From assembly GCA_016871495.1 (NCBI GenBank), contig VHDF01000017.1, forward strand, positions 1 through 64,000: a DNA stretch of 64,000 nt, written 5' to 3'. The DNA comes from Verrucomicrobiota bacterium (GTDB lineage Bacteria; Verrucomicrobiota; Verrucomicrobiia; Limisphaerales; VHDF01). Below, one piece after another: positions 1 to 64,000 of this stretch. Positions within the stretch are counted from its first letter, which is position 1, and each line of letters opens with the position of its first letter. The notes under the pieces were generated by a model that saw only the letters and a list, made by a program, of their open reading frames with translations, made no database searches and was not told where the DNA came from. A program made the translations under genes and the position numbers.

Positions 1-1121
1 ACGGGTTCGGTGGTGAACCCCACGTCATGGACGTCCAATCCCAGAGGATGGCCTAGTCCGTGCATGAAATAGCGTTTGAACGCCGGCTGTTCGGGCGATT
101 GTTTACGGATGTCGGAGGCGGTGATGAGGCCGAGGTCGAGGAGTTCCTTTTCCATGTGTTGTTCAGCGTTTTTTTGCCATTCCTTGATTTTTCGGCCGGG
201 GCGCAGGTCATCGATCGCGGTGCGCAGCACTCGGAGGACAGCGCGATAGACCTTTTTCTGGCGCGGGGTGAAACGGCCGGAGACTGGGATGGTGCGGGTC
301 ATGTCGGCGTTGTAATTCGCGTAGCACGCGCCGACGTCGAGCAGGAGCAATTCGCCTTTCCGGCAGGGGGCGGAATTGTCGTTGTAGTGCAGCGCGCAGG
401 CGTTGGCGCCCGTGGCGATGATGGGGTTGTAGGCGAAGCCTGCCCGGTTTCGAATGAACTCGTGGGCGAATTCCGCTTCCACCTCAAATTCCATGACGCC
501 AGGGCGGGTGAACTTGAGCACGCGAAGAACGGCGGCACGGGTGACATCGCACGCTCTTTGCAAGAGAGCCATTTCGGCCGCGGATTTTTCGATGCGCAAG
601 GCATGCATCAAACGGGCGAGCCGCAGGTATTGATGGAGGGGGTGGCGTCGTCGGCACTCGTCGATGAAGCGGGCATCGCGGGATTGGACTTCGACGACGG
701 CGCGGCGGTGCTCGTTGCTGTTGAGATAGACGCCTTCGGCCTCGCACATCAGGCGATGGAGGAGGGAGGGAAAGGCGGAAAGCCACTGGATGTTGCGGAT
801 GCCGGTCGCCTTGCGGGCATCCTCCCGGGTGAGTTTACGGCCTTCCCAGAGTTGCACCTGCGGGGTCGGTTCGCGCAAGAAGAGGATTTCACGCTGCGTG
901 GGATCGTCGGCGTCGGGGAAGAGCAGGAGGATGGATTCCTCTTGATCGACTCCGGACAGGTAGAACAGGTCGGAACTCTGTTTCAGGGGCAGGGTGCCGT
1001 CGGCGTTGGTGGGGAGGATGTCGTTGGAGTGCACCACCGCGAGGCTTCGGGGGGACATGAGGGCGGCCAGCCGCCGCCGGTTTTGGACGAAAAGCTGGGG
1101 GTCGATTGGATCGTAGCGCAT
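1..1121 (-). CDS. M24 (aminopeptidase P-like) metallopeptidase, C-terminus beyond window
   Basis: Probable Xaa-Pro aminopeptidase that removes N-terminal residues ahead of proline in the cytoplasm. The first 373 residues are present. An N-terminal creatinase-like domain (about 1-170) contains an early 'SSDLFYLSG' stretch typical of AMP_N. The pita-bread domain follows, with 'LLLLDVGACYANYNADMTR' supplying the first two metal-binding aspartates (about D262 and D273) and 'MHGLGHPLGLDVHD' supplying the metal-binding histidine (about H354). The two glutamate ligands of the family would lie past the left edge, so the frame is cut by the window, not broken. The start at 1121 is the first ATG giving a normal AMP_N N-terminus; no Shine-Dalgarno is visible. 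A long plus-strand frame over the same bases is an antisense shadow. Confidence 0.9.
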   Translation of the reverse strand, partial: MRYDPIDPQLFVQNRRRLAALMSPRSLAVVHSNDILPTNADGTLPLKQSSDLFYLSGVDQEESILLLFPDADDPTQREILFLREPTPQVQLWEGRKLTREDARKATGIRNIQWLSAFPSLLHRLMCEAEGVYLNSNEHRRAVVEVQSRDARFIDECRRRHPLHQYLRLARLMHALRIEKSAAEMALLQRACDVTRAAVLRVLKFTRPGVMEFEVEAEFAHEFIRNRAGFAYNPIIATGANACALHYNDNSAPCRKGELLLLDVGACYANYNADMTRTIPVSGRFTPRQKKVYRAVLRVLRTAIDDLRPGRKIKEWQKNAEQHMEKELLDLGLITASDIRKQSPEQPAFKRYFMHGLGHPLGLDVHDVGFTTEP

Positions 1122-1225
1122 GGAAGGAGTGATCGTTGTCGGTTTGGAGAGGGAATTCAATCCCGGTGCATCAGCAAAAAATAGGCTCGCTTGCATCCGG
1201 GGCCGGGATAGCTTCCGGCATCCCT

Positions 1226-2026
1226 ATGAAACCCATTTCATTCCAGTCCCGGTTCCGGCCTGGATCTGGTTTTACCCTCATCGAACTCCTGGTGGTGATC
1301 GCGATCATCGCCATTTTGGCGGGCATGCTGCTGCCTGCCCTGTCGAAGGCGAAGACCAAAGCCCATTCGATCAAGTGTGCCGGCAATCTGAAACAGATCG
1401 GGCTGGCGAACTACATGTATTTCTCGGACACCGGAAAGCCCGTGAATTATGACAATTGGCCGGACCTCTGGATGCTGCGTCTTCGCAGTCATTACGCCGC
1501 CATCGACCAAGTGAGGTATTGTCCCACCGCTCCCGAGCGAACCGACGCCCAGTTGCGTCGGGACCGTGGGGCGAGCGGGACGGCGGTCAGGGCATGGCTG
1601 GTGGATGGGGGACGCACCAATTACCAGGGCAGCTATGCCATCAACGGTTATCTTTATACGGACAGCCCCTATGGGGAGAAGAAAGACATGTTCCGGAATG
1701 AGAGCGACATCCAGCAGCCGTCGAAGACCCCTTATTTCGCGGACTCGATTTGGGTGGATGCCTGGCCGACGATGAGCGGACCTCCGGCGCGGAATTTGTT
1801 CACGGGCGATGATTTTGCCGAAGGGGGGATTTCCCGCATGGCGATTCCTCGTCACGCGTTTCCAGCGAGCCAGGCTCCGAAGAACTTTGACCGCAAGAAC
1901 AAGCTTCCCGGCTCGATTAATCTGTCCTTCGCAGACAATCACGTTGAGACGGTGCCTTTGGAGAATCTGTGGAATCTCTACTGGCACAAGAATTGGGAAC
2001 CGCCCGCGAAACGCCCCGGACGTTGA
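1226..2026 (+). CDS. Type II secretion pseudopilin-like protein (prepilin N-methylation motif)
   Basis: Short positive leader, then '[19 protein letters not shown]', the class III prepilin cleavage/methylation motif with its hydrophobic helix. Cleavage by prepilin peptidase would fall after the glycine of 'SGF'. The remaining ~220 residues form a periplasmic domain whose C-terminal '[25 protein letters not shown]' is the H-X9-DG-like tail common in Verrucomicrobiota and Planctomycetes pseudopilins. The ATG at 1226 gives a 14-residue leader; an in-frame ATG at 1136 would give an implausibly long one. Such proteins occur as large paralogous families in these phyla with unknown individual roles. 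It stands alone, followed after 32 bp by an oxidoreductase. Confidence 0.85.
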
Positions 2027-2058
2027 AATCCGATTCCTTTGATTTCGAGGATTCCACG

Positions 2059-3117
2059 ATGAAGCGCCGTCAATTTCTTGGCGCTGCCGTCGGTGGAGCG
2101 GCCGCGCTTGGTTCCGACCTTTCGGGGCTTGCGCAAGGCGCTGTTGCGCCTGTTGCGAGACGCATTCCCATTGGGTTTCTCGGAGCCGTGCATAGTCACG
2201 GTTTGCCAAAACTCCGGCTGGCTTCAAAATCGCCTGACTGGGAGGTGGTGGGCGTGGCGGAGCAGGATGCGGCGACGCGGATGGCGTGCGAGAAGCTCGG
2301 CGTCCCGCTCCTGAACCAGGCGGAAGTGATCGAACGTTCGGAAGTCATCACGGTGGAGTCCGCGGTGCCCGATCATGCCCGGCACGCTTTGCTGGCCTTG
2401 AAGGCGGGCAGGCATGTGCATGTCGAGAAGCCTCCGGCGGAGACCTTGGAGGAGATGCGCGAGATGATTCGGCTCGCCCAGCAGGCCAGGCGGGTATTCC
2501 AGCCCGGCTATATGTGGCGGAACAATCCGGCCTTTCAAAAGATTTTTGAAGCGGCGCGCGCGGGCTGGCTGGGTTCCATTTATTCCATTCGAGCCCACAT
2601 GAGCAACGCGGCCTCGCCGGGTCAGCGGCGGGAATGGGGCCAGTTCAAGGGCGGTTCGATGTTTGAGCTCGGTGTGCACATGCTGGATCCCATCGCGCGC
2701 CTCCTGGGGAAGCCCGTCAAGGTCACACCCTTCCTGCGGACGGATCACCCGGTTCAGGACGCGTTTCGCGACAACAATGTCGCGGTGCTTGAGTTTGAGC
2801 GAGGGGTGGCGGTCCTGTTGAACAACTCCTTGCAATCATCAAGATTACCCGTCCGATCTTTCGAGGTGCTGGGCACTGGGGGTTCGGCTTCGATCCGGCC
2901 CATCGAGCCGCCGGTGCTGGAAATCGACTTGGCGCAGGCTGCAGGCCCGTATCAGGCGGGGCCGCAATCGGTGCCCCTTCCGCGTTACGAGCGTTACGTC
3001 GATGACTTGGCGGAACTGGCCCGCGCCGTGCGGGGCGAGCGGCCTTTGGGCGTGACCCTTGAGGAGGAATCGCTCGTCCAGGAGGTCATCCTCATGGCGT
3101 GCGGGATGGCGACCTAG
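2059..3117 (+). CDS. Gfo/Idh/MocA-family oxidoreductase with Tat signal
   Basis: 352-residue predicted NAD(P)-dependent sugar or inositol oxidoreductase exported by the Tat pathway. The N-terminus 'MKRRQFLGAAVGGAAALG' has a twin arginine and hydrophobic core. After it, 'RRIPIGFLGAVHSHG' replaces the canonical GxGxxG nucleotide loop with a looser version, and 'HVEKPPAETLEE' contains the family's EKP motif. The ATG at 2059 was chosen because it starts the Tat signal; an upstream in-frame ATG at 1969 lies inside the previous gene. Exported members of this family are abundant in Verrucomicrobiota and Planctomycetes. The substrate cannot be assigned. The imperfect nucleotide loop is worth noting but is frequent among Tat-exported members. 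Confidence 0.85.
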   Translation: MKRRQFLGAAVGGAAALGSDLSGLAQGAVAPVARRIPIGFLGAVHSHGLPKLRLASKSPDWEVVGVAEQDAATRMACEKLGVPLLNQAEVIERSEVITVESAVPDHARHALLALKAGRHVHVEKPPAETLEEMREMIRLAQQARRVFQPGYMWRNNPAFQKIFEAARAGWLGSIYSIRAHMSNAASPGQRREWGQFKGGSMFELGVHMLDPIARLLGKPVKVTPFLRTDHPVQDAFRDNNVAVLEFERGVAVLLNNSLQSSRLPVRSFEVLGTGGSASIRPIEPPVLEIDLAQAAGPYQAGPQSVPLPRYERYVDDLAELARAVRGERPLGVTLEEESLVQEVILMACGMAT

Positions 3118-3169
3118 CCGCGCTGGCAAGCCGTTTTCAGGTGGAGGTTGCCCGAAGTTTCTGAGCTTC

Positions 3170-3748
3170 ATGTCCGCACTCAAGCATATCGAACTGAGGC
3201 TGCGCACCGTGGATCAGTTGTTCAACACGATGGATCCCTCGCCGTTTCATGAGCGGGATTTAGACGATGACGCGGCGGATTTCATCCTGAGCTGGGCACA
3301 GGAGTTTCCGCGGCATGAGCCGGTGGATTTGATTGTGCATTTGGAGGAAGCGCCGAAAGAAGCCGGAACGAGGTCCACCTTGGGGGATGCGGTGCATCAT
3401 TATTTCGCGTATCGCGCGAATCTGAACGATCTGGAGTTCAAACGATTGTTGAAACACGGCCGCATGAGTTTGATGGTGGGTTTGTTCTTCCTGGTCTCGT
3501 GCTTCGCCGGGATTGAGTTCGCCTCCGCTTGGGCGGAGTCCACCGTCGGGAGTTTTTTCAAGGAGGGGTTGACCATCGCGGGTTGGGTGGCGATGTGGCG
3601 TCCGCTGGAGATCTATCTTTATGAGTGGTGGCCGCTGCGCCGGAAGGGAATCATATTGCGAAAGCTGAGCCGGATGCCCGTGGAAGTTCGCGTGCCGGAG
3701 ACTGCTCGTCCGCATGGCGAACGGGGTGGGACCCGTCAAACAGGCTAG
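3170..3748 (+). CDS. Conserved hypothetical membrane protein, two TM segments
   Basis: 192-residue protein of unknown function. The N-terminal half is acidic and soluble ('MSALKHIELRLRTVDQLFN', 'DDDAADFILSWAQEFP'). Two hydrophobic segments follow: around residues 103-121 ('LMVGLFFLVSCFAGIEFAS') and 130-150 ('EGLTIAGWVAMWRPLEIYL'), and then a basic C-terminal tail. It looks like a small inner-membrane protein with both ends cytoplasmic. The ATG at 3170 gives the most natural N-terminus. It sits 12 bp upstream of the glycosyltransferase gene, so the two may be cotranscribed. I do not recognise the family with confidence. Confidence 0.65.
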   Translation: MSALKHIELRLRTVDQLFNTMDPSPFHERDLDDDAADFILSWAQEFPRHEPVDLIVHLEEAPKEAGTRSTLGDAVHHYFAYRANLNDLEFKRLLKHGRMSLMVGLFFLVSCFAGIEFASAWAESTVGSFFKEGLTIAGWVAMWRPLEIYLYEWWPLRRKGIILRKLSRMPVEVRVPETARPHGERGGTRQTG

Positions 3749-3760
3749 GAACGCACCGCA

Positions 3761-4945
3761 ATGGGGGCCCCGATTCCGGAGATCTTCGCGGGGATGAGCA
3801 GTGCCATCGCACTCTGGCAATGGGGCACGGCGGCCCGATTCCCGCTGCACGTCCGCACCCGTCCGGGACAAAGTCCTGGCGTTACCGTTTTCAAGCCCTT
3901 GCGAGGGGCGGACGAGCGAACGGCGGAATGCCTGCGTTCCTGGTTCGAGCAGCGGTATGGTGGAGTCGTGCAATTGCTTTTCGGAGCGAGGTCGGAGTCA
4001 GATCCGGTTCGCGAGGTGGTGATGGGGTTGATGAGGGAGTTTCCGGAGGTTCACGCCGAGTGGGTCACGTGCGGCGAGGACTGGGGGACGAACGGGAAGA
4101 TTTCGAGTCTGGCGCAAATGGAGGCTCGCGCGCTTCACCCTTTTTGGGTGGTGAGCGACGCGGACGTATGGGCTCCGCCGGATCTGCTGGAGCAACTCGC
4201 GGCGAGGCTGAATCTCGCCGCGCCGGTGGTGTGGACCTGCTTGTATCGGTTGCAACCGGGAAGCAGCGGTGCTTCGCGCTGGGAAGCGTTCGTGGCCAAT
4301 ACCGATTTCTGGAGCCAAGTTTTGCAGGCCAGGGATCTGCGGCCGCTTGATTTTGCCTTGGGGGCGGTCATGGCGATGCCCCGGCACGTGGCGGGACGGT
4401 GCGGAGGCTTCCGGGCGTTCTCGGATTATTTGGCGGACGACTACCAGCTTGGTCAGCGATTGGTGCGGTCGGGTGGTGCGGTCGAGTTGTGTCCGGTGGT
4501 TGTGGAATGCCGGGGGGGCCGGTTGGGGTGGGCCTCGGCCTGGCGGCATCAGTTGAGGTGGGCGCGAACGATTCGCGTGTGCAAACCGGTTCAATACTTC
4601 TTGTGTTTGCTCGCCAACACGACGCTTTGGCTTCTGGTGTGGATGGCGAGTCATTCCGGGGGAGGCGTGGTTGCGACCGGCCTGGCGCTGTTGATGTTGC
4701 GGGGCCTGGGTGCATTGGATTTGGAGGCGAGGCTGGGGCTGGGAAAAGTTCGTTGGTTCGACTGCTGGAAGGTTTGGGCGAAAGATCTGGCTCAGGCTGG
4801 GGTCTGGCTGGCTGCCCATTGCGGGAGGACCGTGGAATGGGGCGGGGAACGATTCGTGGTGGCGGCGGACGGCTCGATGCGGAGGGAACATTCGGGCAGT
4901 GGGGGCGGGGGCATCACCTTGACGCGGTCCCGTGCCTCGCGCTAG
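3761..4945 (+). CDS. Family 2/21 glycosyltransferase, HpnI/ceramide glucosyltransferase-like
   Basis: 394-residue processive-type GT-A glycosyltransferase. It shows 'PGVTVFKPLRGADE' (about 39-52), the DxD motif in 'VVSDADVWAPPDLL' (D133, D135), 'DYLADDYQLGQRL' (about 222-234) with the catalytic acid region, and an RxxRW motif in 'RHQLRWART' (262-270). These are the hallmarks of ceramide glucosyltransferase and of hopanoid-associated HpnI. C-terminal hydrophobic segments begin near residue 280. The usual N-terminal transmembrane helix is reduced to a weak segment (residues 5-22). No other hopanoid gene lies in the window, so the acceptor is open: a lipid is likely (inference). It is 12 bp after a small membrane protein and 10 bp before a BamD-like gene. 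Confidence 0.8.
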   Translation: MGAPIPEIFAGMSSAIALWQWGTAARFPLHVRTRPGQSPGVTVFKPLRGADERTAECLRSWFEQRYGGVVQLLFGARSESDPVREVVMGLMREFPEVHAEWVTCGEDWGTNGKISSLAQMEARALHPFWVVSDADVWAPPDLLEQLAARLNLAAPVVWTCLYRLQPGSSGASRWEAFVANTDFWSQVLQARDLRPLDFALGAVMAMPRHVAGRCGGFRAFSDYLADDYQLGQRLVRSGGAVELCPVVVECRGGRLGWASAWRHQLRWARTIRVCKPVQYFLCLLANTTLWLLVWMASHSGGGVVATGLALLMLRGLGALDLEARLGLGKVRWFDCWKVWAKDLAQAGVWLAAHCGRTVEWGGERFVVAADGSMRREHSGSGGGGITLTRSRASR

Positions 4946-4955
4946 GTTCGCGACC

Positions 4956-5996
4956 ATGAATCGATGGTTGTTCCTGGCGTTCTTCGCCGTTCTGCTGGCT
5001 TTTCCGATGACGTGTCCGGCACCTTTGACTTACCGGCCCGGGGAGGGATGGGTTTACGAGTCCGTCGGCGGCGGTGGCAAATGGGTGCGCACGCGGGCGA
5101 AGGATCAGTTGGAGGTGGCGCAAGCGGCCTACGACAAGGGGGATTATGGAACGTCGCTGAAAGCGGCGCGCCGCACGGTCAAGGTGTGGCCGCTTTCGGA
5201 CTACGCCCCCAAAGCGCAATTCCTCCTCGGCCAGACCTATGAGAAGAAGCACCAGGACGAACTGGCGTTCAAGGCGTATCAGACGCTCTTGGAGAAGTAT
5301 CCGAAGCTGGACAATTTTGAGGAGGTGGTGGCGCGGCAGTATGAAATCGCGAATCGATTCCTGGGCGGGCAGTGGTTCAAGCTTTGGGGGTACGTTCCGT
5401 TTTTTCCGAACATGGACAAGACCGCCGACATGTATGAAAAGGTGATTCGCAACGGGCCTTTCACCGAAACGGCACCGCAGGCGCAGATGAAGATCGGGTC
5501 CGCTCGCGAAAAGCAGGCGGATTTTCCTCTGGCTGTGAAAGCCTATGAACGCGCTGCCGATCGCTATCACGATCAGCAAACGGTGGCCTCGGACGCGCTC
5601 TACAAGTCTGGACTGGCGTATCACAAACAAACTTTGAAGGCGGAGTACGACCAGGGCACCGCCGAGAAGGCCATGTCCGCTTTCGGCGATTTTACGGCCC
5701 TTTATCCTGAGGATCCCCGAGTGCCGGACGCGCGCAAGAAGATCTCCAACTTGAAGTCGGAACAAGCGCGCGGCAGTTACGAGATCGCCCGATTCTACGA
5801 AAAGAAGAAACGCTGGGATGGGGCGCTGGTTTATTACAGCGACGTGGTGGAGATTGATCCCGATTCGAAATTCGCCGAGGAAGCGCGGAAGAAAATCGAG
5901 CAACTGCGGCTCAAGGTCCAGAACCGGCCGGTTCCCGATCCGGTTCAGCCCGATCCGGCGGCCGCGGTCCAACCTGCCCCGAAGGCCAATCCGTGA
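4956..5996 (+). CDS. Tetratricopeptide-repeat outer-membrane assembly protein, BamD/YbgF-like
   Basis: 346-residue exported TPR protein. N-terminal signal 'MNRWLFLAFFAVLLAFPMT' with 'CPAP' after it could be a lipobox-like or ordinary cleavage site. Tandem TPR units run from about residue 45 to 320: 'AQAAYDKGDYGTSLKAARR', 'AQFLLGQTYEKKHQDELA', 'AQMKIGSAREKQADFPLA', and 'ARFYEKKKRWDGALVYYS'. This spacing matches BamD-type scaffolds that help beta-barrel insertion. The C-terminus is proline-rich. The start at 4956 begins the signal peptide. The next gene (LptE-like) starts inside its stop codon, which suggests translational coupling and a shared envelope-biogenesis role. Confidence 0.75.
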   Translation: MNRWLFLAFFAVLLAFPMTCPAPLTYRPGEGWVYESVGGGGKWVRTRAKDQLEVAQAAYDKGDYGTSLKAARRTVKVWPLSDYAPKAQFLLGQTYEKKHQDELAFKAYQTLLEKYPKLDNFEEVVARQYEIANRFLGGQWFKLWGYVPFFPNMDKTADMYEKVIRNGPFTETAPQAQMKIGSAREKQADFPLAVKAYERAADRYHDQQTVASDALYKSGLAYHKQTLKAEYDQGTAEKAMSAFGDFTALYPEDPRVPDARKKISNLKSEQARGSYEIARFYEKKKRWDGALVYYSDVVEIDPDSKFAEEARKKIEQLRLKVQNRPVPDPVQPDPAAAVQPAPKANP

Positions 5997-6514
5997 GCAG
6001 AGCTGTCATCTGGATTTGGAGCCTGGCCTTGCTCGGCGGGTTCGGTTGGGGATGCGCCGGGTATCGCGTCGGGCCCACCAACGGCGTTCCCGCCGGCTCG
6101 CGTTCGGTCCAGGTTCATCCTTTCCTGAACAAGACACGCGAACCGCGACTGACGGATGCGGTCACCGGGGCCCTGCGCAAGCAATTGCAGAAGGATGGGA
6201 CTTATCGACTCGAGACCCGGGGGCCCGGGGACATTGTGGTGACCGGCTTCATCTCGAAATTCGATCGCTCAGGGGTGACGTTTCAGCCTCGCGACGTGCA
6301 GACCGTCCGCGATTTCAGCATGGCCATCGTGGCGGTGGTCTCAGCCCAGGATCGCGGGACGGGCAAGTTTCTCTTTGAGAATCAGGAAGTCGAGGGGCGC
6401 ACCACATTGAGAGTGGGGGCGGACCTGTCGAGCGCAGAACGCCAAGCGGTGCCCCTGATGGCTGAAGAATTGGCCCGGCGTGTGACGTCCCTCATCGCCG
6501 AGGGGACTTGGTAG
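5993..6514 (+). CDS. lptE: LptE-family lipoprotein (LPS assembly)
   Basis: 173-residue lipoprotein predicted to plug and assist the LptD lipopolysaccharide translocon in the outer membrane. The signal peptide ends at 'LALLGGFGWGC' with C21 as the lipidated cysteine, followed by 'AGYRVG', the usual LptE start after lipidation. The body contains 'VQVHPFLNKTREPRLTDAVTGALRKQL' and 'GDIVVTGFISKFDRSGVTF', which match the LptE/DUF4136-like alpha-beta fold. The GTG start overlaps the TGA of the BamD-like gene (GTGA), a coupling arrangement. Assignment to LptE rests on the overall pattern, as the family is divergent. Confidence 0.75.
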   Translation: MSRAVIWIWSLALLGGFGWGCAGYRVGPTNGVPAGSRSVQVHPFLNKTREPRLTDAVTGALRKQLQKDGTYRLETRGPGDIVVTGFISKFDRSGVTFQPRDVQTVRDFSMAIVAVVSAQDRGTGKFLFENQEVEGRTTLRVGADLSSAERQAVPLMAEELARRVTSLIAEGTW

Positions 6515-6562
6515 CGTTCTTCCGAAGGAGGGGCCGAGATTCCATGGCGGGATGGAGGAGCC

Positions 6563-7414
6563 TTATTTGGAGGCGGCCATTTGCTCCACCTGGGCGAGGG
6601 CATCAAAGGACTCCAAGGCGAGGCATTGCATGGCGGTTTCGTTGAGACCCAAAGCTTCAGGGACTTCTTCGTGGGCGCGCACGGCAAAGGAAGACCAACC
6701 GGGGGTCGAGCCCGCACCATGTGCGAGAACATTCGCCACGTGAATGACGGAGGACAGTTTGGGGTGTGGATGGATGACGGGCGCGTGGTGGTTCGCCACC
6801 GCTTCGATGACGATCTCAGGCAGCTTCCATAGCTGCAGCAAGTGAGCGCCTACCTCTGCGTGGTCCGTTTTCAGCACGGCACGCTCAGCTTCGAGCAGGG
6901 AGAGGCCCTGGCCTTCGATGATCTTCTGGATCGCCTCCTTGGTTTTGTTGTCCAGCGCCTGGTTCATCAGGATTTTGCCGATGTCGTGGATCAGCCCAGC
7001 CGTGTAGGCGACAGAGGGTTCGAAGTTGGAGCGGGGCATGGCTTCGATCACCTTCGAGGTCAGTGTGCCGGCCAGCAGGGAATGTTTCCAAAGATCCTGT
7101 CCGTCGATCGCGTAGCCTCCAAGTTTTCGGGTCAATGAGGGTCCGAAGCTCAAGGCCAGGACGAGGCGATAGATCACCTGGGAACCAAGGTAGAGGACGG
7201 CTTGATCCAAAGATCCGACCTGGCTGGAGAGTCCGTAGGCGGGGCTGTTGCAAGTGGCGAGCAGTTTGCAGCACAACACGGGATCCTTGCGCACGACGGC
7301 GAGGATTTCGTCGTTGTCCACCTCGCTGCGATTGAGAAAGTCGAGCAGTTTGACCACTGCAGGGGAAGGAGCGGTCAGCTTCTCGGCCCTCTCGATAAGA
7401 CTCCTTGGGTTCAT
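6563..7414 (-). CDS. HDOD domain protein
   Basis: 283-residue single-domain HDOD protein. 'MNPRSLIERAEKLTAPSPAVVKLLDFLNRSEVDN' opens the domain; 'VVRKDPVLCCKLLATCNSPAYGL' and 'LDQAVLYLGSQVIYRLVLALS' are standard HDOD segments. The HD motif region 'GLIHDIGKILMNQAL' and a second 'VANHHAP' are present, so metal ligands are largely retained, unlike many HDOD proteins. Family members act in signalling, motility and cyclic-nucleotide regulation without a settled biochemical role. The ATG at 7414 overlaps the cheD stop codon (ATGA), so the pair is likely translated together. The frame stays open upstream to 7912, but that part is antisense to, or out of frame with, CheD. Confidence 0.85.
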   Translation of the reverse strand: MNPRSLIERAEKLTAPSPAVVKLLDFLNRSEVDNDEILAVVRKDPVLCCKLLATCNSPAYGLSSQVGSLDQAVLYLGSQVIYRLVLALSFGPSLTRKLGGYAIDGQDLWKHSLLAGTLTSKVIEAMPRSNFEPSVAYTAGLIHDIGKILMNQALDNKTKEAIQKIIEGQGLSLLEAERAVLKTDHAEVGAHLLQLWKLPEIVIEAVANHHAPVIHPHPKLSSVIHVANVLAHGAGSTPGWSSFAVRAHEEVPEALGLNETAMQCLALESFDALAQVEQMAASK

Positions 7415-7944
7415 ATTTTCGAGGGGGGTTTGCCTGGGACATCGAGGAGGAGTTCGCCGGTGGCGAGGTCGAGTCGCAAGGTACGGCTGTCTCGCCCGCC
7501 GATGATTCTGGCAGAGGGGATGACACCGTCTCGGGAAAGCTGGGCAAGGGCCTGGTCGGTATTTCGTTGTTCGATATTGAAGACCTTCTTTTCGTCGAGG
7601 AATTGAGCTCCTCCGGCCAGTTTGACCGTGAGCCGGCTCTTGACGCCGCCGAGGGAATAGACGGCTTGGAAGAGGGCGGGCAGCCCGGTGTCCACGAACA
7701 TGTGGGGTTTGATCAGGGCGCGGGCGGGATTGATGGTGGAATCGGGCAGCATGGCGTGGAGCATGCCTCCGACCTTCCTCACCGGATCGTAGATGACGAT
7801 ACCAACGCAGGAACCGAGGGAGTAGGTGACCAACTGGGCGGAGACGTCGTTGCTCGCGATCATGTCGGCCATGCCCACCACGAGGGCTTTGCGCGCGGGC
7901 TTGGCGACCCATTTCATCGGAGCCGTGGATGGAGTGCCCGGCAT
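7411..7944 (-). CDS. cheD: CheD chemoreceptor glutamine deamidase
   Basis: 177-residue CheD, which deamidates specific glutamines of methyl-accepting chemotaxis receptors. The catalytic cysteine lies in 'TYSLGSCVGIVIYD' (C46) and the histidine in 'GGMLHAMLPDS' (H63); 'VKLAGGAQF' and 'NTDQALAQL' complete the family pattern. The start at 7944 is preferred; in-frame ATGs at 7995 and 7917 are alternatives. CheD is followed by an HDOD gene with a 4-base overlap, an association that suggests a link between receptor modification and HDOD signalling. No receptor, CheA, CheR or CheB gene is in the window. Confidence 0.9.
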   Translation of the reverse strand: MPGTPSTAPMKWVAKPARKALVVGMADMIASNDVSAQLVTYSLGSCVGIVIYDPVRKVGGMLHAMLPDSTINPARALIKPHMFVDTGLPALFQAVYSLGGVKSRLTVKLAGGAQFLDEKKVFNIEQRNTDQALAQLSRDGVIPSARIIGGRDSRTLRLDLATGELLLDVPGKPPSKI

Positions 7945-8107
7945 TCTAATACTTTCTATCCGCGAGATGAAGTTCGAATTGAGTGTAGGGTGCATCGGTA
8001 GGAACTTGCTGATCCTTTACGAATTTTCGCGCGATTTTTCATCAAACGCAGCCCAGGAACACCGATAAGACCATCGAGCCCTCGCGTGGTTGGCACCTTT
8101 GAGCCTG

Positions 8108-8220
8108 GAAACGGCCATGGATCAGCATCGATGGATCACCTGTGGATCCACCTCAAATTTCGGCAGGCCTCTGAAGCTCAAGCCTTTGCGCATCTTCGAC
8201 ACGCTCAACAGCTCCGTTTA
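8108..8220. repeat. Dispersed intergenic repeat, copy 1
   Basis: Contains ATGGATCAGCATCGATGG-like sequence followed by 'TTTCGGCAGGC..TGA.GCTCAAGC..T.GCGCATCT'. A second copy of the latter block lies at 35218-35295, directly after the nitrate reductase gene, and decayed traces of both blocks occur near 23389-23450. Function unknown. Confidence 0.6.
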
Positions 8221-8331
8221 GGTTGAAACGGATCCGGCGGGAAGTCAGACCTTGGGAGGGCACGAGTTGGCGGTGCATCCAGAGTTTGTCGTTGACCGGG
8301 TTGTCTTGGTAACGCAGACAGCCCTGTCTGC

Positions 8332-8464
8332 TGTGGCGCAGGCTGCCCAGCCTGCGGGGCGACGAAGGGAACCAGGCGCGTGGAGAGCATCGAAGGGCCT
8401 CGTCCCTCACCCGCCGGGCCGACTGGCAGTCGGCGATACGGCAGGCTGGGCAGCCTGCGCCACA
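8332..8464. repeat. Inverted repeat with perfect 24-base arms
   Basis: The arm at 8332-8355 is the exact reverse complement of 8441-8464. Each arm itself contains a palindrome built on GCAGGCTG and CAGCCTGC. The 85-base centre is not repeated elsewhere in the window. On RNA this would form a strong long hairpin. A related partial arm (GCAGCCTGCCCAACCTGC) appears downstream of jetD near 21091-21110. The element is probably a member of a genome-wide palindromic repeat family. Confidence 0.8.
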
Positions 8465-8509
8465 CTACACACAACTTCGGGATGCACGGACGAGTTGGAG
8501 CCTCGCGCT

Positions 8510-9247
8510 TTACTTGGAAAGACCAAGGACGTTCTGCATCGAGTAGAGGCCGGGTTTTTGCCGCACGACCCAGAGGGCGGCTCGGAGCGCGCCGTGGGCA
8601 AAGGTGTCGCGGCTCGAGGCTTTGTGGGTGAGTTCGAGCCGTTCGCCGTTGGCGGCAAAGATGACGGTGTGATCTCCCACCACGTCACCGCCGCGGAGGG
8701 AGTGCATGCCGATTTCCTCCGATGTGCGTTCACCGACGATGCCGTGCCGGCCGTGGCGGGCGACGTTTTTGAGCTGGGATTGTCGGACGGAGGCGAGGAT
8801 CTCGCCCAAGGTTTCGGCGGTGCCGCTCGGCGCGTCCTTTTTGAGCCGATGATGCATTTCGACGACTTCAAGATCGAAATCGGGTCCCAGGATTTCGGCG
8901 GCCTGGCGGGTCAGCCAGAAGAGCGTGTTCACACCCGTCGAGTAATTCGAGGCCCAAACCATGGGGATGACAGAGGCAAGATCCTGGATCGATTTTTTGG
9001 CGGTTTCGTCATGCCCGGTCGTGCCGATGACCAGGGCTTTGCCGAGCGAGGCGCATTTGAGCGCGACTCCCAGGGTGGCGGAATGGAACGTAAAATCGAT
9101 CACCACATCCGCGGCGGGAAGGGCCTCATCGAGTGAATCTCCGAGGTCCACCTTTCCCGTGATTTCGGCATCCGGGATTCTGGCGGCGCCTGTGATGAGG
9201 GCCTGGCCCATGCGGCCTTTGGAACCGTGGATCAGAATGCGAGTCAT
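8510..9247 (-). CDS. dapB: 4-hydroxy-tetrahydrodipicolinate reductase DapB
   Basis: 245-residue NAD(P)H-dependent enzyme of lysine and diaminopimelate synthesis, reducing the DapA product to tetrahydrodipicolinate. The Rossmann start 'ILIHGSKGRMGQAL' carries the GxxGxMG loop, 'VIGTTGHDE' is the cofactor-binding turn, and 'EMHHRLKKDAPSGTA' holds the catalytic histidine-lysine signature. 'HSLRGGDVVGDHTVIF' is the conserved C-terminal domain segment. Its ATG overlaps the dapA stop codon (ATGA), so it is the last gene of dapF-dapA-dapB. Verrucomicrobiota are known to use the DapL aminotransferase route after this step; dapL is not in the window. Confidence 0.97.
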   Translation of the reverse strand: MTRILIHGSKGRMGQALITGAARIPDAEITGKVDLGDSLDEALPAADVVIDFTFHSATLGVALKCASLGKALVIGTTGHDETAKKSIQDLASVIPMVWASNYSTGVNTLFWLTRQAAEILGPDFDLEVVEMHHRLKKDAPSGTAETLGEILASVRQSQLKNVARHGRHGIVGERTSEEIGMHSLRGGDVVGDHTVIFAANGERLELTHKASSRDTFAHGALRAALWVVRQKPGLYSMQNVLGLSK

Positions 9248-10149
9248 ACGCCGGGGCTCTTGACAATGCCTGCCGCTCGGAGTGTTTGCACGAGTGATTC
9301 GCGATGTTTGGGCGTCATGGGCACGAGAGGAAGTCGGTATTCTTCCGCCAGGAGGCCCATCTCGGCCAGCGCGGCTTTTACCGGGATGGGGTTGGTTTCG
9401 AGGAAGAGGTCTTTGAAGACCGGATAGAATTTATGATGAAGCTTGAGGGCGATGGCCGGCTTGCCCAGGGCAAAGGCGCGAACCATGTGGGCCACTTCCC
9501 TGGGAATGATGTTGGAGGCTACGCTGATCACGCCGTCGGCGCCCACCGCCATGAAGGGCAGCGTGAGGGAGTCATCCCCGCTGAGGATGACGAAGTCTTT
9601 GCCCAGTGAAGCTCGCAACTGACTCACGCGATCGCAACTGCCGCCCGCCTCTTTGATTCCAACGATGTTCACGCTGTCATGGGCCAGCCGGTTGACCGTG
9701 TCCACCGCGATTTCGATGCCGCAGCGTCCGGGAATGCTGTAGAGGAGGATCGGGAGCGTGGTGGCGCGCGCGATGGCGTGGAAATGTTGAAAGAGGCCCT
9801 CTTGCGTGGGCTTGTTGTAGTAGGGGGCGACCTGCAGAGAAGCGTCGGCGCCGACCGACTGGGCGGCGAGGGTCAGGTGGATGGCTTCTTCCGTGCAATT
9901 CGCTCCGGTACCCGCGATGACGCGGATTTTCTTGTGGGCGAACTTGACGGAGAGTTCGATGACCCGGATGTGTTCCTCGACGGAGAGGGTCGGAGATTCT
10001 CCGGTGGTGCCGACGGGGACGATGCCCTCCACGCCCTGGCGAATCTGAAACCGGATGAGTTTTTCCAGAGCCGCCTCATCGAGTCGTCCATCTCGGAATG
10101 GGGTCGCGAGGGCGGTGTAGGTTCCGTGGAAAGCGCGGGCGGCTGTCAT
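9244..10149 (-). CDS. dapA: 4-hydroxy-tetrahydrodipicolinate synthase DapA
   Basis: 301-residue class I aldolase condensing pyruvate with aspartate semialdehyde, the first committed step to diaminopimelate and lysine. It has 'GTYTALATPFRDGRLDE', 'GIVPVGTTGESPTLS' (pyruvate carboxylate loop), 'APYYNKPTQEGLFQHF' with the catalytic tyrosine, 'SIPGRCG' and the Schiff-base lysine in 'VGIKEAGGS'. Length and motifs are typical. It lies 89 bases after dapF and overlaps dapB by four bases. Confidence 0.97.
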   Translation of the reverse strand: MTAARAFHGTYTALATPFRDGRLDEAALEKLIRFQIRQGVEGIVPVGTTGESPTLSVEEHIRVIELSVKFAHKKIRVIAGTGANCTEEAIHLTLAAQSVGADASLQVAPYYNKPTQEGLFQHFHAIARATTLPILLYSIPGRCGIEIAVDTVNRLAHDSVNIVGIKEAGGSCDRVSQLRASLGKDFVILSGDDSLTLPFMAVGADGVISVASNIIPREVAHMVRAFALGKPAIALKLHHKFYPVFKDLFLETNPIPVKAALAEMGLLAEEYRLPLVPMTPKHRESLVQTLRAAGIVKSPGV

Positions 10150-10238
10150 GAGGTATGGGGGACGGTTTGGACTCGAACGGCGGGGTAACTTTGACGGGGT
10201 GGAAGGGGACTGGCGAGAGCAGAATTCCCGGAGCTCTG

Positions 10239-11075
10239 TCAGGTATAGATTTCGGGATGCAGCTCCCCGTGCCCCACCCGGGTGACGGGACCCGTCATGA
10301 GGATGTCGTAGTCAGGGCTGATTTCGATCAGGAGCTGGCCGCCGGGCATGTGCACGGTCACGTGTTCGTCCACGAGACCAAGCTTTTTCGCGACGGCGGC
10401 GGATGCGCTGCTGCTGCTGCCGGAGGCGAGAGTGTAGCCGGCGCCGCGTTCCCAAATCTCGATCCGGATGTTACGGCGGTCGAGGATTTGGAGGAACTGG
10501 ACATTCGTTCGTTTGGGGAAAAGGGAGTGAGTTTCGAGCCCGGGACCGTACTGGCGGGCGAGCGATTCGTTCACTTCGGGCAGAGGGATGACACAATGGG
10601 GGTTGCCCACGGTGGCGGCGCAGAACGTGAACGTGCGTCCCTGGACCGGGATGGATTCTTGCAGGACCTCGCGCGATGGGCCGGCCACGGGGATGAGGTC
10701 GCTTTGGAAACTCACGCGGCCCATTTCGACCCGCACTTCGCGGCCTTGCTGGCTGACGGTGGATCGAACGCGTCCACCCAGGGTATCGAGCGTGAATTCC
10801 TCGCCTCCGACCCGGCCCGTGTCGAAGAGGTAACGCGAAAAAATGCGAATGCCGTTGCCGCTTTTCTCGGCTTCGCTTCCGTCTGGATTGAAAATGCGGA
10901 GGCCGAAGTCAGCCTGGGTGGAAGGGAGCGGTCCCAGCAGGATGCCGTCGGAACCGATGCCAAAATGGCGATGGCAGATGCGAACGATTTCGGCGGGCGT
11001 GAGTTCCGCGCTCCCTTGGGAGGGGTCGATGACCAGGTAGTCGTTCCCCAGCGCATGGTACTTGCTGAATATCAT
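10239..11075 (-). CDS. dapF: DapF-family diaminopimelate epimerase with both catalytic Cys replaced by Ser
   Basis: 278-residue protein of the diaminopimelate epimerase fold, which in typical members interconverts LL- and meso-DAP for peptidoglycan and lysine. Clear family features: 'KYHALGNDYLVID', 'NPDGSEAEKSGNGIR', 'TVGNPHCV', 'PKRTNVQF', 'IEIWERGAGYT'. The two cysteines that act as acid and base are serine here: S72 (codon AGC) in 'KSGNGIR', where the family has CGN, and S218 (codon TCC) in 'TLASGSSSSA', where the family has LACGTG. I read both codons from the nucleotide sequence. The position upstream of dapA and dapB argues for a role in this pathway, but the usual two-thiol mechanism cannot operate. 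It may be a divergent working enzyme, a relative with another substrate, or inactive. Confidence 0.9.
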   Translation of the reverse strand: MIFSKYHALGNDYLVIDPSQGSAELTPAEIVRICHRHFGIGSDGILLGPLPSTQADFGLRIFNPDGSEAEKSGNGIRIFSRYLFDTGRVGGEEFTLDTLGGRVRSTVSQQGREVRVEMGRVSFQSDLIPVAGPSREVLQESIPVQGRTFTFCAATVGNPHCVIPLPEVNESLARQYGPGLETHSLFPKRTNVQFLQILDRRNIRIEIWERGAGYTLASGSSSSASAAVAKKLGLVDEHVTVHMPGGQLLIEISPDYDILMTGPVTRVGHGELHPEIYT

Positions 11076-11134
11076 GGGCGTGAAAACCTAAGGATTGGCG
11101 GCCAAGTTGCAATCTTGAAACCGGGTTGACAGCC

Positions 11135-11270
11135 GTGTATCCCGATGTTGTTGGTAGGGCGAGCCTGTCCCAGGCCGCCGCCCACTGGATGCAAAACATC
11201 ATGCTCCGGCGGCGCGCCGGGACGGACGCGCCCTACCTGCATCACCGGCAACATCGGGATGCACCGGGTT
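11135..11270. repeat. Long inverted-repeat element with GGTAGGGCG/CGCCCTACC ends
   Basis: Upstream of dapF. Left arm from about 11146 begins GGTAGGGCG and runs into CAGGCCGCCGCC; the right arm (about 11209-11240) begins GGCGGCGCGCC and ends CGCCCTACC. Outside the arms the flanks are also inverted copies: TATCCCGATGTTG near 11137 and CAACATCGGGATGCA near 11250. A similarly built element sits at 32937-33052. It probably folds into a long hairpin in the dapF leader if the promoter is upstream of it. Confidence 0.75.
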
Positions 11271-11280
11271 GACCGGGACC

Positions 11281-11970
11281 TCAATTCCACCACGAGGAAT
11301 AGACTGGGCTCACGTCGATGAGTCCTCCCGCGAAGTAGGAGTTGGGAGCCATCGAAAAGCGTTTGAGTTCGGGATTCCATCGCAAGGAAAGGGGTTCGCG
11401 AGGTTGGTTGGGGTCGTAAGCGAGGATGGCTTCCAAGCGTCCATCTTTTTCGACCCTTTGGTAGGCGAGGACGGCGTGATTGATGGTGAGGGCGGGGAAT
11501 TTCAGGATATGAAGAGCCACGAGTTCTTGCCGGGCGAGGCGGAGGGTTAGTTTTCGCGCCGTTCGCTCCTGCTGCCGTCCGGTAAAGGGGAAGACCATGC
11601 GCCAATGGCCGCGTTGCAGGTATTTTCGCCAGGCGCCTCCGCAGACGGATCGGACCTGTTCAGGGCAGGCGGCGCTGAAATCATGGAACCCGGCAAAACC
11701 GGGGACCTCGATGGTTTTGGAACTCGAAGCGCATGGGCGAGTCGCGCGCGGAGAGCGCGATCGAACGCGGCGCAGGATGTCCCCGGCTTCTTTCGGCGTG
11801 GGGGCGGGGGCGTCGGGGTTGAAGCGTGCGTGTCGATGAAAGAGCAGGGTCAGCCGGGCGAGGGCGTCCCGAGCGAGAACAAAGTCTTTCGCCGAGAGCC
11901 ATCCGGGAGCGAACCAGGATCCGAGGAGGACAACCAGCCAAGCCGCTCGCGCTCGTTTGGAGATCCACAT
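11281..11970 (-). CDS. Secreted hypothetical protein, possible cysteine-peptidase-like fold
   Basis: 229 residues with a signal peptide 'MWISKRARAAWLVVLLGSWFAPGWLSA'. The C-terminal part 'LTINHAVLAYQRVEKDG...AILAYDPNQPREPLSL' resembles the His-Ala-Val and YDPN segments of papain-like or C39-like cysteine peptidases, where histidine is catalytic and the Asn/Asp follows. The midpart 'FHDFSAACPEQVRSVCGGAWRKYLQ' contains two cysteines, but I cannot match a catalytic Gln-Cys pair convincingly. The start at 11970 begins the signal peptide. The gene is divergent from the AMP-ligase gene with 47 bases between them. The enzymatic idea is weak inference. Confidence 0.6.
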   Translation of the reverse strand: MWISKRARAAWLVVLLGSWFAPGWLSAKDFVLARDALARLTLLFHRHARFNPDAPAPTPKEAGDILRRVRSRSPRATRPCASSSKTIEVPGFAGFHDFSAACPEQVRSVCGGAWRKYLQRGHWRMVFPFTGRQQERTARKLTLRLARQELVALHILKFPALTINHAVLAYQRVEKDGRLEAILAYDPNQPREPLSLRWNPELKRFSMAPNSYFAGGLIDVSPVYSSWWN

Positions 11971-12017
11971 GGTTCGCTTCTTGCCGGCAAGACTAGGGGT
12001 GGGATAGCAAAGGCGCA

Positions 12018-13295
12018 ATGCTCTACGAACGATGGTTGGAGACGGTTGACCGCCAGCGGTCAAAACTGGCGCTCATGGAATTCGGCACCGGACAGAGCTG
12101 GACGTTTGAAGCATTACAAACGGAGTGTGAGCAGTGCGTGAGGGAAGGTGTGCAGGAAGGGTCTTTGGCGTCCGCGACTGGAGGCGGGTTGGAATTCGTC
12201 CTGGGGGTGCTGAGGGGGTGGCGGCTGGGAATTCCGGTGTGTCCGTTGGAAAGGGGCCAAGCGGCGCCGCTGGGAATGCTCGCTCCGAAGGGAACGGCTC
12301 ATGTGAAATCCACCTCCGCGACGACTTCCTCGGCACGTTGGGTATGCTTTACGGAGGCTCAACTGGCGGCGGATGTCGACGCTTTGGTGCCGGCGATGGG
12401 CTTGAGAGGTGACGCGCCGAACTTGGCGGTCATTTCAATGGCGCATTCCTATGGTTTCTCGAATTTGGTGATGCCGTTGCTTCTGCATGGCGTTCCACTG
12501 GTGACGGGCGTGGAGAGGCTGCCGGGCGCGCTCGCCCGGGCGTCGGCTTGTTTCGAAGCGGTGACGTTGCCGGCGGTGCCGGCGCTCTGGTCGGCGTGGC
12601 ACACGGCGGGGGCGATTCCTGGAAACGCGCGAGTGGCCATCAGCGCCGGGGCGCCCTTGCCTCTTCCGCTCGATGAGGATGTCTTTCGCCAATACGGGCT
12701 GAAAATCCACAATTTCTACGGTTCCACCGAGTGCGGTGGCATTGCCTACGACGATTCCCAGCGACCGCGCGAGGATCCATGGGTGGTGGGACGGGCTTTG
12801 CCCGGACGGACGCTGTCGATGGGCGAGGCTGGGAACTTGGTGGTGGAAGGAGCGAGTGTGGGGCTGGGTTATTGGCCTGAAGCGCCATCCGCCATGGGGA
12901 TGGGCCGATTTGAGACGAGCGATGCTGTGCGTTTGGAACAAGGCATCGTGCGCTGGCTGGGGAGGCTCAACGACACCATCAATGTGGCAGGCCGCAAGCT
13001 GCATCCGGAGGTCGTGGAACGGGTGCTGGCGGGATGTCCGGACGTGCGGGAGGTCGCCGTGTTTGGGGTGACGTCCCTGCATGCATCGCGTGGGGATGAG
13101 GTTGTGGCGTGCTGGGCAGGGGGTGAAGGAAGCGATGAACTTCGGATCAAGGATCATGCCACCCGCCAACTGGAGGACTGGCAGGTGCCACGCCACTGGG
13201 TCAGAGTCGGGCGATTGCCCGTGAACGAGCGGGGAAAGATATCCCGGAGCGAACTTCGAGCGCGTTGGCAGCGTGGGGAAAGTCTGGAGGATTGA
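12018..13295 (+). CDS. AMP-dependent acyl/aryl-CoA synthetase-like (ANL superfamily) protein
   Basis: 425-residue adenylate-forming enzyme, shorter than the usual 500-550. Recognisable segments: 'YGFSNLVMPLLLHGVPLV', 'NFYGSTECGGIAYDD' (A5 motif), 'RFETSDAVRLEQGIVRWLGRLND' (A7/A8 region), 'INVAGRKLHPEVVERVL', and the C-terminal 'PVNERGKISRSEL' with the catalytic lysine of A10. The phosphate-binding A3 motif (TSGTTGxPKG in relatives) is reduced to 'TSATTSSAR' (about 99-107), so ATP handling may differ. The substrate is unknown and no carrier-protein gene is adjacent. It ends 30 bases from a convergent deacetylase gene. Confidence 0.8.
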   Translation: MLYERWLETVDRQRSKLALMEFGTGQSWTFEALQTECEQCVREGVQEGSLASATGGGLEFVLGVLRGWRLGIPVCPLERGQAAPLGMLAPKGTAHVKSTSATTSSARWVCFTEAQLAADVDALVPAMGLRGDAPNLAVISMAHSYGFSNLVMPLLLHGVPLVTGVERLPGALARASACFEAVTLPAVPALWSAWHTAGAIPGNARVAISAGAPLPLPLDEDVFRQYGLKIHNFYGSTECGGIAYDDSQRPREDPWVVGRALPGRTLSMGEAGNLVVEGASVGLGYWPEAPSAMGMGRFETSDAVRLEQGIVRWLGRLNDTINVAGRKLHPEVVERVLAGCPDVREVAVFGVTSLHASRGDEVVACWAGGEGSDELRIKDHATRQLEDWQVPRHWVRVGRLPVNERGKISRSELRARWQRGESLED

Positions 13296-13325
13296 GCGAT
13301 GGCGCGTTTCGGAATTCGGCCAGGA

Positions 13326-15218
13326 TTATTCCAATGCAAGCCGGCCCCAGTCCTCGGGTCGCCCCATCACTCCCGGGCGGGGCGCCCAGGCGATGCGGGA
13401 TTCATTGATGTTTTCTCCGACGGCGGCGTCGCGCTTGTCGCCATCATAAATGATGATGTTGAATCCGAGCTCCTTCTGGCCTTTCTTCAATCCGATTTCG
13501 GAAAAAGGAATGACCGCGCGAACCCGATAGCCGTTGGGAGTGCGCGAGGAGGCGATGCGAGTTTCAGGCGCGGTTTCTTCCACCGGTCCCTGGCTGGCAT
13601 CTGCGTCGCGGGCGGCGCGGACGCGTCCGGTGAGATCGAAGGGGAAGATGCCAAGCTTGTAGCAGCCCAGCGTGTGCTCGGAGCCGGGCCGGGGATCGAG
13701 GCAGACTTCCACGGAGTCTGTCCGCCAATGCCCGCGAATGTCATTCGGCGCGATGTTCGTCACCACCACGTCATCTGTCACTTCGACATCGATCCAGAGA
13801 CGGCGTCCGTCATGGGCCAGGCGCACGCGGGAGCTGCTATCGGCCTCGCCATCGGTCTTGCCTTGCGCCAGTTGTTTCGAGGTGATGGCCAGACGGGCGG
13901 TCTGGAACGCGGGTTCGGGATCGAGATCGATGGATAAGGGCCGCCGATGCTTGGGCACACGGGCGGACGGGACAGGGTGAGCGATGGCCGAGACGTTGGT
14001 GCTCCATTCGGCGGAGGACCAGGAGGCGGTGAGGGTGGCGTCCGCGGTCGTTCCAGGTGGAGCGATGACTTGGAACGAGGCGGTCTGCTTTTGTCCGGCG
14101 GGCAGGGTTAGGTTGGACGAACGGGGACGGACTTGCCATCCCGAAGGAACCTTCATCTCGAGTGTTCCACGCAGGGGCTGTGGCCACGGGTGGGAGACTG
14201 AAATCTTGACTTCGGACGGTGTGCCTTCGATTACCGGAAGATCGGCTTGGTAACGTTGCGTCCAGTGCTCGAGGCGGTGGCGCCGAGTCCAAGCCTGGTA
14301 TCGTTGAAAGGCCGGGCGGGGAACGAACTGGAAGTCGAAGGATGGCGCCGGAGGTTGAGCCAGGGCGTGTTTGGAATGCAGCAAAGAGTCGGCGGCGGGC
14401 AGGCCTTGAAGCAAATCATCGCGCAACTCCTCGGAGGGAACCCAGGTTTTGACCAGGGCGAAGCGTTGAGGCCTTTGCAGCCAGGGGGCATTGACCATGG
14501 CGCCAAACCCTTGGGAGCGATGCTGGGACAGCGCGTTTCCGGCGATCTGGGCGGGAGTGAGTTCGTTCGGTAATCGATGCGTGACCTCGAGGGTGACTCC
14601 AGGCTCGCCCGCGCCGGAATAGAAAAGCCGCCGAGGCTGCCACGGCCTGAGTCCCTCCTTTGAGAGTTGCAGCGAAAACCGCGAGGCATCGGCCGCGGCG
14701 TCGAAGGCTTCCGTCGCCAGAATGCCAGCCGCCTGATGATGTCCGTGCTGGCCGGGAGTCGGGGCCGGATTCATCGTGAGGATGATTTCCGGACGGAAGA
14801 GACGGATCAAACGAACCAGGCGTTCCAGGCTGATTTCAAGTCCCCATTTCTCCAGCGTGGCGGCGGCGCTTTCGGTGTAGGCCCAATCGAGCTGGTCGAG
14901 GAAGCGGACGTGGCGAACTCCAAGCCTTTGGAGGCACTGTTGCAATTCGGCTTCGCGCAAGGCGCCGAGAGCGGGCCCGGCGTGGGTCCCCACCATGTTT
15001 CCGCCGCCTTCGCCGCGCGTGCAATAAACGTGGGCGATGCGGGCGGATCTTCCCCAGGCATAGTGAGCCAGGGTGGCGGCCATGCCTGTTTCGTCATCGG
15101 GATGCGCGAACACGGCCAGGATATCGGTCTTCAGCATGTTCTCACCCTGCTCGCCGGCCGAGGCGTGAGGCAGACAAGCCAGGCCAAGAATCAGTCCAAG
15201 GATGGCGCGGGAAAGCAT
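13326..15218 (-). CDS. Secreted PIG-L deacetylase fused to NEW3-like and CBM9-like domains
   Basis: 630 residues. Signal peptide 'MLSRAILGLILGLACLPHASA', then a PIG-L (LmbE) N-acetylglucosamine deacetylase domain (about 30-270) with the zinc motif 'AHPDDE' (38-43) and the distal histidines in 'GQHGHHQAAG'. A beta-sandwich region (about 330-420, 'VPSGWQVRPRSSNLTLPAGQ') resembles NPCBM-associated NEW3 domains. The C-terminus (about 430-630) resembles carbohydrate-binding family 9: 'LAHDGRRLWIDVEVTDD', 'WRTDSVEVCLDPRPG', 'YRVRAVIPFSEIGL'. Predicted role: deacetylation of extracellular or envelope amino-sugar glycans or conjugates. The frame is open to 15968, but the signal peptide fixes the start at 15218. 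Confidence 0.85.
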   Translation of the reverse strand: MLSRAILGLILGLACLPHASAGEQGENMLKTDILAVFAHPDDETGMAATLAHYAWGRSARIAHVYCTRGEGGGNMVGTHAGPALGALREAELQQCLQRLGVRHVRFLDQLDWAYTESAAATLEKWGLEISLERLVRLIRLFRPEIILTMNPAPTPGQHGHHQAAGILATEAFDAAADASRFSLQLSKEGLRPWQPRRLFYSGAGEPGVTLEVTHRLPNELTPAQIAGNALSQHRSQGFGAMVNAPWLQRPQRFALVKTWVPSEELRDDLLQGLPAADSLLHSKHALAQPPAPSFDFQFVPRPAFQRYQAWTRRHRLEHWTQRYQADLPVIEGTPSEVKISVSHPWPQPLRGTLEMKVPSGWQVRPRSSNLTLPAGQKQTASFQVIAPPGTTADATLTASWSSAEWSTNVSAIAHPVPSARVPKHRRPLSIDLDPEPAFQTARLAITSKQLAQGKTDGEADSSSRVRLAHDGRRLWIDVEVTDDVVVTNIAPNDIRGHWRTDSVEVCLDPRPGSEHTLGCYKLGIFPFDLTGRVRAARDADASQGPVEETAPETRIASSRTPNGYRVRAVIPFSEIGLKKGQKELGFNIIIYDGDKRDAAVGENINESRIAWAPRPGVMGRPEDWGRLALE

Positions 15219-15533
15219 GCAAACTTCTGTCCTGAACCGAGGCCGTTGTCGAGTCGTGAGGGATGAGTCGAGGCGTTTGGAGGACCCTCCCAGACCGTGG
15301 GGCCGGAAAAGAAATGCGGACGGGCGCCGGGGCTCGTGGGAGTCCGGACTTGATCCGAAAATCGCTTGATCCCTTGTCGCTTTCCACGCAGTTTTTCGCC
15401 TCTCGAAAACAGTCGGCCCGAAAGGCCTTGCATCCCATGAAGCGATTCGCAATGTCCATGGCCCTCGCGGCTTCTCTTGAATCGATGACCGGCAGGAAGC
15501 GGCGGGCGGCCGGGCGTTGAACAGCATTTTGAT
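15219..15533. other. Divergent intergenic region upstream of jetA
   Basis: 315 bases between the PIG-L gene (minus) and jetA (plus). It must carry promoters for both. I see no strong -35/-10 pair, no clear palindrome and no protein-like frame. Nothing further can be supported. Confidence 0.4.
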
Positions 15534-16757
15534 GTGAAGATTCCGCCGCAAACGTTTTTCAACTTTTGCGCTGGGCATGTCTCCCTGCTCCGGGCCTTGG
15601 TGGAGCGGGAGGGCGAGATCAGCGAAGCGGAGGCGCGCCGCTTGATCCGGGCGCACGCCTCCGAAGCGGAGGAACTGCCGGAAACGACCTGGAGGAGGCT
15701 GCGGGAATTGCAAATCCTGGTGCCGGTCGAGGCGGGCAGTGATTTTCATTATCTGGCGGATCCGGTGCGCCGGCTTCTGAACTATCTTTTCGACGAGGCC
15801 CAGGCGGCGACACCGGAGATGATCCGGGGTTACATTCAATCGTTGGAGGCTTTGGGCAAGCAGTTGTCGCGCGCCATTGATCAGGACGACATGGCGATGG
15901 TGCAGATCGCGCTTGGGGAAATGCAGATTGCGCTGCGGCGGATCTTCGCGGATTTGGACGAAACCCACCGCTCGATTTTAGCGGAGGTGGGCCGGTTCAA
16001 GACCCAGCGGCATTCGATCTCCGTGCGGGACAAATTCAGGCGCATTGTCCATTGGATGGAACGATACGTCGATCCCATGGTGGAAATCGTTCGGGCTGAT
16101 GGCCCGTTGCGGGCGACCTTCGAAGAGACAGAACGGCTCTTATTGAAGGCCCGCCAGCACGGATTGTTCAACGATCTGCCGGCCTTGGAGAGAAACATCC
16201 GGCAGTTGCGCCAAGTGTCCCGCCACGCCTTGAGAGTCTTTCAGCAGTGCCGGAGAGAATTGCAGCCTCTGTATGAGTCGTTGCGCCGATCTTCGTTCAT
16301 GGCGGAGGGGGCGGCCCTGGCTCTTGAGCGACTGCAGCGGGAGGGCCTGGCCGGATGGGCTGACCGGCATGCGGTCCGCGTCACCTCGTTGCGCTGGCAG
16401 TACGTGCCCTCCGACCGCGCGTTGTCCCGGGCGGTGCGTAATGTGGCCTTGCATCCACCCGAGCCTCCGCCGGTCCTGGAGCTGAATGCCGGGCAGGCTG
16501 CTCCGCCCGGTTATCTCCGTTTGCTTTGGCTTGAGTCGCTCTCGGAAGCCGCCCGGGCGGAGTCGCCCATCGAGGACCTGTTGAGGTGGGTCATGAGCCG
16601 GCATCCCGAGCGGGATCTGGCCGACGCGCTGGCCGGTTTCACGAAACTGGTGTTTCATCCGGATTTCCAGGCTGAATTTCGAGGGGGAGAAGTCCAACAT
16701 TACGTGGCGCCCGCGGGAACTCTCGCGGCTAGTCCGGTTCGATTGACACGCGTATGA
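15534..16757 (+). CDS. jetA: Wadjet JetA / MksF-like kleisin subunit
   Basis: 407 residues, the kleisin-like first subunit of a Wadjet (MksBEFG, EptABCD) SMC complex that recognises and eliminates plasmid DNA. The N-terminus 'TFFNFCAGHVSLLRALVEREGEI' is a winged-helix-like segment, and the middle (about 80-260) is helical ('RGYIQSLEALGKQLSRAIDQ', 'FRRIVHWMERYVDPMVEIV'), as in MukF/MksF. It is somewhat shorter than many JetA proteins. Identity rests mainly on position: jetA-jetB-jetC-jetD in the canonical order with 4-base overlaps or a tiny gap. The start is GTG at 15534, with no visible Shine-Dalgarno. Confidence 0.85.
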   Translation: MKIPPQTFFNFCAGHVSLLRALVEREGEISEAEARRLIRAHASEAEELPETTWRRLRELQILVPVEAGSDFHYLADPVRRLLNYLFDEAQAATPEMIRGYIQSLEALGKQLSRAIDQDDMAMVQIALGEMQIALRRIFADLDETHRSILAEVGRFKTQRHSISVRDKFRRIVHWMERYVDPMVEIVRADGPLRATFEETERLLLKARQHGLFNDLPALERNIRQLRQVSRHALRVFQQCRRELQPLYESLRRSSFMAEGAALALERLQREGLAGWADRHAVRVTSLRWQYVPSDRALSRAVRNVALHPPEPPPVLELNAGQAAPPGYLRLLWLESLSEAARAESPIEDLLRWVMSRHPERDLADALAGFTKLVFHPDFQAEFRGGEVQHYVAPAGTLAASPVRLTRV

Positions 16758-17326
16758 ACTCGTTGCCGCATTTGCAGGAAATCTTCGACCGATTGCGCCG
16801 GGGCGGCCACTTGTCGCCGGAGGACGAGCCCGCGTTTTCCGCGCTGTCCGCCGAGGTTGACGCCTACACCCGTTACTTCGAACCGCTGGGGTTGAAACTG
16901 GTGCGCCATCCCCGCGAATTTTTCTATTTCGAGCCCGAGGGTTCGGAAGGTTTGGCGGAAACTTTGCCGCGCATCGCCATCTTCAGCTACATTCTGGTCG
17001 ATCACGCAGCCAACAGTGGTTTGCCGGTGGAGGAGTATCTGTTGAGCCAGCCCTTCCTCATTTCCAAGCTGCCCCATTTTTCTTTGGACCGTTATGTCTC
17101 GCTCCTGCGGCAGGTCGAGATTGAGGACGCGCAGGGGTTGAGGCTCGTCTTGAAGAGCATGGAGCGCATCGGTTGGGTGAAGTTCCTGGGAGAAGACGAG
17201 TTCAAGTTGCTGCGTCCCTTCCATCGCCTGCTGGATCAATGTCTGGCGCTCTCGGAGGAACTCGCGACGGCGACGGCCGCCGCGCCTTCCCGAGAAGGTT
17301 CACCCGAATCACCCACGCTCGAATAA
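16754..17326 (+). CDS. jetB: Wadjet JetB / MksE-like subunit
   Basis: 190-residue small winged-helix subunit (KITE protein) that binds the kleisin in the Wadjet/MksBEFG complex. Diagnostic stretches: 'LSAEVDAYTRYFEPLGLKLVRH', 'EFFYFEPEGSEGLAETLPRIAIFSYILVDH' and 'SMERIGWVKFLGEDEFKLLRPFHRLLD', the MksE/DUF4194-like pattern. The ATG overlaps the jetA stop (ATGA). The last ~20 residues are low-complexity and acidic. jetC follows after 8 bases. Confidence 0.88.
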   Translation: MNSLPHLQEIFDRLRRGGHLSPEDEPAFSALSAEVDAYTRYFEPLGLKLVRHPREFFYFEPEGSEGLAETLPRIAIFSYILVDHAANSGLPVEEYLLSQPFLISKLPHFSLDRYVSLLRQVEIEDAQGLRLVLKSMERIGWVKFLGEDEFKLLRPFHRLLDQCLALSEELATATAAAPSREGSPESPTLE

Positions 17327-17334
17327 GGCAGCTC

Positions 17335-20040
17335 ATGGCGAATGGACCCAAAAAACTGATCGTGATCCGGGCGGGCGTGTGCGATTACGCCGAGGTTGAG
17401 CTGCGCGGGACTTTGCAGATCGTGGGACCGAACAATACCGGCAAAACGACCCTGATCAACACGCTGCAATTCCTCTATTTGGACGATCGGCGGCACATGG
17501 ACTTCGGTACTTACACGCCGGAACAAACGCGAGATTATTACTTTCCCGGTCCCTTCAGTTACGTTTTGTTCGAGTGCCAGGGCACCCGGGGTGATTTGGT
17601 GCTGGGCTGGCGGGGGCAGAGCCGCGCGGCGGGCGGTGAGCCGGAGCGGTTCATGTATGAAGGCCCCTATGATTCGCTGGATTTTCTCACGGAACAGGGC
17701 GAAGTGCGCGAGGCGAAGGCGGTGAACGCCCGGCTGGCATTGAAGCAATACACCGTCTTGCGATCAGCCCAGGAACACCGCGAACTTTTGTTGCAGTCCA
17801 CCAAAGGCGAGTCGAAGGGAGAAGGCCTCGTGGTCTTGAGGGACAACGACAAGTATCCCCAGTTTCGCGAGACGTTGAAGAATTTGCTCTGCCTGAGCGC
17901 CATCAGCCAGGATCAGATGAAAGGCCGCTTGCTGATGCTGGCGGGGCTTCCGACCGAGCGGTGCGCGCTGGATGTCAGGGAGCTTTTTGGGGACGATTAC
18001 GAGCGCATCTTGAGGAACAAGCAGAAACTGACGCTCTTCAAGAAACACGAGCCCGAGGTGAAGCGGCTCCTGCAGGCTCAGGCGGCGCGCGATCTGGCTC
18101 GTGGAGAGATGGCCTTTGCCTGGGCCGATTTGCGCGAGAAGCGCGTGGCATTTGAAGCCGAACACCAGGCTCAGCGGGAGGCGCTGCGGTTGCGATTCGC
18201 GGAGTGTGAGGAGCGATTGCGGGTATGGCAGGCGGAAGCCCAGGATCGCATGGCCGAAGTGCGCCAATTCTCGGAAGCCCGTGGCGCGGCGCAAGCCAGA
18301 CTGGGCCAGGTTGAGGAGCAGGGCCGCGAGTTTGGGGAGTTCGTCGAGGAATTGGCCCGGGCGTCGCTCAAAAACGCGGAATCCGATGTCCGCCGATTGG
18401 AGCATCAATTGGGAGAGGCCGAACGCGAGCAGCGCGACCAGGCCGAGAAGAAGGTTCGGTTCTATCAGGATCTCACGGAAGAACGCCGGCGCAGGCTGTC
18501 GCATGAGGGCCGGGCTCTGATGGGGGAATTGCGCCGGGATTTTTCTGAACCGGAGCTGCGCGTGCTGGCGGGTTTGTTCAACCTCGACCTCTTTTCGTTG
18601 CCGGTGGGGGATGACGGAGTCCGGATCCTGGACCGGGAATTATGGAAGAACACGCTGCGCAAACTCGCGGCGCGTGTGGAGGGCGGGTGGTACCGTGACG
18701 GGATGGTGACGCTGCCGATTCCGGAATCCGCGCACGCGCTGGCCTTGATCGCCGATCCTGCGAGCATGCGCGAGCAGTTGAAGGAGGGAGAATCGATCCT
18801 GGCGCGCTGGCGGGGGATTTTGCACGCCATCGTGGAGCGGGAGTCGATGGAAGGTTCATTGCGCGCCCGGCGGAACGAGGCCGAATCCCTTCAAAAGCAA
18901 CTGTTGCGGTTCGAGCAGTGGCAGCTCGCCCGCGGGGAACTGCCCCGATTTCGCGCCGAATTGGCGAAAGTGGATCAGGCCCTGGCGTCCGCCACCGGAC
19001 GGTTGTCGCGATTGGAAGACGAGCTGCGCGAGGAACGGTCGCGAGTTCAGCGCATCGAGCGGACCAAGATCGAATCCGAAAGCCGGTTCAACGAGGCAAT
19101 GGGGAAGTTCAACCAATGCGTGTTTCCGGAGACTTCCGCCAGGACGGTGGCTCCGACGGACCCGATTCCGGACCGGTTCGAGGAGGCGGCGGAGGTTTAT
19201 TTGCGGCGGCAAGGCTCGCTGGGTTTGATGGAGCGGGAGGTCGAGTCGGGTTTGCGCCAGATTGAGGCCAAGCTGGGAAGCGACTTTTCGGGCGCGGAGG
19301 AATCTGAAACGCTGAAGACATTGCGCGAGGAGTTGGAGGCTTTGCCGGAAAGGGAGCAAGCGCTCGGGCGCGACTGGGAGCATCAACTGCACCAACTGCG
19401 GGCGACGTTCGATGAGGTGTTGCGATCCTTGGGGGATATCAAGAGCGCCGCCGACCGGCTGAATCGCTCGTTTGCCGCCGTGCAGGTTTCGAATTTGAAG
19501 TCCTTGCGGATGGAGGTGGTCGAGCATGCCGAGATCGTGGGAGCGATGCGAAGATTGTCGCAGGTGGATCAGCCCGGGCTGTTCGAGGAGAGCGCGGCCC
19601 TGGAGTCCGCGGTGAGCGGGTTCCGCCGCAAGTTCGAGAGCAATCCGCTCCTGCGCTACGACGATCTGTTCGCACTCTCGTTCACGGTGACCGGAGGCGA
19701 TGGCAAGACGCATCGGTACAGCGACTTTCGCCAGGTGGAGTCCCACGGGACCACCATCACGATCAAAGTGCTGTTTAACCTGGTCGTGCTGCGCAGTTTG
19801 TTGCGGGAGGACAGCCATAAGAATCTCCATTGCGAAGTGCCCTTCTTTCTCGACGAGGTTCATTCTCTGGACGGCACGAATCGGCACGCGATTTTGACCA
19901 TGGCGCGCAAGCTCGGCTTCATTGCCATCACCGCCGCTCCAGATTCCGTGAGCGAGGTGGATGCCCTCTACTTCCTGCAACCTCGCCAGGGTCGTTTCGT
20001 GCTGCGACACGCCCATCGCATCGGAGTGAAAACACGATGA
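17335..20040 (+). CDS. jetC: Wadjet JetC / MksB-like SMC ATPase
   Basis: 901-residue SMC-family ATPase, the motor of the anti-plasmid complex. Walker A is 'GPNNTGKTT' (31-39); Walker B is 'FFLDEVHSLD' (837-846); the signature-like region before it reads 'QVESHGTTITIKVLFNLVVLRSLL'. Between about residues 215 and 740 lie two long coiled-coil stretches around a central hinge-like part ('AGLFNLDLFSLPVGDDGVRILD'). Most JetC proteins exceed 1000 residues, so the arms are short here. The ATG at 17335 puts 'KKLIVIRAGVCDYAEVELRGTLQIVGPNN' at the N-terminus as expected for AAA_29 proteins; the frame is open further upstream inside jetB. jetD starts in its stop codon. Confidence 0.93.
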   Translation: MANGPKKLIVIRAGVCDYAEVELRGTLQIVGPNNTGKTTLINTLQFLYLDDRRHMDFGTYTPEQTRDYYFPGPFSYVLFECQGTRGDLVLGWRGQSRAAGGEPERFMYEGPYDSLDFLTEQGEVREAKAVNARLALKQYTVLRSAQEHRELLLQSTKGESKGEGLVVLRDNDKYPQFRETLKNLLCLSAISQDQMKGRLLMLAGLPTERCALDVRELFGDDYERILRNKQKLTLFKKHEPEVKRLLQAQAARDLARGEMAFAWADLREKRVAFEAEHQAQREALRLRFAECEERLRVWQAEAQDRMAEVRQFSEARGAAQARLGQVEEQGREFGEFVEELARASLKNAESDVRRLEHQLGEAEREQRDQAEKKVRFYQDLTEERRRRLSHEGRALMGELRRDFSEPELRVLAGLFNLDLFSLPVGDDGVRILDRELWKNTLRKLAARVEGGWYRDGMVTLPIPESAHALALIADPASMREQLKEGESILARWRGILHAIVERESMEGSLRARRNEAESLQKQLLRFEQWQLARGELPRFRAELAKVDQALASATGRLSRLEDELREERSRVQRIERTKIESESRFNEAMGKFNQCVFPETSARTVAPTDPIPDRFEEAAEVYLRRQGSLGLMEREVESGLRQIEAKLGSDFSGAEESETLKTLREELEALPEREQALGRDWEHQLHQLRATFDEVLRSLGDIKSAADRLNRSFAAVQVSNLKSLRMEVVEHAEIVGAMRRLSQVDQPGLFEESAALESAVSGFRRKFESNPLLRYDDLFALSFTVTGGDGKTHRYSDFRQVESHGTTITIKVLFNLVVLRSLLREDSHKNLHCEVPFFLDEVHSLDGTNRHAILTMARKLGFIAITAAPDSVSEVDALYFLQPRQGRFVLRHAHRIGVKTR

Positions 20041-20900
20041 ATTCGCGGCTGGCCCAGGGACGTTCCAAAATCGAGTCCTTGCTGGCCGCCGGATTTCTTC
20101 CCGGCAGAGCCTGTTCTAGGGCTTTTTTTGAGTTGATCCGGCCGCTGGTGGACGCGGGGGTGCTGGTGGAAGAGAGGTCGGGGAGCGGCCGCCGGATGGT
20201 GGTTAAGGACGCGCCGCGTTTGCGCGCGTTTTTGGAGCAGCGTTTTCCCGAGCGTCCGGCCACGCCGGTGGCGGCGGGTCGAGTGGCCGCGTTGTCCGAG
20301 TTTCGGGATAGCAAGGCCAAGCCGGGTGCTACCCCGGAAATGGTGTTGCTCCGTGTGTGGTCCATGGACCTCTTTCTCTCCCGGTCGGATGGCGCTCAAT
20401 TTGTGGAGTGGACGAGGCGCCGGCGTGTCGCGTCGATGGTGCTGGAGGAAGCGGGGGAGGTCGGATTGGGCGGGGTGCTGGCGGTGGTGGAAAACCCCGC
20501 GGTTTTTCTTGCCGCAGACGTCCTTGGTGAATCGATCATCGCGGACGGAGCCCTCTACGCGGGAGGCAAACTCTCCCGTCGTGTGCTCGGGTGGTTGCGA
20601 GGGCAGACGCACCCGCGCTTCTCGGTCTTGCACCTGCCTGATTACGATCCTGCCGGGTTGACGGAGCATCTGCGGCTGAAGAAGGCGTTGGGCGAACGGG
20701 CGCGTTTGTGGACGCCCGCGAACTTCGAGGCGTTGTTTGAACGCTTTGGCAACCGGCGATTGCTCATGAAGCGCGGGCAGCAATCGATGCTGGCGGAATT
20801 GCGGAAAAGCCAGGATACCGGGGTGAGAAAAGTGGTGTCGCTGATGGATCAATTCAACGCGGGGCTCGAGCAAGAAGCGTTGTTGTTGAGCTGGGTTTAA
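20037..20900 (+). CDS. jetD: Wadjet JetD / MksG-like Toprim nuclease, short form
   Basis: 287 residues, the nuclease that cuts the DNA extruded by JetABC. The C-terminal half is Toprim-like: E152 in 'VLAVVENPAVFLA' and the DxD of 'HLPDYDPAGLTEHLRL' (D202, D204). These match the acidic triad of DUF2220-type JetD. The N-terminal arm is only about 100 residues, while typical JetD has a larger DUF3322-type arm and totals near 380, so this is a compact version. The ATG overlaps the jetC stop (ATGA). Nothing defence-related follows; the next gene is on the other strand. Confidence 0.85.
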   Translation: MNSRLAQGRSKIESLLAAGFLPGRACSRAFFELIRPLVDAGVLVEERSGSGRRMVVKDAPRLRAFLEQRFPERPATPVAAGRVAALSEFRDSKAKPGATPEMVLLRVWSMDLFLSRSDGAQFVEWTRRRRVASMVLEEAGEVGLGGVLAVVENPAVFLAADVLGESIIADGALYAGGKLSRRVLGWLRGQTHPRFSVLHLPDYDPAGLTEHLRLKKALGERARLWTPANFEALFERFGNRRLLMKRGQQSMLAELRKSQDTGVRKVVSLMDQFNAGLEQEALLLSWV

Positions 20901-21179
20901 CGCCGAAGACGGATCTTTGCAACCTGCCGGAACCAGGATGGATAGAACGGTCAAGCATGGATGACGGGAACCGGTTCAACCTGGAACCGGACCCGTCAAC
21001 ATGCGGGGACGGATGGAATCCATCGGAGGATGGTTCGAGATTCGGGGGCAGGAAGCCGGCGGTGTGATTTTTGTTAGTTTGCCCACGCAGAGCAGCCTGC
21101 CCAACCTGCGAGGGGTTGGGGATGAAGACGCGCATGTTTGGAAATCGACGCGTGTCGAGTCAACGACGTCACGCTCGAT

Positions 21180-23279
21180 CTACGGGCAAGGGAACGGACT
21201 GAGGCGGCGGACGCGGTAGAATCGATGGGGGTTTTGGGCGGAAGGTCCCGAGTCCTGAAGGAACGTGGCGGCGCCAAATCGGTTTTGAATTTGGCCGGCC
21301 AGGATCCAATGGCCCATGTCACTGGACTGCTCGATATCGTAATCGCCGGGCGGACCCCAAAGATCGAAGCCAAAGTCGACCTTCGACGATACGGGTTGAG
21401 ATAGAGTGACTTCCGCCGGGTAAAGTCGAACGGCCACCCCTTGTGACTGGTAAGAGTCCAGGTCCCGTTTCAGTCGATACGCGGCCGCTTGTTCACTGAC
21501 AACCAGCCGGGTGACATTGAGCGGATCAACCCATAATTTCAGCAAATTCGGCAGCTCGGGTCCGATTTCGATTTCGGAATGTTCATTTTCCCAGACATCG
21601 GCGACCACGAGTGATGGAAGCCGTCGGCTGGCCCGGATTTTGGAGATCGCGTTGCCCAGCGAGGAGAAGTATTCCAGATATTCGAGCCCGCAGGGAATCG
21701 TGGCGTTGGTGAGCCCCGTTTCCATGAAGAAGACGGTCTTCAGCGAGGGCATGCGGGAAAGGGAGGACAGGTCTCTCGCGGGCGTTCGGATCAGGCTCAG
21801 GTTGGCAAGTTGCCTTGCAACTCCCTCGGGGAGGTCGAATCTGCCCAAGGCGCAACTTTCGAGGGTTAGAGTGGACAATTTGGAGGCTTGCCTGAGGAAT
21901 GACCAGTCTCCCCGTGAGTAATCCTGAAGAGTCAGTTGGGTCAATGTCGCGGGCAGCATGGGAATCGCTTGGGGAGCGTCCTGAAGGCTGATAAACAAAT
22001 TGGTCAGTTGCACCAGAGGTGCGAGCACCTGGGTCAAATTGGAATTGTTTGAAGGCAGCGCAAGCGAGGTCAGCCCGGACAGTTTGCGGAATGCTTCGAT
22101 GGATTCGAGTCGTGAGATGTTGATGTCCAGATATCGGAGCCGCGGCAATTCTCCCTCGATTTCAAACCGGACCAGCGGATTTCCGCCCGCATGGAGTTCG
22201 ATCAAACGGGTCATGTAACGGGGAATGACGAGAGAGGAGATTCCGCACTCCCTGACCACGATGTTGGTTGCCGTCGCGAGCGCCAGCGAAAAATCGAAGT
22301 GCGGGAGATGAGCTCCCTCTAAGGAAAGGTATTCGAAACTGGGCAACGAGGCCGGCAGATCAAGGCGGTCGAGTCCGGTGAAATCCAACAACAGTTCCTT
22401 CAGTTTGGGGGCTTGCGCGGGCAGTTGAAGCCGGCGAAGTGGATTGCGCCGAAGGCTGATGGATTCCAGGAAGGGGGATGCAGCAGGCAACACCACTTCT
22501 GCTAGCTCGTTGTCCCACATCGAGACCCTGATGAGCCGGTTTGCCCGGTCATCGATCCGGAGCAAGGCAATTTGAGTGTCTGAAGAATGGATCCGTTCCA
22601 GTTTGGGCAGAGCAGTCCCCGAGAGATCGAGCGAATCCAAACGGCATTTATAAATGTCGAGTTCCTCAAGCGCCGGTAACTCCTTGGAAAGAGAGAGTTG
22701 CGCGAGCGAGTCCCCGGACACCTGGATCAATCTCAATTTCGGATAAGTTCCCGGAAGGACGAGTTCGGACAGCTTGGTTTCTACCAAAGTCAATGCTTCA
22801 AGGGATGCGGTTCCAGCGAGGAAGACCAGATTGGTGATCATACAATCCCAAGCGATGAGGGTGGTGAGCTTGGTGAGTGTGGCCGGAATGACGATGGAGT
22901 CCAGAGGGTTACTGACGAGTTGGATGGATTCGAGTTCGGTGAGTTGATCGAGTCCGTCGAGGCTCCGAATTCCGCGATCGGTCGCCTGGAGATGCCGGAC
23001 GTGCCGGAGCACCGAGTGAGGCAGGGGGTCGGAATCTCCGAGGCCCAATGCGCCGCGGACCGCGGCCGCCAGTCCAGGATCAGGAAACTCGGCCTGTTCT
23101 GGGACTGTCGCGTGACCCGTCAGCATGATTCCCGCGAGGAGGGCCAAGTGAGCGAGAGCCACGCGGCCGGGCACGAGACGCAGCCATTCGAGCAGAGGAT
23201 CGAGGTTCGCCAGCTTCCGTGATGATTGAAGCTTGTGAGGGGCGTCGCACGTCGCGTTGAATGGGGCATCGAGCTCCAT
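21180..23279 (-). CDS. Large secreted leucine-rich-repeat protein
   Basis: 699 residues. A hydrophobic segment about 40-58 ('ALAHLALLAGIMLTG') acts as signal or anchor; the real start may be downstream of 23279, since ~40 residues precede it. 'PDPGLAAAVRGALGLGDSDPL' is the short cap seen before bacterial LRRs. About 20 irregular repeats of ~21-24 residues follow (for example 'LPKLERIHSSDTQIALLRI', 'LPRLRYLDINISRLESIEAF'). The C-terminal ~60 residues ('WGPPGDYDIEQSSDMGHWIL...HRFYRVRRL') match a small beta domain recurrent at the ends of verrucomicrobial secreted proteins. The role is unknown; ligand binding at the surface is a reasonable inference. It lies tail-to-tail with jetD. Confidence 0.85.
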   Translation of the reverse strand: MELDAPFNATCDAPHKLQSSRKLANLDPLLEWLRLVPGRVALAHLALLAGIMLTGHATVPEQAEFPDPGLAAAVRGALGLGDSDPLPHSVLRHVRHLQATDRGIRSLDGLDQLTELESIQLVSNPLDSIVIPATLTKLTTLIAWDCMITNLVFLAGTASLEALTLVETKLSELVLPGTYPKLRLIQVSGDSLAQLSLSKELPALEELDIYKCRLDSLDLSGTALPKLERIHSSDTQIALLRIDDRANRLIRVSMWDNELAEVVLPAASPFLESISLRRNPLRRLQLPAQAPKLKELLLDFTGLDRLDLPASLPSFEYLSLEGAHLPHFDFSLALATATNIVVRECGISSLVIPRYMTRLIELHAGGNPLVRFEIEGELPRLRYLDINISRLESIEAFRKLSGLTSLALPSNNSNLTQVLAPLVQLTNLFISLQDAPQAIPMLPATLTQLTLQDYSRGDWSFLRQASKLSTLTLESCALGRFDLPEGVARQLANLSLIRTPARDLSSLSRMPSLKTVFFMETGLTNATIPCGLEYLEYFSSLGNAISKIRASRRLPSLVVADVWENEHSEIEIGPELPNLLKLWVDPLNVTRLVVSEQAAAYRLKRDLDSYQSQGVAVRLYPAEVTLSQPVSSKVDFGFDLWGPPGDYDIEQSSDMGHWILAGQIQNRFGAATFLQDSGPSAQNPHRFYRVRRLSPFPCP

Positions 23280-23570
23280 TCGATGGAACTGAAAGCAGAA
23301 TGGGGTGAACTGACAGGATTGTTCGAAAAAATGGTTGGGTCAGCCACAGGGTGGTGTGGCCTCTGACAACAATTCTAACTTTAACATGGAAACGGGAATT
23401 GATCAGCATCGATCTCTCGCAAGATTGTGCGCATCTCAACGCCGCTGAATCACCGTGACGGCAGCGCTGCGCCTGGACGCCTGAAGGGCGTTTCTCCGTG
23501 GCTTGGCCTCCTTGTGAGAGCCCAAGTTCGGATCCGCAGAAAACACTTTCTCGCGGGGTCGACGTTCTGA
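23280..23570. other. Intergenic region with decayed repeat traces
   Basis: About 290 bases between two minus-strand genes. Near 23389-23450 it carries degenerate versions of the repeat seen at 8108-8220 (GATCAGCATCGATC and GCGCATCTC..CGCCG.TGAAT). No gene-like frame. Confidence 0.45.
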
Positions 23571-24263
23571 TCAGTTGTCGGCTTGGGCTTCGCCGACGCG
23601 CAGGTCGTCGAAGCGAATGGGGGTATTTGCGAAGGGACTGCCCCACAGCGAGGCGCGCCCGGGAATCGGTTCTTCCTTCTCCTCCCAAGCGATGCTCCAC
23701 GCTTTGGGTTCCTCGGAACCTTCGGTCCAAACTTTGCCTTGGACCTTCCACGTGGCGGGTGTTTCGGCCTGTTTGCGGATCTGCAGTTTGAAATGAGTCC
23801 ATTTACCCGACTGCCAGTCGAATGGAGAGGACGCGCAGGCGTGGTCGCCCTTGAACAGTTCGATGGCTTTCTTGGCGGGACTGACCTGGAGCCGGTATCC
23901 TCCGGCCCCGTTCAAACCGAAGCCGAAGGTGGGAAAGCGACGCCCCTTGGACGTGCCCAAGCCGCGTCCGGAAACCTGCAATCCTTCCTTTTCCGTCATG
24001 CCGAAGAGCACTCCGAAGGTGTCCAGTGGGGCGCCCGGCAGCTCAAGAAAGCGGTTTCCGTTCTCTTCCTTGACGCCGAACGTTCCGTTGAGGACGAGGA
24101 AGTCGTCAGGAATTTGGTCCACGGCGGTGGAGGTGAAATCACGTTGATAAACTCCTTTGGAAAGGGCGAACGCGTGCCAGGCGGAGGCGAGAGCGAGCGC
24201 GGTGGCGAGAAGGGCGGGCGCGATGGGGGAGCGTCCGGAACGTGAGGGGAAGTTGAGATTCAT
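23571..24263 (-). CDS. Secreted laminin-G/DUF1080-like protein
   Basis: 230 residues with a signal sequence 'PIAPALLATALALASAWHAFA'. The mature part reads like a concanavalin-type beta sandwich: 'DDFLVLNGTFGVKEENGNRFLELPG', 'WTHFKLQIRKQ', 'TWKVQGKVWTEG', and the terminal 'IRFDDLRVGEAQ', typical of DUF1080/LamG-like sugar-binding or hydrolase domains in this phylum. No catalytic residues can be assigned. It is 30 bases downstream of the ABC permease gene on the same strand and may be the last gene of that operon. Confidence 0.75.
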   Translation of the reverse strand: MNLNFPSRSGRSPIAPALLATALALASAWHAFALSKGVYQRDFTSTAVDQIPDDFLVLNGTFGVKEENGNRFLELPGAPLDTFGVLFGMTEKEGLQVSGRGLGTSKGRRFPTFGFGLNGAGGYRLQVSPAKKAIELFKGDHACASSPFDWQSGKWTHFKLQIRKQAETPATWKVQGKVWTEGSEEPKAWSIAWEEKEEPIPGRASLWGSPFANTPIRFDDLRVGEAQADN

Positions 24264-24293
24264 AATGAATTCCAGGGAGAGGAGGCGGCGAAT

Positions 24294-27200
24294 TTAGACT
24301 TGGCGGCGGAGAGGTTCCAGAAGTTCCCCGCGGGTTCCGCTTCGGGCCGCGCACCAGACCCAAAGCGCACCGTTGACGGCGATGAGGGCAAGCGTGGCGG
24401 TGATGGAAGCGAGGGGAAATTCCGAGGCTGGCTGGGTCAGAGCGGGATAGACGGCCACGGCGGATGCCAGCGTGCCGATGGCCATGCCCCAGAGGAAAAG
24501 AGTCAAGTGTTCGCGCAGCATGAGTTGGCGCACCGCCGAGGCTTTCCAACCCAGGGCCGAGAGGAGGGCGAGTTCAGCCCGGCGTTCCAGGATGGCGCGC
24601 AGCACGACGATGCCCACCCCGAAACTGCCAAGCAGAAGGCCCAGTCCACCCAGGACCTGGAAGGTGTTGAGATAAGTGTTTTGCACGGCGTTGTAGGCGG
24701 CCAATCGTTCGACCGCCGGCGTGACTTCCAGACCCAGATCACGCAGGACCTGCGAAAGGTGCGTGCGCACGGCACCTACCCGGTCAGACGGGGCATCGAC
24801 GAGAAACATTCGATATCCAGTGGCGGAAGGGAAACGATCGAGAAAGTGTTTCTCGGAGATGACGAGCTGGCCTTGAAGGATCGATCCTGAGACCGCGCCG
24901 ACGAGCAGCAGCCGGAAGGGCCGGCCTTTTTCATCGGTCATTTCGAGAGTGTCACCCAGGCTCTTGCCGAGCGCCCATTGAATGGAGGCGGCGTCGCCGA
25001 TGGCGGGCACCAAGGCGGGGTCCGACGTGGAATCCAGCAGGCTTAGCCACGGGGCGTCGCGATGTTGAGCCTCGAGCAGCCGCGAAAACGTGAATGCTTT
25101 TCTCGATTGCAAAAGGGCGGGATCAACTCCGAGCAACCGCGGTTCTTGCGCGCGGTTCAGATTCAGGCAGCTCGCATCTTCCCCTTCCCGTACTCGGAAC
25201 GGGACGAAATGGACATTCGTCAATGCTTTGCCGTCCAGGTTGTGGAATTCGCGGCCTTCTTGGGCGTTGAGATCATGAACCACGGGATGGCTGCTTTCGG
25301 CGAGGAGGGCAAAGCCACCCGTTCCGGAACCGCGGTCCTGGGCATCGCGTCCGGCATCGAGGCGATTCGCGCTGACGGCCACGATCATGAAACCGCCACA
25401 GGCGAGCAACCCGGCCACCGCGAGGCTTCGCTTGGGACGCCGCGCCAGGTTGCGCGCGGCCAACGCCGCGGAATGAAGGAGGTCATTTCCGGCATGATCG
25501 AGTCGGCCCAGGATGGAAGACATCGATCCCAACCCGGCCACGAGCAGCAGACCGCCTGCACCGAAAAAGAGCGCGGGCGCGGATCCCGGGCGGGCCAATC
25601 CCATTCCCGCCAGTGCAAGGCCGGAGAGTCCTGTGATCCAGGCTATCGAGGTCGCGGTCGATTGTTTCCCGGGTGCCGAACGGGAGGGAGGCAGCGCGGC
25701 CCATTCCACGTCTTGGGGGGAGAGCAATTCGCGAGCGGGGCGTCGAGCGGTGCCGTGGATGGCGAGCCAAAGCGTGGCTGCCGCCACGAACCAGCCGGCC
25801 AGGTGGCCGATCAACATCGTGGAGGGTGAAGCATGAAACTGAAGCGAAGTGGTCCCGACCGCGTCTTTCCAAAGATTGGCGAGCCCCCATAACATGAGAC
25901 GGGCATAGGCGACGCCGCCGAGCAAGCCCGCCACCGACCCGATCCAGGCCAGGACCATGCCTTCGCCGAGGAGCATTTGTCGCACCCGTTGGGCAGGCCA
26001 GCCAAGCGCGAGCAGCAGTCCCATCTCGGAGACTCGTTGCTCGAGTCCGAATTGGAACAGCAGCGAGGTCAGAAGGAGCGCGGATAGCACGAGGAAAAAG
26101 CTGAAGCCGATGAAGAGCTGGCCGAAGTCTTGCCCTCCCGTCGCGGCCGCGAGCGCCGGGCCCCGCACCTCTTCAAAACGCAATCCGAGGGACAACGGTG
26201 ACAACGTTTGAAGGAGTTGAGTTGCGAGCGTGTGGGTGGACACTCCTGTTTCGTGGAAGCGGATCGAAGTGAGGTTGCCGAATCGATTGGACCAGAGCCT
26301 TTGTCCAGTCTTGAGGGTGACGAAGGCCTTGGGGGTGCCGCGTTTCTGTTCCCAGTATTGATTGTCTTTCGTTCGAATTTTGTCGAAGTCGATGGGGAAG
26401 CCCGCATCCCATTCGCGGCAGTTGTTGGCGGTGGCGAGACCGGGAAAATCGGGCATCAGGAGGGGGTCATCATGCGGGCCCTGCGCGGGGAGGATGGCGC
26501 GGACGGTGAAGTGGGTGGTTTGTTCCTCCAGTTTGCGCATGGCTCCCACCACGTAATATTTTAGGGAAAGGCGGGAACCCGGCTTGAGTGCGAGATCATC
26601 GGCCAGCCACGGGGTAACCAGGATTTCATCCTCGCCCAAATCGGGTGGCATCCAAGGCGCGTCCGTGGCGGTGACCATCGAGTAGGGGGTCTGTTGATCC
26701 CCCGAGGCCAGGTCGTTGACGAAGTAAGTGAGGACGCGGTGTTGGGCGGCGGGGAGCCGCAGGGCCGCTTCGATAATCGGGGCGTCGAGGAAGACGCGGC
26801 TGGAGCGGAGTTCGGGAGGCCGGTTGGATTCGGCGGGCCGGAGGGAGAGGGCGGCGTCGTCGAGATTCCAGGTTTGAGCCAGCACTTGGTTGGCGAGTTG
26901 AACCGTGTTGGAGCTCGATCGCGCGGGAAGGGGGGATTCACTTTTCCCATTCGAGGTTGAGGAAGTCCGGACAGCGTCATCTGGAGCTGCGGCCAGGTAG
27001 AGATTGGCTTGGCCGGGGGTGTCCACGCGTGATTGCAGCCAAGCGCGGGAGACGAATGCGTTGAAGGGTGGGACCTGGCTGGCGCGCAGGCTGAATCGTC
27101 CGAATTGCGCGTCATCGAGCACCTGGACGACGCGGGCGCGCAGCGCGACCGTGGAATCTTCCTGCGGGGAAATGGGGGCGTCCCGGGAGAGTTGGGAGGG

Positions 27201-27671
27201 TTTGGCCACGCGGAGCACCACGAAGTCGCCGGACTTGGCACCGAGTTGCGCGGCGAGACGGAGATTGAGGAAGACCTCTTCGGGCTGAGGTGAGGCGGGG
27301 GGCGACGAGCCGGGGGCGAGGGACCAGAAATCGGGCGATACTCCGGCGACCTGGATTTGGTTGGCGCGGGCGGATCCGTCGGAATGGGCGGCGGCTCCTG
27401 GCAGCAGGAGCACGGCGGCGGCGGGTGTGCCAAGTTTGGCCTGGATTTCTCCGGCCAACGATTCACGCAACAGGCGGTCATCCGCGCCGAGGGCGATCTC
27501 AGTGCGGCCCAGCCGTGAAAGCGCCATTTGCAGCAAGCTGTGACGCACCGAATCACCGACGACGAGGGCGCCGGTCAACACGGCCGAACCGATGGCGGCG
27601 CCGAGCACGACCCCAAGGTGATTGCGGGCGAAATGGACGAGGCTGCGCAGGGCCAGCGTGCGCCGGTTCAT
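24294..27671 (-). CDS. ABC transporter permease, duplicated FtsX domains
   Basis: 1125-residue inner-membrane permease of the MacB/LolCE/YbbP superfamily. TM1 is near residues 19-38 ('LGVVLGAAIGSAVLTGALVV'), followed by a ~450-residue periplasmic domain. A first FtsX core follows ('FLVLSALLLTSLLFQFGLEQRVSEMGLLLALGWPAQRVRQML'); then middle TM helices and a second periplasmic domain; and a second FtsX core near the end ('LERRAELALLSALGWKASAVRQLMLREHL'). The two-core layout is closest to E. coli YbbP, which pairs with the ATPase YbbA. Such systems export or extract hydrophobic molecules from the inner membrane. The ATPase gene ends one base upstream of its ATG. Confidence 0.88.
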   Translation of the reverse strand: MNRRTLALRSLVHFARNHLGVVLGAAIGSAVLTGALVVGDSVRHSLLQMALSRLGRTEIALGADDRLLRESLAGEIQAKLGTPAAAVLLLPGAAAHSDGSARANQIQVAGVSPDFWSLAPGSSPPASPQPEEVFLNLRLAAQLGAKSGDFVVLRVAKPSQLSRDAPISPQEDSTVALRARVVQVLDDAQFGRFSLRASQVPPFNAFVSRAWLQSRVDTPGQANLYLAAAPDDAVRTSSTSNGKSESPLPARSSSNTVQLANQVLAQTWNLDDAALSLRPAESNRPPELRSSRVFLDAPIIEAALRLPAAQHRVLTYFVNDLASGDQQTPYSMVTATDAPWMPPDLGEDEILVTPWLADDLALKPGSRLSLKYYVVGAMRKLEEQTTHFTVRAILPAQGPHDDPLLMPDFPGLATANNCREWDAGFPIDFDKIRTKDNQYWEQKRGTPKAFVTLKTGQRLWSNRFGNLTSIRFHETGVSTHTLATQLLQTLSPLSLGLRFEEVRGPALAAATGGQDFGQLFIGFSFFLVLSALLLTSLLFQFGLEQRVSEMGLLLALGWPAQRVRQMLLGEGMVLAWIGSVAGLLGGVAYARLMLWGLANLWKDAVGTTSLQFHASPSTMLIGHLAGWFVAAATLWLAIHGTARRPARELLSPQDVEWAALPPSRSAPGKQSTATSIAWITGLSGLALAGMGLARPGSAPALFFGAGGLLLVAGLGSMSSILGRLDHAGNDLLHSAALAARNLARRPKRSLAVAGLLACGGFMIVAVSANRLDAGRDAQDRGSGTGGFALLAESSHPVVHDLNAQEGREFHNLDGKALTNVHFVPFRVREGEDASCLNLNRAQEPRLLGVDPALLQSRKAFTFSRLLEAQHRDAPWLSLLDSTSDPALVPAIGDAASIQWALGKSLGDTLEMTDEKGRPFRLLLVGAVSGSILQGQLVISEKHFLDRFPSATGYRMFLVDAPSDRVGAVRTHLSQVLRDLGLEVTPAVERLAAYNAVQNTYLNTFQVLGGLGLLLGSFGVGIVVLRAILERRAELALLSALGWKASAVRQLMLREHLTLFLWGMAIGTLASAVAVYPALTQPASEFPLASITATLALIAVNGALWVWCAARSGTRGELLEPLRRQV

Positions 27672-27672
27672 A

Positions 27673-28374
27673 TCAGGCGGGAGTGACGGGTTGAAGTTTT
27701 CCGTCGCGAAGTTCGAGAGTCCGGTCCATCCGCCGCGCCAGTTCTAGCGAGTGAGTGACGACGAGCAGAGTGACGCGGAGTTCGCGGTTCAACTCGACGA
27801 GCAGATCGGTGAGATTGACGGCGGAGGGACGGTCCAGTGCTCCGGTGGGTTCGTCGGCGAGGAGGAGCTTGGGTTCGAGAATCAGGGCGCGGACGACGGC
27901 GACGCGCTGGCGTTCGCCCCCGGACAATTGGGCGGGGCGATGATGGATGCGGGATTGGAGTCCGACGCGGGTCAACAACCGTTCGGCGCGCCCGGCCAGC
28001 CGGGATTGATCTTCACGGGAGCGGGGAGAAGCCAGGGTGGGAATGAGCACGTTTTCGAGCGCGCTGCATTGAGGCAGGAGGTGATGCGATTGAAAGACGA
28101 AGCCGATTTGGCGGTTGCGAAACTCGGCGAGAGCGTCCCCGGCGAATCCGGACAAGCTTTGCCCTTCGAAAAGGATCTGGCCGGAAGTGGGAGTGTCCAA
28201 GGAGCCGAGGAGATGCAGGAGCGTGCTTTTGCCGGAGCCGGAAGGGCCGATGATGGCGGTGGAGGTTCCGGCCTCGAGGGTGAAATCGAGATCGCGCAGG
28301 ATGGTAACGGGAGAGGCGCCTTCCGCGGCCGGGAAGCTTTTCGAGACGCCTTGCAGTTGGAGCAATGAGGGCAT
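27673..28374 (-). CDS. ABC transporter ATP-binding protein (YbbA/LolD-like)
   Basis: 233-residue ATPase driving the adjacent FtsX permease. Walker A 'GPSGSGKST', Q-loop 'IGFVFQSHHLLPQ', signature 'LSGGERQRVAVVRAL', Walker B 'LLLADEPTGALD' and switch histidine 'LVVTHSLELA' are all intact, in the MacB/LolD subfamily style. The ATG at 28374 was chosen; an upstream ATG at 28401 lies in the previous gene. Only two bases separate it from the PaaK-like gene and one base from the permease, so the three form one transcription unit. Confidence 0.95.
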   Translation of the reverse strand: MPSLLQLQGVSKSFPAAEGASPVTILRDLDFTLEAGTSTAIIGPSGSGKSTLLHLLGSLDTPTSGQILFEGQSLSGFAGDALAEFRNRQIGFVFQSHHLLPQCSALENVLIPTLASPRSREDQSRLAGRAERLLTRVGLQSRIHHRPAQLSGGERQRVAVVRALILEPKLLLADEPTGALDRPSAVNLTDLLVELNRELRVTLLVVTHSLELARRMDRTLELRDGKLQPVTPA

Positions 28375-28376
28375 GG

Positions 28377-29675
28377 TTAGAGATCGCCGTGATGAATCCA
28401 ACGCCGGGCTTTCATTTCATAGCGCGGCAAGGAGCCCCTGGATTTCGCGGCGACCGGAATTCGGAGTGAAAGGGCGCTTTCGAATTGCGTCTCCAGACGG
28501 CGGGCGAGTTCCGCGGAGGCTTCGGGGGCGGCGTCGAATTCGACGTCCACCGCCAGTTCTTGGAGTTCCCGGTGGCGGGAGACATGGACTAGGAATTCGA
28601 GCACGGGTCCGGAGGATCGAACGAGCGATTCGATGGCGGTGGGGTAAATATTCACACCGCGGACGACGAGCATGTCGTCGGTTCGGGAGAGGATGCCCCC
28701 TTCCAGGGCCAGTTCGATGGAGCCGCAATCGCAGCGTTCGCGTGGACGAGGTTTGACGATGTCTCCGGTGCGATAGCGAAAGAGGGGCGAACCGGCGCGT
28801 TCGAGTGTGGTGAGCACCAGTTCGCCCGGTTGTGATTCGGAAACGGGCTGGCCGCTGTGGGGATCGATGATCTCGGCGAGGAAAGCGGACTCCATGACGT
28901 GCAGCCGGCCGGCGTGTTGGGGGCATTGGTAGGTGACGGGGCCGGTCTCGGTCATGCCGTGGTGATCGTAGACGACGCTGCCGGGCCAGGATTGTTCGAT
29001 GCGCTGCCGCGTGGCGGGAATGCTGCCTCCGGGTTCGCCGGCTACGATCCATTTCGAAACCCTGGCCTTCGACGTTTGGACGCCTTCCTCCCGAGCGGTC
29101 TCGGTCAGGCGCAGCGCGTAGGATGGGGTGCAACAAATCGTGGTGATCCCAAGGTCGAAGATCAAACGGAGCCGGGCGGTGGTGGAGAGACCGCCGGCGG
29201 GAACACAGCAGCAGCCCAGCCGGTGGGCTGAATCGAAGGCGAGCCAAAATCCAAGAAAGGGGCCGAATGAGAAGGCAAAGAGGACACGGTCGGCGGCGGT
29301 TGTGCCGGCGGCTTCGAAAATGCGGGTCCAATGCCGGGTCATCGCTTCCCAGCTTTCGAAAGTGTCGAGCCAGCGGAGCGGTTGGCCGCTGGTGCCGCTG
29401 GTTTGATGGCAGCGCGTGTAAGCCGGGAGAGGAAAATTAAGCGCGGTACCGAAGGGGGGTGTGGCCTGCTGGTCGTCGCTCAGTTCGGATTTGGTGGTGA
29501 AAGGGACAGCACGGGTGAATTCGGCGAGCGACGAAACTTCGCGCAGTCCGCCAAGGGATGCCCACTTTCCCTGGTAGAAGAGATTCCTCCGCCGCGTCAA
29601 GTCGAGCAAGCCGCGGAGCTTGTCCCATTGCGTGGACGCCAGCATGTCGGGTTGAACGCACGTGGGATCGAGCAT
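28377..29675 (-). CDS. Phenylacetate-CoA ligase-like (PaaK family) adenylate-forming enzyme
   Basis: 432 residues. 'RCHQTSGTSGQPLRWLDT' is the phosphate-binding motif of PaaK-type ligases; 'VYDHHGMTETGPVTYQC' is the A5 region; 'LFRYRTGDIVKPRPRERCDCGS' carries the DxxK segment; 'GILSRTDDMLVVRGVNIYPTAIE' and 'PRYEMKARRWIH' complete the C-terminal domain with the mobile lysine region. It should activate an aromatic or other acid to a CoA thioester. The neighbours are an ABC exporter and not phenylacetate catabolism, which suggests that it activates a building block or a molecule linked to the exporter (inference). It overlaps nothing; a 2-base gap precedes the ATPase. Confidence 0.88.
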   Translation of the reverse strand: MLDPTCVQPDMLASTQWDKLRGLLDLTRRRNLFYQGKWASLGGLREVSSLAEFTRAVPFTTKSELSDDQQATPPFGTALNFPLPAYTRCHQTSGTSGQPLRWLDTFESWEAMTRHWTRIFEAAGTTAADRVLFAFSFGPFLGFWLAFDSAHRLGCCCVPAGGLSTTARLRLIFDLGITTICCTPSYALRLTETAREEGVQTSKARVSKWIVAGEPGGSIPATRQRIEQSWPGSVVYDHHGMTETGPVTYQCPQHAGRLHVMESAFLAEIIDPHSGQPVSESQPGELVLTTLERAGSPLFRYRTGDIVKPRPRERCDCGSIELALEGGILSRTDDMLVVRGVNIYPTAIESLVRSSGPVLEFLVHVSRHRELQELAVDVEFDAAPEASAELARRLETQFESALSLRIPVAAKSRGSLPRYEMKARRWIHHGDL

Positions 29676-29693
29676 GGACGGCGGGCGTTCGAG

Positions 29694-30260
29694 TTAACCT
29701 GCGGAGGGAGTTTTGGGTGAGGCGGGAGCTGACGCGCTGGGGGCTGGTTTGGCGGCGGGTGGATTTGGTTTGTAGAAGGTGACGAGGCAGCCTCCGACGG
29801 CGGCGAGGACGATTCCGAGGTAGAACTGGGGTTTGATGCTGTTCAGACCGCCGGCGGGAGGGTGGAGAGCGATGGAGACGAGGGCATTTACGATCGGTGC
29901 TCCGGCGAAAATGATGGACATCACGGTGGCGGGAACGCCTTTGGCGCCGAAGGCCAGGAGGACACCGAAAGCACCGACGGCGCCAACGATGCCGGCGATG
30001 AGCGACCACCACATGCCTTTGGGGGGATAACTCCAGGAGGCACCCTTGGCTATAAGGAGCGCAAGTGGGGCGAGGACCGCGGTGAGGAAGTAAGCGATGC
30101 CGACGAAAAGGAAAGCTTTGTAGCGACCGTTGACGGGATCGCTCATGCCGATTTGGCCGGTGTGGAGGAACACGCCATAAACGCCCCAGGAGGCGACGGT
30201 GAGAAGAGAGTAGAACAGCCAGGCGAGGCCGGGTTGGGAGGCTTGTTGCGCGAGCATCAT
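29694..30260 (-). CDS. EamA/DMT-like membrane protein
   Basis: 188 residues with about five transmembrane helices ('LAWLFYSLLTVASWGVYGVFL', 'AFLFVGIAYFLTAVLAPLALLIA', 'MWWSLIAGIVGAVGAFGVLLAF', 'ATVMSIIFAGAPIVNALVSIAL', 'PQFYLGIVLAAVGGCLVTFY'), and a proline/alanine-rich C-terminal tail. The pattern resembles half of a drug/metabolite transporter (EamA) protein; two such halves or a dimer would make a full transporter. The ATG at 30257 is an equally possible start. It ends 18 bases before the start of the PaaK-like gene and may head that operon. Confidence 0.75.
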   Translation of the reverse strand: MMLAQQASQPGLAWLFYSLLTVASWGVYGVFLHTGQIGMSDPVNGRYKAFLFVGIAYFLTAVLAPLALLIAKGASWSYPPKGMWWSLIAGIVGAVGAFGVLLAFGAKGVPATVMSIIFAGAPIVNALVSIALHPPAGGLNSIKPQFYLGIVLAAVGGCLVTFYKPNPPAAKPAPSASAPASPKTPSAG

Positions 30261-30763
30261 GGGCCGAGTTTAGGTTTGGATACGAAGTCCGGCAATGGAA
30301 TAACCAGTCCCGATGGGTGGAGCGGTGCCTCCGCAAGCGGACGGTCATTGGGCCTGCTGTTGACGTGCGATGGCCGAGTTGTTCCAAGGGCTGGACGGCT
30401 CTCACGGAGGCACCGAGACACGGAGAGAAAGGATCCGAAGCCGAGATCGATGTCCCCAGCAAACTTCCCCCCTGCTCCAATCTCCTCGGTCCAACCACGT
30501 CGTCACGCTGTCCACGATGAGGCGCCGTGAACGGCGGGTCCGGGGATTGCGGTTTCACGCCGGGGGAGTGGTTTTGTGCGGCTCCATGCGCTTGGCGAAG
30601 CGACGCGATCGACCGGCAGCAACGTGGATTCATCGGAGTTGAAATTTGGCACTCAAAAATTCTGGCTTTTGAAGCGCGTTCGAGGCATAAGAGGCATGGA
30701 GGTTGTCCCCAGTCTAGCGAAGGCATAAAGCCCGTCCCTGTGGGCATCCTATTGTACCTGATT
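30261..30763. other. Long intergenic region without a supported gene
   Basis: About 500 bases. A short frame from 30527 continues in phase with the next gene but reads as non-protein sequence before the ATG at 30764. A stretch near 30401-30435 (CACGGAGGCACCGAGACACGGAG) is a simple imperfect tandem repeat. No RNA gene was recognised. Confidence 0.45.
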
Positions 30764-31060
30764 ATGACCAAAGACAAACCTGTACACGAGGTCCGGATTG
30801 GCACCATCAAAGCGGCCATCTGGAAGAACGAAACGACCGTCGGCCACCGGTTCAACGCCACCTTTTCGAGGATCTACAAAGAAAAGGACGCCGACGAATG
30901 GAAGTCCACCGATTCCTTTGGACGCGAAGATCTGCTGGTTTTGGCCAAAGTCGCGGATCAGTGCCACACATGGATATTCGGCCAGGCGCAGGAGGGTGGG
31001 GAGGAACGTCGGACGGCGGCGCCCCGCCGCGATTTTCGCGAAAGCCGGGATCCACGTTGA
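30764..31060 (+). CDS. Small conserved hypothetical protein
   Basis: 98 residues. The core 'VHEVRIGTIKAAIWKNETTVGHRFNATFSRIYK' and 'DEWKSTDSFGREDLLVLAKVADQCHTWIF' is a pattern I recognise as widespread in many bacterial phyla but without an assigned function. The start at 30764 gives the usual short N-terminus. The last ~22 residues ('EEGGEERRTAAPRRDFRESRD' region) are highly charged and look unlike the family core; they may be translated from an intergenic repeat-like sequence that has replaced the original stop. It is possibly expressed alone. Confidence 0.65.
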   Translation: MTKDKPVHEVRIGTIKAAIWKNETTVGHRFNATFSRIYKEKDADEWKSTDSFGREDLLVLAKVADQCHTWIFGQAQEGGEERRTAAPRRDFRESRDPR

Positions 31061-31113
31061 AGGCATAGGCTGGGCTCGACGGCGTGGAGGGCTGAGATTT
31101 ATGCTCCGCGCCG

Positions 31114-31914
31114 ATGTTCTTGTCTGTTCAACCCATGGTGATCGCGGGGCGGGAATTCCGGTCCCGGTTGATCCTGGGGACCGGTAAGTTTTCGTCTCCC
31201 CAGGCGATGCGCGACGCGTTGGACGCGAGCGGGGCGGAAATGGTCACAGTCGCCCTGCGCCGCGCCGACTTGTCGGGCACGGGCGATCCGTTTGCCGATA
31301 TTCTGGAGCACATCGATCCCAAGCGGTATTTGCTCTTGCCGAACACGAGCGGGGCGATGGATGCGCGGGAGGCGGTGCGGTTGGCCAAGTTGGCGGCGGC
31401 GGCGGGGCTGCCCCGCTGGATCAAACTGGAGATTCATCCTGACCCGCGGTACCTGCTTCCGGACCCGATCGAGACGTTGAAGGCGACTGAGATTCTCGTG
31501 GGCGAGGGGTTCACCGTGCTGCCTTATATCAACGCTGATCCGGTGCTGGCGAAGCGGTTGCAAGAGGCTGGAGCGGCCACGGTGATGCCGTTGGGGTCGC
31601 CCATCGGTTCGAATCGGGGGCTGCTCACGCGGGACCAGATTCGCATCATCATCGAACAGTCGACGGTGCCGGTGGTTGTGGACGCGGGGTTGGGCGCGCC
31701 GAGCCATGCGGCCGAGGCGATGGAGCTTGGAGCCGACGCGGTCCTGGTGAACACGGCGATCGCGGTGGCCGGGGATCCGTCCGCCATGGCCCGCGCCTTC
31801 GCCGCGGCGGTGCAGGCGGGGCGGGTGGCCTATGAATCCGGACTGGGTCCGGCGAGCGGTGTTGCCTCGGCGACGAGTCCCCTCACGGGGTTTCTGGAGG
31901 CGGGGCTGGCGTGA
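31114..31914 (+). CDS. thiG: Thiazole synthase ThiG
   Basis: 266-residue TIM-barrel enzyme that builds the thiazole phosphate of thiamine from DXP, dehydroglycine and ThiS thiocarboxylate. '[20 protein letters not shown]' opens the barrel, '[21 protein letters not shown]' holds the Schiff-base lysine (K104), '[14 protein letters not shown]' and '[30 protein letters not shown]' are the phosphate-binding parts. Starts at 31114 and 31135 are both possible. No other thiamine gene is near; the following heptose kinase gene begins within its stop codon. Confidence 0.95.
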
Positions 31915-32924
31915 AGAGCCTTCCAACAGCCCGCGTGGCCCAGTTGCTGCGCGCTTTTCGGAGGCGACGCGTGCTCGTGTTCGGGGATGTGATGCTCGAT
32001 CAGTTCGTCCATGGACGTGTGCGGAGGATTTCCCCGGAAGCCCCGGTGCCGGTGGTGGAGTTTGAGCGGGAAAGTTTCATGCCGGGTGGGGCGGCCAATG
32101 TGGCTCGAAATTTGACGTCCCTGGGGGCGCGGGCGGAGATGGTTGGAGTGATCGGGCGCGATGCCGCGGGTGTGCAGCTTCGGGGCTTGCTCGAGCAGCA
32201 CCGTGTCGATTGTTCGGCGCTTTTTCCTTCGCAATCGCGGATGACCATCAAGAAGACGCGCATTATCGCGCATCAGCAGCAAGTCGCGCGGGTGGATCGG
32301 GAGCGCATTCTGCCCCTGACACGGCACGAGCACGGGAGATTGTGGGACGCGGTGTCCGAGCGTTTGCCCGGCGTCGATGCGGTGATCGTCGGAGACTACG
32401 GGAAGGGGCTTGTGACCCAGGCTTTCTTGGATCAGTTGACCATGGCTTGCCGGGAACGAGGGGTGTGGTTGAGCCTTGATCCCAAGCCGATCCACGCGCT
32501 GGAGCTGGGAGGTTTATCCTTGCTGACTCCGAATCGGAAGGAAGCGTTCGAGTTGGCGGGACGTGTGGACGATCAGCGCCAGGCGAATCCTTTGGTGGAC
32601 GCGCCCTTGCTGGAGGTTGCGGACTGTTTGTTGCAGAAGCTTAAGCCGGCCTTGCTTCTGGTGACGCTGGGTGACCAAGGCATGCTTTTGTGCCAGCGCG
32701 GTGAGCCGGCGGTTTATATTCCCACGGCGGCGCGCGAGGTCTTCGATGTTTCGGGGGCGGGCGACACGGTGATTGGGGCGTTTACGCTGGCGGTGGCGGC
32801 CGGGGCTTCGCCGCTGGAGGCGGCGATCTTATCGAATCACGCGGCGGGAGTGGTGGTGGGCAAGTTCGGGACGGCCACGGTTTCTCCCGGGGAGCTGGCC
32901 GCCCGGTTTCGAAGGAGTTCATGA
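31911..32924 (+). CDS. rfaE1: D-glycero-beta-D-manno-heptose-7-phosphate kinase (RfaE domain I)
   Basis: 337-residue PfkB-family kinase making heptose-1,7-bisphosphate for the LPS inner core. '[31 protein letters not shown]' and '[17 protein letters not shown]' are specific to the HldE/RfaE kinase domain; '[16 protein letters not shown]' carries the catalytic aspartate. The cytidylyltransferase half found in fused HldE is absent, so it is monofunctional. The GTG start overlaps the thiG stop (GTGA). gmhB, the next pathway enzyme, follows after a hairpin element. Confidence 0.93.
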
Positions 32925-32936
32925 AGAGGGCAGCCG

Positions 32937-33052
32937 TTCTCATTTTGGTGGGTAGGGCGCGTCACTCCGTGCGCGCCGCCTTTGGAAACACCTGGTTTCG
33001 GCGCGCAGCGGAGTGACGCGCCCTACCTTGATCAGTCAAAATGAGAACTGCT
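32937..33052. repeat. Long inverted-repeat element between rfaE1 and gmhB
   Basis: The arms begin GGTAGGGCGCGTCACTCCG and end with its near reverse complement (CGGAGTGACGCGCCCTACC). The loop is about 25 bases. The flanks are also inverted (TTCTCATTTTGG versus CAAAATGAGAACTG). The design matches the element at 11135-11270. It interrupts an otherwise tight heptose pair and may be an attenuating hairpin or an inserted palindromic repeat. Confidence 0.8.
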
Positions 33053-33601
33053 GTGAAGAGGGCTGTTTTCCTTGACCGCGACGGCACCTTGATCGTCGAA
33101 CGGAATTATTTGAGCCGCCCGGATCAGGTGGTGTTGTTTCCTGACACGGGCCCTTCGCTCCGGCGCCTGGCAGAGGCCGGATTTCGTTTGTTCATCGTGA
33201 CGAACCAATCCGGTATTGGACGCGGCTATTACACCTTGGAGGACATGCACGCGGTGCATCGCCGGCTTGGCGAGATGTTGCAGGAGCACGGAGTTCAGTT
33301 TGACCGGATCTATTTTGCACCGGAAGCCCCGGAGGAGCCGAGTCGCGGCCGGAAGCCATCTCCGCAGTTCTTGTTCGACGCGCGTGATGAGTTTGGCCTC
33401 GACCTGGCTCGATCCTATATGGTGGGGGACAAGTTGCTGGATGTTGAATGCGGGCGGAACGCGGGAACCCGGTTGAGTCTGCTGGTGAAAACCGGCTATG
33501 GAGCCGATGTGATTCGAGCGGGCGAGCCTTTACCTCGCGAGTCGCGCGTGGTGGAGAACTTGACCGAGGCAGCCGACTTGATCCTGGCCGATGCCGGCTA
33601 G
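33041..33601 (+). CDS. gmhB: D-glycero-beta-D-manno-heptose-1,7-bisphosphate 7-phosphatase
   Basis: 186-residue HAD-family phosphatase acting after the RfaE1 kinase. 'AVFLDRDGTLIVERNYL' has the nucleophile and acid aspartates (D12, D14); 'VTNQSGIGRGYY' is motif II with the GmhB signature; 'SRGRKPSPQFLFDA' and 'YMVGDKLLDVECGRNAG' give motifs III and IV. The GmhB-type zinc-binding cysteine loop seen in enterobacterial enzymes appears absent ('YFAPEAPEEPSRGRKPS'). The ATG at 33041 lies inside the right flank of the repeat element; the ATG at 33041 or the GTG at 33053 may be used. It overlaps the convergent gene by four bases. Confidence 0.93.
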   Translation: MRTAVKRAVFLDRDGTLIVERNYLSRPDQVVLFPDTGPSLRRLAEAGFRLFIVTNQSGIGRGYYTLEDMHAVHRRLGEMLQEHGVQFDRIYFAPEAPEEPSRGRKPSPQFLFDARDEFGLDLARSYMVGDKLLDVECGRNAGTRLSLLVKTGYGADVIRAGEPLPRESRVVENLTEAADLILADAG

Positions 33602-34149
33602 TATTTTCGAAGCAGGGCGGCGGCAATGCCCGCCAGGACGACGAGGAGGAGCACGAAGAACACGATGAACCGGCGGCGTGCGACGCGTTTTTCGTAACGC
33701 ATGGCACGCAGGCCATGGACGCTGCCCGCGGCCAGATAATTGACCAGTTGCGGGTTGGAAGGCGTGGAGGTCTTGAACAAGCTGGCGAGGCGGCTCCAGA
33801 GGGCGGGGAGGTCGTATTTGCGCACGCCCAGTTCATTGAAATGGGCGGGAGTGGTTCCCGCCTCTTTGCCTCCATGGAGTCGTTTCGGATCCAAGGGCTC
33901 GAAGATTGGATCATGTCTGAGCGGCTTGGCGGGACCTGCTGGGGCAGAGGGAGGAGTGTATGAGGTTGCGGGAGCGGGGCGAGTGTCCGGCGCCTTTCGA
34001 GCCGGCGTGGCGGGAGTTGCCGCTTTGGACGGGCCTGGAACCGTCCGTTGCTGCTCGATCGCGATTTGTTTCTTGATGGCGGCGAGCCGTGCTTCCACGG
34101 ATCGCTGTCGCGAGTCGATCGGATTCGACTTGGAGTTGAAGATCCCCAT
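33598..34149 (-). CDS. Hypothetical tail-anchored membrane protein
   Basis: 183 residues. The N-terminus has a short helical stretch ('RQRSVEARLAAIKKQIAIEQQ'), then a Pro/Ala-rich linker (about 40-85), a conserved-looking 'ELGVRKYDLPALWSRLASLFK' segment, and a C-terminal transmembrane helix ('FIVFFVLLLVVLAGIAAALLRKY'). The topology is a cytoplasmic domain with a C-terminal anchor. It is 12 bases downstream of a similarly organised coiled-coil gene. I do not recognise the family. Confidence 0.65.
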   Translation of the reverse strand: MGIFNSKSNPIDSRQRSVEARLAAIKKQIAIEQQRTVPGPSKAATPATPARKAPDTRPAPATSYTPPSAPAGPAKPLRHDPIFEPLDPKRLHGGKEAGTTPAHFNELGVRKYDLPALWSRLASLFKTSTPSNPQLVNYLAAGSVHGLRAMRYEKRVARRRFIVFFVLLLVVLAGIAAALLRKY

Positions 34150-34161
34150 GAGGCCCGAAAA

Positions 34162-34833
34162 TCAGGAACGCTTGAGCAAGAGGGCCACCAGGGCCAGCAA
34201 CACCAGCGTGGCGAGCACCGCGAGAGGCAAGGTGAAGGCCAAACCCAAACGGCAAGCGTCCCCCAAACTCAATCGATTCCAAGTTTCAACGGGAGTTCCT
34301 GGGGAAACGTTCCGGTTCGGATCCAGACCCGTGGCGTCGGGGGAGGCGGGGTTGAGCACGTCGAACTTGATGCGGGCGCCGTTCCATTCCATTCGGGCAT
34401 TTTCGATGTCGGTGAGCGCTTTAGTCAGTTCCACCTGATAATTCTCCTCGCTCCATGATTGTTCATGAATCGTCTGGACCTTGGCCAGGGCGGCGCGCAG
34501 ATCCGCAATGGACTTGGACATTTGCTCCGCGCTGCGTTGGGCCGAGAGCGTCTGTTCCTCAAGGATGCCGATGCCGCGGGTGAGATGCCGGATCATTTCC
34601 TCGCGGCCGGTTTCGAGTTCGACGCGGCGGCGGCGGGCTTCTTCGAGGGCGGCTCGTTCGCGTTCGAGCGCTTCCTGGGCACGCTTCAATTGGGCGAGTC
34701 GTTCCTGGGTTTCGCCGACTTTGCTCTCGAGTTCCTCGCGGGTTGGCGGACGGTGGACGCCAGCGGGAACAGCGCGCTGAGCGCTTTGAAAATCGCGGTC
34801 CACAAAGTCCGTGTCGTCGTATTCTGGAGGCAT
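34162..34833 (-). CDS. Hypothetical coiled-coil, C-terminally membrane-anchored protein
   Basis: 223 residues. A long coiled coil spans about residues 30-155 ('LAQLKRAQEALERERAALEEARRRR'), followed by a spacer with 'VETWNRLSLGDACRLG' and a C-terminal hydrophobic helix ('AFTLPLAVLATLVLLALVALLL'). It pairs with the next gene, which has the same tail-anchored plan, so the two may form a complex (inference). The ATG at 34833 was chosen; upstream in-frame sequence to 35043 reads as repeat DNA. Confidence 0.65.
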   Translation of the reverse strand: MPPEYDDTDFVDRDFQSAQRAVPAGVHRPPTREELESKVGETQERLAQLKRAQEALERERAALEEARRRRVELETGREEMIRHLTRGIGILEEQTLSAQRSAEQMSKSIADLRAALAKVQTIHEQSWSEENYQVELTKALTDIENARMEWNGARIKFDVLNPASPDATGLDPNRNVSPGTPVETWNRLSLGDACRLGLAFTLPLAVLATLVLLALVALLLKRS

Positions 34834-35307
34834 GGGCGAATGTAAGCCCGGTTTCCGCGTTCTGTAAACGCTTACCTGCGCTGGCTGGATGGGCTTGGGG
34901 AAAATCGCGCCATGACGAGTCCTCGACACCGCTGGGGAGAGTCGCCTCTCGAAACTGACGGCAAAGCAGCGCAGGCTATCGAGTCGACTGCGGAGCGCGG
35001 CTGGGTCGGAGACCCGCCGCAGTGCGCGGATCGGTCGGAACACTCCAGATTATTCAACGTGCGGCCGCTGGTCGAAGGACGACACAGCCGCACTCCGGGT
35101 CAAAAGGAGAACGACTGCGAAAGAAATCCTGCTTCCTGACAACCTCAGCTCAACGGAATGTCTTTCGTCCCTCCGGGCTGGGCCGTCCGTCAATTCCACC
35201 GAAAACAGCGAAGCACCCCTCCACTTTCGGCAGGCTTTTGACGCTCAAGCTTTGGCGCATCTCGACGCTGCCGAATGGCCGATTCCAAGTTTAAGAACGG
35301 ATGAGGA
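34834..35307. other. Intergenic repeat-rich region before the nitrate locus
   Basis: 474 bases. From about 34930 to 35100 lies a GC-rich block (AGTCGACTGCGGAGCGCGGC and a GGTCGGAGACC palindrome) of the sort scattered in verrucomicrobial genomes. The end of the region (35218-35295) is copy 2 of the dispersed repeat found near 8151. No gene is supported. Confidence 0.5.
35218..35295. repeat. Dispersed intergenic repeat, copy 2
   Basis: Shares 'TTTCGGCAGGCTTTTGACGC', 'TCAAGC' and 'GCGCATCTCGACGC' with copy 1 at 8151-8220, with scattered mismatches. It sits 12 bases past the stop of the last gene of the nitrate operon and could act as its transcript end. Confidence 0.6.
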
Positions 35308-37542
35308 TCACAGGCGCTGTGCCGTGGCACTCAGCCTGACGGCGCAGTGTTTGTAGCTGGGTTGACGCGAGTGGGGGTCGACGGTTTGCAAGGTAAGGCG
35401 ATTGGTTTCCGGGAAATGCATGGGCATGAAGAGAGTTCCTGGGGAGACCGTGGCCATGACTTGTGCTTTGACTTCCACCGATCCTCGACGGGAAGCGACT
35501 TGGACCCTGGCTCCGGGGGTGATGTTCAGCGCTCTCGCGTCCGCGGGGGAGATCTCCACATAGCATTCGCGTGGAGACAATTCCCGCAAGAGAGGGGATC
35601 TCCCCGTCCGCGTCAGCGTGTGCCATTGGGCGCTGGACCCTCGCCCGGTGAGCAGGACCCATGGATACTCGGAACAGGGCGGTTCGGCGGGTTCGCGAGG
35701 GGGTTCGAAGAGAAATCGCGCCTTCCCATCGGGCGTAAAAAAGACGCCGTCTTGGAACAGGCGCCTTTCGGGTTCCCGCGGGGTGCTTGAACCAGGCACT
35801 TTTTCGGGATCGGGATACGGCCACTGAATGCCGCCGGCCGCGTCGAGGTGGTCGTAACTGGCGATCCCCGAAAAATCGCAAGGCCTTCCTCGGCTTAGTC
35901 GTTTGAGAATCTGAAACGTTTGCTCAGGAGAAGACCACTCTTTGAACCGTTCCGAACAACCCCAGTACTCGGCCACGAGCTTGAAGATGTGGAAATCCGC
36001 CAGTGCTTGGCCTGGAGCCCGCCGGAGTTTGCGAGTGATGCCGATCCGCCGCTCGCTGTTGATTTGCGTTCCTTCCTTTTCCCCCCAACCCGCCGCGGGC
36101 AGGAGGAGGTGGGCTTGCCGGGCGGTGTCGGTGTCCCGGTAGAGATCCTGCACCGCGAGAAACTCGAGCCGTGCCAAGGTGGACCGGAGCCGGCTTTGGT
36201 CGATCCACGAGTGCGACGGATTGGTCCCGATGATCCAGAGGGCCTTGATGCGCCCCTCATCGATGCGGTCCAGAATCTGATCATAGGCAAGCGAGGCTGA
36301 GGTCGGAATTCGCTCCGGCGGAATGTTGAGCAGCGAAGCGACTTCGCGGCGATGCGCGGAATCCGCGAAATCGCGCCCGCCCAGGAGGGAAGTCGCGTTG
36401 GCGAAGAGGCGTGATCCCATCGCGTTGCATTGTCCCGTGATGCTGTTAGCACCCGTGCCCGGCTTGCCAAGATTGCCCGTCATCAAGGCCAAATTGATGA
36501 TCGCTTGCGCGGTGCGGGTGGATTCGTGACTTTGATTGACACCCATGGTCCACCAAAAGCTGCATCGGCGTCCCGGTCGCAGTGAATTCCAGAAGGACTC
36601 CAATTGTATCGAGTTCAATCCGGTCTCCGCGGCGACCCGTTCGAGGGTGAAGGGAGCGACGAAGGTTTTGAACGCTTCGAATCCCGAAGTGTGCCGGCCG
36701 ATGAATTCGAGGTCGAGACCGTCCCGCCGGACGAGTTCCCGGGCCGTTCCGTAGAGGAGGACGAGATCAGACTTGGGTTTGATGGGAAGGTGCAGTGTGG
36801 CATTCATCGCCGTCTCCGTCCGGCGCGGATCGATGACCACGATTTCGGGTGAGCGGCGATTCTTGAGGACACGCTGCCAAAGGATGGGATGGGCGACGCA
36901 GAGGTTGGAGCCGATCAGAACGAGGGTGTCCGATTCTTCGAAGTCGGTGTAGGAGAAGGGCGGCGCATCGAATCCGAAGCTCTGTTTGTAAGCCACGTGA
37001 GACGTCGCCATGCATTGACGAGTGTTGGAGTCTCCATGCATCCCGCCCATGCCAAACTTGAAGAGGGCACCCAGCAGCGCCATTTCTTCCGTGGTGATCT
37101 GGCCGGTGGACAAAAAGGCGACGCTTTCAGGTCCGTGGTCGTTGAGGAGGCGCTTGAACTTGTTGCAGAAAACGCGGAGAGCCTCGTCCCATCCGCAGGC
37201 GACGAAGGAATCCGACGATGTTCCCCGGATCATCGGACACAGGAGTCGCTCGGAGGTGGTGAGGGGCGCGAGGGCTTCCCACCCCTTGGGGCAGGCCGTG
37301 CCCGCGTTCACGATGGCATCGGGTGAGGGCGAAAGGTTGACGGCTTGTCCCTCTCTCAGGTGCGCCACAAGTTCACAACCGGTGGAACAAAATCCGCACA
37401 CAGTGCGAACCAGAGTGTCCGGTGACTTGCCCGCCGGTATTTGCGATGGCAAGCCGGGGTGCGAAACGCGGTCGAGAGAGGAAGTCAGGGGTCCGGTCCA
37501 TGCTCGACGCCATGTGTTGGACGGGGTTTCGGTCGAATTCAT
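35308..37542 (-). CDS. nasA: Assimilatory nitrate reductase catalytic subunit (molybdopterin)
   Basis: 744-residue molybdenum bis-MGD enzyme reducing nitrate to nitrite. An N-terminal [4Fe-4S] site is formed by 'CGFCSTGCEL' and 'ACPKG' (C49, C52, C56, C84). 'GMGGMHGDSNTRQCMATSHVAYKQSFG' contains the cysteine that ligates Mo in Nas/Nap enzymes. The C-terminal 'LLTGRGSSAQWHTLTRTGRS' and 'PMHFPETNRLTLQTVDPHSRQPSYKHCAVRL' match NarB/NasA. There is no Tat signal, so it is cytoplasmic. It is the last gene of the operon and overlaps the DmsB-DmsC fusion gene by four bases, suggesting that this module donates its electrons. Confidence 0.93.
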   Translation of the reverse strand: MNSTETPSNTWRRAWTGPLTSSLDRVSHPGLPSQIPAGKSPDTLVRTVCGFCSTGCELVAHLREGQAVNLSPSPDAIVNAGTACPKGWEALAPLTTSERLLCPMIRGTSSDSFVACGWDEALRVFCNKFKRLLNDHGPESVAFLSTGQITTEEMALLGALFKFGMGGMHGDSNTRQCMATSHVAYKQSFGFDAPPFSYTDFEESDTLVLIGSNLCVAHPILWQRVLKNRRSPEIVVIDPRRTETAMNATLHLPIKPKSDLVLLYGTARELVRRDGLDLEFIGRHTSGFEAFKTFVAPFTLERVAAETGLNSIQLESFWNSLRPGRRCSFWWTMGVNQSHESTRTAQAIINLALMTGNLGKPGTGANSITGQCNAMGSRLFANATSLLGGRDFADSAHRREVASLLNIPPERIPTSASLAYDQILDRIDEGRIKALWIIGTNPSHSWIDQSRLRSTLARLEFLAVQDLYRDTDTARQAHLLLPAAGWGEKEGTQINSERRIGITRKLRRAPGQALADFHIFKLVAEYWGCSERFKEWSSPEQTFQILKRLSRGRPCDFSGIASYDHLDAAGGIQWPYPDPEKVPGSSTPREPERRLFQDGVFFTPDGKARFLFEPPREPAEPPCSEYPWVLLTGRGSSAQWHTLTRTGRSPLLRELSPRECYVEISPADARALNITPGARVQVASRRGSVEVKAQVMATVSPGTLFMPMHFPETNRLTLQTVDPHSRQPSYKHCAVRLSATAQRL

Positions 37543-39146
37543 GGCGCGATCGAGCCCGGCATTTTGTCTGGCGCCGAGGCGGCGAAGAACAGACGCCGTT
37601 CGAGGAGTTCACCCGCCAGCGCCAAAATGAACCCCAGCGCTGGAATCAAGCTTGGAACAGGAGTGTGAGACGCGCCCTGCAACACTGGAAGGATCAGTCC
37701 GCCGAGGCTGCCGAGAATCCAACGCGCGATGAATGCGTTCCGCAACGGGCCTTGAATCAGTTGGGCGGCTCGATAGGAGGTTGGATTCGATATCGAATGG
37801 GCACTCCGCGCTGAGATCAGGGGGGCCAGTTCAACGGTCGCTTTGGCGGTAAAAGCGAGGAGGGCGGCTGAGGTCAACGCCTGACCGGCAGGAAAGACCA
37901 GCAGCAGCAGCGCCCCGAGGAGGAATGCGGTGAGCACGAACTTGGCAAAGGTGGGGACCATCCGCCAGGACCTCCGTCCGGTTGCCGCATAAACCATGGT
38001 TTGGGCGAATAGGCTCAGAACTCCGGAAAGGCACAATGCGACACTCCACGCCAAGGGAGAGTTCCAGCGAGGGGTCGCGACCTGCATGGCCAATCCCCCT
38101 GCGGCGAGGCACGCAAAGAGACCGAGAGCCATGGCTTCGCGGCTTAACCAGGACGTTCGCCAGCCCAAACCGATGCGCCAGGCTTTGAGCGGTTGGCCGA
38201 GGTGAAAGACACTGGCGGCCATGCCCAGGCAGAAGAGGCAGGTGCCGAGGAGGAAAGGATCTCGGCGCGAGGCGGCATCAAGCAGCCAAGACAGACACAG
38301 CGTGCCGATCCCGGCTTGAGTCAGAACCAGCATGAAGACCAACGGCCAGTGAGATTTCGCCACGCGGGTTTCATGATGGTCGGCCGCGTGCAACGGGAGT
38401 CCGGTTCTTCGTGTCAGGTACCTTGTCGTGGGCAGTGTGATTCGCGGATCGGGCGTGTCGGGCAACCAGGGATTGGGCTGCGAAGCCACGTCCAATGCGA
38501 TCCGAACCTGCCGGACATCTTGATGCACGATGCGGATGGCTTCGTTGGGGCAGCCTTGGACGCAGGCCGGCGCTTCACCCTCCTCAAGGCGGCCGTGGCA
38601 CATGTCGCATTTCCTAACGATGCCCAAAGCTTTGGAAAATTGGGGCACCTCGTAGGGGCATGTGAGCGTGCAATAACTGCATCCGATGCACTGGTCGTCC
38701 AGATGATGAACGATTCCCGTGTGGGGATCCTTATCGTAAGCCAGAACGGGGCATCCCGACAGGCAGCCCGGTTCCAGGCAATGGTGGCAGGCGGTGGTTA
38801 CCGTCTGCTGCACGAAGCGGTGGTTCGCCGAGGGCCAGAGATGGTCCTCGCCAGCTTCCACGCTCGTCAATAATCCGACCGAACGCCACGTTTCACCGAA
38901 CTCCAGTCCGTTGAGTGAATGGCATGCGGTGACGCATCCCTTGCAGCCGGAGCAACGGTCGAGATCGACTTCGAAGGCGAGTTGCTCATGGTCTCCGGGC
39001 GGACGGATGGGAATGAGATCCCGATACGTTCGCTGGGGTGATCGAGGAGCCCATTCTTCGTGCCAGAGCGAGAATCGCTGCGCGGCTCCCACGGAGCTTT
39101 GCTCCGCGAGCAAGGCGTCGATCAAGGTTGCAGGCTCGTTTTTCAT
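37539..39146 (-). CDS. Fused DmsB-like ferredoxin and DmsC-like membrane anchor
   Basis: 535 residues. The N-terminal half (about 55-210) is a four-cluster ferredoxin: 'CSGCKGCVTACHSLNG', 'CHHCLEPGCLSGCPVLAY', 'CIGCSYCTLTCPYEVPQF', 'CDMCHGRLEEGEAPACVQGCPNEAI'. The C-terminal half (about 265-525) has eight or so hydrophobic helices of the DmsC quinol-oxidising anchor ('WPLVFMLVLTQAGIGTLCLSWLL', 'FHLGQPLKAWRIGLGWRTSWLSREA'). In DMSO reductase these are two proteins. Here the fusion is coupled to a cytoplasmic nitrate reductase, so quinol-derived electrons would pass to nitrate at the inner membrane. The start at 39146 is 17 bases after nirA. Confidence 0.9.
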   Translation of the reverse strand: MKNEPATLIDALLAEQSSVGAAQRFSLWHEEWAPRSPQRTYRDLIPIRPPGDHEQLAFEVDLDRCSGCKGCVTACHSLNGLEFGETWRSVGLLTSVEAGEDHLWPSANHRFVQQTVTTACHHCLEPGCLSGCPVLAYDKDPHTGIVHHLDDQCIGCSYCTLTCPYEVPQFSKALGIVRKCDMCHGRLEEGEAPACVQGCPNEAIRIVHQDVRQVRIALDVASQPNPWLPDTPDPRITLPTTRYLTRRTGLPLHAADHHETRVAKSHWPLVFMLVLTQAGIGTLCLSWLLDAASRRDPFLLGTCLFCLGMAASVFHLGQPLKAWRIGLGWRTSWLSREAMALGLFACLAAGGLAMQVATPRWNSPLAWSVALCLSGVLSLFAQTMVYAATGRRSWRMVPTFAKFVLTAFLLGALLLLVFPAGQALTSAALLAFTAKATVELAPLISARSAHSISNPTSYRAAQLIQGPLRNAFIARWILGSLGGLILPVLQGASHTPVPSLIPALGFILALAGELLERRLFFAASAPDKMPGSIAP

Positions 39147-39163
39147 GCGGGGCGGCAGTCCGT

Positions 39164-40906
39164 CTAGCCCAGGAGTTCTTGCAGGGTTCGAACATCATGC
39201 CGTGTGGTGAAGCCGCGAAACGATTCGCCTGGATGGCGATGAGCGAGGAACCCTTGGAGGATCTTTTCCATGGTGAAGGGCAGCATGGCCACACTGACGC
39301 CTTGAAAGAGCTGGCGTCCGACCGTGGTTTGGGATCCGAACCCGCCGCCGACAAAGATGTGATAACCTTCGACGGATTCGCCGTTGACCTTCACTTTTGC
39401 GCCGAGCAGTCCGAGGTCACCGATGTAGTGTTGTGCGCAGGAATTCGGGCACCCGGTGAGGTGGACGTTGACGGGCACGTCGAGTTGGACTCGCCGGTCC
39501 AGGTAATCCATGAGTTCCAGCGCGTGTCCCTTGGTGTTGGCGCCGGCGAATTTGCAGTAGCTGTTGCCGGTGCAAGCCACGAAGCCGCTCCTAAGATTCG
39601 ATTGGCGGGTGTCGAATCCAATCTTCTTCAGTGCTCGCGCCACGGTCTCGATGAAGGCCTCGCGGATGTTGGGCAGGATGAGGCTTTGCCATACCGTGAG
39701 CCGGATCTCGCCTGACCCGTAGAGTTCGGCGAGTTCCGCCACACGCCGCATTTGCTTGGAGGTGAGCTGCCCCACCGGAACGGAGGCGCCGATCCAGAAG
39801 AGCCCCGCCTGTTTTTGGGGATGAATGCCGACATGAGGGTGAGGGCGCGGGACTCGTCGATTTTCTTCCTGATCTTCAAAGCCATGAACTCGGGGCAATT
39901 TGATTCCGAGTTGTGACTCCGTGGCTTCGAGGAATTGATGGAGACTCCAATGTTCCAGCAGATGTTTCAGTCGCGCCTTCTTGCGATCGGAGCGGTTTCC
40001 GTTTTGCAGATAGACGCGCAGCATCGCGCAAGCAGTGGCGACGAGCCGGTCGGGAGGGATGAGCACCCCCAAATCGCTGGCGAAGGCCTTGTGGCCGGTC
40101 GCCCCGCCCACCGCGGCGCGAAAATAGACCCCGGGGGGAACCTCCGCCGGCCCCGCGGGCACGCGCACCGCGCGAAACCCGATGTCGTTGGTCTCTTCCA
40201 AGGTGGGGATCGATCCGCCCCCGTGCAAAGCGATGTTGAATTTGCGGGGAAGGTCGTAGAACTCGCGCTGATGGAGAATGCAGGCGGCCAGCTCTTCGAC
40301 GAGGGGCAGGGTCTCAATGAGTTCCTCGACATCGACGCCGCTCGTGGCATCGCAAGTGAGATTGCGGACATTGTCCGCGCCGGCGCCTCGAGTATGCAGC
40401 CCGATGGCTTGCACCCGGCGGAGAAACTCGGGCGCATCCTTGGGCTGGATCAACCTCATTTGCAGGTTCGATCGCGTGGTGATTTGGATGTAGCCGCTGG
40501 TCAATGTGTCCGCAATCGTGGCCAGTTCGCGAAGCTGGAAGGAGCGGAGCGCACCCCCGGGGATTCGAAGCCGGGCCATGAACCCCTCCTTGGTGGGAGA
40601 CAGGTAGAACAAGCCGTGCCACTTGAATCGATAGGTGTTCTCTTTGTCCGGCGCTTGATGGGCGGCGGCGTGCTGGAGGAGGAGTGGATAGCTGTCCAGC
40701 GGGTGCAACTCGCGCTTGAGGCGTTCCTCGGGGATCAAGTCAGGTTCGGACGGAAGCGCCGACGGCATGTCGGGGATGGGGGCAAGATCGGAAAACCGGT
40801 ATCCACGGTTCTTCAATCCGGCGAAAAACCCGTCGAGATAAGCTCCCTGTCCCTCGCTGAGCGTTTCGCCCGCGGCGGTGTGGAATGGGATGGTCGAGTC
40901 GGGCAT
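39164..40906 (-). CDS. nirA: Assimilatory nitrite reductase NirA (siroheme, [4Fe-4S])
   Basis: 580-residue nitrite/sulfite reductase family enzyme, six-electron reduction of nitrite to ammonium. The siroheme-iron-sulfur ligands are 'ACTGNSYCKFA' (C445, C451) and 'LTGCPNSCAQHYIGD' (C486, C490). 'TTRSNLQMRLIQPKDAP' and 'GAGADNVRNLTCDATSGVD' are the first-half substrate and siroheme segments. The N-terminus carries 'EGQGAYLDGFFAGL', a motif also found at the start of the adjacent diflavin reductase. Three bases separate the two genes. The nitrate context argues for nitrite over sulfite. Confidence 0.93.
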   Translation of the reverse strand: MPDSTIPFHTAAGETLSEGQGAYLDGFFAGLKNRGYRFSDLAPIPDMPSALPSEPDLIPEERLKRELHPLDSYPLLLQHAAAHQAPDKENTYRFKWHGLFYLSPTKEGFMARLRIPGGALRSFQLRELATIADTLTSGYIQITTRSNLQMRLIQPKDAPEFLRRVQAIGLHTRGAGADNVRNLTCDATSGVDVEELIETLPLVEELAACILHQREFYDLPRKFNIALHGGGSIPTLEETNDIGFRAVRVPAGPAEVPPGVYFRAAVGGATGHKAFASDLGVLIPPDRLVATACAMLRVYLQNGNRSDRKKARLKHLLEHWSLHQFLEATESQLGIKLPRVHGFEDQEENRRVPRPHPHVGIHPQKQAGLFWIGASVPVGQLTSKQMRRVAELAELYGSGEIRLTVWQSLILPNIREAFIETVARALKKIGFDTRQSNLRSGFVACTGNSYCKFAGANTKGHALELMDYLDRRVQLDVPVNVHLTGCPNSCAQHYIGDLGLLGAKVKVNGESVEGYHIFVGGGFGSQTTVGRQLFQGVSVAMLPFTMEKILQGFLAHRHPGESFRGFTTRHDVRTLQELLG

Positions 40907-40909
40907 GGG

Positions 40910-42757
40910 TCAATAAACGTCCTTCTCGTAGCGATGTTCCTGGCGCAATCGGTTCACGTAGTCGGCGGCCGCGGAGGGCGAGCGGCCTCCGGCCGTTTCC
41001 ACCACTCGATGCAGGGCGCGGTCCACATCCTTGGCCATGCGTTTGGCGTCTCCACAAACGTAGAAGTGCGCGCCCGCATCGAGCCAGGACATCAGTTCTG
41101 AAGCCTGTTCGAGCATGAGATCCTGGACATAAATCTTGTGTTCCTGGTCGCGTGAGAACGCGAGGTCGAGACGGGTGAGAAAACCGCCCTCCCGCCAGGC
41201 CGTGAGTTCCGCCTCGTAGAGAAAGTCGTGGGCTCGGCGTTGATCGCCGAAAAAGAGCCAGTTTTTTCCCGTGGCACCATGGGCGCGGCGTTCTTCCAGA
41301 AAAGCGCGAAAAGGCGCGATCCCCGTCCCCGGGCCCACCATGATCACAGGGCGGCTGCCATCGCCCGGGAGGCGGAAATGCCTCGATGTTTGCACGAATG
41401 CCGGGACCGGTGTTTGGTGGGGAACCACCCGGTCCGCGAGCCAACAGGAAGCGACTCCCTTTCTGAGACGTCCGTGAGATTCGTAGCGGACCGTGGCGAT
41501 GGTGAGGTGAACTTCGCCGGGGTGGGCCTTGGGCGAGGAGGAAATCGAGTACAAGCGGGGCTGCAACTTGCGAAGCAGATCCGGGAGCTCGTGAAGTTCC
41601 AGTCGCGAACCCGGACACGCTTTGAGCACGTCCACCAAGTCGCGTCCGGCCAGCCACGATTCCAGGTCCGCTTTGCGACTGGGATCGCGCATGGCCTTCA
41701 GGTCGCCTGAGGCGGTTCGTTCCAGCGCGGTTTGCACGAAGGCCTGCGTCGGTTGGGTGATGACGAGTTCGGACAAGAGGGCTTGATGGAGGGAAATCGT
41801 CTTTCCTTCACCCAGCGTGACGGGCTCTTCTCCCCGATAACCGAGCGCCGCCAGGAGCTCTTCCACCAGGACCGGACAATTGGAGGGAAAGACGCCGAGC
41901 GCGTCTCCGGCCTCGTAATGCAACGAGTCCGTATCGAATTTCAAGATGACATGGCGGGTGTCCTTGGCGGATTCGGCGTGATTGAGCCGAGCAGCCGAGA
42001 CCAGGGAGCACGGCACGGGCGATGCTCGTGTTCCCCGGACCGGGACGGTGTTGCGGCCCGGCGGAGGGGCCAGCCTGTCGATCGAATCGGCGCTCGCGCC
42101 CGGGGATTCCGCGATGGATGTCGGGAGGGTGTCCCGGTTTGGCGGGGACGATGGGGCGGGACTCAGGGCAAGGGACTGCAAGGCCGGCCACAGCGAATCC
42201 GCCCAGGCTTGCGCCGCAGACTCGTAGTCCACATCGCAATCGACTCGTGCGGTGAGGCGGCGGCCCCCCAAGGCTTCGAGACGTTCGTCGAATTTGCGTC
42301 CCGCCCCGCAGAAATCCGTGTAATTGCGATCGCCCAGAGCCAGCACGGCGAACGGCCAGTCTTGAAGGATCCTGCCGGCCTCCGAACTCAGCCACTCCCA
42401 TCCTTGCGCCGCGTTGTCCGGAGGATCCCCGTCTCCCCAGGTGCTGGTGATGATGAGGAGCGGTGCCGGCGGAATGGCGGAGGACAGTTCGTTGAGGGGG
42501 CGAACGGCAGGCATGAAACCGCGCGTGCCGGCGTCCTTCGCCAGCCGGCGGGCCAGTTGTTCCGCCGTGCCGCTTTGGGAACCGAAGAAGACATGGACCG
42601 GCGGTTTGAGCGTGAAGACATTCGAGGAGAGATGAGCGGACGGCGATTCCGAGGCTTCATTGAAAATGCCCGCAAGGAACCCATTAATCCAGGCACGCTG
42701 TCGGGGCGTGAACGGGGCACTTTCGGGGAGCGCAGGAATGGGCAGCCGTCCGCTCAT
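40910..42757 (-). CDS. CysJ-like diflavin reductase (FMN/FAD/NADPH), probable NirA partner
   Basis: 615 residues: flavodoxin domain (about 52-195, 'VFFGSQSGTAEQLARRLAKD', 'STWGDGDPPDNA', 'LALGDRNYTDFCGAG'), a proline-rich linker, FAD domain ('QPRLYSISSSPKAHPGEVHLTI' with the RxYS motif), and NADPH domain ('IMVGPGTGIAPFRAFLEERR', 'WLFFGDQRRAHDFLYEAE', C-terminal 'EKDVY'). The fold is that of sulfite reductase flavoprotein CysJ. In this operon it most likely passes NADPH electrons to NirA (inference). It begins with 'TPRQRAWINGFLAGIF', matching the NirA N-terminal motif. Confidence 0.9.
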   Translation of the reverse strand: MSGRLPIPALPESAPFTPRQRAWINGFLAGIFNEASESPSAHLSSNVFTLKPPVHVFFGSQSGTAEQLARRLAKDAGTRGFMPAVRPLNELSSAIPPAPLLIITSTWGDGDPPDNAAQGWEWLSSEAGRILQDWPFAVLALGDRNYTDFCGAGRKFDERLEALGGRRLTARVDCDVDYESAAQAWADSLWPALQSLALSPAPSSPPNRDTLPTSIAESPGASADSIDRLAPPPGRNTVPVRGTRASPVPCSLVSAARLNHAESAKDTRHVILKFDTDSLHYEAGDALGVFPSNCPVLVEELLAALGYRGEEPVTLGEGKTISLHQALLSELVITQPTQAFVQTALERTASGDLKAMRDPSRKADLESWLAGRDLVDVLKACPGSRLELHELPDLLRKLQPRLYSISSSPKAHPGEVHLTIATVRYESHGRLRKGVASCWLADRVVPHQTPVPAFVQTSRHFRLPGDGSRPVIMVGPGTGIAPFRAFLEERRAHGATGKNWLFFGDQRRAHDFLYEAELTAWREGGFLTRLDLAFSRDQEHKIYVQDLMLEQASELMSWLDAGAHFYVCGDAKRMAKDVDRALHRVVETAGGRSPSAAADYVNRLRQEHRYEKDVY

Positions 42758-42763
42758 CTGAGA

Positions 42764-44308
42764 TCAGAAGTTGATGGCCAGTTGGAGGTAAACATAGTTG
42801 GCATCCTGGGATCCTCCGGCCCCTTGCAAGCTGCTGTCGATGTAGCTTCCCGTAAAAAAGTGGCCGTAGCCGGCTTCCAGTTGCGCGAACCGGGTGAGGG
42901 CGAAGCCAAGAATCACATCGATTTCGGAGCCGACGTAGTTGCTGTAGGAAGGATTGACGCCATAACCGGCGGCGTTGGCGGCTCCACCCCCTCGCGGAAG
43001 CCCCGCGACGTTGTAGAAATTGTCCTGAGTGTCCGCCAGCCAGAAAGCGTGGGCCTCCACCGCGAGACTCAGCCGCGCGTGGGGCTTGATCTGATAGATG
43101 GCGCGAACGTTATGGATGTTTTGCAGGGACACAAAATCCATGTAGCCGTAAAACTTGTGGTTGGTGGGGAAGAGGTTCTCGAAAGTGCCGTGCTCGTCGT
43201 CCGCGGGGTTGCCGTCCCCGGAAGCGTGGGAATACTCGAGGCCGAGGCGCGGACTCCCGGTGCTCTCGGTAAAGGTGTAGCCCCCTTGCAGGGTGAACGC
43301 GTAGGCCAAGTGTTCCTGGCTGCGGGTAAGGATTCCCGCTCGTGTGTCGTTGAAATGACCGAATTGGCCGTTCGCTTCCAGCGTGTAGTCGAAGGGGCCG
43401 AACTGACCGGGCGCCGATTTCAATCGAGTCCCCACGGTGTAAATATCTCTCGCACTGGGTTGGGGGGCTTGGGGTGAGGGCACGGCCAGAGCCGCTTGAG
43501 CATTGGCATTGCGCGCGAGGAAATAGAAGTCGAGCGAGTGGTTTGGAATTTTCGGAGAAGTGGCGTAGAGGCCGGAGAACCAGTCGTAGTCGTTGGCGAC
43601 GTTGAAGCGACCGTCCTCCGGGATGACGACGCGGCTGCCAAACAGGTCGGCGCCAAACCATTCGTTCTGCCAGCGCAGTTTGGCGGCGTCGAACACCCGC
43701 CCGATATTATTCCAAGCGAACGCGCCGACCAGCCGTTCGTCCGCGTAGCTCAATTCCTGCCGTCCGACCTTGAAGGACAGGGGAAACTCCTTGTGGTTGC
43801 CCAAGGTGAAATAGGCCTGATGCAGGTCGATCGAGTCGGATTCGGGGCCGCGGCCTTTTCTCGGCACCGGTCCTGCGGAGGCGAACCGGTCATCCTCCTG
43901 CGCCAGGCTGCTGCGGCCTTCGGCCAGCACCGACCACCACTTGTCGCTATATCCGGTGCGAAAGCGAACTCTCTCCAAAAAGTAGGTGTTGTCGGTGTCC
44001 GCACCCTGGCTCCGGAAATCGAGTGAACCCGGGGATCCCGCGATGCCTATGTTGTCTTTCAATTCGTAACGAAAGCGAGCGGACCCCCCGATATCCCAGG
44101 CGGCCATGTAAGGATCGTCTTTCCGAAGCCACTCGTTGATGAAGCCCGGGAACGGACGGAGCGGAGGGGGTGGCGAGTATTGGGCGAGAACGGTCGGGGC
44201 TCCAAGGAGGGCGGCGAGGCCGAGCGCATTCGCACACTTGGGCACGCGGGTGATGCCTGCAAAAGTGCCAGGACGCGGGGCGCGTGGAGGGGAGAGAGGA
44301 GAGATCAT
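42764..44308 (-). CDS. Alginate-export-family outer-membrane porin
   Basis: 514 residues with a signal peptide ending 'LAALLGAPTVLAQ'. The rest is a beta barrel of alternating aromatic strands of the alginate_exp family: 'IGGSARFRYELKDN', 'FFLERVRFRTGY'-type strands, 'LSFKVGRQELSYADERLVGAFAWNN', and C-terminal 'DANYVYLQLAINF' ending in phenylalanine as outer-membrane proteins do. Lying between the nitrate ABC ATPase (27 bases away) and the diflavin reductase (6 bases away), it is probably the outer-membrane route for nitrate or nitrite. The family name reflects its archetype and does not imply alginate. Confidence 0.85.
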   Translation of the reverse strand: MISPLSPPRAPRPGTFAGITRVPKCANALGLAALLGAPTVLAQYSPPPPLRPFPGFINEWLRKDDPYMAAWDIGGSARFRYELKDNIGIAGSPGSLDFRSQGADTDNTYFLERVRFRTGYSDKWWSVLAEGRSSLAQEDDRFASAGPVPRKGRGPESDSIDLHQAYFTLGNHKEFPLSFKVGRQELSYADERLVGAFAWNNIGRVFDAAKLRWQNEWFGADLFGSRVVIPEDGRFNVANDYDWFSGLYATSPKIPNHSLDFYFLARNANAQAALAVPSPQAPQPSARDIYTVGTRLKSAPGQFGPFDYTLEANGQFGHFNDTRAGILTRSQEHLAYAFTLQGGYTFTESTGSPRLGLEYSHASGDGNPADDEHGTFENLFPTNHKFYGYMDFVSLQNIHNVRAIYQIKPHARLSLAVEAHAFWLADTQDNFYNVAGLPRGGGAANAAGYGVNPSYSNYVGSEIDVILGFALTRFAQLEAGYGHFFTGSYIDSSLQGAGGSQDANYVYLQLAINF

Positions 44309-44335
44309 ATTTGGGTGTGAAGGTGGATCTGCGGG

Positions 44336-45214
44336 TTAGAGATGAATGGCGGGAGCTCTCTGGAGGCGCGGACTGGGCGATAATCCGGGTTGAGAGGGAG
44401 CGGTGGCCGGGGGTGGGGGTGTCTTTTCTCGAGGACGCCGATGGGCTCGCTCGTTGAGGAAGGACAGAACGCGTTCTCGCAACAGATCATACTCGGGGTG
44501 ATTCATGATCTCTTGGCGGGTGCGAGGCCGCGGGAAGCGCACGTCGATGATTTCACCCACCCCGGCCTCAGGGCCATCCGTCATGCAGACGATGCGATCG
44601 GAGAGATAAATGGCTTCATCCACGTCGTGGGTGACCATCAAGGCGGTCTTTTGATTTCGCTTCCAAAGATCGAGCAGGATTTGTTGCAGCTCGTACCGCG
44701 TCAGGGTGTCCAGCATTCCGAAGGGCTCGTCCAGCAACAGCATTTTGGGAGACAGCGCGAAGGCTCGCGCGATGCCCACGCGTTGGCGCATGCCTTGGCT
44801 CAATTCCGCGGGACGCTTGTCCATGGCGTCGGCCAATCCCACCAGGGACAGGTAGTATTCCGAGATCTGCGAGCGTTCTTGCCTGCGGGCGGTGTAGAAG
44901 GCCTGATCCACGCCCAACGCGACGTTCTCGCGCGCGGTCAGCCATGGCAGGAGGCTGGGAGATTGAAAAACCACGCCGCGGTCGGGACCTGGACCCGCCA
45001 GTTCCTTGCCGGCCAGGATCATGCCACCTTCCGTGGGATCGCTCAGTCCGGCCACCATGGCCAGGACGGTGGATTTTCCGCAACCGGAGTGCCCGATGAG
45101 ACAAACGAACTCGCCCCGCTGAACCCGGAGGTCGAACTCCTTGACGACGGTGACCATGCCGCCGGGCGACGGGAAAGCCTTGGAGAGTTTGTGGATTTCG
45201 AGATAAGGGCTCAT
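44336..45214 (-). CDS. nrtD: Nitrate ABC transporter ATPase (NrtD-like)
   Basis: 292-residue ATPase. Walker A 'GHSGCGKST' (41-49), 'PDRGVVFQSPSLLPWLTARENVALG', signature 'LSQGMRQRVGIARAF', Walker B 'LLLDEPFGMLD' and switch 'LMVTHDVDEAI' are intact. The LS[NQ]GM signature and 'MLDTLTRYELQQILL' are characteristic of nitrate/taurine-type NrtC/D ATPases. The C-terminal ~30 residues are proline-rich. It overlaps the upstream ATPase gene by four bases, and the two should form the heterodimeric motor of the nitrate importer. Confidence 0.93.
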   Translation of the reverse strand: MSPYLEIHKLSKAFPSPGGMVTVVKEFDLRVQRGEFVCLIGHSGCGKSTVLAMVAGLSDPTEGGMILAGKELAGPGPDRGVVFQSPSLLPWLTARENVALGVDQAFYTARRQERSQISEYYLSLVGLADAMDKRPAELSQGMRQRVGIARAFALSPKMLLLDEPFGMLDTLTRYELQQILLDLWKRNQKTALMVTHDVDEAIYLSDRIVCMTDGPEAGVGEIIDVRFPRPRTRQEIMNHPEYDLLRERVLSFLNERAHRRPREKTPPPPATAPSQPGLSPSPRLQRAPAIHL

Positions 45215-46140
45215 GGGGCGGATGTGGTGTCCAGTTCGACCGCTTCACGGTGGATTTCTCCGCGGCGCACCGGGCGTCGCCGGCCCCCGATGAGCGGGGG
45301 TGGAACGGTGAGATCCTCGGGCTCGATATCGGGTAGTATCAGGGCTCGGGAGATGACGGTCTTAGTCTGCGACCGGCTGGACTGCAAGGTGTCGAACACG
45401 CGTTGACGGAGCCGCTTGAAGGCGGGCGACGAGTGGAGCGCCTTGCGGTCGCGCGGCCTCTCGAATTCGACGGGGATGGATTCTCCCAACGTCGCGTCGG
45501 GACCTGCAGTCAGCGGGACGATGCGGTCCGCGAGGTAAATGGCTTCATCGGGATCGTTGGTGACGAGGACCACCGTCTTTTTTCCCTGTTCCCAAATCCG
45601 GGAGATTTCGTCCTGCAGCGTTCCCCGCGTGAGGGCATCGAGGGCGCTGAGCGGTTCATCGAGAATGAGGATCTGGGGATCCATGGCCAGCGCGCGGGCG
45701 ACGCTGACGCGTTGTCGCATGCCGCCCGAAAGCTGGTTTGGACGTTTGTCGCGAGCGGCGGTGAGGTTGACCATTTCGATATGGCGGTGAATGTGCTGGT
45801 CCTTTTTCGCGGGGCTCCAATTGGGGAAGACTTCGTCGACTGCCAGGGCGATATTTTCGAAAACGGTGAGCCACGGGAGAAGGGAGTAATTCTGAAATAC
45901 AATCCCGCGATCAGGGCCCGGCTGCGTGATTTCAAGATCGTTCAATGTCAGACTGCCCGCGTCGGGGCGGATCAATCCGGCGATGAGCGAGACCAGGGTG
46001 GTTTTGCCCGAACCGGAGTAGCCGACGATGGCGACGAATTCTCCCTTCTCGATGGAGAGGTTGGCCTCCTTCAAGACCCGCGTCCGATGCCTTTTCGAAC
46101 CATACCCTTTGCTGACGTTGTTCAGTTCGAGAAAACCCAT
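45211..46140 (-). CDS. Nitrate ABC transporter ATPase (NrtC-like, no regulatory domain)
   Basis: 309-residue ATPase. Walker A 'GYSGSGKTT' (40-48), signature 'LSGGMRQRVSVARAL', Walker B 'ILILDEPLSALD'. The switch (H-loop) position, histidine in the partner ATPase, is asparagine: 'VLVTNDPDEAIYLADRIVPL' (N195). 'PLTAGPDATLGE' is typical of nitrate-type ATPases. Cyanobacterial NrtC has an added NrtA-like regulatory domain; this protein instead has only a ~60-residue basic tail. It starts four bases after the permease gene. Confidence 0.9.
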   Translation of the reverse strand: MGFLELNNVSKGYGSKRHRTRVLKEANLSIEKGEFVAIVGYSGSGKTTLVSLIAGLIRPDAGSLTLNDLEITQPGPDRGIVFQNYSLLPWLTVFENIALAVDEVFPNWSPAKKDQHIHRHIEMVNLTAARDKRPNQLSGGMRQRVSVARALAMDPQILILDEPLSALDALTRGTLQDEISRIWEQGKKTVVLVTNDPDEAIYLADRIVPLTAGPDATLGESIPVEFERPRDRKALHSSPAFKRLRQRVFDTLQSSRSQTKTVISRALILPDIEPEDLTVPPPLIGGRRRPVRRGEIHREAVELDTTSAP

Positions 46141-46144
46141 AGCG

Positions 46145-46939
46145 TTAGACGGGGGTGGAACGGATGCGTCCTTCCAGCAGGCTCATGAGGCGGTCCAGCA
46201 CGAACCCCACCAGGCCGATGACCACGATGCAAAGGATCATCTGGGAGTAGCTCGGCGCGTTGTAGGCCTGCCAGAGGAAACCGCCCACACCGGGGCGGCC
46301 GGTGAGCATTTCCGCCGCGACGATGACGAGCCAGGCGATGCCCAGGCTCAATCTGAATCCGGTGAACATGTAAGGCAGCGTGGCGGGAACGAGCACTTTG
46401 CGAAGGAGTTTGGTGCGCGACAGTTTTAGGACTTTCGCGACATTGAGGTAGTCTTGAGGGATCGAGCGAACGCCGATCGCGGTGTTCAGCACCGTCGGCC
46501 ACATGGCGCACACTGCGATCGTGAAGAGCGCCCCGAGTTCGGAGGCGTTCTTGCCGGCACTGATGAAGAGCACCATCCCCAAGGGAAGCCACGCCAAGGG
46601 CGAGACCGGGCGCAGGATCTGAATCAACGGATCCACCGCTTTGGTGAAGGTCTTGGACAGGCCGAGCAGAAAGCCCAGCGGCGTTCCCACGAGGAGCGCG
46701 ATGGAGTAGCCTTTGGCGACCAGGACCAGCGAATACCACGTGAAGCGAAGGATGCCCTGATCCATCTCGCCTCGTTTTTCAAAGGGCTTCAGCACGTAGT
46801 CCTTGCTCTCCGCCCAGGTGGTGGCGGGCGAGGGCAGTTCTTTGGCAACGGTCTGACTGATGACGTGCCAGACGAGGAGGGCCGCCACGAAGCCCAGGCA
46901 AGGCAGAACGAGCCAGTCCAGTTTGAAGCGAGTTTCCAT
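46145..46939 (-). CDS. nrtB: Nitrate ABC transporter permease NrtB
   Basis: 264-residue inner-membrane permease with six or so helices ('WLVLPCLGFVAALLVWHVI', 'LVAKGYSIALLVGTPLGFLLGL', 'LGALFTIAVCAMWPTVLNTAIGV', 'MILCIVVIGLVGFVLDRLM'). The EAA loop reads 'LVPATLPYMFTGFRLSLGIAWLVIVAAEML', strongly typical of NrtB/SsuC/TauC. 'RPVSPLAWLPLGMVLF' is a family hallmark. It lies three bases after nrtA and four before the first ATPase gene. Confidence 0.95.
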   Translation of the reverse strand: METRFKLDWLVLPCLGFVAALLVWHVISQTVAKELPSPATTWAESKDYVLKPFEKRGEMDQGILRFTWYSLVLVAKGYSIALLVGTPLGFLLGLSKTFTKAVDPLIQILRPVSPLAWLPLGMVLFISAGKNASELGALFTIAVCAMWPTVLNTAIGVRSIPQDYLNVAKVLKLSRTKLLRKVLVPATLPYMFTGFRLSLGIAWLVIVAAEMLTGRPGVGGFLWQAYNAPSYSQMILCIVVIGLVGFVLDRLMSLLEGRIRSTPV

Positions 46940-46942
46940 GGA

Positions 46943-48244
46943 TCAACCCTTCAGGCTCTTGACGGCGAAAGCGGCGGCGTACTTTTCGGGTTCGCCGGGA
47001 TCGAAGCGGCCGCCGTCAAAAAACGTTTCGACGTCGTTGTTCTTTCCGCTGTGAGCATGGCCGATCTCCTTCATCGCTTCCTCGTAAAGGTCGGTTCGCA
47101 TGACCTTCTGGGTGATGCCTTGATAGTCAGGCGCTCCCGTGGTCATACCCCATCGCCGGAACTGGGAGAGCCACCACACGCTGTATTTCGGCTGCGGATA
47201 ATTGCAGTTCCGCTGACTGAAAATCATGTAGTGCGGATCCTTGGTTTTGCGGCCGTCCCCGTAATCGTACTCTCCGAGCAGACGGCCGAGGATGATTTCC
47301 TTGGGGCAGTTGATGTAGGAAGGCTTGCTCACGATGTCGGCCTGCTCGGGGCGGTTGTTGAGGTCGTCCAGCCACACGCTGGCCTCGTGCAGGCCCTTGA
47401 GGACCGCTTTGACGGTCTTCGGATTCTTTTCGGCGAATTCGGCGGTGAACGCGCAGACTTTTTCCGGGTGATCCTTCCAAATCTCCTGGGTGGTGATGGC
47501 GGTGTATCCAATTTTGTCATGGACCGCGCGCGCGTTCCACGGCTCCCCGACGCAGAAGCCATCCATTTTGCCCACCTTCATGTTGGCGACCATTTGCGGC
47601 GGTGGAATGGTGATGAGGGCCGCGTCTTTGTCAGGATGAATGCCGCCCGCGCCGAGGAAGTAACGCATCCACATGGCGTGGGTTCCGGGAGGGAACGTCA
47701 TGGCGAAGGTGAGGGGTTCGCCGAGGTTTTTCGCCTTGTCCACGAAAGGTTTGATGGCCGTGGGATCGGCCGCCACTTTGCCCTTCCACTCCTGCTTGAC
47801 GGTAATGGCCTGGCCGTTCCGATTGAGGATCCAAGGCACGATCATGGGTTTCTTCGCCGAGCCCGAGAGCCCCATGGTGGACGCGATGGGCATGCCGATG
47901 AGCATGTGAGTGGCTTGGTTGTCGCCGCTTGCGAGGGCATCGCGGATGGCCGCCCAACTCGCGCCTTTGGCAACGGTCGATTGAATGCCGTACTTCTTGA
48001 ACCACCCCTTCTCGTGGGCCAGCACAATGGGCGAGCAGTCCGTGAGCGCAATGATGCCGAAACGAACCGAGGGCGCTTCGGGACTGTCATCCGCGAACAC
48101 GGATCCGATCCAGCCCTTGGGCAGGCCACCGAGGAGGGACGCCACGGCGGTTCCTCTTGCCGCCGCACCGAGGAACTGCCGCCGCGTCGAGGTGGCGGGG
48201 TTGGAAGTCTTGAGAAGAGAATCACGGTCGGATGCGTCGTTCAT
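46943..48244 (-). CDS. nrtA: Nitrate-binding protein NrtA, Tat-exported
   Basis: 433 residues. The N-terminus has a Tat signal 'STRRQFLGAAARGTAVASLLGG'. The mature part is NrtA/CmpA-like: 'VRFGIIALTDCSPIVLAHEKGWFKKYG', 'HMLIGMPIASTMGL', 'MTFPPGTHAMWMRYFLGAGGIHPDKD', 'DGFCVGEPWNARAVHDKIGYT' and 'QRNCNYPQPKYSVWWLSQFRRWG'. These are conserved nitrate-binding segments. The ATG at 48244 is preferred because the longer in-frame start at 48316 would run over the LysR start and its operator. It is the first gene of the nitrate operon. Confidence 0.95.
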   Translation of the reverse strand: MNDASDRDSLLKTSNPATSTRRQFLGAAARGTAVASLLGGLPKGWIGSVFADDSPEAPSVRFGIIALTDCSPIVLAHEKGWFKKYGIQSTVAKGASWAAIRDALASGDNQATHMLIGMPIASTMGLSGSAKKPMIVPWILNRNGQAITVKQEWKGKVAADPTAIKPFVDKAKNLGEPLTFAMTFPPGTHAMWMRYFLGAGGIHPDKDAALITIPPPQMVANMKVGKMDGFCVGEPWNARAVHDKIGYTAITTQEIWKDHPEKVCAFTAEFAEKNPKTVKAVLKGLHEASVWLDDLNNRPEQADIVSKPSYINCPKEIILGRLLGEYDYGDGRKTKDPHYMIFSQRNCNYPQPKYSVWWLSQFRRWGMTTGAPDYQGITQKVMRTDLYEEAMKEIGHAHSGKNNDVETFFDGGRFDPGEPEKYAAAFAVKSLKG

Positions 48245-48269
48245 GCCACCGAGGCCCAAGCGACCGTCA

Positions 48270-48292
48270 TGCCAACCCCTTGAATGTTGGCA
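48270..48292. promoter_or_regulatory. Candidate LysR-type operator (palindrome)
   Basis: TGCCAAC (48270-48276) and GTTGGCA (48286-48292) form a perfect 7-base inverted repeat with a 9-base spacer. It sits in the 64-base gap between nrtA (minus) and the LysR gene (plus), the classical place for a LysR-family binding site. Binding and ligand are inferred only. Confidence 0.6.
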
Positions 48293-48308
48293 CGACAATT
48301 TCTTGGGG

Positions 48309-49343
48309 ATGCGCATGAACTTCGTTCATAGCACGCGGCAACCCCTGGACATCCGCCAATTGCGAGCCTTTGTGGCGCTCGCCAAATCAGGCAGTTTTAC
48401 ACGCGCCGGCGCGGAGCTTTGCGTTTCTCAATCCGCCGTCAGCCACAGCATCAAGGGATTGGAATCGGACACGGATTGTCGTCTTTTTGACAGGCTGGGC
48501 AAAAAGGTGCATCTCACTCCGGCGGGGGAGCATCTGCTGCATCATGCCGAGCGCATCCTTCGGGAGATGGCCATGGCGCGGCGCTCTTTGGAGTCACGGG
48601 CTTCCTGGGGCAAAGGGAGCCTGCGAGTCGCGGCCGACGGATTCATGCTGCGACAAGTGATGCCCGCAGTCATTGGAGAGTTCTTGCGGGAATTCCCTCA
48701 AGGCCGGGTTTCACTGGAGGCCTCTGATCCCGCCAAATGGCCTGAACTTTTTCGAGAGCAACGCCTCGACCTCGCCTTTGGCCCCTTGCTGGACCGTTCC
48801 GAAACTTTGTCATTCACGCCTCTCTTCACCGAGGAGTTGGGATTGTTCGTGGGCGCGAAGCATCCCTGGGCGGCTCTGGCGCAGGTTCCCCTGGAGGAGT
48901 TCGAGGAGCAGACATTGCTCGTGGATTGCCGAACCTCCGCGGGAAGCCTCGCCTTGCAGAACTACCTCAATCGCGAGCGGGTCCATCCCGCGAGTTGGGT
49001 GGAGTTGGGTTCCGTCGAAGCCGTGATGACGATGGCGAGTCTGGATTTGGGGGTGGGGGTGATGCCATGCGGGCAGGGGCGGACCGAGGGGGAGGCTCGC
49101 AGGCTTGGACATGTCCCGTGGGGAAGGCGCAAACCGAAGCAAACGTGGGGTGTTTTGCGCGGCTCGGAGCGAATTTCAGGCTTGGCCGAAACCGCCTTTT
49201 TGAGGTTCCTGAAGATCGAGTGCAAGAAACGCGGCGGAATACGCGGCGAACTCGTGACAGCAGCCACTGACGCGGAAGCGCGCCTCGCCACGAAACTGAA
49301 TTCGCTTGAAGCTGGACCTCAGACCTCCACCGTCTCGGACTGA
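48309..49343 (+). CDS. LysR-family transcriptional regulator of the nitrate operon
   Basis: 344 residues. N-terminal winged helix-turn-helix 'LDIRQLRAFVALAKSGSFTRAGAELCVSQSAVSHSIKGLE' (about 12-50), then a periplasmic-binding-like effector domain ('GSLRVAADGFMLRQVMPAVIGEFLREFPQGRVSLE'). CysB, Cbl, Nac and NtcB are relatives that sense nitrogen or sulfur state. Starts at 48309 and 48315 are both possible. It is divergent from nrtA with a palindrome between, so it most likely controls nitrate assimilation and itself. The tail past ~310 is unusually long and polar. Confidence 0.9.
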   Translation: MRMNFVHSTRQPLDIRQLRAFVALAKSGSFTRAGAELCVSQSAVSHSIKGLESDTDCRLFDRLGKKVHLTPAGEHLLHHAERILREMAMARRSLESRASWGKGSLRVAADGFMLRQVMPAVIGEFLREFPQGRVSLEASDPAKWPELFREQRLDLAFGPLLDRSETLSFTPLFTEELGLFVGAKHPWAALAQVPLEEFEEQTLLVDCRTSAGSLALQNYLNRERVHPASWVELGSVEAVMTMASLDLGVGVMPCGQGRTEGEARRLGHVPWGRRKPKQTWGVLRGSERISGLAETAFLRFLKIECKKRGGIRGELVTAATDAEARLATKLNSLEAGPQTSTVSD

Positions 49344-49353
49344 CTCATGGATT

Positions 49354-50238
49354 TCAAGGTGAGGAACCCCAGGCAGCGAGCTGCCGCGCGAGTCTCTTCG
49401 CGGCGGGCTGGGAAAGGCGGAGGAAAGGCATGTCGGCTTGAAGTTTTTGGAGGGTTGGCACGGCGCCCCATGCCGTGAGGGAAAAGACCTCCGTGGCGCG
49501 TCGATGATTCATGCCCAGGTCACGATTTTGACGGATCACCCGCTCTCTCAACGTGCGGTTCCAGTCCTCGCGAGAACCCGGTTTCGACATGGAGTGGCGT
49601 CCGACCCACGGCAGCCACTCTGAAATCTGCGATTGGTGGCACCAAGTGAGGCTGGCCACGAGGTCGAACACCGGCTCGGTTTCAATCGCCAGGTCGTAGG
49701 CGTTGGCCCCCGCCATATAGGCGTCGTAGGTCGTCAGAATGACCGGGACTGTTCGCGGGCTGGCCATTCTTTCCCGGGAGGGAAACTCGGGAGTGAACGC
49801 CTGAGGCACGTTGATGAAATAGGCAACCTTGCGAACGGCTTCCGCAACGACCCAGTGGTCCGCATGCACGCCTGCCCGGGGATCGGCTGGCAAAGGAGGC
49901 GCAAAGAGATAATCAGGCTCGAAGTCACGAATGGCCTTCCAAAGCGACGCCAGCAATGGCCGATCGGCAACCAGGCAGCCTTCGCGCGGCGTCCGGCCAT
50001 TCGGGAGGACCAGCTTCTCGCAGGCGTAATCTCCGAGGACGGCGGAGCGAAGTTGTTCGCGCCAGCGAATCCTGGCGGTTTGAGCACGGGAGTGAAGGTG
50101 ATGCCCCGCCGCTCCGTCGGTGCAGACCACCAGTTTTCCCTGAAACTCCGATCCCAACGCCTTTTTCCAAAGTGAAAACGTGCCCCCGGCCACGAATTCA
50201 AAATCATCGAAGTGGGCATGGATGCACAACGCTTTCAT
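49354..50238 (-). CDS. PIG-L family deacetylase
   Basis: 294-residue LmbE/PIG-L-fold zinc deacetylase without a signal peptide. The metal motif is 'HAHFDDFEFVAGG' (variant of AHPDDE) and the distal part is 'GVHADHWVVAEAVRKVAYF'. 'WREQLRSAVLGDYACEKLVLPNG' is the second family segment. Natural substrates are N-acetylglucosamine conjugates or similar amides. A separate CBM9-like gene lies 51 bases upstream on the same strand, paralleling the fused protein at 13326-15218. It is convergent with the LysR gene. Confidence 0.88.
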   Translation of the reverse strand: MKALCIHAHFDDFEFVAGGTFSLWKKALGSEFQGKLVVCTDGAAGHHLHSRAQTARIRWREQLRSAVLGDYACEKLVLPNGRTPREGCLVADRPLLASLWKAIRDFEPDYLFAPPLPADPRAGVHADHWVVAEAVRKVAYFINVPQAFTPEFPSRERMASPRTVPVILTTYDAYMAGANAYDLAIETEPVFDLVASLTWCHQSQISEWLPWVGRHSMSKPGSREDWNRTLRERVIRQNRDLGMNHRRATEVFSLTAWGAVPTLQKLQADMPFLRLSQPAAKRLARQLAAWGSSP

Positions 50239-50289
50239 GGCAGTTTGGAACGTGGGGAGGTTTCGGAAGGATCTCGCGAACAGGGTGGA

Positions 50290-51183
50290 TCACGGCGCGA
50301 CGGCCTTGGACACCGCGTTGGTGCTGAACATCACTCGCACGAAACATTCCGGGATGTGGGAGTCCCAGATCCCGTGGCGAGTCCAGACCCAACCTCCGGA
50401 GTCCTTGGCGGGCGGAGCTTCTTTGTAGGTATTGAAGCGCGAAAAATCCATGGCCCACACGTCCCCCTCCTTCGGGGGCAAGGATCGTTGCTCCGCTTTG
50501 GCGAGCCACTCCAACCCCCGCCAGGGGAAAGCGAGTTCCACGGTCCATCCCCGGTCGCGATCCTGATCTTGATTGAGGGTGCCATCGACATGAACCGCCG
50601 TGCGCATGCCCGGGAAGGACCAATCGAAATGGCCCAGCCTTCCGCCACGGGGGTGGGTGGTCAAACCGACACCGTTGAAGGGCCTCAGTTTCTCGCGGCT
50701 GAACTCGGGTGACGCGGCGAATCCCCCTTTCTCGTAGGCCTCGCTCCAGATGAAAAAAACTTCATACGTGGTGTTAAACGCATTGAGCTCGAACTCGTAG
50801 TAGGCGTCGCGTCCGGCGATGAAAAACTCGATATCGTTGTCGTAGTAGATCGGGTCGTTGCGGTTGGTGTACTTGGCGCGCACCAGGGGTTCCTCGACGC
50901 GGTAGGCCAAATAAAGGTTTTCCTGGTCCCAAACGACCTGGACGCGGGTGTCGTGCTGCGTGGGTTCGCCGGTGATGATGTCGATAAAGCGGGGCGATTG
51001 CAGCGCGTGAGCCCAGACAGGCTCGTCCAGTTTGCCGTCGATTCGGATTGGGGCCTCTACGCGCTGTGCCGTGTAACGCTTGATTTGATCCTCGGGACAC
51101 GGGAACGGCCACGCGACAGGAGCGGCTTGGAGTCGCCACGAACATTGCAGGAACAGCAGAGCCAGCAGAAAAGACATGCGCAT
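50290..51183 (-). CDS. Secreted carbohydrate-binding family 9-like protein
   Basis: 297 residues. Signal peptide 'MRMSFLLALLFLQCSWRLQA'. The body follows the CBM9-like pattern: 'IRIDGKLDEPVWAHA', 'VQVVWDQENLYLAYRVEEP', 'YYDNDIEFFIAGRDAYYEFELNAFNTTYEVFF', 'DRGWTVELAFPWRGLEWLA', 'WAMDFSRFNTYKE'. Members of this family bind sugars or haem-like ligands and often flank hydrolases. It probably forms a unit with the downstream PIG-L deacetylase. The leader region contains a dispersed repeat starting 78 bases before the ATG. Confidence 0.88.
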   Translation of the reverse strand: MRMSFLLALLFLQCSWRLQAAPVAWPFPCPEDQIKRYTAQRVEAPIRIDGKLDEPVWAHALQSPRFIDIITGEPTQHDTRVQVVWDQENLYLAYRVEEPLVRAKYTNRNDPIYYDNDIEFFIAGRDAYYEFELNAFNTTYEVFFIWSEAYEKGGFAASPEFSREKLRPFNGVGLTTHPRGGRLGHFDWSFPGMRTAVHVDGTLNQDQDRDRGWTVELAFPWRGLEWLAKAEQRSLPPKEGDVWAMDFSRFNTYKEAPPAKDSGGWVWTRHGIWDSHIPECFVRVMFSTNAVSKAVAP

Positions 51184-51567
51184 GTCCCAGTGTGGAAATA
51201 CGAACGGCCAGGGAAAAGGACAAAACGCGTCTCGTGTTTTGATGCGGCGCCTCCGGAAGTTGTCGGGGCGCGCCGTTCACGGCGCTTCCGCTCGCGCCCA
51301 CCGTCCGCGGCAATCTCCTGCCGCTCCATGGCCCGCCATGGGTGGATGCCTTGGCCCCCGGCAGCCCCCTTGCCCCTGTGAAGACACGCCTCAAAGCCCA
51401 TGGTCGGCAGGTTGCGAAGGCACGGTGATGGATTATCCGTTCGCATTTCAAAAGTGGGTTCACATCTCACCCTTCAACAATTGGACCGCGTCGACCATGA
51501 AACCTGTTCCCCGGACTCGAGCCACGCCACGCTTGGCAAGCGCTGTGGTTGCGTCAAAATCCCCTCC
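51184..51567. other. Divergent intergenic region with dispersed repeat
   Basis: 384 bases between the CBM9-like gene (minus) and the ceramidase gene (plus). Most of 51250-51400 is a repeat copy also present at 61861-62030. The remainder (51400-51567) must contain the ceramidase promoter; none could be identified firmly. Short frames here are repeat-encoded. Confidence 0.5.
51250..51400 (-). repeat. Dispersed leader repeat, copy A
   Basis: Shares blocks GTCGGGGCGCGCCGTTCACG, CTCCATGGCCCGCC and TGAAGACACGCCT with 61861-62030, in the same order and spacing with mismatches. Its edge lies 78 bases before the start codon of the minus-strand CBM9-like gene. Read on the minus strand, both copies encode a similar basic peptide with 'KRRERRAPT'. 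Confidence 0.75.
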
Positions 51568-52989
51568 ATGGCTCGAACCTCAAAAGGTCCTCCCGGATTC
51601 AACCGCATCCAATGGACGGCATGGTTCGTTCTCGCATGCCTTCCCATCAACGCCGCTGAATTCCGAATCGGGGCCGCATCCCTTTCGATCAATCCTCCCC
51701 CGGGGATTGGCTTGGCTGGTTATTACCACGAGAGGGGGGCCGAAGGCGTGTTGGATGACCTGATGGCCAAAGCCGTTGTGTTGGACGACGGCAAGACGCT
51801 TGCCTCGATCGTGGTGTGTGACTTGATCACCATGCCGAAGTGGATCGTCGCCGAAGCCCGGAAACGCATTGAGTCGCGGACCGGCATCCCCGGCCATCAT
51901 GTGATGATCGCGGCCACCCACACGCACACAGCCCCCGTGCTTTTCCGGGACTGGAGCCGGGATGAAACCGATGGTGGAAGCAAAGGAGTCGCCAAGGACT
52001 ACAGCCAGACGCTCCCTCTTCGCATTGCCGACGCCGTGGCCAAGGCCCATGCCAATCTTCAACCCGTCCGGGCGTTCGCCGGCAAGGAAACCGAACCCGC
52101 GCTCGGAAAGAACCGGCGTTTTTGGATGCGCGACGGCTCGGTGGGATGGAATCCGGGAAAATTGAATCCGGAGATTGTCCGTCCAGCAGGCCCCATCGAT
52201 CCCGAGGTTGGAGTGTTTTACGCTGAAACGATCGGGGCGAAAGCCACGCCCATCCTGACTTTCGTCAATTATGCCATGCACCCGGACACGACCGGTGGCG
52301 TTCGCATTTCGGCAGACTTCCCCGGTGTCCTGTCGAGTGCGCTCGCGTTATACAAAGGTCCTGGCATGCTCACGCTCTTTGCCAATGGCACCTGTGGCAA
52401 CATCAATCACATCGATGTGCGATGGGGAGGGGCCCAAAGCGGTCCGAATGAAGCGGTCAGGCTGGGATTGATCCTCGCTGCCGCGGCTCTCAAGGCGTAC
52501 CCACGGTTGCAGCCTGTCTCCACCAACGGGCCTCTGCGCGTCCGTTCTGAAATCGTCCAACTGCCGCTGCCACCGTACACCTCCGAAGAATTGACCGCCG
52601 CGCGCTTGGACGTTCGCACGGCCAAGGACAGCACTCGTGAGGGATTCATGAAGCTCGTGCGCGCCCATCGCGTGCTCGATGTTGCCGCCAGGGAAGGCAA
52701 ACCTCAGGAAGTTGAAATGCAAGTCATTGCCTGGGGCCGCGAGGTCGCTTGGGTCGCATGGCCGGGCGAGATCTTCGTTGAACTTGGCCTGAGCGTGAAG
52801 GTGGGATCGCCTTTCGCCCATACTTACAACGTTGAATTGGCCAACGGCGCCATCGGTTACATCCCGAACAAGTCCGCCTATCCCGAGGGTCATTATGAAG
52901 TCGAGAGCGCTCGCGTTGCCGAAGGCGCCGGTGAAATGCTGGTGACCCGCGCTTTGCGAATGTTGAAGGAGGTTTTTCCCTCGCCATGA
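51568..52989 (+). CDS. Neutral/alkaline non-lysosomal ceramidase family protein
   Basis: 473 residues with a signal segment 'WTAWFVLACLPINAAEF'. The ceramidase fold begins 'RIGAASLSINPPPGIGLAGYYHERGAEGVLDDLMAKAVVLDDG'. Zinc-ligand regions are 'IAATHTHTAPVLF' and 'YAMHPDTTGG', and 'ANGTCGNINHID' matches the conserved NGxxGD/N loop. It would hydrolyse ceramide-like amides or relatives; many bacterial homologues have unproven substrates. The protein ends near residue 473 without the C-terminal Ig-like domain of eukaryotic enzymes. A 57-codon frame begins inside its stop codon. Confidence 0.9.
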   Translation: MARTSKGPPGFNRIQWTAWFVLACLPINAAEFRIGAASLSINPPPGIGLAGYYHERGAEGVLDDLMAKAVVLDDGKTLASIVVCDLITMPKWIVAEARKRIESRTGIPGHHVMIAATHTHTAPVLFRDWSRDETDGGSKGVAKDYSQTLPLRIADAVAKAHANLQPVRAFAGKETEPALGKNRRFWMRDGSVGWNPGKLNPEIVRPAGPIDPEVGVFYAETIGAKATPILTFVNYAMHPDTTGGVRISADFPGVLSSALALYKGPGMLTLFANGTCGNINHIDVRWGGAQSGPNEAVRLGLILAAAALKAYPRLQPVSTNGPLRVRSEIVQLPLPPYTSEELTAARLDVRTAKDSTREGFMKLVRAHRVLDVAAREGKPQEVEMQVIAWGREVAWVAWPGEIFVELGLSVKVGSPFAHTYNVELANGAIGYIPNKSAYPEGHYEVESARVAEGAGEMLVTRALRMLKEVFPSP

Positions 52990-53159
52990 GCGACGCGCGG
53001 CCTTCGACGATTCGAGGACTCCTCGCCGCCGCGGCCCTCGGGGCTGCCGGTTGGGTTTCTCAGGCGAGTTCGAGTCAAACGATTTTGATTTTCGACCAAT
53101 CCCCTTTCGGTTTGGGCCATTCCAGTTTGAGGGCTTGGATCGCGTCCACGACGGTTTGA
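52986..53159 (+). pseudogene. Probable truncated start of a secreted-protein gene
   Basis: The ATG overlaps the ceramidase stop (ATGA). The first residues 'MSDARPSTIRGLLAAAALGAAGWVS' form a believable signal peptide (basic start, Ala/Leu core), after which 'QASSSQTILIFDQSPF' runs straight into the convergent ppk2 3' end and stops after 57 codons. The most likely reading is the leftover 5' end of an operon partner of the ceramidase, cut off by a rearrangement that brought in ppk2. It could also be chance. Confidence 0.4.
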
Positions 53160-53872
53160 GCAATCACAAAGTCCCGGTACCAGTTGCGGTCCGCGGGCAC
53201 GATATGCCAGCGTGCCTCCGGATGGCTCGTGGCGTTGATCATGTCCTCATAAGCTTTGATATAGTCATCCCACCGCTGCCGGGTCTTCAGGTCGGCATGG
53301 GAAAACTTCCAATATTTGCGTGGATTCGCGAGGCGCTCGCGGAAACGCTCCGCCTGTTCCTCTTTGCTGATGTGCAGGTAAAACTTGAGCACGACCACGT
53401 TGTTCTCCACCAACATCTTTTCAAACTCGACGATTTGCCGGTAACGGCGTGACCAAACCTTCCTGGGTACGATTTCGAGGACGCGTTCCGCGAGCACGGC
53501 CTCGTATTGGGAGCGGTTGAACACTCCGATGTTCCCATAGCGCGGCACCAGCTTATGCACGCGCCACAGATAATCGTGTGCCCGTTCCTCATCGCTCGGC
53601 ACCTTGAAATTCGCCGTTTCGACTCCGGCGGGATTGACGAACTCCAACACGCGCCGCACCGAGCCGTCCTTGCCGCTGGCATCCATGCCTTGAAAGATGA
53701 GCAGAACGGCGTGGGTCGAGTTGGCGTAAAGGAGTTCCTGCAACGCTCCGATGCGCTGTCCCAGCGCGGTTGTTTTCTCCTTCGTTTCAGCTTTGTCCCG
53801 ATCGCCGGCAAATGCGGGATCGAAGTCTCTGAGGCGAATCTTGCGGGTAATGGCCACGGGTTGTTTTTTCAT
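53075..53872 (-). CDS. ppk2: Polyphosphate kinase 2 family protein
   Basis: 265-residue PPK2 (class I-like, single domain), phosphorylating nucleotides from polyphosphate or the reverse. Walker A is 'FQGMDASGKDGSVRRVLEFVNP' (about 60-81), 'VPSDEERAHDYLWRVHKLVPRYGNIGVFNRSQYEAVL' is the strongly conserved lid and Walker B region, and 'YLHISKEEQAERFRER' and 'WKFSHADLKTRQRWDDYIKAYEDMI' follow. All are intact. It overlaps the fragment at 52986-53159 tail to tail. Confidence 0.95.
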   Translation of the reverse strand: MKKQPVAITRKIRLRDFDPAFAGDRDKAETKEKTTALGQRIGALQELLYANSTHAVLLIFQGMDASGKDGSVRRVLEFVNPAGVETANFKVPSDEERAHDYLWRVHKLVPRYGNIGVFNRSQYEAVLAERVLEIVPRKVWSRRYRQIVEFEKMLVENNVVVLKFYLHISKEEQAERFRERLANPRKYWKFSHADLKTRQRWDDYIKAYEDMINATSHPEARWHIVPADRNWYRDFVIAQTVVDAIQALKLEWPKPKGDWSKIKIV

Positions 53873-53958
53873 GAGCAGTCCTTTCCATCGATCAAATGGC
53901 CAGCCCGCCTGGTGACCAGTCCACCATGACCTTTCGCCAGCCCCATCGTTTGTGGAAC

Positions 53959-54105
53959 AGGCGGGCTAACCCGGATAATTCATACTGAGCTTGAATCCGC
54001 GACAGTGTGCCGCGTGAGGGCACGCGGCCTACAATCGCGCCTGCCTCTGTGATTGTAGGCCCGGTGTCCTCACCGGGCGTCCCGTGCATGAAATAGGCGG
54101 GCTAA
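53959..54105. repeat. Hairpin repeat bracketed by 11-base direct repeats
   Basis: AGGCGGGCTAA occurs at 53959-53969 and again at 54095-54105. Between them are two arms: CGTGAGGGCACGCGGCCTAC followed by AATC (ends near 54036) and GATTGTAGGCCCGGTG with TCCTCACCGGGCG (54051-54079), which are imperfect reverse complements. The direct repeats look like a target-site duplication around an inserted palindromic element. Frames that cross it (for example 53892-54089) are artefacts. Confidence 0.65.
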
Positions 54106-57100
54106 GGCTTGGTCTTGGCGGTGTCCAAGTCCCAAGCCGGGCGATGCCGTTGAATTTCACTGCGAAAATCACCCAGGCTCGACCAATACAACCGCTGTCC
54201 CAAGTCCACTTCGGCCACCGCCACTTCCCCCCACTGTTTGGCCTGGGCGAGCACGCGTCCTTCCCTATCATAGATGGCCGAGATCATCCAATTCGACGCG
54301 GTATCCGAGTAAGTGCTGCTCACCAAGAAGACGTGGTTTTCGCACGCGCGAGCCGCCGCCAGCATGGGGTTGCAACCCGCCACCGGGAAGGCGATCAACT
54401 CCGCTCCGCGCAAGCTGAGCTGTCGAGCCGGTTCGGGAAAGAATCCGTCATAACAAATCATCATCCCGATCCGGCCCAGCTTGGTTTCAAAAACCGGATA
54501 TTCCGATCCGGGCGCGATGCCCGCCTCGATTTCCGTTCGCGGCAGCGTGACTTTTCGATACTTCCCGATGAGTTCGCCCCCGGGCCCCAGCAGGACGGCC
54601 ACATTGTAAATCAAATGGGCGTCGCGCTCGACCAAACCCACGACCAAATGGATCCGGTGCCGGCGAGCCAACTCCGCGAAATAGTCGGTCGAAGGCCCGG
54701 GCACCGGCTCGGCCGCCTCCAGATAACTCAATCCGTTCCCGGTCGCGGTCAAAGTTTCGGGCAACACCGCCAAATCAGCCTTCTGGGCTGCCGCCTTCGC
54801 CACCAGTGATTCAAATTGCCGGCAGCTATCCAGCGCCGTTCGCCCGCCCTTGGGAACATAATGAACCGTGGCGACTCGAACTTTCCGGGTTGGAATAGAA
54901 TCGATTGATTCCAGTCGGACGTCACGCCACTCGACCTTCGCGCCGGACGCCCATCGCAAATGCAGTTCCACGTGCGCCCATCTCGCCGCCTTGGGCGCCG
55001 CATACTCTCCCGCAACTGTCACCCATCCCGCTTGGTCCGCTTGCCCGTCTTGCGGATATTCAGGCTCCGCTTGCGGCGCCACGCCTGGCGCATAACTGTG
55101 CGCGCCCGGTGCGTCGTGGCGCACCGGATGTCCGCGCTCGTCCCGCCAATGAATGCGGACCAGGACGGAACGGTGAGGGTGGGGCACTCCCTCCGTCTTC
55201 CGCAGCGCTTGAAATCGGTACGCCTTACCTCCTTGGACCGGAAACCGTTTCGCCCAATGTCCGTCCAGACCTTCCCGTCCATCGGTCTCAATCCGCAAGG
55301 CGCCTTCCTCTCCCTTGGAAAACTTCGGACGCACTTCTTCCCGCACAGACTTTCCGACCCAATCCTCTGCAACACCTTTGGGAAAGCCAGGCGGTTCCTG
55401 GCGCTGATTCGCGGATTGACCCTTCGGAAGGCCAAACCGCCACAACTCCGCCCTCGATCCGAAATAGACCGCACCTCGTTCAAGGGCAAATCCGCAATCG
55501 ATGCGGGTCGGACTCTCGTGGAATTCCAGATGCTCTGGCCGCTCCAGATCCAGCAGATAAACGCCACGTGATACCAGGCCGACCAGCCGCCGATCCCACA
55601 GACCCAGGCTGATCTCGACCTGCGCGCCGGGAAGTTTCCACCTTCGTTCGACCTCCCGCGACTGGCCGGACAACCGTATCAACTCATGTTGGGTCGTAAC
55701 ATAAACGCTTCCCCGGTCCGCCACCATGGCAGGATAGCGCGAAACTCCCGGGACCAGCGCTTGCTCGAAAACTTTTTTCCTCGTTCGCGGGTCGAACGCA
55801 AACACGGAAGCCTCCTTTGCCAAAGCTTTCGTGCCTCCTCCGCCAAAATTCCCACTCCCTCCAAAAATCAATCCCGATCCAGGTTCCCAGGCGAGGGAGA
55901 CCACGCTCTGATTGGTGACGATGTGGCGATAGTTCTCCAAGGTTCGGTTGACGGAGGGATCCCAGACGCCGAGAGCTCCACCCCATTCGCCATAGGGCGG
56001 TTCGCTTCCGATATAAATTCGCCCCTCCGGACCCCTCACCATGGCGCGCGGACGCAGATGTCCGTCCCCGATGCCGCCAAACGTTCGTGGATTCGCCTCC
56101 GGTCCGGGTCCGAAATTCCAGCCGGGCCGGGCCGGATCGTACAAGTTCATCACCGCACCGCCGTAATAGCAGAGGTACAGTTTCGACTCCTGCGTCAGCA
56201 TGGAATAGACCTCACCCCCCGGCATCGACCCCAAGTGCTCGCTCGCCTTGGTCGAGGGATCGAATCGAAAAACTTCCAGCGGCATGGCCGTGCTGCCGTA
56301 GACCATCCCGTCCGGCCCGTTCCCCACGACGAAGATCCGGTCTCCGGCCCCCGCGTATCGAAACCGGTGCTCCTTCTTCAAACCGGTTTTCGGGTCCTCC
56401 ACCACAAACCGTCCTCGCTCGAAGTGGGAAATGATCCGGCCATCCCGGAGCGTTAAGGGTTTCGGACCGGGGTACTTTTCGACCCGGGCCGCCTTTCCAT
56501 TCTCCAGACGCATGACGTTCGTCCCAAACTCGGCATACACGTGGCCGTCGGACCGTTTGGAAACCCCCACCGTCTTCCATCCCTCGGTCCCTCGCGAACC
56601 AGCCGGCAGGATGCTTTGCGCTTGCCGGGTTGCCGGATCGTAGGCGACGAGATCGCCTTGGCCGGTTCCGATGCCGACATAAACGAACCCGTCGTTTCCG
56701 ACCGCCAGGCTTCGCGCGTACATCTCTTCAGGATGCATCCGTCCCAGATCCTCCATGACACCGGTCTCCGGGTTGAAGCGGACCAATTTCGCCGATGGAT
56801 ACGTGCATCCATAAACCCAGCCGTCCCCGGCCTGATCGAATTGCCACAAGTAACTTTCGGAGGGCGAAGGCTTGCCCAGCACCTTCAAACCTTGTTCGGG
56901 ATGGCGTGGATCGAAGCGCAGAACGAGGGCGCCATCCCACGTGCCGAGATACACCTTGCCATCCGCCGCCGCCAACAGCGCCCAAGCGCCCGGACCGTCC
57001 GGCGCGTCGAACTGCTTCGCTTCGCCGGTCTCCGGGTTCACTTGCACCAGAAACAGCTTGCCGCTGAGTTGATTGAAATTGAAGTAGAGGGCTTCTCCTC

Positions 57101-57272
57101 CGCGTCCATCCGATCCCACGACGCAGCCCATCAATCCACCTGCCCGGACCGGGATCCCCAACTTTTCGAAGCCTTGAGCTCCGGTGGAGGCGAAGCAGAC
57201 CTTGACCCAGAGCGCCGCCGCCAGTCCGAGCCGGAGTGCGCTCAGAATGCTCCAGGGATTGAATGACTTCAT
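54102..57272 (-). CDS. Secreted beta-propeller / carbon-nitrogen hydrolase (nitrilase) fusion
   Basis: 1056 residues. Signal peptide '[22 protein letters not shown]'. Residues about 45-600 form repeated propeller blades ('[19 protein letters not shown]', '[22 protein letters not shown]', '[20 protein letters not shown]', '[24 protein letters not shown]'). About 620-790 is a beta-sandwich ('[16 protein letters not shown]', '[23 protein letters not shown]'). About 798-1040 is a nitrilase/CN-hydrolase domain with an intact Glu-Lys-Cys triad: E839 in 'LPETLT', K907 in 'KYRKVTLPR', C940 in '[11 protein letters not shown]'. Most nitrilases are cytoplasmic single-domain enzymes; this one is predicted to be extracytoplasmic. 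It lies 16 bases after the thrS C-terminal gene. Confidence 0.88.
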
Positions 57273-57288
57273 GGCGGGGTTTCCACCT

Positions 57289-58380
57289 TTACGATCGTCT
57301 TTCCCGGATATCGTCCACGATTTTCCCGATCACTTCCATTTTCGGCTTTGCCCCTTGGGGTCCGCCGTGATGGAGCCGGACACTGACCGCGCCGGCCTCC
57401 ACGTCGCGTCCGCCGATCACCAGCATGGTGTGAACGCGCGCCTCCTCGGCGTTGGCGATTTTTGCTTTCACGGGCGTGGCGCTGAAGTCGGCTTCCACGC
57501 GCACCATGTGAGCCCGCAGCTCGTTCACGATGGGCTGCGCGTAGGCGAGCAGCGCCGGATCGTCGTTCAAGGTAATCACCCGCACCTGCTCGGGAGCCAG
57601 CCAGAGGGGAAAGTTCCCGGCGTAATGCTCGATCAAGAATCCGATGAACCGCTCGTGGGTGCCCAGCGGGGCGCGGTGAATGCACAGCGGTGTCTTGAAC
57701 GCGTTGTCCCGGTCCTTGTACTGCAGGCCGAACCGGGCTGGCACGGCGAAATCTACCTGGTTGGTCGCGATGGTGAACTCGCGTCCAATCGCGCTCCACA
57801 CTTGGACGTCGATTTTCGGTCCGTAGAAGGCCGCTTCGTTGGCCACCTCGACATAGTGGATCCCGCTTTCCTGCAACACGCGGCGGACCATGTCCTCGGT
57901 TTTGAGCCAGAGCTCGGGATGATCCACGTACTTCTTGCCCAGGCCCTCCTTCGAGTGGGTGCTGAATCGCATCATGTATTTTTCCAGCCCGAAGATCTTG
58001 AAATACTTCAGATACATGTCGTTCACCGCCTTGAACTCGGCGGCGAACTGTTCCTCGGTGCAATAGATGTGGGCGTCGTTCATGTTCAACGAGCGCACCC
58101 GCATCAACCCGAAGAGCTCTCCCGACTGCTCGTACCGGTAGCAGCACCCGTATTCCGCCAGCCGCAAAGGCAGGTCACGGTAACTGCGCGGCTCCGCCGC
58201 GAAAATGCGGTGATGATGCGGGCAGTTCATGGCCTTGAGGTAATAACTCTCCGGCTCGCCCAGCCGTTTCAACTCCGCGCGCAACGCGGACCACTCGTTG
58301 AACGCCGCCGCCACGTCAGCCGGCGCGGTGCCGGCCTGGACGGCCTGTTCCAACGCTACGAAATCTTCAGTGTTCATCAT
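57289..58380 (-). CDS. thrS: Threonyl-tRNA synthetase, C-terminal part (class II core and anticodon domain)
   Basis: 363 residues covering ThrRS from just before the zinc cysteine to the end. '[15 protein letters not shown]' supplies the zinc cysteine C53; '[41 protein letters not shown]' is motif 2 with zinc ligand H104; '[25 protein letters not shown]' is motif 3 with zinc ligand H235. The anticodon-binding domain follows ('[17 protein letters not shown]', '[19 protein letters not shown]'). The first ~42 residues ('[20 protein letters not shown]' and a short helix) are extra. The other half is encoded at 59524-60483, so the enzyme must assemble from two chains. Confidence 0.92.
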
Positions 58381-58759
58381 GAAATTCAGAGAGCCCTCTC
58401 CGCGGCATTTCCGGGCTGCAACGTTCGCATCGCTGCGATCATTTCCGGTTCAACTTCGATGGACGGATTCGCTCCCATGGGTTCAGCCGCAATCCAGTCT
58501 CATCACCCGGCATGGACCGGATGCCGGGTGAGCCGTTCAAGAACGCCACGAAATCCTCGCGCTTGGCGTGGCGGGCGCGCTCGCCTCCATGCTCCCCCGT
58601 CAGCATTGCGCGCCGTATCTGCGCGCCGTGGGCGGGCGACTCGTTCGGAGAATGGGATGGTCAGCGTACTCATGTATTTTCGCTCACCCGATTCAAAAAG
58701 ACCGGCATGGCGGAAATAATAGCTGTCCATAAACTGCGATGAGATCTCAAAGCTGCGCT
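58381..58759. other. Region between thrS C-part and PRiA4b gene: small, possibly decayed frames
   Basis: 379 bases. On the minus strand a 56-codon frame starts at 58672 ('MSTLTIPFSERVARPRRADT'); a different frame over the same bases reads 'NESPAHGAQIRRAMLTGEHG' and then 'AKREDFVAFLNGSPGI'. A third small frame ends 'EVEPEMIAAMRTLQPGNAAE' just before the thrS C-part. A 16-base near match (GA.GATTTCGT.GCGTT) occurs both here and at the start of the thrS C-part. The parts look like fragments shifted out of frame, but none is a recognised gene. Confidence 0.4.
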
Positions 58760-59422
58760 TCACTCCCGGTATCCGTCGCGTCCCATGAGCGCCTTGCGCA
58801 GTTGGGTCTCGGTGACGCGCGGCCATTTCAGTTTTCCCAACCAGCGATTGACTTTCGCCAGGTCGAAGGATTCGGCGTTGAAAGTTCCGCCAAGCCATTC
58901 CTTCATGGACTCGTGCTCGGGGTGTTTCGGGTTCTTGAGGACCTTGAGCAGTTCCGCATACCCCGGGAGGCCGCCGCAATCCTCCGGCGGACCAGCGCGG
59001 GCGCCGTCAAGGCAGAGCGCGGTCGTGGCCGCTGACGGCGGTCCGGGCAGGATTTTCTCCACGGTGATCTCGTGTTCCCAAGAATCTCCGAAATCGTACT
59101 CGTAGCCGAACTGCGCGCCTTCCTCCGGCGCGACTTGGGCCAGCGTTGCCTTCGACTCATCCCCATCCGGCTCCTCGCCAAAGCCCGTGTCCTCGTTATG
59201 GCTCGGATCGGTGTAGCGGCCTTCGGCCGTGAGGAAATGGTGCAAGTGGCTGTTGGTCCAGCCCATCGTCACCTGGAGGGCGGCGTGCAGCCAGGCGAGG
59301 CTGGCATGATCCGGCACTTGCAGCCTCCGCCAGACGGGTGACTTCGAGCCGAGGAGGACGATTTTGAGCTGGTAGATGGGGGCGTTGCCCTTGCTGGCGG
59401 CGGACTCTTTTGGTGGGATCAT
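58760..59422 (-). CDS. Plasmid pRiA4b ORF-3 family protein
   Basis: 220 residues. 'IYQLKIVLLGSKSPVWRRLQVPDHASLAWLHAALQVTMGWTNSHLHHFL' is the unmistakable start of the PRiA4_ORF3 domain; 'FGYEYDFGDSWEHEITVEKIL' and 'CLDGARAGPPEDCGGLPGYAELL' are its other conserved blocks. The biochemical role is unknown; the family is common on plasmids and in accessory DNA and is also found chromosomally. Here it sits between the two halves of threonyl-tRNA synthetase, on the same strand, 101 bases after the N-terminal half. It is a candidate for the insert that split thrS. Confidence 0.93.
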   Translation of the reverse strand: MIPPKESAASKGNAPIYQLKIVLLGSKSPVWRRLQVPDHASLAWLHAALQVTMGWTNSHLHHFLTAEGRYTDPSHNEDTGFGEEPDGDESKATLAQVAPEEGAQFGYEYDFGDSWEHEITVEKILPGPPSAATTALCLDGARAGPPEDCGGLPGYAELLKVLKNPKHPEHESMKEWLGGTFNAESFDLAKVNRWLGKLKWPRVTETQLRKALMGRDGYRE

Positions 59423-59523
59423 GGTGGGCGGGGGATTTTGAGCTGCCGGGTGGGACTGGCACAGACGGATTGCGGCAGATGGAGCGGGCCAGATAGTTTC
59501 TGATTTCGTCGTGGCGGGGAAGG

Positions 59524-60483
59524 TTATTTTGCTTTCCCCGCGTAACCGGCCAACTGTTTCTCCAGTTCGGCGATGCGGGCTTCTAGTTTCTGGCGGTCGG
59601 CGCGGTGTTCGTCCATTTCCATTTTCGGGAACATGCTCTCCGCGTAGTAGGGGAGATGCCCGGAGGTTTTATACATCTTCTCCTTCGCCAGGTGCGGCGT
59701 CCGCACGCGCACGTAACCGGCGGCGAACTCGGTTTCCTTCGCCAGCTTTTCCAGTTCTTCCACGAGGACCGTGCCCTTGGGCAGCCAGAGCGGCATGCCC
59801 GGCCCGACATACTCCGTGTCGATCGCAAAGAGCCCCATCTCCGCGCCGATCTTGCGATGGTCGCGGCGCTTGGCCTCCTCCAGCATCTTGAAATACTCCT
59901 CCAGTTGGGTCTTGTTTTTGAAGGCCGTCCCGTAGATGCGCTGCAACTGGGGATTCTTCTCGTCTCCCTTGTAGTAAGCGCTGGCCACACTGGTGAGCTT
60001 GAACGCGCCGATGTTGCCGGTGCGCATCACATGCGGACCCGCGCAAAGATCCACGAAATCCCCGTTCTGAAAGTAGGAGATGGCTTCTCCCTCCGGAATT
60101 TGCTTCAGCAAATCCAGTTTGAACCGGCTCGCGTTGCCTGGACGTTCGGACAGCCCGCCCAGCCGCCCGCTGTGGGCGTCCGCGACCGCATGCTCGCGGG
60201 TGACCATCCGCTTCTCGAAAACGTGGTTCGCTTTGATCTCCTTTTTCATCTCGGCTTCGATCTTTTCGAAATCCTCGGGCGAGATGCGATGGGAGCACTC
60301 GAGATCGTAGTAAAAGCCGTTCTCCACCGGCGGGCCGTACGCGAATTGCGAGTCCGGCCAGAGCCGCAGGATGGCAGTGGCCATGACGTGGGCGCACGAG
60401 TGCCGAATCCGCTCCAGTTCGGTCATTTTCTCGCGATCTTCGAGGGATTTGCGTGGGTTCGATTCAACAGGTTCAGAAGGCAT
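59524..60483 (-). CDS. thrS: Threonyl-tRNA synthetase, N-terminal part (editing domain and motif 1)
   Basis: 319 residues. The editing domain comes first: 'RIRHSCAHVMATAILRLWP' (HxxxH, H28 and H32) and 'GDFVDLCAGPHVMRTG' (C147, H151). The class II core begins with 'TEYVGPGMPLWLPKGTVLVEELEKLAKE' (motif 1) and 'YVRVRTPHLAKEKMYKTSGHLPYYAESMFPKMEMD'. The chain then ends in a coiled-coil-like tail ('ADRQKLEARIAELEKQLAGY') and a true TAA at 59524. The usual N-terminal TGS domain (~60 residues) is missing. The break falls between motif 1 and the zinc cysteine, where related enzymes continue directly. Both halves keep every residue they need. Confidence 0.92.
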   Translation of the reverse strand: MPSEPVESNPRKSLEDREKMTELERIRHSCAHVMATAILRLWPDSQFAYGPPVENGFYYDLECSHRISPEDFEKIEAEMKKEIKANHVFEKRMVTREHAVADAHSGRLGGLSERPGNASRFKLDLLKQIPEGEAISYFQNGDFVDLCAGPHVMRTGNIGAFKLTSVASAYYKGDEKNPQLQRIYGTAFKNKTQLEEYFKMLEEAKRRDHRKIGAEMGLFAIDTEYVGPGMPLWLPKGTVLVEELEKLAKETEFAAGYVRVRTPHLAKEKMYKTSGHLPYYAESMFPKMEMDEHRADRQKLEARIAELEKQLAGYAGKAK

Positions 60484-60525
60484 GATGTCTCAGGATTTCG
60501 GAATTCGTCCGCCTCGGTTCAAAGT

Positions 60526-61791
60526 TCAGGACGCTGCACCCTTCGAGAAAGCCTCGAAGGTGCCGCCCATCAGAGCCCGGATGTCGCGCCGGATCTCCGC
60601 GTCGGCGGGCATCCAGCCGGTCCGCGCCAGATCTTTGTATTTCTCTTCGAGCACGAGGGCGATGATTTCGCGGGAGTGCTTCCATTTGTAAAGGATTTGA
60701 TCGAGCACCCGCGCGTCCGAATGCTGCGGGGTGAACGACAACCCAAGCAATTCCACCCGCATGCGGGTCATTTCCTCGATGATCGACGGAATGTTGGTGA
60801 ACCACCAACACCCAAAGATGTGCAGATTGCGAAACTTGCGGGCGAGGACGCAAAGTTCGTGCTGGTTCTCGCGCGAAAGCACCGTCGCAGCAAAACGATT
60901 GTCGGGAAACGCCGCGCAAAGGTTCTTCAAGAACCCCAGGTCCGCTCTCTCCATGCCGTCCCCGGCCATGGCCAATAACGGGTTGACGGCCCGCCTCACG
61001 CCGGGCATGACCGCGAAAGGCAGCCCGAATTCCCGGCAATGCGGCAAGACCGCTTTTTCCAACAACCACGCGGCATCGCCTCGGCCGGGATATTGAAAAT
61101 CGGGTGGCAACGAAATCATCACGTAGGCCGGCTCCATCCGCCGGGTCCAGTCTGCCAGAAACCGGCGCACAGCGTCCACGGTGCGTTGATTCAACGCTCC
61201 CGAAACGTCATAACCCCACGAAGACAGTTCCTTTCGCGATTGCTTCCAGTCCAGCAAGAGCGGATCGATCCGCAAGGCCGCGCGAAAAGCCGGATCCCGG
61301 GAAAACCCGGCCTCCCACACCGGCCTCTCCAGCGGATCGAACGGCGAGTTGGTCATGCAGATGGAACGGACGCCCGCCAGTTCCAGGCAATGACTCGTGT
61401 AATCGCGAGGATTCCACTGTTTGAACCAGGATCGCAGCTTCGGCAAATCCCGCTTTCGCACATCGAGTCCGAGGGTCTGCATCGTGGTCAAAACCCCGCG
61501 GCAGGCCTCGGAAACGGGCGAATGGTCCAGGAAAAGGGTTTGCCACACCCAATCGGCTTGTTGGGTCTTGGACAATTTCCAGAACGACGCGTAAGGCAGC
61601 GTCACGTTCCTGAAGGTTTCCGCCACCAAGTAATGGTAAACGAGCAAGTCGTCGATGCCCCAGAGCAACAAGCCGCCGAAGGCCGGGTCATACAAATGGG
61701 TGTGAATATCCGCCACCGGCTCAGCCAGCACCGCGCGCCGCACTTTGTTGGCCAGGGCGTCCAATTGCCCCGGCGTCACAGCTCGTTTCAT
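60526..61791 (-). CDS. Uronate isomerase/amidohydrolase-like protein
   Basis: 421 residues related to glucuronate isomerase (UxaC) within the amidohydrolase superfamily. 'VADIHTHLYDPAFGGLLLWGIDDLLVYHYLVAE' holds the first HxH metal motif and the typical UxaC 'dllxYHYL' element; 'VRSICMTNSPFDPLE', 'NRFAATVLSRENQHELCVLARKFRNLHIFGCWWFTNIPSII' and 'QHSDARVLDQILYKWKHSREIIALVLEEKY' parallel UxaC C-terminal segments. It may isomerise a hexuronate or act on a related substrate. The ATG at 61791 starts the protein; the frame is open upstream through a dispersed repeat. 42 bases separate it from thrS N-part. Confidence 0.8.
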   Translation of the reverse strand: MKRAVTPGQLDALANKVRRAVLAEPVADIHTHLYDPAFGGLLLWGIDDLLVYHYLVAETFRNVTLPYASFWKLSKTQQADWVWQTLFLDHSPVSEACRGVLTTMQTLGLDVRKRDLPKLRSWFKQWNPRDYTSHCLELAGVRSICMTNSPFDPLERPVWEAGFSRDPAFRAALRIDPLLLDWKQSRKELSSWGYDVSGALNQRTVDAVRRFLADWTRRMEPAYVMISLPPDFQYPGRGDAAWLLEKAVLPHCREFGLPFAVMPGVRRAVNPLLAMAGDGMERADLGFLKNLCAAFPDNRFAATVLSRENQHELCVLARKFRNLHIFGCWWFTNIPSIIEEMTRMRVELLGLSFTPQHSDARVLDQILYKWKHSREIIALVLEEKYKDLARTGWMPADAEIRRDIRALMGGTFEAFSKGAAS

Positions 61792-62107
61792 GCGCCGGAT
61801 GTTACCGGCGCCCCGCCCGAGGTCGAGTCGGAACCCGTAGCGCCACTCGCGGTCGGTGCCTCCTCCTGGAGTCGGGGCGCGCCGTTCACGGCGCTTTGGC
61901 TCGCGCGCATCGGCCGCGGCGATCTCCTCCCGTTCCATGGCCCGCCCAGAGCGAATGCTTCGCCCTGGTAGCACCCTTGCCCGTTGAAGCTGCCATGCCC
62001 CTTTGAAGACACGCCTTGAAGCGGCGTGAACGCCGCGTCCCGGCGCTGCCGCGAGCATCACCGACAACCTGTGGATACAATGACCCGGGCTGAGTCTGCG
62101 CTCGGCA
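61792..62107. other. Intergenic region with dispersed repeat copy B
   Basis: 316 bases between two minus-strand genes. 61861-62030 is the repeat shared with 51250-51400; the remaining ~140 bases show no gene and no clear promoter. A small inverted repeat (GGCGTGAACGCC) lies near 62023-62034. Confidence 0.5.
61861..62030 (-). repeat. Dispersed leader repeat, copy B
   Basis: Second copy of the repeat at 51250-51400. Its shared edge (GTCGGGGCGCGCC) is 79 bases before the start codon of the uronate-isomerase-like gene, almost the same as copy A's 78 bases before the CBM9-like gene, and in the same orientation. Confidence 0.75.
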
Positions 62108-62935
62108 TCATGGACGGTTACCACCGGCTTGGGTCGCCGAGCGCCCTTGCCGCCAGCGAGAGGCGAATCCCCAAGCTCCCAGCAAGACCGCTCCGGTGAC
62201 CATGGTGATTTCCTCAGGCTCCGGCACCGCGGAATACGCGATCGAAAAGTTGTCGATCCCAAAGGCATGGTCGCTCCCGGTGTCATCGGCGTCGGTCCAG
62301 CGCAGGAACAACTCCTCGCCTGGATTCAAGGTCGCACCGGTCAACCCCACGGCCAGGAAGGATTGCCGGTTGGCCGCTGCGTTGCCGTCCAATGCCCCCG
62401 AGGCCGCAAACTGGGGACTTGCAAAATTCAGCCCCGCCAATCCCACCCAGCCTCCCACACCAGGCGCATGGGCCGGTTCCGGTGCGGTCAATGCAGTGGA
62501 GCTGATTTTGTAACTGAATTCCAGAGTCTGGACGGATGTCCGGCTGTCCCTCCACTGTTCGGCGTGATAACTGAGGACGAATCCGCCCAGCGTTTGGCCG
62601 CTGCCGTTTTGCAGCCGCACGCCGTAAGCAAAGCCTCCGGAGCCACTGGAGGCGAGGGATCCCAACGCCCGATCGGAACCGGTGCCGAAACTATACAAAT
62701 CCCCGGTGGTCGAGGTGCCGCTACCCGCCCGATAATCACCACCAAATCCCGAGGTCGAGCCGGCATACCATCCAGGGATCGTGGCATGATCCGACCAAGC
62801 GTTGCCGGTGCCGGTTGAGCTCAGGCCGTCGAAGTTTTCTGAATAGGCCGAACCGCTGAGCACAATCTGGGCTCGCGCCTCGAAGAGCGAACAGACCACA
62901 CCGCTCATGACGAGTATCCATCCTTGATGTCGCAT
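62108..62935 (-). CDS. PEP-CTERM sorting-domain protein
   Basis: 275 residues. Signal peptide 'MRHQGWILVMSGVVCSLFEARA', a Gly/Ser-rich beta-sandwich body ('LSGSAYSENFDGLSSTGTGNAWSDHATIPGWYAG', 'FGIDNFSIAYSA'), then 'VPEPEEITMVTGAVLLGAWGFASRWRQGR', the PEP-CTERM motif, helix and basic tail. Such proteins are processed by exosortase and are often exported with exopolysaccharide. A good ribosome site AAGGAG lies six bases before the ATG at 62935, which settles the start. It is divergent from the sigma-factor gene. Confidence 0.9.
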   Translation of the reverse strand: MRHQGWILVMSGVVCSLFEARAQIVLSGSAYSENFDGLSSTGTGNAWSDHATIPGWYAGSTSGFGGDYRAGSGTSTTGDLYSFGTGSDRALGSLASSGSGGFAYGVRLQNGSGQTLGGFVLSYHAEQWRDSRTSVQTLEFSYKISSTALTAPEPAHAPGVGGWVGLAGLNFASPQFAASGALDGNAAANRQSFLAVGLTGATLNPGEELFLRWTDADDTGSDHAFGIDNFSIAYSAVPEPEEITMVTGAVLLGAWGFASRWRQGRSATQAGGNRP

Positions 62936-63143
62936 AACAGTCTCCTTGTTGCGTCCAAGGATGACCGCTTCATCGATAGGTAAGCGCGCGAGTCCCCACT
63001 CGCAACGTGAACGAAACAGCTCCTTAGACGCGCTCATCCTCCGTCCACCCTGGCAAGCGGGCAAGAATTTTTCACTTTGCTTTGAACCTTTTGGCGGCTC
63101 GTGCATTCCTCTCTCTGAACATGCATTCCGGGCCGACCTTCTC

Positions 63144-63728
63144 ATGACGCCAACCCGCGCCGAACTCGATCGCACGCTGCCGGTGAGCGCGGCCCGGGCC
63201 GGGGACGCCTCCGCCTGGGATAAGCTCTTCCGGCGCTATCAGTTGCCTCTTTTCGCCTTTGTCTGCGAACACTTGGCGGACGAGCAGATGGCTCTTGAGG
63301 TGGTTCAAGAGGTCTTTGTCAGTGCCTTTCGTCATCTCCCTCAATTGCGCTCGAATGAACGGTTCGGTTCCTGGCTGTTCGCGATCGCTTATCAGAAGAG
63401 CCTCCAGAAAGCTCGATTCTTGCCTCGCGAAGAGCCCGTGCCGGACAACTTCGACCTGGAATCTGCAGCGCTCGACGAGACTGATCCCGCGCGCGAGTTG
63501 CTGAGAAAAGAGGATCAGGAGGCCTTTCTCTCCGCCCTGGATCAGCTTGCTGAACCCCACCGGTCGGTGCTGGTTCTGCACTACCTTCAGGAGTTTTCCC
63601 TCGATGAAATCGCTGAGATTCTGGCGATTCCCTCCGGCACGGTGAAGTCGCGCCTCCATCATGCTCGCGCCCAACTCAGGCTCCATCTCAACAACCCCTT
63701 TTGCCCTCGCCATGAAAACGCCCCGTGA
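63144..63728 (+). CDS. ECF-type RNA polymerase sigma-70 factor
   Basis: 194 residues. Region 2 is 'DKLFRRYQLPLFAFVCEHLADEQMALEVVQEVFVSAFRHLPQL' with the core-binding and -10-recognition helices; region 4 is 'ALDQLAEPHRSVLVLHYLQEFSLDEIAEILAIPSGTVKSRLHHARAQLR', a clear helix-turn-helix. The two regions are joined by an acidic linker. The ATG at 63144 gives a normal length; upstream in-frame sequence is not protein-like. The next gene begins inside its 3' end, the usual arrangement for a sigma factor and its membrane partner or anti-sigma factor. Confidence 0.95.
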   Translation: MTPTRAELDRTLPVSAARAGDASAWDKLFRRYQLPLFAFVCEHLADEQMALEVVQEVFVSAFRHLPQLRSNERFGSWLFAIAYQKSLQKARFLPREEPVPDNFDLESAALDETDPARELLRKEDQEAFLSALDQLAEPHRSVLVLHYLQEFSLDEIAEILAIPSGTVKSRLHHARAQLRLHLNNPFCPRHENAP

Positions 63729-64000
63729 CCTCCTCTTGGATCGGCGCCGCCATCGCGTGCCCGACCTGGACCAACAGCGTGCCGCCGCACTCGGACGCCT
63801 CACTTCGCCAGCCTTCAGCCTCGAAACCCAGACGGCACCGAATCGTTCCTGCTGGGCGTTGCTCTGGCTGGAATGGGTTTACCCCTGCCGTCGAGCATGG
63901 GCCGGTTTCGCCGCAGCCTGGCTGGCCATTTTCATTCTGAATTCCCTGTCCATGGACAGCGGCAAGACCACGTTGGCCGCCGCTCCTCCTCCGCCCAATC
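63712..64000 (+). CDS. Hypothetical membrane protein following the sigma factor, truncated by window end
   Basis: A frame open to the right edge, starting with ATG at 63712 and overlapping the sigma gene by 17 bases. The 96 visible residues begin 'MKTPRDLLLDRRRHRVPDLDQQRAAALG', then 'WALLWLEWVYPCRRAWAGFAAAWLAIFILN', a probable transmembrane helix. A cytoplasmic N-terminus with a single helix after a sigma gene suggests an anti-sigma factor or similar regulator, but no zinc anti-sigma motif (HxxxCxxC) is seen in the visible part. Confidence 0.65.
   Translation, partial: MKTPRDLLLDRRRHRVPDLDQQRAAALGRLTSPAFSLETQTAPNRSCWALLWLEWVYPCRRAWAGFAAAWLAIFILNSLSMDSGKTTLAAAPPPPN

Follow-up and report, generated by a model that had tools for sequence, protein, structure and literature searches.

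The dapF-like gene of the window (the whole 64,000-nucleotide stretch of DNA that was analysed) carries serine at both positions where diaminopimelate (DAP) epimerases have their catalytic cysteines, and we consider it, with a probability of roughly 0.6, to encode a working LL-/meso-DAP epimerase that uses Ser72 and Ser218 instead of cysteine as acid and base. DAP epimerase chemistry is taught as two-cysteine chemistry, the enzyme is essential in bacteria, and Cys-to-Ser changes serve to disable enzymes of this kind. With slightly less confidence, we also favour a wider picture, in which a cofactor-independent amino-acid epimerase performs 1,1-proton transfer on DAP with two serines and without a thiol on either face. 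This enzyme would be the only supplier of meso-DAP in many bacteria and would have spread between phyla by in-place replacement of the Cys enzyme.

Codons, features and family assignment

The first-pass annotation had placed serine at both catalytic positions and the gene at the head of a dapF-dapA-dapB cluster, and both statements were borne out by the DNA: codon 72 was read as AGC (GAG AAA AGC GGC AAC GGC on the strand of the gene) and codon 218 as TCC (CTC GCC TCC GGC AGC AGC AGC AGC), with dapA and dapB lying 3' of dapF on the same strand. The features are as follows.

10239..11075, minus strand: dapF-like gene of the Ser/Ser subfamily, 278 amino acids, ATG at 11075 and stop at 10239
10860..10862, minus strand: Ser72 codon AGC, in place of the catalytic Cys of the N-terminal domain (Ser in 127/127 subfamily proteins vs Cys in 41/41 canonical proteins)
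10422..10424, minus strand: Ser218 codon TCC, in place of the catalytic Cys of the C-terminal domain (127/127 Ser vs 41/41 Cys)
10863..10865, minus strand: Lys71 codon AAA, subfamily-specific (127/127 Lys vs 41/41 Met in canonical proteins)
10434..10436, minus strand: Tyr214 codon (126/127 Tyr; mostly Glu in canonical proteins)
10413..10415, minus strand: Ser221 codon (127/127 Ser vs 41/41 Gly in canonical proteins)
10458..10460, minus strand: Glu206 codon (127/127 Glu; Arg in 39/41 canonical proteins)
9244..10149, minus strand: dapA, 4-hydroxy-tetrahydrodipicolinate synthase (TIGR00674, 367.9 bits), 89 bp 3' of dapF
8510..9247, minus strand: dapB, 4-hydroxy-tetrahydrodipicolinate reductase (TIGR00036, 242 bits), overlapping dapA by 4 bp

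The protein contains the two PF01678 halves and scored 246.5 bits against the DapF equivalog model TIGR00652 (cut-off 114.65), and the NCBIfam and Pfam models label it DapF with no mention of the Cys-to-Ser change. It is not a member of the bifunctional DapF/glutamate racemase family NF038284 (64.6 bits vs cut-off 350). The two catalytic cysteines that define DapF are absent from it and from its whole subfamily. The PROSITE DapF signature, N-x-[DN]-[GS]-[SENGFT]-x(4)-C-[GI]-N-[GA]-x-R, was missed by the window protein at the cysteine only and matched none of the 127 Ser/Ser proteins, and with C read as S it matched 125 of them. The earlier statement that all the rest is conserved goes too far: 21 positions distinguish the subfamily, Lys71, Tyr214, Ser221 and Glu206 among them. 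Because the signature fails at the catalytic cysteine, we did not file the gene as an ordinary DapF but as a member of a Ser/Ser subfamily whose most likely function is that of DapF.

Relatives, tree and codon switching

When each species was represented by a single genome, the search gave 80 relatives at about 60–72% identity; every one is Ser/Ser and carries EKSGNG[LI]RIF and RGAGYTLASGSSSS as motifs, or sequences close to these. They were labelled as Verrucomicrobiota, Opitutaceae, Cyanobacteria (genera Dulcicalothrix, Westiellopsis and Aphanothece), Deltaproteobacteria, Planctomycetota, Armatimonadota and further groups. The labels of the MAGs among them may be incorrect, but isolates and complete chromosomes are also included, Ser/Ser being confirmed in the isolate Dulcicalothrix desertica PCC 7102 as well as in CP011265.1, a complete genome. 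At identities of about 51% and above, 127 of 127 distinct proteins were Ser/Ser, canonical relatives at about 42% and below were Cys/Cys in 41 of 41 cases, and no mixed Ser/Cys pair or intermediate occurred among these 168 proteins. Match identities were likewise bimodal over 384 genomes of the window's phylum (read proteins at ≥51% Ser/Ser, at ≤42% Cys/Cys), with 82 genomes in the upper group by our count of the list. Ser/Ser was found in 4 of 244 cyanobacterial genomes, two of which (G541 and G697) had no other match, and in the phylum of a delta-proteobacterial genome (G444) 5 of 198 genomes gave matches at 58–64% identity, the four that were read all being Ser/Ser. The clade occurs, then, in Verrucomicrobiota, Cyanobacteria and Desulfobacterota, and in MAGs labelled as other phyla. 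The first-pass annotation had proposed a comparison with DapF proteins of other Verrucomicrobiota and named clade-wide Cys, with an artefact here, as refuting; the clade proved to be Ser/Ser throughout.

In a quick tree of 81 proteins, the Ser/Ser proteins formed a single clade (SH-aLRT 100). The YERG-type Cys/Cys enzymes of the window's own order lay further from this clade than did the WERG-type Cys/Cys enzymes found in other phyla. We regard Ser/Ser DapF as a distinct, ancient subfamily. All six Ser codons were found in the set of 127 proteins (position 72: TCN 69, AGY 58; position 218: TCN 111, AGY 16), and the tree required a minimum of 4 switches between AGY and TCN at position 72 and of 9 at position 218. 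Such a switch passes via Cys or Thr, or takes a double change. Neither Cys nor Thr was seen at either position across the 127 proteins despite these switches, indicating that serine itself is under selection; its retention speaks against a dead site that is left to drift.

The residues at the 21 distinguishing positions were fixed at ≥95% among Ser/Ser proteins and hardly occurred among Cys/Cys proteins; besides those listed above they include Ser220 (Thr in canonical proteins), and several flank Ser72 and Ser218. A functional role for these co-changed residues is hypothetical, and shared ancestry alone could have fixed them because the proteins form a single clade on a long stem. Residues N11, N63, H160, N191, E209 and R210, which we take to be the substrate-binding residues of published DapF structures, were invariant across Ser/Ser and Cys/Cys proteins in a mixed alignment. 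Compensation by a new, subfamily-specific invariant thiol was rejected, no such cysteine appearing in the 127-vs-41 comparison: Cys34 was present in 127/127 Ser/Ser and also in 31/41 Cys/Cys proteins, Cys161 of the GNPHC loop in 126/127 vs 13/41, and Cys152 in only 94/127 Ser/Ser proteins.

Structure and proposed chemistry

The AlphaFold2 model of the Ser/Ser protein had a mean pLDDT of 95.2, and its best PDB match was the cyanobacterial DAP epimerase 9mro (TM 0.92), with proline-racemase-type structures ranking far below DapF. Thus the protein resembles DapF (TIGR00652, PF01678; 9mro and H. influenzae 1gqz) in fold, length, substrate-binding residues, operon slot and family score, and departs from it in having Ser for both Cys and Lys71, Tyr214, Ser221 and Glu206 for Met, mostly Glu, Gly and Arg, respectively. 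In the model, S72 and S218 immediately precede helices 73–85 and 219–231, an arrangement shared with DapF. Placed at the N-termini of these two helices, the serines would take both cysteine places and serve as acid and base, one on each face of the substrate carbon, proton transfer being carried out by their hydroxyls with the aid of the helix dipoles and perhaps of Lys71, Tyr214 and Ser221. An alkoxide exceeds a thiolate in basicity; the cost would lie in forming it, and the helix dipoles and new neighbouring residues might lower that cost. An active site built around serine could behave unlike a canonical site engineered from Cys to Ser.

Such engineered sites perform poorly. DapF-type enzymes with Cys-to-Ser changes were reported to retain <0.1% activity (PMC8225329), and the same change greatly slows a DapF-like histidine racemase (PMC11602996). 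The engineered DapF variants C73S and C217S (PDB 2q9h and 2q9j) have Ser at one of the same positions as the window protein, but they are man-made and single, and mutants of this type are reported to be almost inactive. In canonical DapF, tuning of the thiols is attributed to helix dipoles (PMC8142540), and C. glutamicum DapF is turned off by a disulfide joining both catalytic cysteines (PMC5296763). Natural serine is known within the broad fold, in the proline racemase superfamily (PMC4113996), at one catalytic Cys position of hydroxyproline 2-epimerase B9JQV3 (Ser/Cys) and of trans-3-hydroxyproline dehydratase B9K4G4 (Ser/Thr). These belong to another family with other substrates, the epimerase keeping one Cys and the dehydratase catalysing an elimination, and the one-Ser-one-Cys pattern of the Ser/Cys epimerases does not apply to the window protein, in which both residues are Ser. 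EcL-DER, a Cys/Thr aspartate/glutamate racemase (PMC8142540), is a cofactor-independent racemase that has naturally lost one catalytic thiol, but it is of another fold family, retains the other thiol and works in one direction. A literature search of open-licence articles found no description or activity of a natural Ser/Ser DapF.

The most serious competitor to serine catalysis, which we nevertheless hold to be unlikely, is a working DAP epimerase whose acid and base are Lys71, Tyr214 or a bound cofactor, with the serines only shaping the site. Racemases of other folds are known to use lysine as a base. The complete conservation of Lys71 in the Ser/Ser set, its absence from canonical relatives and the near-invariance of Tyr214 speak for this arrangement, and the presence of several co-conserved residues could mean that groups other than serine do the chemistry; a cofactor would have a precedent in the PLP-dependent side activity reported for one DapF (PMC5885031). 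On the other hand, no hint of a PLP site was seen in the Ser/Ser sequence, and filler residues would not need to be held through switches of codon set as the two serines have been.

Operon slot and other sources of meso-DAP

Ser/Ser genes were located immediately 5' of dapA and in the same orientation in the window and in six further loci of its order (L003, L006, L009, L011, L013 and L015), and Cys/Cys genes occupied the same slot in loci from different families of that order (L018–L022, L025 and L027); the distance to dapA was 27–391 bp for Ser/Ser and 62–359 bp for Cys/Cys. The DapA proteins of both groups were 62–77% identical to the window's DapA, whereas the Cys/Cys DapFs of this slot were only 29–35% identical to its DapF, indicating that one gene was exchanged within a conserved operon. 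The order loci that were read had a single dapF type per genome. On the 5' side of the window's dapF, a 260-aa protein without Pfam or NCBIfam match is encoded at 11281–12063 (minus strand).

The window's genome (97% complete, 201 contigs) contains one PF01678 protein in total; a second, Cys/Cys dapF was not found, LysA (C8:23362-24615) and DapL (C15:66857-68071) were over cut-off, and no DAP dehydrogenase was detected in the assembly. In five closed relatives (G145, G179, G197, G329 and G332), the Ser/Ser protein was again the sole PF01678 protein, lysA and dapL were over cut-off, MurE carried the meso-DAP motif DNPR, and DAP dehydrogenase was absent over cut-off, G179 giving a weak partial match far below it. 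A bypass by DAP dehydrogenase was rejected, since this enzyme is missing from the window's own genome and exceeded its cut-off in just 4 of the 40 genomes examined, of which two are Ser/Ser genomes. Among the three readings offered by the first-pass annotation, a second epimerase is thus excluded for the DapF family in the window's own genome and the closed genomes tested, and a changed substrate is unlikely, as the protein shares its slot with Cys/Cys enzymes and no other candidate for meso-DAP formation is known, so that a changed mechanism remains.

Additional copies occur in a minority of genomes. Another full PF01678 protein was present in 6 of the 82 phylum genomes (G169, G198, G273, G302, G333 and G348); a Cys/Cys DapF was read in G302, G333 and G348, and the extra copies read in G169, G198, G273, G302 and G333 had an LCGNGTAC motif and lacked the substrate arginine. 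These divergent LCGNGTAC proteins (L226–L230) keep the catalytic Cys and are perhaps racemases for another substrate. Ser/Ser and Cys/Cys proteins stood side by side in G348, G439, G440, G441 and G480, and this coexistence would also fit a separate role of the Ser/Ser protein in those genomes. In G333, which is 9% contaminated, the Cys/Cys DapF adjoins lysA (G333:C29:28598-30648). Five genomes of the order (G017, G028, G043, G045 and G052) had no PF01678 protein, G017 being 97% complete.

It is improbable that the Ser/Ser protein has acquired a new substrate or reaction (e.g. another diamino acid) with meso-DAP coming from an unrelated, unknown epimerase. DapF relatives with other substrates do exist (HisR, PddB and O-ureidoserine racemase), and some genomes have both dapF types; against this, the gene sits in the dapF-dapA slot, its DAP-binding residues are kept, and in most genomes having it it is the only PF01678 protein, together with lysA and usually without DAP dehydrogenase. 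An epimerase of very low or no activity that is retained for some other purpose, for instance regulation or binding, would agree with the near-dead canonical Cys-to-Ser mutants, but is less probable still, because conservation of both motifs is strict across 127 diverse proteins and genomes with lysA and an mDAP-type MurE must get meso-DAP from somewhere. A sequencing or assembly artefact, conceivable for a fragmented draft genome, is refuted by the same serines in more than 100 independent genomes including isolates and complete chromosomes, and its probability is negligible.

Taken together, the genetics argues strongly for DAP epimerisation by the Ser/Ser protein, probably through Ser72 and Ser218. 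Since it is the only copy in many bacteria, the alternatives are that serine can carry out this reaction and that the textbook mechanism is incomplete. If a natural Ser/Ser DapF does replace the Cys/Cys enzyme, alcohols or other residues can perform proton transfer in a suitable site, and DapF enzymes unresponsive to thiol reagents and oxidation are predicted. The near-inactivity of engineered Cys-to-Ser enzymes makes the two-thiol rule directly testable with this natural variant.

The idea that Ser/Ser goes along with murE loss in the order was rejected, both dapF types occurring with and without murE. MurE was not over cut-off in 26 of 58 genomes of the order (G000–G057), of either dapF type, and these include the near-complete genomes G005, G010, G021, G022, G025, G041 and G055. 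The window's genome likewise had no MurE over cut-off. Its division and cell-wall cluster has the order ftsI-murF-mraY, and from a reading of this cluster only, murC, murD and murE are apparently gone from their usual places, while Mpl is encoded elsewhere in this genome (TIGR01081, 457.5 bits); the loci concerned are L248 (G000:C9:1-9000), L274 and L252:1385-2779. This suggests that peptidoglycan is built by a route in which Mpl ligates a ready-made tripeptide.
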